Virus record (IMG/VR): IMGVR_UViG_3300029286_001111 | Span: 1-21,599 of that record | Direction: 5' to 3' (one strand) | Source of the DNA: a virus | DNA: 21,599 nucleotides | Part shown: positions 1 to 21,599 of the stretch, piece by piece | Layout of the letters: the number at the start of each line of letters is the position of its first letter | Numbering within the stretch: the first letter of the stretch is position 1 | The notes under the pieces: generated by a model | What the model was told of the DNA's origin: nothing | Seen by the model: only the letters and a program-made list of their open reading frames with translations | Databases searched by the model: none | Program-made: the position numbers and the translations under genes

Positions 1-112
1 CAGACAGCCCGGGGCCAACGTGGTCAGACCGGGCAGGTTGAGATCGCCGCCCACGGTCTTCGGCAGACAGCCCGGGGCCAACGTGGTCAGACCGGGCAGG
101 TTGAGATCGCCG
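1..112 (-). repeat. 63-bp in-frame tandem repeat
   Basis: Bases 1-63 are followed by a second copy starting at 64, identical for 49 bases (64-112 match 1-49) before the sequence leaves the repeat. The period of 63 is exactly 21 codons, so copy number can change without a frameshift. The array continues beyond the left edge. Confidence 0.9.
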
Positions 113-390
113 GTGAAATTTTCAGTCTGATTTGTTTCGCGCAAACACCAAGCAAAAAAATCAATAAAATTGGGATACGATTGCCTAATCTTAAATACGC
201 ATTGTTTTTCCTCGCGGTTGTCGGCAGGAAGGACTCTGGCAATTACATCGCTGTCTGGAAGATAATGCCCTTCGCGCCATTTACTTCCGTCGAGTTTTAA
301 AAACTCTTCGGTGTTGCTATGAGAATTTAAGTCGTGGACTTTAATTTCTCCCGTCTTTGGATTATGAAAGAACGATATGAATTGACACAT
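1..390 (-). CDS. Leucine-rich-repeat-like protein, 3' end cut by window edge
   Basis: An open frame runs from ATG at 390 to base 1 without a stop (130 residues seen). A strong ribosome site (GAGGAGG, 8 bases upstream) fixes the start. Residues 1-90 form a globular head (starts MCQFISFFHN; contains DGSKWREGHYLPDSD). From about residue 91 the protein becomes a 21-residue repeat of the form GDLNLPGLTTLAPGCLPKTV. One full and one partial copy are visible, identical at the DNA level over 49 bases. The regular Leu/Pro/Gly pattern resembles the leucine-rich arrays common in Verrucomicrobiota-type genomes and their phages. It lies one base after the end of the ORF at 392-886 and is the last visible gene of the left cassette. 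A binding or adhesion role is inferred; no enzyme motif is seen. The repeat number cannot be judged because the gene leaves the window. Confidence 0.8.
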   Translation of the reverse strand, partial: MCQFISFFHNPKTGEIKVHDLNSHSNTEEFLKLDGSKWREGHYLPDSDVIARVLPADNREEKQCVFKIRQSYPNFIDFFAWCLRETNQTENFTGDLNLPGLTTLAPGCLPKTVGGDLNLPGLTTLAPGCL

Positions 391-391
391 T

Positions 392-886
392 TTATTTTAC
401 CTCCTCGATCTTAATTTTTATGCTCCCGTCTTTTAAATTTCCCCCAAGAGCGCGGAAGGCCGTTGGATTAAATCCACGATCACGCCGTTTTTTCTGGCCT
501 TTTTGCCGGGACCGTAATCCGTGTGGAATAGGACAATCTGCCGCTGTGTCAGTAAATTTGTGATCAGGTATTTTTGCCCCCACGTCCGGCGCCCATTTAC
601 CTTTTGGGGGTGGAACGGGAGCGCACAGGTCAGCGCAGACTCGTCGTATTTTTGCCCGGATGCCGTTAAAACTCCGCTCGTCCCCTCCCTTTGACAACTC
701 TTGACGGTATAATATGTCGCCAATCCCGTTATGCAGGCCGGCGAGGAATATCCAGTTTCGGAAGCGATAATCGGCGTTATTACGCAGGCGCAGATAAAGC
801 AGAGTGTGGTCAATATAGTTTTCATTGATTGTGTCTCCTCTCATGTTCATTGCCTTTCTCATATATTTAACTGTCGAAAATGCCAT
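392..886 (-). CDS. Overlapping ORF that encloses the RlpA-like gene
   Basis: A 164-residue open frame starts at ATG 886 with its own ribosome site (GGAG, 8 bases upstream). It begins one base after the stop of the 61-aa gene and ends one base before the ATG of the repeat protein at 390. The same junction (TAA A ATG) occurs at both ends, so it fits its slot exactly. The RlpA-like gene is fully inside it in a different frame. The N-terminal 65 residues look protein-like (MAFSTVKYMRKAMNMRGDTI onward). The C-terminal part is basic and rich in Pro, Arg and Gly, as shadow frames often are. It may be a real overprinted gene, or its first codons may serve only to couple translation into the RlpA-like start. 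No homology is recognised. Confidence 0.3.
   Translation of the reverse strand: MAFSTVKYMRKAMNMRGDTINENYIDHTLLYLRLRNNADYRFRNWIFLAGLHNGIGDILYRQELSKGGDERSFNGIRAKIRRVCADLCAPVPPPKGKWAPDVGAKIPDHKFTDTAADCPIPHGLRSRQKGQKKRRDRGFNPTAFRALGGNLKDGSIKIKIEEVK
433..825 (-). CDS. RlpA-like double-psi beta-barrel secreted protein
   Basis: This is a 130-residue protein. Residues 1-21 form a signal peptide (MKTILTTLCFICACVITPII-A). The rest matches the RlpA/expansin-type double-psi beta-barrel: TASG at 54-57, YDESALTCALPF at 60-71, a V/I-TNL strand at 88-92, DYGPG at 103-107 and the closing VDLIQRPSALLGEI. In RlpA lytic transglycosylases this fold cleaves denuded peptidoglycan with an Asp in DRGP (here D103) and a His in the LTCAH position. 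Here that position is Leu, with a His six residues further on, so catalysis is uncertain. The ribosome site (GAGGAG, 9 bases upstream) is strong. A role in cell-wall opening or remodelling is inferred. The whole gene lies inside a longer ORF in another frame (392-886). Confidence 0.8.
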   Translation of the reverse strand: MKTILTTLCFICACVITPIIASETGYSSPACITGLATYYTVKSCQREGTSGVLTASGQKYDESALTCALPFHPQKVNGRRTWGQKYLITNLLTQRQIVLFHTDYGPGKKARKNGVIVDLIQRPSALLGEI

Positions 887-887
887 T

Positions 888-1073
888 TTATTCACTCCAT
901 TCTGGCAGGTGAATTTTAGAGATCGTGTCACTAAGTTTTTCTTTTGCGTCGATTAACGCATCGGAAAGGAAACACCAGTCATCACCGGTTTTTTCTGATT
1001 TATCAAGGGAATGATTAACCATGGCTTCTAATCTGTCGGTTATTGTTTTTAATTCATTTAAATATTGCCTCAT
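888..1073 (-). CDS. Small 61-residue protein, unknown function
   Basis: The start is ATG 1073, six bases after an AGGAGA ribosome site. An upstream in-frame ATG at 1121 would run through a terminator hairpin and is rejected. The product (MRQYLNELKTITDRLEAMVN onward) is acidic and mostly helical, with heptad-like Leu/Ile spacing, and ends LPEWSE. No family is recognised. It is the first gene after a hairpin with a U-tract that ends only 18 bases before its ATG. Its expression, and that of the RlpA-like and repeat genes downstream, is therefore probably controlled by read-through of that structure. The stop is followed after one base by the ATG of the next ORF. Confidence 0.7.
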   Translation of the reverse strand: MRQYLNELKTITDRLEAMVNHSLDKSEKTGDDWCFLSDALIDAKEKLSDTISKIHLPEWSE

Positions 1074-1090
1074 GTCATTTCTCCTAAAAT

Positions 1091-1132
1091 AAAAAAGGCC
1101 CGCATGATGCTTCTGCACCACGCGAGCCTTTT
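1091..1132 (-). terminator. Strong hairpin terminator in leader of 61-aa gene
   Basis: Bases 1093-1110 and 1115-1132 form an 18-bp stem (with G-U pairs when read on the minus strand) closed by a 4-base loop. On the minus strand the stem is followed by six U, then AUUUU. It could also work on the plus strand (CCTTTT after the stem). The ribosome site of the 61-aa gene starts a few bases after the U-tract, so this looks like an attenuator rather than the end of an operon. Confidence 0.8.
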
Positions 1133-1185
1133 AATTCGCAACCGTTAAACTAAATATATCTTATGTCTATTAACGGTGGTGCAGA
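1112..1185 (-). promoter_or_regulatory. Candidate antiterminator of an attenuation leader
   Basis: On the minus transcript, TCTGCACCAC (1185-1176) is the exact complement of GTGGTGCAGA (1121-1112), which is the upper 5' arm and loop of the terminator at 1091-1132. Between them ACCGTTAA (1177-1170) pairs with TTAACGGT (1148-1141), bringing the two halves together. The alternative fold would break the terminator stem and let transcription continue into the 61-aa gene. The pairing is seen in the sequence; the switching role and any trigger are inferred. Confidence 0.5.
1141..1177. repeat. 8-bp inverted repeat, 21-base spacer
   Basis: ACCGTTAA (1141-1148) and TTAACGGT (1170-1177) are exact inverted repeats around an AT-rich spacer. 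It may be part of the leader RNA fold or a repressor operator. The two readings cannot be told apart from the sequence alone. Confidence 0.5.
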
Positions 1186-1236
1186 TATACTATGGAATGG
1201 GGCTAAATCGTATTTATCCCCGGAAAGTCGCTATGG

Positions 1237-1335
1237 AAAAAAAACACCCGCCAACGCCTGAAGCCCAGTTGTCCGCGAAGACAGATGGTGCGCTGACGGG
1301 TGAAGGAGTTTTGTTATAGTTTCTGGGCTTCATAT
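1237..1335 (-). ncRNA. Candidate structured small RNA (about 100 nt)
   Basis: A promoter-like pair (1342-1369) is followed by a compact structured segment that ends in eight U (1244-1237). A 13-bp stem pairs 1302-1290 with 1257-1245 (CACCCGTCAGCGC with GCGTTGGCGGGTG; two G-U pairs on the minus strand). A second element, TGAAGCCCAG at 1332-1323, is an exact complement of CTGGGCTTCA at 1268-1259, which lies in the loop of the main stem. The two helices cross, so they form a pseudoknot or compete. A small 4-bp stem (1283-1280/1273-1270) sits in the loop. No known RNA family is recognised. The alternative is a plain terminator for the 216-aa gene, or a first attenuator in front of the next leader. 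Confidence 0.5.
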
Positions 1336-1341
1336 AAACAG

Positions 1342-1369
1342 AATTTAACAGAAAATTAAAATATGTCAA
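1342..1369 (-). promoter_or_regulatory. Promoter of the candidate small RNA
   Basis: TTGACA (1369-1364) is followed after 16 bases by TAAATT (1347-1342), inside the AT-rich stretch just after the stop of the 216-aa gene. The predicted start is near 1335, immediately before the 10-base element that pairs with the terminator loop. The -35 box is consensus; the -10 box matches at four of six positions. Confidence 0.5.
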
Positions 1370-1382
1370 CATTTATTTTGAA

Positions 1383-2033
1383 TTATTTTTTACTGCGTAT
1401 TGAAGGATGATACCAGAGCTTACCCTCAGATTGCGCCAATGCTTCAATCATATCCCATGACATTTTCTTAACCTCTATTTTTTCAATGGTTGGGCGATAT
1501 AATGTTATTGAGACAAAACTAAAATCTTCTTCACGCCCATATTTATCAGTTCCGCTCGCCAAGCTGTTTATTTCAAACGCCTCCACTTCTTTAAGTTCTG
1601 GCGTAGCGACTAATTCCTTCATAATATTTATAGAGTTTTTTAATGCGCCTTTTTTGGTTAAATTTGCCGTAAATATTGAAGGAGTTTTATAACTCAATTT
1701 AATTCTGTATTTATCCGTGGCCGGCCCATCCACCTGAATATGCGCCTCTACCTTTTTGACACCGGAGCGATCCTTATAATCATATAGGACTTTTGATGCA
1801 ATATTTGACGCGATTAAGACTAATTGTGGCGCAACCGTTTTGTCGTTCTCCCACATTCGCACGATTTTTTTCTTATAATCTGAATACCATTTTTCGTCTT
1901 CGGCGGATAAGGTAACATTGTTGTTCTTTTTATTTCCGATTTCCTCGGCGCGGTTGCCGTCTATCTCGCCCTGTGTTAATCCATAAGCATAAGAAAAAAA
2001 CATAGCAAACAAAATTGAATATAATGTTTTCAT
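1383..2033 (-). CDS. Secreted protein of unknown function (216 aa)
   Basis: Residues 1-18 form a signal peptide (MKTLYSILFAMFFSYAYG). The mature part is charged and Lys-rich, with WYSDYKKKIVRMWENDKTVA around 49-68, followed by alternating beta-strand-like segments (for example EAHIQVDGP and DFSFVSITLYRP) and no cysteine cluster. No family is recognised. A strong ribosome site (AAGGAGG) lies 7 bases upstream of the ATG, inside the end of the 53-aa gene, and the ATG overlaps that gene's TGA. The two form an operon behind the promoter at 2215-2243. A periplasmic or cell-surface accessory role for a lysogen is possible, but nothing in the sequence proves it. Confidence 0.75.
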   Translation of the reverse strand: MKTLYSILFAMFFSYAYGLTQGEIDGNRAEEIGNKKNNNVTLSAEDEKWYSDYKKKIVRMWENDKTVAPQLVLIASNIASKVLYDYKDRSGVKKVEAHIQVDGPATDKYRIKLSYKTPSIFTANLTKKGALKNSINIMKELVATPELKEVEAFEINSLASGTDKYGREEDFSFVSITLYRPTIEKIEVKKMSWDMIEALAQSEGKLWYHPSIRSKK

Positions 2034-2191
2034 TTTTTTTCCTCCTTGTTCCTTAACTCCGTCAGTATCTTCTCCAGCCCTTTTGCAATGGTGATCCCCT
2101 GCCCTTTACACCACGCCGCGAACCATAAACGGAGGGCAACCGGAAACTGAACAATACCCCAGTCAGATGTCCCTTTTGTGTTTGTTTTCAT
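2030..2191 (-). CDS. 53-residue peptide, first gene of the left accessory operon
   Basis: Starts at ATG 2191 behind an AAGGAG ribosome site and ends in a TGA that overlaps the ATG of the 216-aa secreted protein (ATGA). The product is MKTNTKGTSDWGIVQFPVAL followed by a Trp-rich amphipathic segment (RLWFAAWCKGQG) and a charged helical tail ending KEEKK. It is cationic and could associate with membranes, but it has no clear signal peptide. No family is recognised. Confidence comes from the promoter, ribosome site and stop/start coupling. An A8 run at its 3' end spans the junction with the next start. Confidence 0.6.
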   Translation of the reverse strand: MKTNTKGTSDWGIVQFPVALRLWFAAWCKGQGITIAKGLEKILTELRNKEEKK

Positions 2192-2214
2192 ACTCCTTTT
2201 CCTTTCTGAAAATG

Positions 2215-2243
2215 AATATATTAAATAAACCGAATATTGTCAA
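2215..2243 (-). promoter_or_regulatory. Near-consensus sigma-70-type promoter
   Basis: TTGACA (2243-2238), a 17-base spacer and TATATT (2220-2215) lie about 24 bases upstream of the ATG of the 53-aa gene. The expected start is near 2208. A consensus -35 with an ideal spacer points to constitutive transcription, independent of the long late operon to the right. Confidence 0.7.
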
Positions 2244-2250
2244 CAAAAAT

Positions 2251-2367
2251 ATGCAACTATTTAAAGAGGCCATTGTGGGCCATTCCAACCCAGCAATGAC
2301 CCGGCATTATACCCACATCGGGGAACAGGCGGCTATGGATGCCGTCAAGATGTTGCCTGAGATTTAA
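2251..2367 (+). pseudogene. 3' remnant of a tyrosine recombinase/integrase gene
   Basis: The plus-strand frame ending in TAA at 2367 encodes IVGHSNPAMTRHYTHIGEQA followed by AMDAVKMLPEI. This is the C-terminal catalytic end of a tyrosine recombinase: the His of the GH box and the nucleophilic Tyr (in RHYTH) are both present. The arm-binding and core domains and the Arg boxes are missing. Homology starts near base 2263, right after the AT-rich promoter region at 2215-2243. It converges on the late operon from the left, as phage integrase genes often do. The rest was probably removed when the left cassette was joined here. It could also be a remnant from an older element. Confidence 0.7.
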
Positions 2368-2387
2368 TCTGGCAAAGAATGCTTGCT

Positions 2388-3035
2388 CTAATATGCCCCG
2401 CGATTGCTCGCATAAGGTTGGGTGGGACATGGCGGAAGATTTGATCCCTTTTTGAAATTATCCACGGCCCATAGGGGCTGTAGATTTGTATAGTGAAAAC
2501 AAACGCGTTACTGTTCCACATCTATAAGGTTAAAAGAAATACAGGGTTGAATATGGTCAATGTGCCAAAGTTTCCTGTTTTTCCAAGTCATACCGGGAAG
2601 AAGTTTTGATTCGATATAAGTTTTTAATTGAAAAAGGGAACATCCAAAAAGATCAAGACTATGTATTGATTTTACGCATCCTTGTTTTTGAAGTGCGGTG
2701 CATAGTTGTATGCGAAGTCTGGAAGTTATGGCAAAAACCGGATCGGTCGCCAGCCGTTTTCTTTTATAAGCATTGACTCGCGAACGATGAGATTTTGCCC
2801 AATCTCTTGCACGTGCACAGTATTTTTGAGGATTTGCAATATAACGCGCCCTTATTATTTCCGGATGGGAAGCTCTCCGCTTCTTTTGATAAATTCTACG
2901 ATATTCACGATTGGTGATAAACCAAGCCTTTGCTTTTTCTGGATTAGCAATCCTCCATGCCTTCATGCGAGCTTTTATTTTTTCGGAATTGGCGGCATAT
3001 CGCATTTTATCATAAGCTATTTTATTAAAACTCAT
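2388..3035 (-). pseudogene. HNH endonuclease gene interrupted by an in-frame ochre stop
   Basis: The frame from ATG 3035 encodes 175 residues: a basic, repetitive DNA-binding N-terminus with YxxNPEK-type repeats, then the HNH core WHIDHIQPCISFNLIDVEQ. A TAA follows at 2510-2508. The same frame then continues with RVCFHYTNLQPLWAVDNFKK and reaches a stop at 2388. Families of this type read DVEQQ..CFHYTNLQPLW without a break, so TAA most likely replaces CAA (Gln). The first part keeps H158, D160 and H161 but lacks the downstream N-x-x-P-L and N residues, so the truncated 175-aa product should be inactive. Other genes here use TAA as a normal stop, so recoding is unlikely. It is probably a decayed free-standing mobile nuclease. 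Confidence 0.8.
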
Positions 3036-3041
3036 AATATA

Positions 3042-3070
3042 AATATAAGATATAATCAGTTTAATATCAA
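3042..3070 (-). promoter_or_regulatory. Promoter-like sequence before the HNH gene
   Basis: TTGATA (3070-3065), a 17-base spacer and TATATT (3047-3042) lie just upstream of the HNH ATG at 3035. Transcription would begin at or very near the ATG, giving a leaderless message. No ribosome site is seen, which fits that reading. The surrounding sequence is very AT-rich, so chance matches are possible. Confidence 0.4.
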
Positions 3071-3075
3071 GTATT

Positions 3076-3555
3076 TTATGTAAATTTATGACCGCACTTC
3101 GGACAAGTAATATTTTTCCCTTCTCCTGTGGTTTCTTTTTCGTTTAACGGTGGAACAGCAAGCATCATTTCTTCCATCGCCTTCTCGTCGAACCCGGTTA
3201 GGGACATGTCCAGATTTCCGCAATCAAGTTCAAGCAAAAGGTCTTTGAGGATAGGCATGTCCCAGTCACCGGATATTTTATTGAGCGCGATATTTAGAGC
3301 CTTTTCCTTTTCAATCGGCAAATCAACGACACTGACTTCCACCTGCTTGACACCTTTGGATTTCAATATCTTCAACCGCTGATGGCCGCCGACAAGCGTT
3401 TCTGTCCGTTTGTTCCATATCAACGGCTCGACAAGGCCGAACTCGGTTATACCCTTCAAGAGCATGTCGTATTCAGGATCGCCAGGCTTTAAATCCTTGC
3501 GCGGGTTATACGGCGCGGGATTGATCTTGCTGATCGGTATTGTTTTTATTTCCAT
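3076..3555 (-). CDS. ParB/Srx-fold N-terminal domain protein with C-terminal zinc ribbon
   Basis: This 159-residue protein has a ParB-like N-terminal domain. It starts MEIKTIPISKINPAPYNPRK, continues with the ITEFGLVEPLIWN strand-helix (about 36-48) and carries the VGGHQRLKIL box (G56-R60), the nucleotide-binding/hydrolysis motif of the family. The C-terminus ends ITCPKCGHKFT, half of a zinc-finger-like motif (C151, C154). Phage proteins of this type are often next to DNA methylases or terminases; here it directly follows the large terminase with an 11-base gap. An AGGAG site lies 6 bases before the ATG. A role in DNA binding, modification or packaging is inferred. It is too short for a chromosomal partition ParB. 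Confidence 0.85.
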   Translation of the reverse strand: MEIKTIPISKINPAPYNPRKDLKPGDPEYDMLLKGITEFGLVEPLIWNKRTETLVGGHQRLKILKSKGVKQVEVSVVDLPIEKEKALNIALNKISGDWDMPILKDLLLELDCGNLDMSLTGFDEKAMEEMMLAVPPLNEKETTGEGKNITCPKCGHKFT

Positions 3556-3565
3556 GGTTCTCCTT

Positions 3566-5638
3566 TTATCTTCTGTTCAAATATCCATGCGCCAGCGGTA
3601 AATACTGCTTGCGCGCCGGAGGCGATTTCTGTTGCTGTTGCGTGGTGGTTTGCGCGGCCTGCTGTTCTTCCGGTGTTTGTGGCTTGATAATTCCATAGCA
3701 CGGTGCGTCATCAGGCAACCGGAACACCTTGATAGCGTGGGCGATTGCAAACGCATATACGGTGCTGTCCAAAAGGTGATTGGCGTCAAAACCTTTACGT
3801 TTAACCCATTTTCGGTGTATCTCCGCCGTGCCCCGCGTGCGTGTGCTGATTTCGTGTTCGCTTTGCAGGTGTCTGGTCAACATTTCATCGGCGTCCGTCG
3901 GCAGGTAGATCAAGCGCTCCTGGCCTTCCTGTGGGTTCATGCGGGAATAAATTATCTGTTTAAAAAATTGCGTGTTCACGGCCAAGCCCTTCAGTGCATT
4001 CGCCGGTGTCTGCCCCTTTATATTCCTGTCCGGTGTCCAGAGCTTGAATGGGATCGGCGTATTGCGCCCGACTTCAACGATCCGATCTTGACCCTGTACT
4101 GGGCGCAGGATGCGGAATTTCCGGCACACGTCGAAAACAGACTGGGACTTATAGCGGGCGTCAACGCCGCCGGATACAATCCGCAATGACATACCGGACG
4201 GATGGGCGAATGATTGTTGCAATACCTTCGGCAATTCCATTTCGCTCCCAAGTAATCCCCAAGATATAAACCACGCCTTACCTCCGGAACCAAAACCAAG
4301 GACGACATAATAAGCACAATCTCCTTGCACGTCTGCACCAAGCACCAGCGCCTTGACTCCCGTTGGCAATGTGTTCCGTTGGTAAGTGTCCACGGCGTTT
4401 TCTATCGCGGCATCGCTGACCATCTCAATGCCGGCCTGCTCAAGGCTGTAAGGCAGGGCCAAGTAGTTGTTGACAAAGGCTTGCATCTGCGCAGGGTCTT
4501 GACTTATCTTGGCTTTAAGGTATTCCCGGACAATCGCACCAAAGCGGCATGTATCCCATCGCGGATACATGCTGTTGAGATGGTATGCGACCCACTTACC
4601 GCCCGGATTCTCGGTCTGCCATTGCCCGGACTCTACCGCCTTTGTCTTTTGCGCGTCTGTGATTTGTTTTTTGCAAACCTGACATTCATACCATGCTTTC
4701 GCGTCCAAGTCCCGGACGGCGCAATCCTTTGGCCATCGCAACCCGGAGAACTCAAGCCGGATCATGGCCCCGCAATGAGGACACGGAACATGGTAAAAAT
4801 ATACTGTCGTTGCGCTTGCCGGTTTCCATGCCGACGTGGAAAATAACTGCTCGCCTTTTGCTGATTCCTCCCGAGGTTCAAGCCCCAACTCCCGCCACAT
4901 GGGATCATCCTCGTGCATCGGTGTGGACGTGCTGACGATTTTATGATTCCAGAATGTTTTGACGCGCTGGTCTGCCGCCGATGACGCGCCGGGCGCAAAA
5001 GCCGAAAGCTCATCTTTGAGCAGGTATTTTATCGGATGGGAGCGCGTTGCTGATTCGGAATTTGACCATGCAAAGCGCACAGTCAACCGGTCAAGGGTAT
5101 AGGCCAGCAGTTGGAAGTCATCCACGGCCCCTGTTAAGTGCCGCCGCAGATTCGGGCAGTCCTGTATCATCGGCTGGATTCTGTCCTTGCTCACGCCCCG
5201 CGCCATGTCAAGCGTTGGGTAGACAAGCATTGTTGGGCCCGGGTCATAGTCAATGATATATCCCAAAATGCAAAAAATAAACGTGGTCTTTCCGGCCTGT
5301 GTGCCAAAACATAATGAAATGCGCTGGATACCGGAATTGTTAAACGCCCGTAGCGGCTCGCGCAGGTATGGAGTCTGGCGCAATTTTAATGGTCCGGGAA
5401 TGCCGGAAGAACGGCTCGACAGAATAATGCCGTCCGGTGATTCCACCCACTCGTCAACGTCCAAATGCGGGCGCGGCTTGATTGCGTCATTCCACGCGGA
5501 TATAAATTCTTTCCGAGTAGCTTTCATATGTTTCAAAATATCGGCGTTTGACCCGTCGGAATCCATTGCTGACTTGAGATGTCCCATCGCCAACAGAACG
5601 CTCCGGGAGGAAGCGTATCTGGAAATGGAACGCCGCAC
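3566..5638 (-). CDS. Terminase large subunit, GpA family
   Basis: This ATPase/nuclease motor cuts concatemeric phage DNA and pumps it into the prohead. Its 690 residues match GpA-family length. The ATPase domain has Walker A GTQAGKTT at 112-119 and Walker B YLLKDE at 205-210. A zinc ribbon follows (CPHC 286-289, CQVC 319-322), as in GpA proteins. The nuclease domain opens with LVLGADVQGD (D436) and closes with an acidic FDANHLLDSTVYAFAI segment. The C-terminal tail is Gln-rich. The start is uncertain: GTG 5638 has only a weak ribosome site, and TTG or ATG codons 14-18 further in are possible. It lies 37 bases after the small subunit and upstream of the ParB-like gene. No portal gene follows. 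Confidence 0.93.
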   Translation of the reverse strand: MRRSISRYASSRSVLLAMGHLKSAMDSDGSNADILKHMKATRKEFISAWNDAIKPRPHLDVDEWVESPDGIILSSRSSGIPGPLKLRQTPYLREPLRAFNNSGIQRISLCFGTQAGKTTFIFCILGYIIDYDPGPTMLVYPTLDMARGVSKDRIQPMIQDCPNLRRHLTGAVDDFQLLAYTLDRLTVRFAWSNSESATRSHPIKYLLKDELSAFAPGASSAADQRVKTFWNHKIVSTSTPMHEDDPMWRELGLEPREESAKGEQLFSTSAWKPASATTVYFYHVPCPHCGAMIRLEFSGLRWPKDCAVRDLDAKAWYECQVCKKQITDAQKTKAVESGQWQTENPGGKWVAYHLNSMYPRWDTCRFGAIVREYLKAKISQDPAQMQAFVNNYLALPYSLEQAGIEMVSDAAIENAVDTYQRNTLPTGVKALVLGADVQGDCAYYVVLGFGSGGKAWFISWGLLGSEMELPKVLQQSFAHPSGMSLRIVSGGVDARYKSQSVFDVCRKFRILRPVQGQDRIVEVGRNTPIPFKLWTPDRNIKGQTPANALKGLAVNTQFFKQIIYSRMNPQEGQERLIYLPTDADEMLTRHLQSEHEISTRTRGTAEIHRKWVKRKGFDANHLLDSTVYAFAIAHAIKVFRLPDDAPCYGIIKPQTPEEQQAAQTTTQQQQKSPPARKQYLPLAHGYLNRR

Positions 5639-5675
5639 CCCAAAAAATGCTTTGTTATGCGTCGCAATAGACTAA

Positions 5676-6350
5676 TCATATTTCCCTTTCCGGCAATTCA
5701 TCCGGCAACGCCGCAAGCGCGTGCCGTATTGCCTGGTCTATTTCGTCCCTTACTTTTCCTGTGTCATCTGGGTCTTTCAAATATTCCCGCAACACCGGGG
5801 CCAACTCGTTCGGCAGGGCCATAACCCGCTCCCGCGTGCCACTGGCAATATCAACAAACAAGCGTTTAAGCATTGCCTTGTCAACGAGCGCCCCAGTTTG
5901 TTTTTTCCAGTCCAGCACGTCCATTTCCAGCAAGCGCAACTCGGTTCCCTTTACGGTCAGGGCGCGGGATATGGTTGCAATCTCTGCGTTGTCGCCGTTG
6001 CTGTTGACAACCCTGACATAACGGTTCATTAGGCTTGCATATTGTCCGCGCACCATGTCAAGCTGTGCCGGTGGGTCAATGATGCGCTTACCGGCCTGCT
6101 GTGGCTGTTCCTTGGCCGATTCCGGCGGCGGCGCGGCGGACTTTAACATCGCGCCTTCAAGCCCTTTAGGTTTCTTGCCGTGTGCGCCGCACCATTTTGC
6201 AAGCTTAACAGGGTCAAAAACATAAGTCAGCCCGCCATTAACGCGCCGCTTGCCGGTAGGTTTCAGCCCTTCCTTGCGCCAGATGTCAAGTGTTGCGCGG
6301 TCAATGCCATACAGTTCAAGCGCCTCCGCAACTGTTATTTTATGCGTCAT
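5676..6350 (-). CDS. Terminase small subunit, Nu1-like
   Basis: This 224-residue protein opens with a winged helix-turn-helix of the Nu1/excisionase type: ITVAEALELYGIDRATLDIW at 5-24, then a GLKPTGKRRVNGGLTYVFDP wing at 28-47. Such domains bind the packaging (cos/pac) site. A Pro/Ala-rich linker (73-95) leads to a helical part (about 97-224) likely used for oligomerisation and for binding the large subunit. It directly precedes the large terminase. No ribosome site is seen at its ATG; instead the ATG overlaps the stop of a 39-codon ORF (ATGA), which suggests translational coupling. Confidence 0.85.
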   Translation of the reverse strand: MTHKITVAEALELYGIDRATLDIWRKEGLKPTGKRRVNGGLTYVFDPVKLAKWCGAHGKKPKGLEGAMLKSAAPPPESAKEQPQQAGKRIIDPPAQLDMVRGQYASLMNRYVRVVNSNGDNAEIATISRALTVKGTELRLLEMDVLDWKKQTGALVDKAMLKRLFVDIASGTRERVMALPNELAPVLREYLKDPDDTGKVRDEIDQAIRHALAALPDELPEREI

Positions 6351-6466
6351 GGTATCTTAAAAACCTTTTGGACATTGCGCGTATGCGAGAAGGAAAATAA
6401 TGGCTGGAAACGAGTAACCCCCTGGCCGCCAGAAGAACCTATGCTTTTATTTATTTTATTTTTCAT
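6347..6466 (-). CDS. 39-residue coupled mini-ORF before the terminase
   Basis: Its ATG (6466) overlaps the stop of the GT9-like gene (TAATG) and its TGA overlaps the ATG of the small terminase (ATGA). It exactly bridges an otherwise empty 115-base gap. The product, MKNKINKSIGSSGGQGVTRF followed by QPLFSFSHTRNVQKVFKIP, is basic and matches nothing recognised. It may simply carry ribosomes to the terminase start, which lacks its own ribosome site. Confidence 0.45.
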   Translation of the reverse strand: MKNKINKSIGSSGGQGVTRFQPLFSFSHTRNVQKVFKIP

Positions 6467-7458
6467 TAAACATTGTGTAAAATAATATTATCGCAATTCC
6501 ATTTCGGTTTATAATTCCACATATAATTATGAGTATGAGATTGATCTTCATGTTGAAGAAGATATGTTTTTATATTTGAAGAAAAAGCAAGCCACATTCC
6601 GCAGTTGTTTCCTGTATAATTTTCAACCGCTCTATCTATCAACGCCCGCCAAATCTGAAGGCGACTGGTTATAATAGCCGTCTTGTGCGGCAGATTCATG
6701 TCGGCTATCAAAGTGTTCGTCTGTTCCTTTTCTTTAATGGATGATCCGAAAAGAATTGTAATAGATTTATCAACACTTTGTAGTAGGTTGCGCCATGCCT
6801 GCGGCGTGCAATCGTTGTTTGACCTGCTTACTTCAAGGGGCATGGCGGAAATGAACGGAGTATATTTCTTGGCTATTATCCGGGCTTCATCTCTGGCGGA
6901 TTGATCTGGATATAACCGCAAGCGGATGGGATACCCCCGTATAAGTTTATGCCAGCCCCAGTTCCAATATATACCCGAGATCGGACTCCCCTCCCCTTCA
7001 GCATATAGGGCTTGCATTGGAGCCCCCGTGATGCAATCGAAAATATGCCCTCGGCATGGAATGATGGTATATCCCGGTGGATATTCGGAGTCTTCCCCGT
7101 GTGATTCTGCCGACAGCCCCGACATGGTAAATACTTCGCGCGAGGATGGATAATCCCCGTCATACCAGATCAGGACATTATGCCCCCCACAATATTCAGC
7201 CACGCCCTGTATTGCAGAGATCAGGCAGAGTTGATCCCCTATCCCCATGCGCCGATCTGTTTTTAGCCGGCAGTCAAAAAGAAAGGGGGTTTTGAAAGGA
7301 TAAACAACAGGAGGAAACACCCCCCCCCTCTTATGTTTATTTTCCGCCCTGGCTTTTCTGTCCCAGTATTCCGCGTTCTGTTTAAGCAGGACTGGATTCA
7401 AGGGAAGGGATTGCTTCGGTTGCCTTCCGGCTTCGCTTTCTTGGTTTTGTAGTTTCAT
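6466..7458 (-). CDS. Glycosyltransferase family 9-like protein (GT-B type)
   Basis: This 330-residue protein carries RMGIGDQLCLISAIQGVAEY at 70-89, like the GxGDxLxxxPxxxxL opening of heptosyltransferase-type GT-B enzymes. A second half holds a Trp-containing helix (PQAWRNLLQSV) and an ILFGSSIKEKEQTNTLIADM strand-helix similar to the donor-binding part of that family. Sequence similarity is distant, so the sugar donor and acceptor are unknown. An AGGA site lies 9 bases before the ATG, inside the end of the methyltransferase gene (77-base overlap). A run of nine G (7328-7320) in codons 44-47 could slip and switch the gene off. It probably modifies a host surface glycan or a virion protein together with the two genes upstream. 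Confidence 0.6.
   Translation of the reverse strand: MKLQNQESEAGRQPKQSLPLNPVLLKQNAEYWDRKARAENKHKRGGVFPPVVYPFKTPFLFDCRLKTDRRMGIGDQLCLISAIQGVAEYCGGHNVLIWYDGDYPSSREVFTMSGLSAESHGEDSEYPPGYTIIPCRGHIFDCITGAPMQALYAEGEGSPISGIYWNWGWHKLIRGYPIRLRLYPDQSARDEARIIAKKYTPFISAMPLEVSRSNNDCTPQAWRNLLQSVDKSITILFGSSIKEKEQTNTLIADMNLPHKTAIITSRLQIWRALIDRAVENYTGNNCGMWLAFSSNIKTYLLQHEDQSHTHNYMWNYKPKWNCDNIILHNV
7320..7328 (-). repeat. Mononucleotide G9 tract inside the GT9-like gene
   Basis: Nine consecutive C on the plus strand (G on the coding strand) encode the R-G-G-V of residues 44-47. Gain or loss of one base would cause early termination. Tracts of this length in glycosyltransferase genes are typical of phase-variable loci. 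Confidence 0.8.
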
Positions 7459-8098
7459 TTATTTCTTCCTGTGCCGCAATCGGAGCGGCTGTTATTTGTT
7501 TGTTCTCAAAATACTGAAAACAGATTGTAGTGCCCTGCACCCATATAATGCGTGGCTCTTTGTTGTCCGCGATAAAGTTTTTGTCGTTTAATTCATGGAC
7601 GTATTGCTTGACGCCGGGATTGCCGGGGTGATTATAATCGTGCCATGCGATTATACCGCCAGCGGGATTAAGTAGCGAGAGGGCAAGCTGACTGTCATAG
7701 CCGACCCATGCGTATTCATGGTTGCCGTCAACATAAATGAAATCAACCGGCTCAATATCCCCGACGTGCAGGTCTTTACTTCCATTCTCAAGTTGCATGA
7801 GCCGGAAGCGCGAATCAGCCAAAGCGCAAGATCCAGCCGTTTCCTTTGTGAACCAGATAACGGGCAGATCCACGCCAATATATTCTTGGATTGTTTCGTT
7901 CCCGGATAGAATAGCCGCGGACGTTGCCCCGGTATTGCATCCAATCTCAAGGCATCGCTTTGCCTTGATATAGTCAACAAGCGCGGTCAATACCGGGATT
8001 TCAATATCTGGGTTGACGTTCACATCTTTGAATGCCCCCACAAGCGGTGGACGACCGGCGCCATACTTCGCGTGAAAGTCTGCAAGATTGATAATCAT
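7382..8098 (-). CDS. Class I SAM-dependent methyltransferase (Methyltransf_24-like)
   Basis: This is a 238-residue protein. The SAM-binding motif I is CLEIGCNTGATSAAIL (49-64), followed by the acidic YIGVDLP (73-79). A later PVDFIYVDGNHEYAWVGYD stretch (117-135) and IIAWHDYNHPGNPGVKQYV (149-167) match the small-molecule or glycan methyltransferases of this family, in which the D-H pairs hold a metal or substrate. The C-terminal 50 residues are basic and low-complexity. A GGAG site lies 7 bases before the ATG, and the ATG overlaps the previous stop (ATGA). Context between two sugar-transferase-like genes suggests O-methylation of a glycan. A DNA methyltransferase role is unlikely, as no NPPY or PC motif is present. 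Confidence 0.8.
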   Translation of the reverse strand: MIINLADFHAKYGAGRPPLVGAFKDVNVNPDIEIPVLTALVDYIKAKRCLEIGCNTGATSAAILSGNETIQEYIGVDLPVIWFTKETAGSCALADSRFRLMQLENGSKDLHVGDIEPVDFIYVDGNHEYAWVGYDSQLALSLLNPAGGIIAWHDYNHPGNPGVKQYVHELNDKNFIADNKEPRIIWVQGTTICFQYFENKQITAAPIAAQEEINETTKPRKRSRKATEAIPSLESSPA

Positions 8099-8784
8099 AT
8101 CCGTTCTCCTATTTTGTGTTCATCTCTGTATCTATCCGCAAGTGCGGAAGAGGTTTTAACCAAGAGGGGCCATTTCATTATCTCGCCATCCGTGCCTTTG
8201 AATTGTTCCGGTGTTCCGTATTCGTGCCGGATTGTCGACACGGACGGCCACGGATTCCAATAACGCTTGTCAAACGTCATAGACAAGGCATGCTCGTAGT
8301 AAAAGGCATTGTTTCCAAGCGGCACGAACGGGATTGAATACAGCAGGTCAATAATCGCCGGACGTTTCATCAAGATCAAGGACGTGTCCACACTCCCGTG
8401 CCATCCCGGCCCCGCCATGACTTCCGGCCTAGTCATAAACTCACAGCAGATTGATTTCATATCCACGCCGAGAATCGCATCGGTTGTCAAAAAAATGGCT
8501 AGATCAAAGTTTATTTGCATAATTAACGAAAGCCCGCAATGGAAGGCCGCCACACCATACGACCAATCTTTTGCGTTGTAAGGCTTCGTGTCCGGAATGC
8601 CCGCAAATATCATCTGGCAATTTACCGGGCAGAAATTATGCCGCTCCGCACGTTCAACCAAAAACATTTCAGGATTATCAAACGCCGCTCGCGCGCGCTC
8701 CCGCCAATCGATGATCTGTTCGGACAGAGAATCTCCGTGCGCCTTGCCCCTTATATGAATTGAACTGAACACGATTGTTTTCAT
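8095..8784 (-). CDS. Glycosyltransferase-like protein (GT-A type, tentative)
   Basis: The start is taken at ATG 8784, which overlaps the previous stop (ATGA); an in-frame ATG six codons upstream is also possible. The 229-residue product begins MKTIVFSSIHIRGKAHGDSL. Its centre, NFDLAIFLTTDAILGVDMKS, resembles the strand and acidic motif of nucleotide-sugar-dependent transferases that place a metal near D-x-D. A PGWHGSVDTSLILMKRP segment follows, like the acceptor side of such folds. Family assignment is weak. It leads a three-gene cassette with a methyltransferase and a GT9-like protein, which supports sugar modification of the host surface or the virion. Confidence 0.5.
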   Translation of the reverse strand: MKTIVFSSIHIRGKAHGDSLSEQIIDWRERARAAFDNPEMFLVERAERHNFCPVNCQMIFAGIPDTKPYNAKDWSYGVAAFHCGLSLIMQINFDLAIFLTTDAILGVDMKSICCEFMTRPEVMAGPGWHGSVDTSLILMKRPAIIDLLYSIPFVPLGNNAFYYEHALSMTFDKRYWNPWPSVSTIRHEYGTPEQFKGTDGEIMKWPLLVKTSSALADRYRDEHKIGERI

Positions 8785-9557
8785 TGGTTTGTAAAATTCC
8801 ATTTAGCGAGAAATTCAATAGAATCCCCTCCTAGCCATGTGTGAAAACCAACATCCCCACCGGCGGTATCAAACGCCTCAATAGTAACACTATTGTTACC
8901 ATTTAGGGAAAAAAGGAGACCATTTTGAAACCACCATCCCGTTCTGGATGATTGTTTCATAACGCCGTTCACCCTGCAAAAATCATCTACTACGTTGAAA
9001 GAAAATGAATAGACATCGACAGGCAATGCGACTCCTTTTATTTTTGAAAATATCCACGGATTATCACTATGCGGAACGTCATCTGGATATACATTAGGAT
9101 AAATCGGCCCTCTTCCCGCCGATTGCGCTAAACACTTTTCCGGGATGTATCCTGTCCACCGCAACGCCCCAAACCCTTTTTGCAAGTCCTCAAATATCCA
9201 CGGGCCAATAATATCGCCCGCCCGCATCAGGCCATAAGAAAACGAATAGCCATCTGTTGAACGCCTAAAACCGTTGACATTTAATCCGGACGTGGCCCGC
9301 CAGTTGTCGAGCGTGAAATATAGAAGCGCATTCCCGGCGTCGGACAAAGGGCCGTTGTCATGGTCAACGAATGACTTGCAAAAGGCTTCAAGCCAGCCTT
9401 GCAACGTGCTCCAATATGAAGCGGGTTGCACATTTTTTTCTGTTGGAACATAGGCAGGTTGCGCGATAGATTGCCTGCGCTCGGAATAGGCAAGCGTGAT
9501 TTCATTAAATAGGGTTTGCCAGGCCGCCCCAGATGGGTTTGTAAATGGCACACTCAC
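8781..9557 (-). CDS. Distal tail-region protein, unknown function
   Basis: The start is placed at GTG 9557, which overlaps the TGA of the previous gene (GTGA) and has a GAGG site 8 bases upstream; longer starts would overlap the previous gene deeply. The 258-residue product begins MSVPFTNPSGAAWQTLFNEI, then has an AYSERRQSIAQPAY helix and a region rich in aromatic residues, Gly and Asn, as in beta-rich tail or fibre proteins. No domain is recognised. Its place downstream of the tape measure and before the sugar cassette suggests a tail-tip, fibre or adsorption role. Confidence 0.6.
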   Translation of the reverse strand: MSVPFTNPSGAAWQTLFNEITLAYSERRQSIAQPAYVPTEKNVQPASYWSTLQGWLEAFCKSFVDHDNGPLSDAGNALLYFTLDNWRATSGLNVNGFRRSTDGYSFSYGLMRAGDIIGPWIFEDLQKGFGALRWTGYIPEKCLAQSAGRGPIYPNVYPDDVPHSDNPWIFSKIKGVALPVDVYSFSFNVVDDFCRVNGVMKQSSRTGWWFQNGLLFSLNGNNSVTIEAFDTAGGDVGFHTWLGGDSIEFLAKWNFTNQ

Positions 9558-9892
9558 GCTATGGCCCTCATCCAGTCCCAAACGCCGGTGCCGCCTTGTT
9601 TCTGCCAAACCATGCCGTCGGCCGCCCCGATATCAGTAGAAACACCGGCACTATTTTCAGAGAATGAAGCCACGATCTCTGCGAGATTAGCGACCGCCGT
9701 TGCAAGATCGGCAACCTGATCCTCAATATCCGAAGCATCATCTTCTTCATCTGCCCCCTGCATGGAGGAAATAACGCCTTGAATCTCGCTGATAGCTTTT
9801 GCGATTTGTTCCCCGGGGCGGGAGGCGGAAATAACCTGCCCCGGTGATAATGGCGCATTGTATTTATTTAACCATTGATGTACTTCCGACAT
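9554..9892 (-). CDS. 112-residue tail-region protein with coiled coil
   Basis: An AAGGA site precedes the ATG. The first 45 residues are helix-forming (MSEVHQWLNKYNAPLSPGQV onward). An acidic linker (ADEEDDASDIED, 47-58) leads into heptads (VADLATAVANLAEIVASF, 60-77). The end, QKQGGTGVWDWMRAIA, is rich in Gly and Trp. A coiled coil between distal tail genes fits a fibre-attachment or trimerisation protein, but that is inference. Its stop overlaps the GTG start of the next gene. Confidence 0.6.
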   Translation of the reverse strand: MSEVHQWLNKYNAPLSPGQVISASRPGEQIAKAISEIQGVISSMQGADEEDDASDIEDQVADLATAVANLAEIVASFSENSAGVSTDIGAADGMVWQKQGGTGVWDWMRAIA

Positions 9893-9903
9893 TTAATATT
9901 CCT

Positions 9904-10047
9904 TTATTCATGTTCAACGAGTTCTTGTGCGTTAATTATTTTTTCATTAACTTCTGTGATTTTATTAGTTGCTGCTGAAATTTTAGAAATAGCCTCTGCT
10001 GTTTGTTCACGAGATTCTTTTTTGGTTTTTTTCTCTTGTTCTGCCAT
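9904..10047 (-). CDS. 47-residue coiled-coil peptide
   Basis: An ORF from ATG 10047 to TAA 9904 fills the space between the 329-aa and 112-aa genes. The product MAEQEKKTKKESREQTAEAI continues SKISAATNKITEVNEKIINA and QELVEHE. It is highly charged with a/d-position Ile/Val/Leu spacing, a clear short coiled coil. Its ATG is two bases after the stop of the previous gene. It probably helps assemble the neighbouring tail proteins; no family is known. Confidence 0.6.
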   Translation of the reverse strand: MAEQEKKTKKESREQTAEAISKISAATNKITEVNEKIINAQELVEHE

Positions 10048-10049
10048 AA

Positions 10050-11039
10050 TTATACCTGATATTCCTTCCAGATTTCATCCATGAACATGAGTTTTGCATT
10101 GCCGCCGTCAATGACCCACTCAAGTTTTTTATCGCCGATGGTTGCGCTTGGCGTAAAATCAGAAAAGGGAACTCCATTACAAGTCATCAAGGCGGTGTAT
10201 CCGTTAATAATCCGGACATCAATCCCGTCTATATTTGCAGGATCACCAGAACCAAGATCCTCAAATTTAACTCCTCCCCATGACAATGAACATACGCCCG
10301 CCGCGCACCCAAAGACAACGCCCACAGGCGGATAGGCAATCGCCCAGGCTTTGTTGCGCCGGTATTTTGCCGTGATCGCGTAGAAGCTCGGGCTAACAGG
10401 CGTTCCATATATTGATACAAGTCCATATCCACTTCCCCAGGCGATACTTACCCCGGAATATGGATTCGTGGTCAAACTGGCGGGGAACAATGAAAGACCA
10501 TCGGCAATAACCCGCGCATCTGACTTTTCGCAGATCAAAGCAACATCAACCTGACGGGATAAATTCCATCCGAACGAATCCGACAGATAAACCTTATCAT
10601 CCGCGACCTTACCGCTCACCATCGTTTCCACATATCGCTGTCCGCCCTCCCATGGACGGCCAATGATGCACCCATTTTTTTCTCCCGATTGCGGTATGCC
10701 GGCAGACCCGATAGGGTCAATGGCCTTATACCGCACAGACAATCGGCTGAAATTCGGCGACATTTCGGATATATCCTTGCCGTTCATTTCAAAACCCGGC
10801 CCCCAGTTAATGAAATTGGCTGGCGTGCCGTCCGGGTTGCGCCCTCCGGCGGACAATAACATTGCGGGTTGAGCGTCTAATCCGGCTAGGATTGCCCTTG
10901 ATTCGCCCTTATAGCATTGATAAACATTGGTCACAATGCGTGTGCGGACGCCGGCTTCCACGGAATCAGATATGGCCCCGCTTTCCGGGCATTCAACATA
11001 CCGGGCCGTCCCTGTCAGTAATGATCCAATTTTAACCAT
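10050..11039 (-). CDS. 329-residue distal tail protein, unknown family
   Basis: This gene begins downstream of the tape measure, separated only by a 58-codon gene with which it overlaps by 8 bases. It has an AAGG site 6 bases before the ATG. The product is Gly/Ser/Asn-rich with many short beta segments and no signal peptide or membrane segment. It has two similar halves: GPGFEMNGKDISEMSPNFSR with VRYKAI resembles GSGYGLVSIYGTPVSPSFYA with AKYRRN, which suggests an internal duplication. In long-tailed phages, distal tail and tip genes follow the tape measure, so a tail-tip or receptor-binding role is likely but unproven. Confidence 0.65.
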   Translation of the reverse strand: MVKIGSLLTGTARYVECPESGAISDSVEAGVRTRIVTNVYQCYKGESRAILAGLDAQPAMLLSAGGRNPDGTPANFINWGPGFEMNGKDISEMSPNFSRLSVRYKAIDPIGSAGIPQSGEKNGCIIGRPWEGGQRYVETMVSGKVADDKVYLSDSFGWNLSRQVDVALICEKSDARVIADGLSLFPASLTTNPYSGVSIAWGSGYGLVSIYGTPVSPSFYAITAKYRRNKAWAIAYPPVGVVFGCAAGVCSLSWGGVKFEDLGSGDPANIDGIDVRIINGYTALMTCNGVPFSDFTPSATIGDKKLEWVIDGGNAKLMFMDEIWKEYQV

Positions 11040-11208
11040 ATATGCCTTTTCTTGCCTGTTCCTTGCGCACAGAATACGCTCCGTTGCCCCTTCCTGCCCT
11101 TATCTCACCGCCGCCTTGTCCTGATACCCCACCGGAATAGATAGGCTGTTTATCGCCATGCCAATCACATGGCGGACGGGAAATCTTGCGAATTGATACC
11201 CATTTCAT
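11032..11208 (-). CDS. 58-residue Gly-rich protein after the tape measure
   Basis: The ORF starts three bases after the tape-measure stop (TAA TTT ATG) and its TAA overlaps the start of the 329-aa gene. The product MKWVSIRKISRPPCDWHGDK continues QPIYSGGVSGQGGGEIRAGR with a basic tail ending RKGIYG. It has a Cys/His pair and a central Gly-rich linker. Tight coupling on both sides supports a real gene. Function is unknown; it may be a small tail accessory protein. Confidence 0.6.
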   Translation of the reverse strand: MKWVSIRKISRPPCDWHGDKQPIYSGGVSGQGGGEIRAGRGNGAYSVRKEQARKGIYG

Positions 11209-11211
11209 AAA

Positions 11212-14200
11212 TTAAGCCCAAACAATCCCTTTGGCGCCTTTGAGTAATCCTAAAATCTCGCCAAGTTTTTCTTCCGCGCCGCCACCACCCTTTATGTTAA
11301 TATCCATTTTTCCAAGACTGCCGAAATCAATATTCATCAACCCATTTTTTAAACTTCTCATACTGCTGATAAATGAATCAACGGCATGACTGCTGATATT
11401 CGGGATTTTTATCGCGGAAAAATCAGGCATTTTTAGATTGCCAAAATCTATTCCCTTTAATCCATTGGCCAACTTTGTAATGCCGGAAATAAAATCGGCA
11501 ACCTCCAGGCCGTGAAGTTTCGGGATAGTGAATTTAGAAAAGTCGGGGAGCTTTATTTCGGGAAGTGTAAAATCTTTTAGCCCTTCTTTTAATTGTTTCA
11601 TAGCCGAAATAAAACCGGACACATCAAAAGAACTGATTTTCCCGCCTTTAAATGCGGCCAACATGCCGACAAGATCGGTTACATTAACTTTTACCGTGCC
11701 GGTAGATTCTGAAAGTTTATCTGTCTCCGTCGCCGTTGCGCCCATTGCGTTGCCCATATTTTTCAATGGATCAATCATCAATAATGCTGCTGGGGTAAAT
11801 TGGCGCATGGCGACAATATCATTCAACGTCGCCCGCGCGGATTCATTCTGCTTGGAGGTGAATTTATCGTAAAATGCAGAACTGGAATTTATCGCGGAAG
11901 AAACATTATCCACGGCAGGCGCGACCGAGGCGGTCGCCTTTGCCAGTTCAATCATGGTGTTGCGCGCCTCGGCGGCTTGGTCTTCCTGTTCCATGAGCGA
12001 GGCGGTCATCTTGTCAAGGGCTTCCTCTTTTTCGTTAGCCGTTATCATGTCGGACATGGCGATCCGCATTTCCTTCAACCGTTCGGCGTTCGCCTTTAGG
12101 ACGGGGTCTTCCTTTTCAACCAGACCCAAGAATTTACCGGCGGAAATGAATAATCCATCAATCGCATCGGATACACCGGGAATTTGACGGATCAACAGGC
12201 CGAGACCAGCGCCAGCAAGTCCTGCGGCGACGACCATCGTTGAACTGGCGGTAGCAAATGCGATAATTGCGTCTTTTACGTACATCAATTTTAGAGCGAG
12301 CGTTTCGAGTTGACTGGTCGCCAGTAATTGCGAGGCAACCGCCATCGCTTTAATTGCCACCGTGGCATCATATATCTTGACGGCAAGAACAATAAGGCCA
12401 GCAGCGCCTCCAATAAGTCCGCTCAAAACGGCTATAAAGATTTTTGTTATATCGGACAAACTGTTCCATCCTTCGATCATCCCGTTAATGGTTTGAACTG
12501 CTGATTTCGCCACTATGACAATGCTCGATAATACCGCGTCCAGCGTCTTTAACGCGCTATTGAGAACATCCACCCGCTTCACATCCTTAAGAACAGCAAA
12601 TAATTCACGCGCCCCGTTGGCCACATGCGCAAATGTAACTTTGAGAGCATCCAGAAGATTACTCAGCGCGGTGAACGTCTGGGGCAGTCCGATATATTGC
12701 ACCAGCGAATTGCCAAACTCCCTGACCTTCGCAACCGCCTTGTCAAATCCAGAGGAAATATCATCCATCACCTTTGACCAATCCACGGTTGACCATGCCT
12801 GTTTGATCGCCTCCCACGCCCCGCGCCCGGCCTCCGCAATCGCCGTCCAGACATTCTCCGCATACTTCTGGATTGTCGGCCAGACTGCCTTTGCAATGGA
12901 CTCAATTTCGGCCCAGACCTTCGTTGCCCCGGCTTTAATTGCCTCCCATAATTCCGCGCCGTTTATGCCTTTGAGATAACCGGCAATTTTTCCCCACACT
13001 TCGGCGACATGGCCATACCAGAAATTGAAAGCCGCGATTGCACCCTGTTTGGCAGAATCCCAAACCTCTGACCAATTCTGCCCGCGTAAATATGCCGTAA
13101 TCCTTGAAAGTGCCGCGCTGGTTGCGGAAATAATCGCGTCCCAAGTATTCAAAGCGGCGGTTTTTAGCGTAGAAAACGAATCGCCCCAGTTGATACTCTT
13201 AAACATATCGGCCAATTTTCCAGCCCCGGCGCGGATTCCGTCAAATGCTTCCTGGGCCGATTTCAGGGCAGAATCAAAAACATCGGTCAGCATCGTCTTG
13301 ACCTTTGACCAATCACCGGCCATAAGAGCCGCAACCAGTTTCCCGAACCATTGAATGACCTCTTGAATGTCAACGATCAAACCGGCAAGGGCTTTTGACA
13401 TTGGCAAAAATGCCGACACGTTCAGGTTTTCAATTACATTGCCGAGCTTCTTTAATTCTGCCCCAAGCGTGGCGTTCTTTTCTTTATAAAGCCCGGCTTG
13501 TGTGCGGCCTTTATCCATTCCATCGGCAAGGGCCGTCAAAGCCGGACCACCTTCCGCCATCATCTTAACCATTGCACCGCCAACGCGCGGGCCAAAGGCT
13601 TCTAGAATTTTTTGCGAGCTGATACTGGATGATTTCAGCCGATCTAACGCCCCGGCCATTCCTTCAACCGCCGGATTCCATCCTGCCAATGCCGCGCCGA
13701 TTGCGCCCTTCATGGTCTTTGCGGCATCGGATAGTTTATCCATGACCATCGTAAAAGCTTGACCGGCCTTGCCGCCTTCAATTCCGGCCTCCTCAAATAG
13801 TTTCATCATAGCCGCCGTCTCATTAAGGCTGATCCCGTAGCCTTGCGCCGTCTGGCTGGCCCGGAGTAATGCTTCTGTGAACGCCTGCATTTCTACCGGG
13901 TTTGAAGCTTCTGCCAGCACGTTCACAAACCGCGTTGTATCAACCGCAGTAAGGCCAAAATTCTTCATTGTGGTATTCATCACGTCGGCCGCGGCGGCAA
14001 CATCCATGCCGGCCACATCTGCCAGTTGCAACGCGGGAACAAGTCCGGTTTTAATAGCTTCGGCGGTGATTGACCCGTTCGCATGGAGCGCGGCCATTGC
14101 CTTTGTTATTTCCCCTGTCCCAGCCGTCATCTTCGTGGACATGGACATTGCCAGATCGGTAAGACCTTTTATTTCCGTGGAAGTAAATCCCGTCTCCGCC

Positions 14201-14439
14201 CTCAAGTTTGCAATGGATTGCTGGACACCCATGCCGGCGGAGGAGACTTCTTTCAAGGTAGCAATCGCGGCACCAACGGGGCCAAATGCTTTACCCATGG
14301 CAAGTATCTCAGTTGTTACCCCGCCGAACGAAGCCATCATGGCGCCGGCGGCATCGCTGACCATTGCCCCCATTGATGAGAGCCCGCCTTTCATCCCGTC
14401 GGTATTCAGCGCAACCACGGCCTGTAATTGAATACTCAT
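11212..14439 (-). CDS. Tail tape measure protein (TP901 type)
   Basis: This 1075-residue protein sets tail length and is ejected with the DNA. Residues about 60-310 match the TP901 tape-measure core: VQQSIANLRAETGFTSTEIK at 72-91, then AADVMNTTMKNFGL at 150-163 and LLRASQTAQGYGISLNETAA at 191-210. Residues 377-560 form Trp-rich helical repeats (pattern NW/DW..V...., ..VW..I). Hydrophobic segments lie near 667-689 and 735-751, as expected for a protein that enters the membrane. The last 150 residues hold about three repeats with a FIS....L..GL core and PDFS..IPI-like strands. A GGGGAG site lies 6 bases before the ATG. A tail of roughly 150 nm is expected from its length. Confidence 0.92.
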   Translation of the reverse strand: MSIQLQAVVALNTDGMKGGLSSMGAMVSDAAGAMMASFGGVTTEILAMGKAFGPVGAAIATLKEVSSAGMGVQQSIANLRAETGFTSTEIKGLTDLAMSMSTKMTAGTGEITKAMAALHANGSITAEAIKTGLVPALQLADVAGMDVAAAADVMNTTMKNFGLTAVDTTRFVNVLAEASNPVEMQAFTEALLRASQTAQGYGISLNETAAMMKLFEEAGIEGGKAGQAFTMVMDKLSDAAKTMKGAIGAALAGWNPAVEGMAGALDRLKSSSISSQKILEAFGPRVGGAMVKMMAEGGPALTALADGMDKGRTQAGLYKEKNATLGAELKKLGNVIENLNVSAFLPMSKALAGLIVDIQEVIQWFGKLVAALMAGDWSKVKTMLTDVFDSALKSAQEAFDGIRAGAGKLADMFKSINWGDSFSTLKTAALNTWDAIISATSAALSRITAYLRGQNWSEVWDSAKQGAIAAFNFWYGHVAEVWGKIAGYLKGINGAELWEAIKAGATKVWAEIESIAKAVWPTIQKYAENVWTAIAEAGRGAWEAIKQAWSTVDWSKVMDDISSGFDKAVAKVREFGNSLVQYIGLPQTFTALSNLLDALKVTFAHVANGARELFAVLKDVKRVDVLNSALKTLDAVLSSIVIVAKSAVQTINGMIEGWNSLSDITKIFIAVLSGLIGGAAGLIVLAVKIYDATVAIKAMAVASQLLATSQLETLALKLMYVKDAIIAFATASSTMVVAAGLAGAGLGLLIRQIPGVSDAIDGLFISAGKFLGLVEKEDPVLKANAERLKEMRIAMSDMITANEKEEALDKMTASLMEQEDQAAEARNTMIELAKATASVAPAVDNVSSAINSSSAFYDKFTSKQNESARATLNDIVAMRQFTPAALLMIDPLKNMGNAMGATATETDKLSESTGTVKVNVTDLVGMLAAFKGGKISSFDVSGFISAMKQLKEGLKDFTLPEIKLPDFSKFTIPKLHGLEVADFISGITKLANGLKGIDFGNLKMPDFSAIKIPNISSHAVDSFISSMRSLKNGLMNIDFGSLGKMDINIKGGGGAEEKLGEILGLLKGAKGIVWA

Positions 14440-14440
14440 T

Positions 14441-14899
14441 TTACTCCCCTGTTAAATCTTCCTGAAGTTCGCGTTTCTCCCATGAATCAACGGCATACTT
14501 TTCAAGGTCTTTTGCCATTTGCGATTCAACCCCTCGCACGGCATTATCCGCCCAACCAAGTCCCTCTTTTAAAAGTCCGACATAAGGAACAGCGTTGACG
14601 ATTGTGAAACTCGGATTATCACTTCGCGTCTGGTCATTGCCGGAACCTTCATTCTTGTTCGGCTGGTTTGTATAAATATTTGCGATATTCAACAATGCCG
14701 CCGCCGGCCAGAATCCAGCCCGTAACCGGCCCGAGGCGCCGTAACTGCTGGGAGCTTTTGGCGCGTTCCATGCAAAGCGGCGAATGAGCCGGCGGGCGGT
14801 AGTGCGGACAAACGACGCACCGTTGCGTCCGACAAGTCGAGCAACCTGGCTCATTTGCCGATTAAAATCTTCCAAATCAAATTTTATAATATCAGACAT
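14441..14899 (-). CDS. HK97 gp10-like tail completion/neck protein
   Basis: This 152-residue protein has a basic helical start (LARLVGRNG-like, FVRTTARRLIRRFAWNAPKA at 30-49). An SSYGASGRLRAGFW turn (51-64) and INNxxPYVGLLKEG-type strand (TIVNAVPYVGLLKEG near 98-112) follow. The order 'Pro, Gly-x-Leu-Arg, then N-x-x-PY-x-x-x-x-E-x-G' is the usual layout of the HK97 gp10 family, which closes the head-tail joint. It sits just before the tape measure rather than before the tail tube gene, which is unusual for gp10. Its ATG overlaps the GIY-YIG stop by 8 bases with no clear ribosome site. Confidence 0.6.
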   Translation of the reverse strand: MSDIIKFDLEDFNRQMSQVARLVGRNGASFVRTTARRLIRRFAWNAPKAPSSYGASGRLRAGFWPAAALLNIANIYTNQPNKNEGSGNDQTRSDNPSFTIVNAVPYVGLLKEGLGWADNAVRGVESQMAKDLEKYAVDSWEKRELQEDLTGE

Positions 14900-15599
14900 T
14901 TTGCAACAACTTTCTTCTGTTCCATACCGCCCTTCCTGACAGACTCATTTTTACTCTTGTTTCTGGAGACGCTTTGAGTCCCGTCAGGGACAATGCAATT
15001 TTCCTATTTATTTCAGGCGATCTGTTTCTATTGGCTAATCCGATCTTTCGCCGTGTTTCGACGGACATATTTTGTTTTGCCAAACTCTGTTTTCTCCGAA
15101 CTTCAGGAGGAGTATGCTTTCCTTTATTCCATGGCGCTTTTCCTAGTCGCGCAAGGCTCCATTTTTTTCTAATCTCTGGAGATACAAGATGATGACGACC
15201 TGTATTAAACACCCTTATTTTTTCGCGCCATTCAGGAGTAAAAATACGTCCTTTAAATATTTCGCTTTTTTTTCGACAGGTTTCCGCGGATTGCCTAAAA
15301 CCTGACACCCCCTCGCCGCCTTCAGTCTCGTTAACTAAATTCACACCTTCGTCACGGAAGTATTTTATCCAGGCGATTTCTTCCGGGCCCCCGTCTCCGT
15401 CCGCTTCTCCGATTTCAATGATTGACGGAAGAAAACCACGCACCAACAGAGAACGAATCCAGTTACAACGATGATTTTTGAATCCGCGCCGTGCATCATA
15501 TAAGTGATACCTGAATCTTTTAGAAAGATTTTTTGAAGTCTTTCCGACATATCGGATTCTCCCGTCTTCATCTTGAAGTGCATATATTTTTGTTTTCAT
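14892..15599 (-). CDS. GIY-YIG endonuclease with NUMOD3 repeats
   Basis: The 235-residue protein has an N-terminal GIY-YIG domain: IYALQDEDGRIRYVGKTSKN at 5-24 supplies Y6 and Y17, RFRYH (28-32) gives the catalytic Arg, E73/E74 (GPEEIAW) the metal ligand and N90 the closing Asn. Residues 100-230 hold about five NUMOD3-like DNA-binding repeats (SPEIRKKWSLARLGK, TPPEVRRKQSLAKQ, SPEINRKIALSLTG). This is a free-standing homing endonuclease, which cuts phage genomes lacking it and spreads by repair. Its ATG overlaps the stop of the frameshifted chaperone and its stop overlaps the next ATG, so it fits the operon without breaking a gene. A GAAGG site supports the start. Confidence 0.9.
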   Translation of the reverse strand: MKTKIYALQDEDGRIRYVGKTSKNLSKRFRYHLYDARRGFKNHRCNWIRSLLVRGFLPSIIEIGEADGDGGPEEIAWIKYFRDEGVNLVNETEGGEGVSGFRQSAETCRKKSEIFKGRIFTPEWREKIRVFNTGRHHLVSPEIRKKWSLARLGKAPWNKGKHTPPEVRRKQSLAKQNMSVETRRKIGLANRNRSPEINRKIALSLTGLKASPETRVKMSLSGRAVWNRRKLLQNV

Positions 15600-16311
15600 T
15601 TACTAACCTTCATTCTTTTCTCCAACATTGCCACAATAGCCGCATCGTCATCTGGTGTTGCATCCGCGCCCGGCATTGTTGCCTGCGGATTTAACCTTTT
15701 TTTTGCGCAACCCATCAGTCGAATGATCGTTACCATCGGCATCGCCTTCCATTGCCTTATGGCATTCATCCCTACTCCGCCGTATTGCGAGAGTAAAAAA
15801 TCAATCAGGACAAATGCCCAACTGCGTTTTTTCTTCCATCCCCCTCAAGCCCAGCCTCGCTAACCGCTTTCGTGGCGGATGTCATTAAATCATTAAGCCG
15901 ATTGGTAAGGGTCGCCATTTCACTCATGGTCATTTGTCGCGCCAAATCCGACACGGCATTCCTGAATTTGCGCGGATCATCAATGATGTCCAGCGTGCGC
16001 GGATCGTTGGCGTTGATGAGGACATAAAGCGTCCGGGCCAGTTCCGTCACTGTCGGGATATTCTTGACGTATTTAACCGTCGCAGGATCAATGACCGGAT
16101 TGTTATTCCTGTCAAACACCGGCGCGCCGGTCTTTTTGTCCTTCATCTGTTCGCCGGAACCCTCAATAATTTCGGGAGGGCGCGTGAAGGGGGAATCGAT
16201 CTGTTCCATCAAGATCGCCGAATTAAGGGTTATCGGCGGGATTTTCCATTTCCCGATTGTCATTTCCTGCGGATCAAGATCGGAACTCGGGGTCGTTTTG
16301 TTTTTGCTCAT
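15596..16311 (-). CDS. Tail assembly chaperone, GT-like -1 frameshift product
   Basis: At 15832-15826 the reading frame meets A AAA AAC, aligned exactly with the zero-frame codons AGA AAA AAC. Slipping back one base joins the G-like protein to a 76-codon extension, RSWAFVLIDFLLSQYGGVGM onward, ending LEKRMKVSK at TGA 15596, for 238 residues in total. The extension is hydrophobic, then basic and acidic, with no start codon or ribosome site at its beginning, and fills an otherwise gene-free 200 bases. Phage lambda and many siphoviruses make G and GT this way to load the tape measure. The extension also holds an A8 run (15704-15697). The stop overlaps the GIY-YIG ATG (ATGA). Confidence 0.85.
15805..16311 (-). 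CDS. Tail assembly chaperone, G-like zero-frame product
   Basis: The start is placed at ATG 16311, 8 bases after AGGAG; an ATG two codons upstream is too close to the site. The 168-residue product begins MSKNKTTPSSDLDPQEMTIG and has a KWKIPPITLNSAILMEQIDS strand-helix typical of tail chaperones that bind the tape measure. It then has helical segments (TELARTLYVLINANDP, FRNAVSDLARQMTMSEMATL). It lies between the tail tube gene and the tape measure. Close to its end is a slippery heptamer that allows a longer product. In the zero frame it stops at 15805. Confidence 0.8.
   Translation of the reverse strand: MSKNKTTPSSDLDPQEMTIGKWKIPPITLNSAILMEQIDSPFTRPPEIIEGSGEQMKDKKTGAPVFDRNNNPVIDPATVKYVKNIPTVTELARTLYVLINANDPRTLDIIDDPRKFRNAVSDLARQMTMSEMATLTNRLNDLMTSATKAVSEAGLEGDGRKNAVGHLS
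15826..15832 (-). promoter_or_regulatory. Ribosomal -1 frameshift site (A AAA AAC)
   Basis: The heptamer AAAAAAC on the minus strand fits X XXY YYZ in the chaperone reading frame and lies 15 bases before the zero-frame stop region. A long -1 frame opens right after it. A downstream stimulatory fold is not obvious by eye. Confidence 0.85.
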
Positions 16312-16359
16312 TTTCATTCTCCTTTAATTTAATATTGCTTAACATTTGTTTCTAGCCCG

Positions 16360-16599
16360 TCAGTCTCTCGCGGGCAATTCCGTTTTACAAACATTCACGA
16401 GCATTTTACGGTTTTGCATGAACTTGACTATGCCGTCCGCGCCCTTGCGATAATCATCCATCCATTCGGTTGAAATATCGTTTAATTTCCAGTAAAGTTT
16501 GCGCCCGTCCGGTGATTTATCCCACCCGTCCAGCCGCGCTCCCCTGGCCATCATTGCCGCCGCGAAGTCTGTATCTAAAGTTTTTAATTCCACGGACAT
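16360..16599 (-). CDS. 79-residue protein, DUF5659-like
   Basis: The start is set at ATG 16599, 10 bases after GGAG; a longer frame to 16659 would cross two hairpins and has no ribosome site. The product begins MSVELKTLDTDFAAAMMARG and then reads ARLDGWDKSPDGRKLYWKLN, with ISTEWMDDYRKGADGIVKFM later. The order 'F-x-T-x-D-x-x-x-A-x-x-x-x-x-G', a strand with a basic turn, then a W/Y helix resembles small DUF5659-type phage proteins. Function is unknown. It sits between the tail tube candidate and the chaperone. Confidence 0.65.
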   Translation of the reverse strand: MSVELKTLDTDFAAAMMARGARLDGWDKSPDGRKLYWKLNDISTEWMDDYRKGADGIVKFMQNRKMLVNVCKTELPARD

Positions 16600-16612
16600 A
16601 ATTTGATTTCTC

Positions 16613-16665
16613 CGATTTTGCCCTGCAAAATCGCCCTGCGTAGCCCCTAGGCGAAGCATGGGCTA
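16613..16665 (-). repeat. Two hairpins in the leader of the 79-aa gene
   Basis: CGATTTTGC (16613-16621) and GCAAAATCG (16625-16633) form a perfect 9-bp stem with a 3-base loop; the ribosome site of the 79-aa gene begins at its edge. A second stem pairs TAGCCC (16641-16646) with GGGCTA (16660-16665). Neither is followed by a U-tract on the minus strand. They may tune translation or mark an intergenic repeat. A third stem, ACGGAGC/GCTCCGT, lies at about 16683-16702. Confidence 0.5.
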
Positions 16666-16723
16666 TTTTACTTAATCCGGCCACGGAGCCCGTCCGCTCC
16701 GTCGTCGGGGAAGAATTTAATTT

Positions 16724-17086
16724 TTACGACATGACCAAGTTGGCATACTGAATGCCCTCAAAGTCAATCACCGTCCATGCGCCTGAACTACGCGCCTTTC
16801 CGGCGCGCGTGATATAGATCGTCCCGGTGATGTCCGTTATCATGCATCCCGTGGCTGATCCCACAAGCCCAGCCGGGCCGCCTGTTTGATCGGTCAGGAA
16901 GAAATACGATCCCGTGATCTTCTTATCGCCGGCGCCGTATAATTCAGCCGCGACTACCGTTCCCGATCCGTTGCTCGCTTCCGCAACCTTGCAACTTTCG
17001 TCATCCTTGATGTTCTGGACATATCCCCAAACCTCATCAGTTACGCCGAATTGCAACCTACTGTCTCCTAATCTGACATCTGTCAT
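16724..17086 (-). CDS. Major tail tube protein candidate
   Basis: The gene has the strongest ribosome site of the window (GGGAGG, about 9 bases upstream), as expected for an abundant structural protein. The 120-residue product begins MTDVRLGDSRLQFGVTDEVW and is beta-rich with Gly/Thr turns: VVAAELYGAGDKKITGSYFF, then GTIYITRAGKARSSGAWTVI and a DFEGIQYANLVMS end. Size, position just before the chaperone and tape measure, and separation from the upstream neck genes by a terminator all support tail tube. It is shorter than most tube proteins (usually 140-200 residues), so the family remains open. Confidence 0.55.
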   Translation of the reverse strand: MTDVRLGDSRLQFGVTDEVWGYVQNIKDDESCKVAEASNGSGTVVAAELYGAGDKKITGSYFFLTDQTGGPAGLVGSATGCMITDITGTIYITRAGKARSSGAWTVIDFEGIQYANLVMS

Positions 17087-17156
17087 CTTAATTCACCTCC
17101 CTTGGAGAGATTGCACGTTCCCTCTTTACGTTTATTTCAAAAATCTCACGGCAAAT

Positions 17157-17197
17157 AAAAAAGGCGGCAAATGGTGTTCTGGCACCAGAATGCCGCC
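17157..17197 (-). terminator. Hairpin terminator before the tail tube gene
   Basis: GGCGGCA (17163-17169) pairs with TGCCGCC (17191-17197). Inside, either TGGTG/CACCA or the overlapping TTCTG/CAGAA can pair. On the minus strand the stem runs into six U, then AUUU. It follows the neck genes and leaves about 70 bases before the tail tube ATG. No convincing promoter is seen in those 70 bases. Its inner sequence and tail resemble the terminator at 1091-1132. Confidence 0.75.
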
Positions 17198-17270
17198 CTG
17201 ATATTGGCAATAGGCCCGCCCCGGTTAATTACTCCGACGCGTTGCCGTGCTGTAAAATGTTTGTTTTATT

Positions 17271-17750
17271 TCATGTCGTTGTTGCTTGCGAACATCTGGC
17301 CATAACGGCCAAAGTAATCACAATCTCCTGTATTTTATCTTCAGAAACATCAAAACTTCCCCCCTCCAGCCATGCGTCCCGCACATTCAGCTTTGTTGCG
17401 GTCGCCTTCGCCGACACGGTGGCATCTATCTGCGCCGGTAAATTAGTTTGTTGCCCCCAAGAGCGCAACGCCCCGGCAATCTGCTTTAATTTATCACGGC
17501 TTTTATCGTCCTCCCGGTAAGTCATCGCCGACAACTGGAGCGCACATTTATACCAACCCGTCCGGTTGCCGAACTCCATTGCATTTATAACCTGGACGGC
17601 GGCGCAAGGATAGTCGGCCGCGTGCGATGTATCGCGCCGGATTACAACGCGCGCAACGGTTGTTAAATCTGTCAAAATTGAATATACTTTTAACAATTCA
17701 ATAACCGCCAATTCCAGCCGGCGTTCAACATCTATAATCTGGACGGTCAT
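17271..17750 (-). CDS. Neck/tail terminator-like protein (159 aa)
   Basis: The ATG overlaps the previous stop (TAATG), with GAGG upstream. The product begins MTVQIIDVERRLELAVIELL and carries beta-strand segments (YPCAAVQVINAMEFGNRTGW, then YKCALQLSAMTYREDDKSRD) and a helix before VRDAWLEGGSFDVSEDKIQE and IVITLAVMAR. The strand-helix-strand layout and its place between the head-tail adaptor and the tail tube gene fit a tail terminator (gpU-like) protein, but the sequence match is weak. A terminator follows 70 bases after its stop. Confidence 0.5.
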   Translation of the reverse strand: MTVQIIDVERRLELAVIELLKVYSILTDLTTVARVVIRRDTSHAADYPCAAVQVINAMEFGNRTGWYKCALQLSAMTYREDDKSRDKLKQIAGALRSWGQQTNLPAQIDATVSAKATATKLNVRDAWLEGGSFDVSEDKIQEIVITLAVMARCSQATTT

Positions 17751-18082
17751 TATTTAGCCCTCGGAGTATATTTTTCTCCAACGTCAATTCTCATCCCAAC
17801 ATTATCAAGATGTATTCTCAAAACACGATATTCAATACCGGCAACCGTGATAAGGTCGCCAACGTCTGGCGCGGAGGTATTCGGCGCGGTAGTCCAATCG
17901 GCGGTTACGCAATGAAAACTATTTTGATACCCCTCCAATTCACCGGCTGCCGCCGCGATTTCAGTTTCTTCAAGGGTGGACTTTACGCAGTTGACCGTGT
18001 TGACGCCGAATGTAATCGGTATATTCCAGTCGGCGATAATGGCCGCTCGGTCTATTTTAAACTGTGCAACATCAAGCGTCAT
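17750..18082 (-). CDS. Head-tail adaptor-like protein (110 aa)
   Basis: The start is ATG 18082, which overlaps the stop of the HNH gene (ATGA) and follows GAAGGG. A longer frame to 18172 would overlap the HNH gene and lacks a ribosome site. The product begins MTLDVAQFKIDRAAIIADWN and ends with DVGDLITVAGIEYRVLRIHL plus DNVGMRIDVGEKYTP. The 'G-D-x-I-T-V-x-G-x-E-Y-R-V-L' strand pair followed by D...G...V is the usual end of phage head-tail joining proteins. It starts the neck module upstream of the tail genes. Confidence 0.65.
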   Translation of the reverse strand: MTLDVAQFKIDRAAIIADWNIPITFGVNTVNCVKSTLEETEIAAAAGELEGYQNSFHCVTADWTTAPNTSAPDVGDLITVAGIEYRVLRIHLDNVGMRIDVGEKYTPRAK

Positions 18083-18375
18083 TTTTTCCCTTCTTTGATC
18101 ATCAAAATTAGATTCGTAACCGCATTTGTAAAACATCCCTTGTGTCCAAGAACCAGATGACACCGCCTGCATAAACAGACCATATTGTTCGTGTCATGCG
18201 CCCGTTCCGGGTAAAGATGTTGCGGGTAGATATGATGGACTTCAATATTGTTTGTCGCCCCGCACCACGCGCACGGCGTGATCACTATCCCCCACTCGCT
18301 CGTCTGCCCAACCGGAGGGGCAAAGGTAAGGCACGGGATGGCGCACAATATCAATATTGCAATCAGCGTTTTCAT
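18079..18375 (-). CDS. HNH nuclease with signal peptide or membrane anchor
   Basis: This is a 98-residue protein. Residues 1-19 are a clear signal peptide or anchor (MKTLIAILILCAIPCLTFA). After this comes a compact HNH domain: CAWC (35-38) and CRRC (69-72) form a zinc site, EVHHIYP (45-51) supplies the His pair, N64 the Asn and H73 the closing His. The catalytic and zinc residues look complete. Most phage HNH proteins act on DNA in the cytoplasm, so an exported one is unusual. It may act on incoming DNA at the envelope or use the hydrophobic segment as an anchor. It overlaps both neighbours by ATGA and has GC-balanced sequence like the rest of the operon. Confidence 0.8.
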   Translation of the reverse strand: MKTLIAILILCAIPCLTFAPPVGQTSEWGIVITPCAWCGATNNIEVHHIYPQHLYPERAHDTNNMVCLCRRCHLVLGHKGCFTNAVTNLILMIKEGKK

Positions 18376-18911
18376 TTGTTACTGTCAATCACTCCCTTAA
18401 TCCATGCATCTAACTGTTCGGGATATTCTACCACGTCCAGCCATTGACCGACAAGTTCTTCGTTGACCTGATGCTGATAAACGGTATATCCACCGAATCT
18501 GACGGCTATAAAATACGGATGCGCCCGACTCGGCAATCCCACTTCCATCCCAAGTAACAAATCCTTGTCAGCCGATTTCTGCGTGTCCGGCCAATCCCTG
18601 AACCAATCAAACATACAATATCTAAAATCATGTAAGGCCGCCTCGCGCAATGTCCGCTCGTCCCATCTGTCCCATATCAAGGTTAATGGCCAGAACAATG
18701 ACACGCCATCAATCACAAAACCGGGCGGGATTCGGAACACCCGGCCATGTTCATCCATCCATATCACCCAGTCAAGCGTGATCGCCCTGTTGGTCCCGTC
18801 CTTTAATTTCCATATCCTCGGAACCGGCGACAGCCACAATGGGCCGACACGGGTAACATCTGGCATAAATACAGGCAACAGGCATTTCGGCGTTAATGCT
18901 TTTTCGCGCAT
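18372..18911 (-). CDS. DUF1353 family protein
   Basis: The start is ATG 18911, right after the holin-like gene's stop (TATAAAATG); an extension to 18947 would lie inside that gene. The 179-residue product has the DUF1353 layout: a strand pair (ITLDWVIWMDEHGRVFRIPP), FVIDGVSLFWPL, then TLREAALHDFRYCMFDW with its conserved HD, then a DKDLLLGMEVGLPS helix and RFGGYTVYQHQ. DUF1353 proteins are common near phage lysis and tail genes; their activity is unknown. Its position in a lysis-like block suggests a role at the cell envelope. Confidence 0.8.
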   Translation of the reverse strand: MREKALTPKCLLPVFMPDVTRVGPLWLSPVPRIWKLKDGTNRAITLDWVIWMDEHGRVFRIPPGFVIDGVSLFWPLTLIWDRWDERTLREAALHDFRYCMFDWFRDWPDTQKSADKDLLLGMEVGLPSRAHPYFIAVRFGGYTVYQHQVNEELVGQWLDVVEYPEQLDAWIKGVIDSNK

Positions 18912-18912
18912 T

Positions 18913-19110
18913 TTATACTGTTGTTTTCTTTGTCTTGATCTTTTCAACTATTGACCAAACAATCGGGATAATGACCGTAATCGCGCCGATAATCGTTTGA
19001 AGATTTGTCTGGAGCGTGGAAAGATCGGTTGCTGATATTGTGTCGCCAAGCATCCCACCGCCAAGAATAGCGAGTCCCCACCGTATCACCGCGTTTATAA
19101 TTGTTTTCAT
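18913..19110 (-). CDS. Small holin-like membrane protein (65 aa)
   Basis: The start is ATG 19110, about 9 bases after GGAAGG. The product MKTIINAVIRWGLAILGGGM has a first hydrophobic segment at 7-24, a polar link with TDLSTLQTN, and a second hydrophobic segment at 38-56 (TIIGAITVIIPIVWSIVEK), then a Lys-rich tail. Two membrane segments, small size and a basic end fit a phage holin. The frame stays open upstream to a TTG at 19245 and reads NNLIGRAIVGAAKGAIGSVL, so a longer protein or a separate small ORF with an unusual start is possible. Confidence 0.65.
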   Translation of the reverse strand: MKTIINAVIRWGLAILGGGMLGDTISATDLSTLQTNLQTIIGAITVIIPIVWSIVEKIKTKKTTV

Positions 19111-19223
19111 CGTTTCGTTTCCTTCCTGTTTTTGTTCTTGTTTTCGTTCGGGCAGAACACTACCGATTGCGCCCTTCGCCGCGCCGACAATAGCTCTGCC
19201 AATTAAATTGTTTAATAGTGCAA

Positions 19224-20024
19224 TTATTTTATCCTCCCACCGCAACCGAACCCTGCGGCTATTAACGCCTGCGATTGTTCCTTTATTCTTTCGCCGGAAG
19301 GATTCAGATTGTATTCAATCGGCCATGTATAAATACCCCTCTTTGCCGCCTCGCGGGTTTCAGTAACAACTTCGGCTGGTGAATGTTCATCGCCTTTGCC
19401 CGGATGCCAAGAATGCTCGTAACACCAGAAATCTAGTTTAGGCATACCGTCTTCCGGTGGTCTCTGCATGTGCGTTCCAACGTATCTATCCGGAGCAAAG
19501 CGTTTGATTAAATCGTAAAAAGCGTTATGTTGTGCCTTATTAAAATATTCAGATGATTCAAGTCCGATTAAAAATCCCGGACAATAAGGCCGTAGGTGGG
19601 CGATCAGTAGACTAAATGCCCGTTCATGTTCTGCCGCTGAGGCATTGCGGATTAGCGAATTTTCATATTCATCGCAAAAAAAACACGGAAAGAATGACCC
19701 ACCTGCGGCGTGAACAATACGCGCGTGAGATTCCAGAATTCCAAGTTGCGCCATATCAACCGTTCCGCCCCACCTGTCTTCCCAAAAACTTACAGGAGCA
19801 CTTCGGTCGGTATTGGACAACAAGGCTATCACAGAGTTGCCATTTCCGGCCACGATGGAACCCGTGCAAGCCGATTTATAATCCTCGCCAAAATTACGAG
19901 CGAAATACGACCATGAAGACATAATCTCTCCGTGGAAATCAAAGAACAGACAGGTCTTCGGCGGGACATTAAGAGGCGGACTAGCTATCGCCCCACTTGG
20001 GGCCAACGCTTTTAGTTCATTCAT
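19224..20024 (-). CDS. TIM-barrel-like hydrolase candidate (266 aa)
   Basis: An AGAGGA site precedes the ATG, which overlaps the previous stop (ATGA). The product has no signal peptide. It has the alternating strand/helix pattern of a (beta/alpha)8 enzyme: TCLFFDFHGE, SFFPCFFCDEYENSLIR, GFLIGLESSEYFN, RYVGTHMQRPPE, LDFWCYEHSWHP and YTWPIEYNLNPSG, each ending in acidic or aromatic residues. Paired Glu residues (for example in GLESSEY and PIEYN) could be acid/base residues of a glycoside hydrolase. No family is named. It lies in a lysis-like block, so an endolysin or glycan-degrading role is the leading guess. Confidence 0.5.
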   Translation of the reverse strand: MNELKALAPSGAIASPPLNVPPKTCLFFDFHGEIMSSWSYFARNFGEDYKSACTGSIVAGNGNSVIALLSNTDRSAPVSFWEDRWGGTVDMAQLGILESHARIVHAAGGSFFPCFFCDEYENSLIRNASAAEHERAFSLLIAHLRPYCPGFLIGLESSEYFNKAQHNAFYDLIKRFAPDRYVGTHMQRPPEDGMPKLDFWCYEHSWHPGKGDEHSPAEVVTETREAAKRGIYTWPIEYNLNPSGERIKEQSQALIAAGFGCGGRIK

Positions 20025-20221
20025 CTTTGTTCCTCTGCTGTTTGTTTATCCGCCCACTCCGGGTATTTTATCGCCGCGCACGAGGGGCAGACAACAAGTG
20101 TATTTTGCGGAAAATTGACGATGAAAGTCCGTGAGCATATTCCGCAATGAGCGCGATATTTATTGCTTCCAATGTCCGGAGCAGGCTCAATCGTAATTGG
20201 GTTATCGTTTTCTTCTGTCAT
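20021..20221 (-). CDS. 66-residue zinc-ribbon protein
   Basis: The start is ATG 20221, which overlaps the previous stop and follows GGGG; a longer frame to 20305 overlaps the upstream gene. The product begins MTEENDNPITIEPAPDIGSN, then HCGICSRTFIVNFPQNTLVV and CPSCAAIKYPEW. Two CxxC pairs spaced by a short beta hairpin form a typical zinc ribbon. Partner and function are unknown. Both ends overlap neighbours by ATGA. Confidence 0.65.
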   Translation of the reverse strand: MTEENDNPITIEPAPDIGSNKYRAHCGICSRTFIVNFPQNTLVVCPSCAAIKYPEWADKQTAEEQR

Positions 20222-20541
20222 ATTTTCCCCGTTGAAATTAAAAATCTTATGAACATCCAGAATATCCACAATGCGCCTCCGATTATCGGCGTGGCTATTG
20301 TCCAAAATAATCTCGTCAATGCACCGTCCATTTTGCGCTGATTATCGGCAATGCTCTTTATCATCGCCTCCTGTTCGTTCAGTCGCGACTGCATTGATTT
20401 TTTACCATTATCTATGTAAAGCCTGTTATTTATTTTATTCATAAGATCATAAAGCACGTTGTATTTATCGCCGGATTCTTTATGCCGACGCTCGCAGGCT
20501 TCCGGGGTAACAAATTCGTCAGTCTCGCGCATTGGAGTCAT
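20218..20541 (-). CDS. XhlA-like coiled-coil membrane protein
   Basis: The 107-residue protein starts at ATG 20541, behind AAAGGA. Residues about 15-75 are a charged helical segment (YNVLYDLMNKINNRLYIDNG, LNEQEAMIKSIADNQRKMDG). A hydrophobic stretch follows (TIATPIIGGALWIFWMFIRF, about 81-100), then a short tail. This matches the layout of XhlA-type haemolysin/holin-associated proteins: cytoplasmic coiled coil plus one C-terminal membrane segment. It is placed with other lysis-like genes. Sequence similarity to XhlA itself is not proven. Confidence 0.6.
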   Translation of the reverse strand: MTPMRETDEFVTPEACERRHKESGDKYNVLYDLMNKINNRLYIDNGKKSMQSRLNEQEAMIKSIADNQRKMDGALTRLFWTIATPIIGGALWIFWMFIRFLISTGKI

Positions 20542-20555
20542 TTATTTTTATCCTT

Positions 20556-20672
20556 TCAAAACTTCCACTTTATGCCAAAAATCTTCATCACAGCTCGCGT
20601 GATTATTACCGCCAAAACAATCACACACAAAACGACTATTGTTCCGGCAAGATATATGAATTCTTTGATCAT
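20556..20672 (-). CDS. 38-residue single-pass membrane peptide
   Basis: The ATG (20672) overlaps the stop of the beta-helix gene (ATGA) and follows a GGGGGG stretch. The product MIKEFIYLAGTIVVLCVIVL continues AVIITRAVMKIFGIKWKF: one strong membrane helix (about 6-25) and a basic end, so it is probably N-out. It ends 14 bases before the XhlA-like gene, so it may be a lysis or holin accessory peptide. Confidence 0.65.
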   Translation of the reverse strand: MIKEFIYLAGTIVVLCVIVLAVIITRAVMKIFGIKWKF

Positions 20673-21598
20673 TCAATCCCCCCGGATATGTGCGACATTG
20701 AACCTGCGGAAACGTGCGAGATGGACTCCGCACCGACGATCAAATTAGGCGGCACAAACTCAAATGCGCCGATGTCAACCTGCCCCTTGATAATCCGGGC
20801 GTTGCCGTCAAAGTCTGTCGCACCCACCATCCACGCCTGATTAGTTCCGGTATCCCGGCAGGGAGAAGTGGATTTCAAGCGGAAATCAGTTGCGGACACA
20901 AACTGCGGATCGTTGGTGATACAGCCGTTGTCCGCCGAATACCCAATGCCGCAACAGTGTATGCCGGGATAAGTATTGGCAGATGGATTATTGCCCCAAG
21001 AAATACAGTTATAAGACGGCGCACCTGCTATGCCCTCGCCGTCATTATTGGCTATCGTGCAATTATAAAGAGTGGAGTTCCATGACCCTCCGCCGGAATC
21101 AAGTCCGTGATTATTTATAATTAAACAATTATAACACGTTACCTTTGCGACACCGCCTCCGGCCATAGCATAACAGTCGCGGATAATACAGTTGGAGGCG
21201 TAACCGCTATCCATTCCGCCCCCGACACCGTCCTCCTCACCTCCAATTGCGCCGCCATTAGTAATCGTAAGTCCAATAACCCAAGCGTTAGAGGCTGTCG
21301 CGTAAAAACACCTCACTCTATCGTGCTGTTCTTCCTCAAACTCATTCGTCCAGACATAATCATATCCGCTCACAATCACGCTGGCCGGGTTGCCGTCAAT
21401 GCTCTTGACCGTAACGGCGTTCGTGATCGTGATCGTGTTGGTAAGGTTATATGTCCCGTTGCTCATGGTAACCGTAGACCCGTCGGCCAACCCTTGCACG
21501 GACGCGCAGATGTCCGTAGAAGCCTTCAGCCAGGTATCAAACGGCGCGGTATGCGAGCCGTCAAGGGACACATAGACATCCGCCGACCATGCGCTGGC
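20669..21598 (-). CDS. Right-handed beta-helix surface protein, N-terminus cut by window edge
   Basis: The frame is open to the right edge (reads ASAWSADVYVSLDGSHTAPF), so the GTG at 21571 is not the true start. About 310 residues are visible. They form a right-handed parallel beta-helix: repeated N-C-x-I-x-x-N-x-x-x-x-G turns such as YASNCIIRDCYAMAGGGVAK, then TCYNCLIINNHGLDSGGGSW and TLYNCTIANNDGEGIAG. The end FRLKSTSPCRDTGTNQAWMV followed by DIGAFEF is the choice-of-anchor-Q type seen in Verrucomicrobiota-group surface proteins. After it comes a 25-residue Ser/His-rich tail. In a phage it probably acts as a tail spike or surface-glycan-binding protein, perhaps taken from a host. Confidence 0.75.
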   Translation of the reverse strand, partial: ASAWSADVYVSLDGSHTAPFDTWLKASTDICASVQGLADGSTVTMSNGTYNLTNTITITNAVTVKSIDGNPASVIVSGYDYVWTNEFEEEQHDRVRCFYATASNAWVIGLTITNGGAIGGEEDGVGGGMDSGYASNCIIRDCYAMAGGGVAKVTCYNCLIINNHGLDSGGGSWNSTLYNCTIANNDGEGIAGAPSYNCISWGNNPSANTYPGIHCCGIGYSADNGCITNDPQFVSATDFRLKSTSPCRDTGTNQAWMVGATDFDGNARIIKGQVDIGAFEFVPPNLIVGAESISHVSAGSMSHISGGIE

Positions 21599-21599
21599 A

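Follow-up and report, generated by a model that had tools for sequence, protein, structure and literature searches.

Two tandem terminators with exact upstream complements downstream of a predicted promoter in a tailed-phage record

The record and the gene neighbourhood

The window, by which we mean the whole stretch of DNA analysed, is a 21.6-kb IMG/VR virus record (IMGVR_UViG_3300029286_001111, 21,599 nucleotides). It is the record of a tailed phage, with a gpA-type terminase large subunit, a terminase small subunit and a ParB-like protein, and a 1075-aa ORF looks like the tape measure gene, judged on length and position. The recognised genes are all on the minus strand. The site of interest sits between a 216-aa ORF (2033-1383) and a 61-aa ORF (ATG 1073), which is followed by a further ORF.

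Positions 888-1073, minus strand: 61-aa ORF with an AGGAG Shine-Dalgarno sequence, its ATG 20 nt after terminator 2
Positions 433-825, minus strand: 130-aa ORF, the downstream gene, with a signal-peptide-like start

The 61-aa ORF has no family match above the Pfam cut-off; no relatives of it were found, and it may not be a gene. The 130-aa ORF looks by eye only like an RlpA-type double-psi barrel, with no match in Pfam or PHROGs. At the record end, a truncated ORF (1-390, minus strand) carries near-identical repeats, GDLNLPGLTTLAPGCLPKTVG. On the opposite strand, a 66-aa ORF (2167-2367, plus strand) looks like the C-terminal part of a tyrosine recombinase, HSNPAMTRHYTH, with a Pfam Phage_integrase E-value of 0.06, and is probably a remnant. 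An ORF at 14892-15599 (minus strand), flanked by structural genes, resembles by eye a GIY-YIG homing endonuclease.

Among the viral contigs, the terminase has relatives in L003 (82% identical) and L004 (72%), while the genome contigs hold no relative of it. L003 carries other genes downstream of its terminase and the 216-aa and 61-aa ORFs have no close relatives in the viral contigs, so that the region has the look of a variable DNA cassette. At the end of L003 (13683-14855) lies what appears by eye to be an integrase.

Promoter and layout of unit 1

The first unit covers about 1335-1237 on the minus strand, with a predicted RNA of about 95-98 nt.

Positions 1342-1369, minus strand: predicted sigma-70-type promoter, TTGACA-16-TAAATT with an extended -10 (consensus scans, 10/12 matches)
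Positions 1323-1332, minus strand: 5' element of helix P1, TGAAGCCCAG, a few nt past the expected start and the exact complement of 1268-1259
Positions 1303-1322, minus strand: 20-nt linker with an anti-Shine-Dalgarno-like CUCCUU, 93-98% unpaired in the nested ensemble
Positions 1290-1302, minus strand: 5' arm of the terminator stem P2, CACCCGTCAGCGC, 13 pairs, two of them G-U
Positions 1271-1282, minus strand: small inner hairpin P3, GTCTTCGCGGAC, within the terminator loop
Positions 1259-1268, minus strand: 3' strand of P1, CTGGGCTTCA, within the terminator loop
Positions 1245-1257, minus strand: 3' arm of the terminator stem P2, GCGTTGGCGGGTG, pairing with 1302-1290
Positions 1237-1244, minus strand: U8 tract, ending the strongest hairpin/T-run in the window

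The P1 element and its complement are 54 nt apart, and the latter shares the 32-nt loop of terminator 1 with the P3 hairpin. The elements that an earlier note had read from the letters of this DNA are all in place, namely a consensus -35 (TTGACA at 1369-1364, minus strand), a 13-bp terminator stem with U8 (1302-1290/1257-1245, with the U8 at 1244-1237) and an exact 10-base complement between the 5' end of the RNA and the terminator loop (1332-1323 with 1268-1259); the helices P1 and P2 also cross, as it had described, in the order 5'a-5'b-3'a-3'b. An integron attC site was considered and rejected, as the repeats cross rather than nest.

The -10 hexamer TAAATT (1347-1342) lies behind a spacer of 16 with a TG upstream of it, which places the predicted transcription start near 1335, and the promoter lies past the stop codon that ends the 216-aa ORF. 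The first 5 kb contain no more than three minus-strand matches of at least 10/12, this one included, and ORFs also follow the two others: TTGACA-17-TATATT (2243-2215, minus strand) lies directly before a 53-aa ORF at 2191, and TTGATA-17-TATATT (3070-3042, minus strand) directly before an ORF at 3035 that is HNH-like by eye. The arrangement of these two suggests single-gene cassettes, each with its own promoter. Promoter-like matches in the region number 13, mildly above the 8.9 expected by chance (sd 2.9). No minus-strand match of at least 9/12 lies between 1236 and the ATG of the 61-aa ORF at 1073.

The terminator 1 hairpin (-30.0 kcal/mol) ranks first among the 39 runs of at least 6 T in the window, and its fold energy corresponds to z = -2.6. 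The standard terminator scan accepts loops of 3-8 only and therefore misses this hairpin with its 32-nt loop. A loop complement of at least 10 bases arose in 6 of 20,000 shuffles of the 34 upstream bases and in 3 of 20,000 when 67 bases were shuffled. The whole window holds four exact 10-base inverted repeats with a gap of 30-70, against a shuffle mean of 1.2 (maximum 5 in 40 shuffles), and the arrangement of the P1 repeat is notable, but was chosen post hoc. A third strong terminator-like hairpin lies among the structural genes at 17162 (minus strand, -27.7 kcal/mol), with no exact 10-base complement upstream.

A second unit with the same gap

A second unit, absent from the earlier note, begins 51 nt past the U8 tract.

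Positions 1176-1185, minus strand: 5' element of unit 2, TCTGCACCAC, exact complement of 1121-1112 across a gap of 54 nt
Positions 1112-1121, minus strand: its complement, GTGGTGCAGA, which takes up most of the terminator 2 loop and extends over part of the 5' arm
Positions 1093-1132, minus strand: intrinsic terminator 2, 18-pair stem, 4-nt loop and U-rich tail, the second strongest in the window

An inner hairpin, CGTTAA/TTAACG, lies between the 5' element and its complement, and no promoter specific to the unit is evident. Two of the four repeats counted above adjoin here, one in each unit and both with a gap of 54. Two distinct 10-base repeats within 1074-1382 arose in 1 of 30,000 shuffles and equal gaps in none, in a test devised after the pair had been noticed. 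Equal gaps could also be a coincidence, as a second gap drawn at random would match in about 1 case in 40.

Search for relatives

No Rfam 15 family reaches the gathering threshold anywhere in the window, and permissive thresholds give no family for unit 1 on the minus strand. A permissive search of 1040-1420 on the minus strand gave its best matches in unit 2, far below threshold (trpB motif, 21.5/59 bits). No homologue of the RNA was found in the viral contigs with three patterns, including one for P2, nor in the genome collection with one strict combined pattern; a negative from strict patterns is hardly informative on distant relatives. A blastn comparison with phages and plasmids returned short partial matches only, and E. 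coli gave none. The viral-contig matches inspected, to the exact P1 pattern (L002, L005) and to a looser pattern of P1 and the T-run (L008, L009, L010, L012 and L013 of the matches L008-L013), lack the terminator stem, appear chance-like and were rejected; the first exact-P1 pattern allowed gaps of 20-50, less than the 54 of the window itself, and is uninformative on close copies. The terminase relative L003 has no match to the RNA and, in the stretches checked, no exact 10-base repeat spaced at around 54, while the silence of L004 means little, as it is a 4-kb fragment.

Predicted folding order

Minimum-energy folds of the nascent RNA of unit 1 show the 10-pair P1 helix at nt 74-86 and the terminator from nt 88. 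For unit 2, the helix that would act as antiterminator is seen up to nt 90 of the folded stretch and the terminator from nt 93. The units differ in how the early helix meets the stem. In unit 2, the alternative helix shares bases with the 5' arm of terminator 2; in unit 1, P1 shares no base with the terminator arms and only crosses them, so that its effect on termination would be steric at best.

By nested folding, which cannot score P1 and P2 together, the terminator of unit 1 alone reaches -30.0 kcal/mol, and the best fold with P1 forced, over a slightly longer stretch, -25.5, which is 4.5 kcal/mol weaker. The two helices could also coexist, and a pseudoknot with linkers of 20, 21 and 1 nt appears sterically possible by our own geometric estimate. 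A pseudoknot is at most possible: nested folding predicts P1 only as a nascent intermediate, and the fold ends as the terminator alone.

Candidate functions of the two units

The predicted promoter at 1369 is followed in tandem by the two terminators that rank highest in the window, and both predicted terminators (1302-1237 and 1132-1093) lie between it and the ATG at 1073. As no promoter match lies between the U8 tract and this ATG, the 61-aa ORF, if expressed, would be reached only through terminator 2, and the polymerase passing that terminator would come from the promoter at 1369 or from further upstream. For this reason an attenuated leader accounts best for the two units together, and we tentatively favour, at somewhat less than even confidence, a leader driven by the promoter at 1369 in which a helix forms early ahead of each of two terminators in tandem. 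The position of a second stop signal directly before a gene suggests an RNA on/off switch, with the 61-aa ORF as the presumed first gene under its control.

What the analysis shows are the sequence elements, how often they arise by chance and the order of folding predicted for them; from these we infer transcription as well as a switch with its signal and targets. Transcription from the promoter would give a 5' leader for the 61-aa ORF and the genes beyond it. In this leader, a 10-base element ahead of each terminator would pair exactly, over 54 nt, with the tip of the hairpin still to be made. The early helix would fold first, during RNA synthesis. In unit 2 it would serve as an antiterminator in direct competition with the 5' arm of terminator 2, and in unit 1 it would lie in the loop next to the 3' arm, where it could either impede the stem or form a pseudoknot with it. 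Where the terminator wins, the product would be RNA1, a short terminated RNA of about 95 nt; otherwise the polymerase would read through. The outcome could be set by elongation speed or by a factor binding the 5' element. Against this leader weigh the lack of any homologue, and hence of covariation, in the collections searched, a 61-aa ORF that may not be a gene, an effect of P1 that would be steric at best, and a second repeat that was noticed post hoc; unit 2 has no evident promoter, and neither a ligand-binding domain nor a leader peptide was recognised. A bolder form of this account, in which two tandem "timed" terminators with fixed 54-nt helices, the first a true pseudoknot, make up an RNA-only antitermination device not in Rfam, seems improbable to us.

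A close rival, accounting for unit 1 about as well as the attenuated leader, is an independent phage sRNA of about 98 nt, in which the 10-pair P1 and the 13-pair P2 form an H-type pseudoknot with the 5' end anchored at the terminator loop. The pseudoknot would guard the end from decay and the linker would offer its CUCCUU to Shine-Dalgarno sequences. This is possible, though we hold it to be on the unlikely side. The unit is intergenic with its own predicted promoter and terminator, its linker is predicted to be 93-98% unpaired, and the estimated geometry would allow the crossing. The linker can pair with the Shine-Dalgarno regions of the 53-aa (-9.2 kcal/mol) and 216-aa (-8.7 kcal/mol) ORFs, but these values are at about the level of the best 5% of random stretches (-9.1), as for any anti-Shine-Dalgarno motif; pairing of the linker to genes of the window was therefore rejected as not above chance, and we claim no trans target. 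The pseudoknot is also beyond the reach of nested folding, no homologue and hence no covariation was found in the collections searched, and unit 2 is left unexplained. The earlier note had argued for an independent RNA. A transcript of about 95 nt is indeed plausible from a promoter downstream of the 216-aa ORF, but its independence is weakened by unit 2, with its equal 54-nt gap and a terminator in the leader of the next ORF, and by a crossing helix that is unproven, as nested folding prefers the terminator alone.

It is rather unlikely that the locus holds just a plain terminator of the 216-aa ORF followed by a second plain terminator, with the promoter and the complementary bases coincidental. 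Both hairpins are good terminators located between ORFs, and the excess of promoter-like matches in the region is mild. However, the rarity of the loop complement (3-6 of 20,000 shuffles) and of two repeats (1 of 30,000) argues against coincidence, as does the ATG with a Shine-Dalgarno sequence 20 nt past terminator 2. A short coding gene is very improbable. It would be a leaderless frame of 39 codons, open from an ATG at 1333, where transcription is predicted to start (peptide MKPRNYNKTPSPVSAPSVFADNWASGVGGCFFSIATFRG), and would be silenced by 5'-3' pairing as in type I toxin mRNAs. Functional metastable folds have been described for such mRNAs (PMC6733600). However, the frame has no Shine-Dalgarno sequence, continues through the terminator and U8 and encodes no membrane-spanning stretch by eye, and about one frame in seven would be open over this length by chance.

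If the attenuated leader is real, it would add a small switch to those of phages: a helix made from the first bases of the RNA would race a terminator, twice in succession and with no large aptamer. Such a device would be readily testable in vitro. A mere terminated sRNA or a pair of terminators would be ordinary.

Comparison with known systems

Long-range pairing between 5' and 3' regions is a feature of type I toxin mRNAs of the hok and aapA1 type. The locus described here resembles them in the predicted pairing of the 5' end with a 3' region and in its predicted temporary nascent structures, whereas a hydrophobic toxin ORF and an antisense RNA were not found here. Metastable folds of type I toxin mRNAs are described in PMC6733600.

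DicF and AsxR are phage- or prophage-encoded base-pairing sRNAs (review PMC12197685). Unit 1 would be similar to these as a small terminated RNA of a phage genome, with a single-stranded run of pyrimidines that could pair with a Shine-Dalgarno sequence. In contrast to them, its own 5' end would pair with the terminator loop and any target is hypothetical, and it has no sequence or Rfam match.

Transcription attenuators and riboswitch-type terminator-antiterminator leaders share with the present locus a leader, putative here, before an ORF, with an intrinsic terminator directly upstream of the Shine-Dalgarno sequence, and their mutually exclusive early helix resembles the one predicted for unit 2. 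Compared with these leaders, there is no known aptamer or leader peptide here; instead, two units follow each other in tandem, the early helix starts at the very 5' element, and in unit 1 it crosses the terminator with no overlap.
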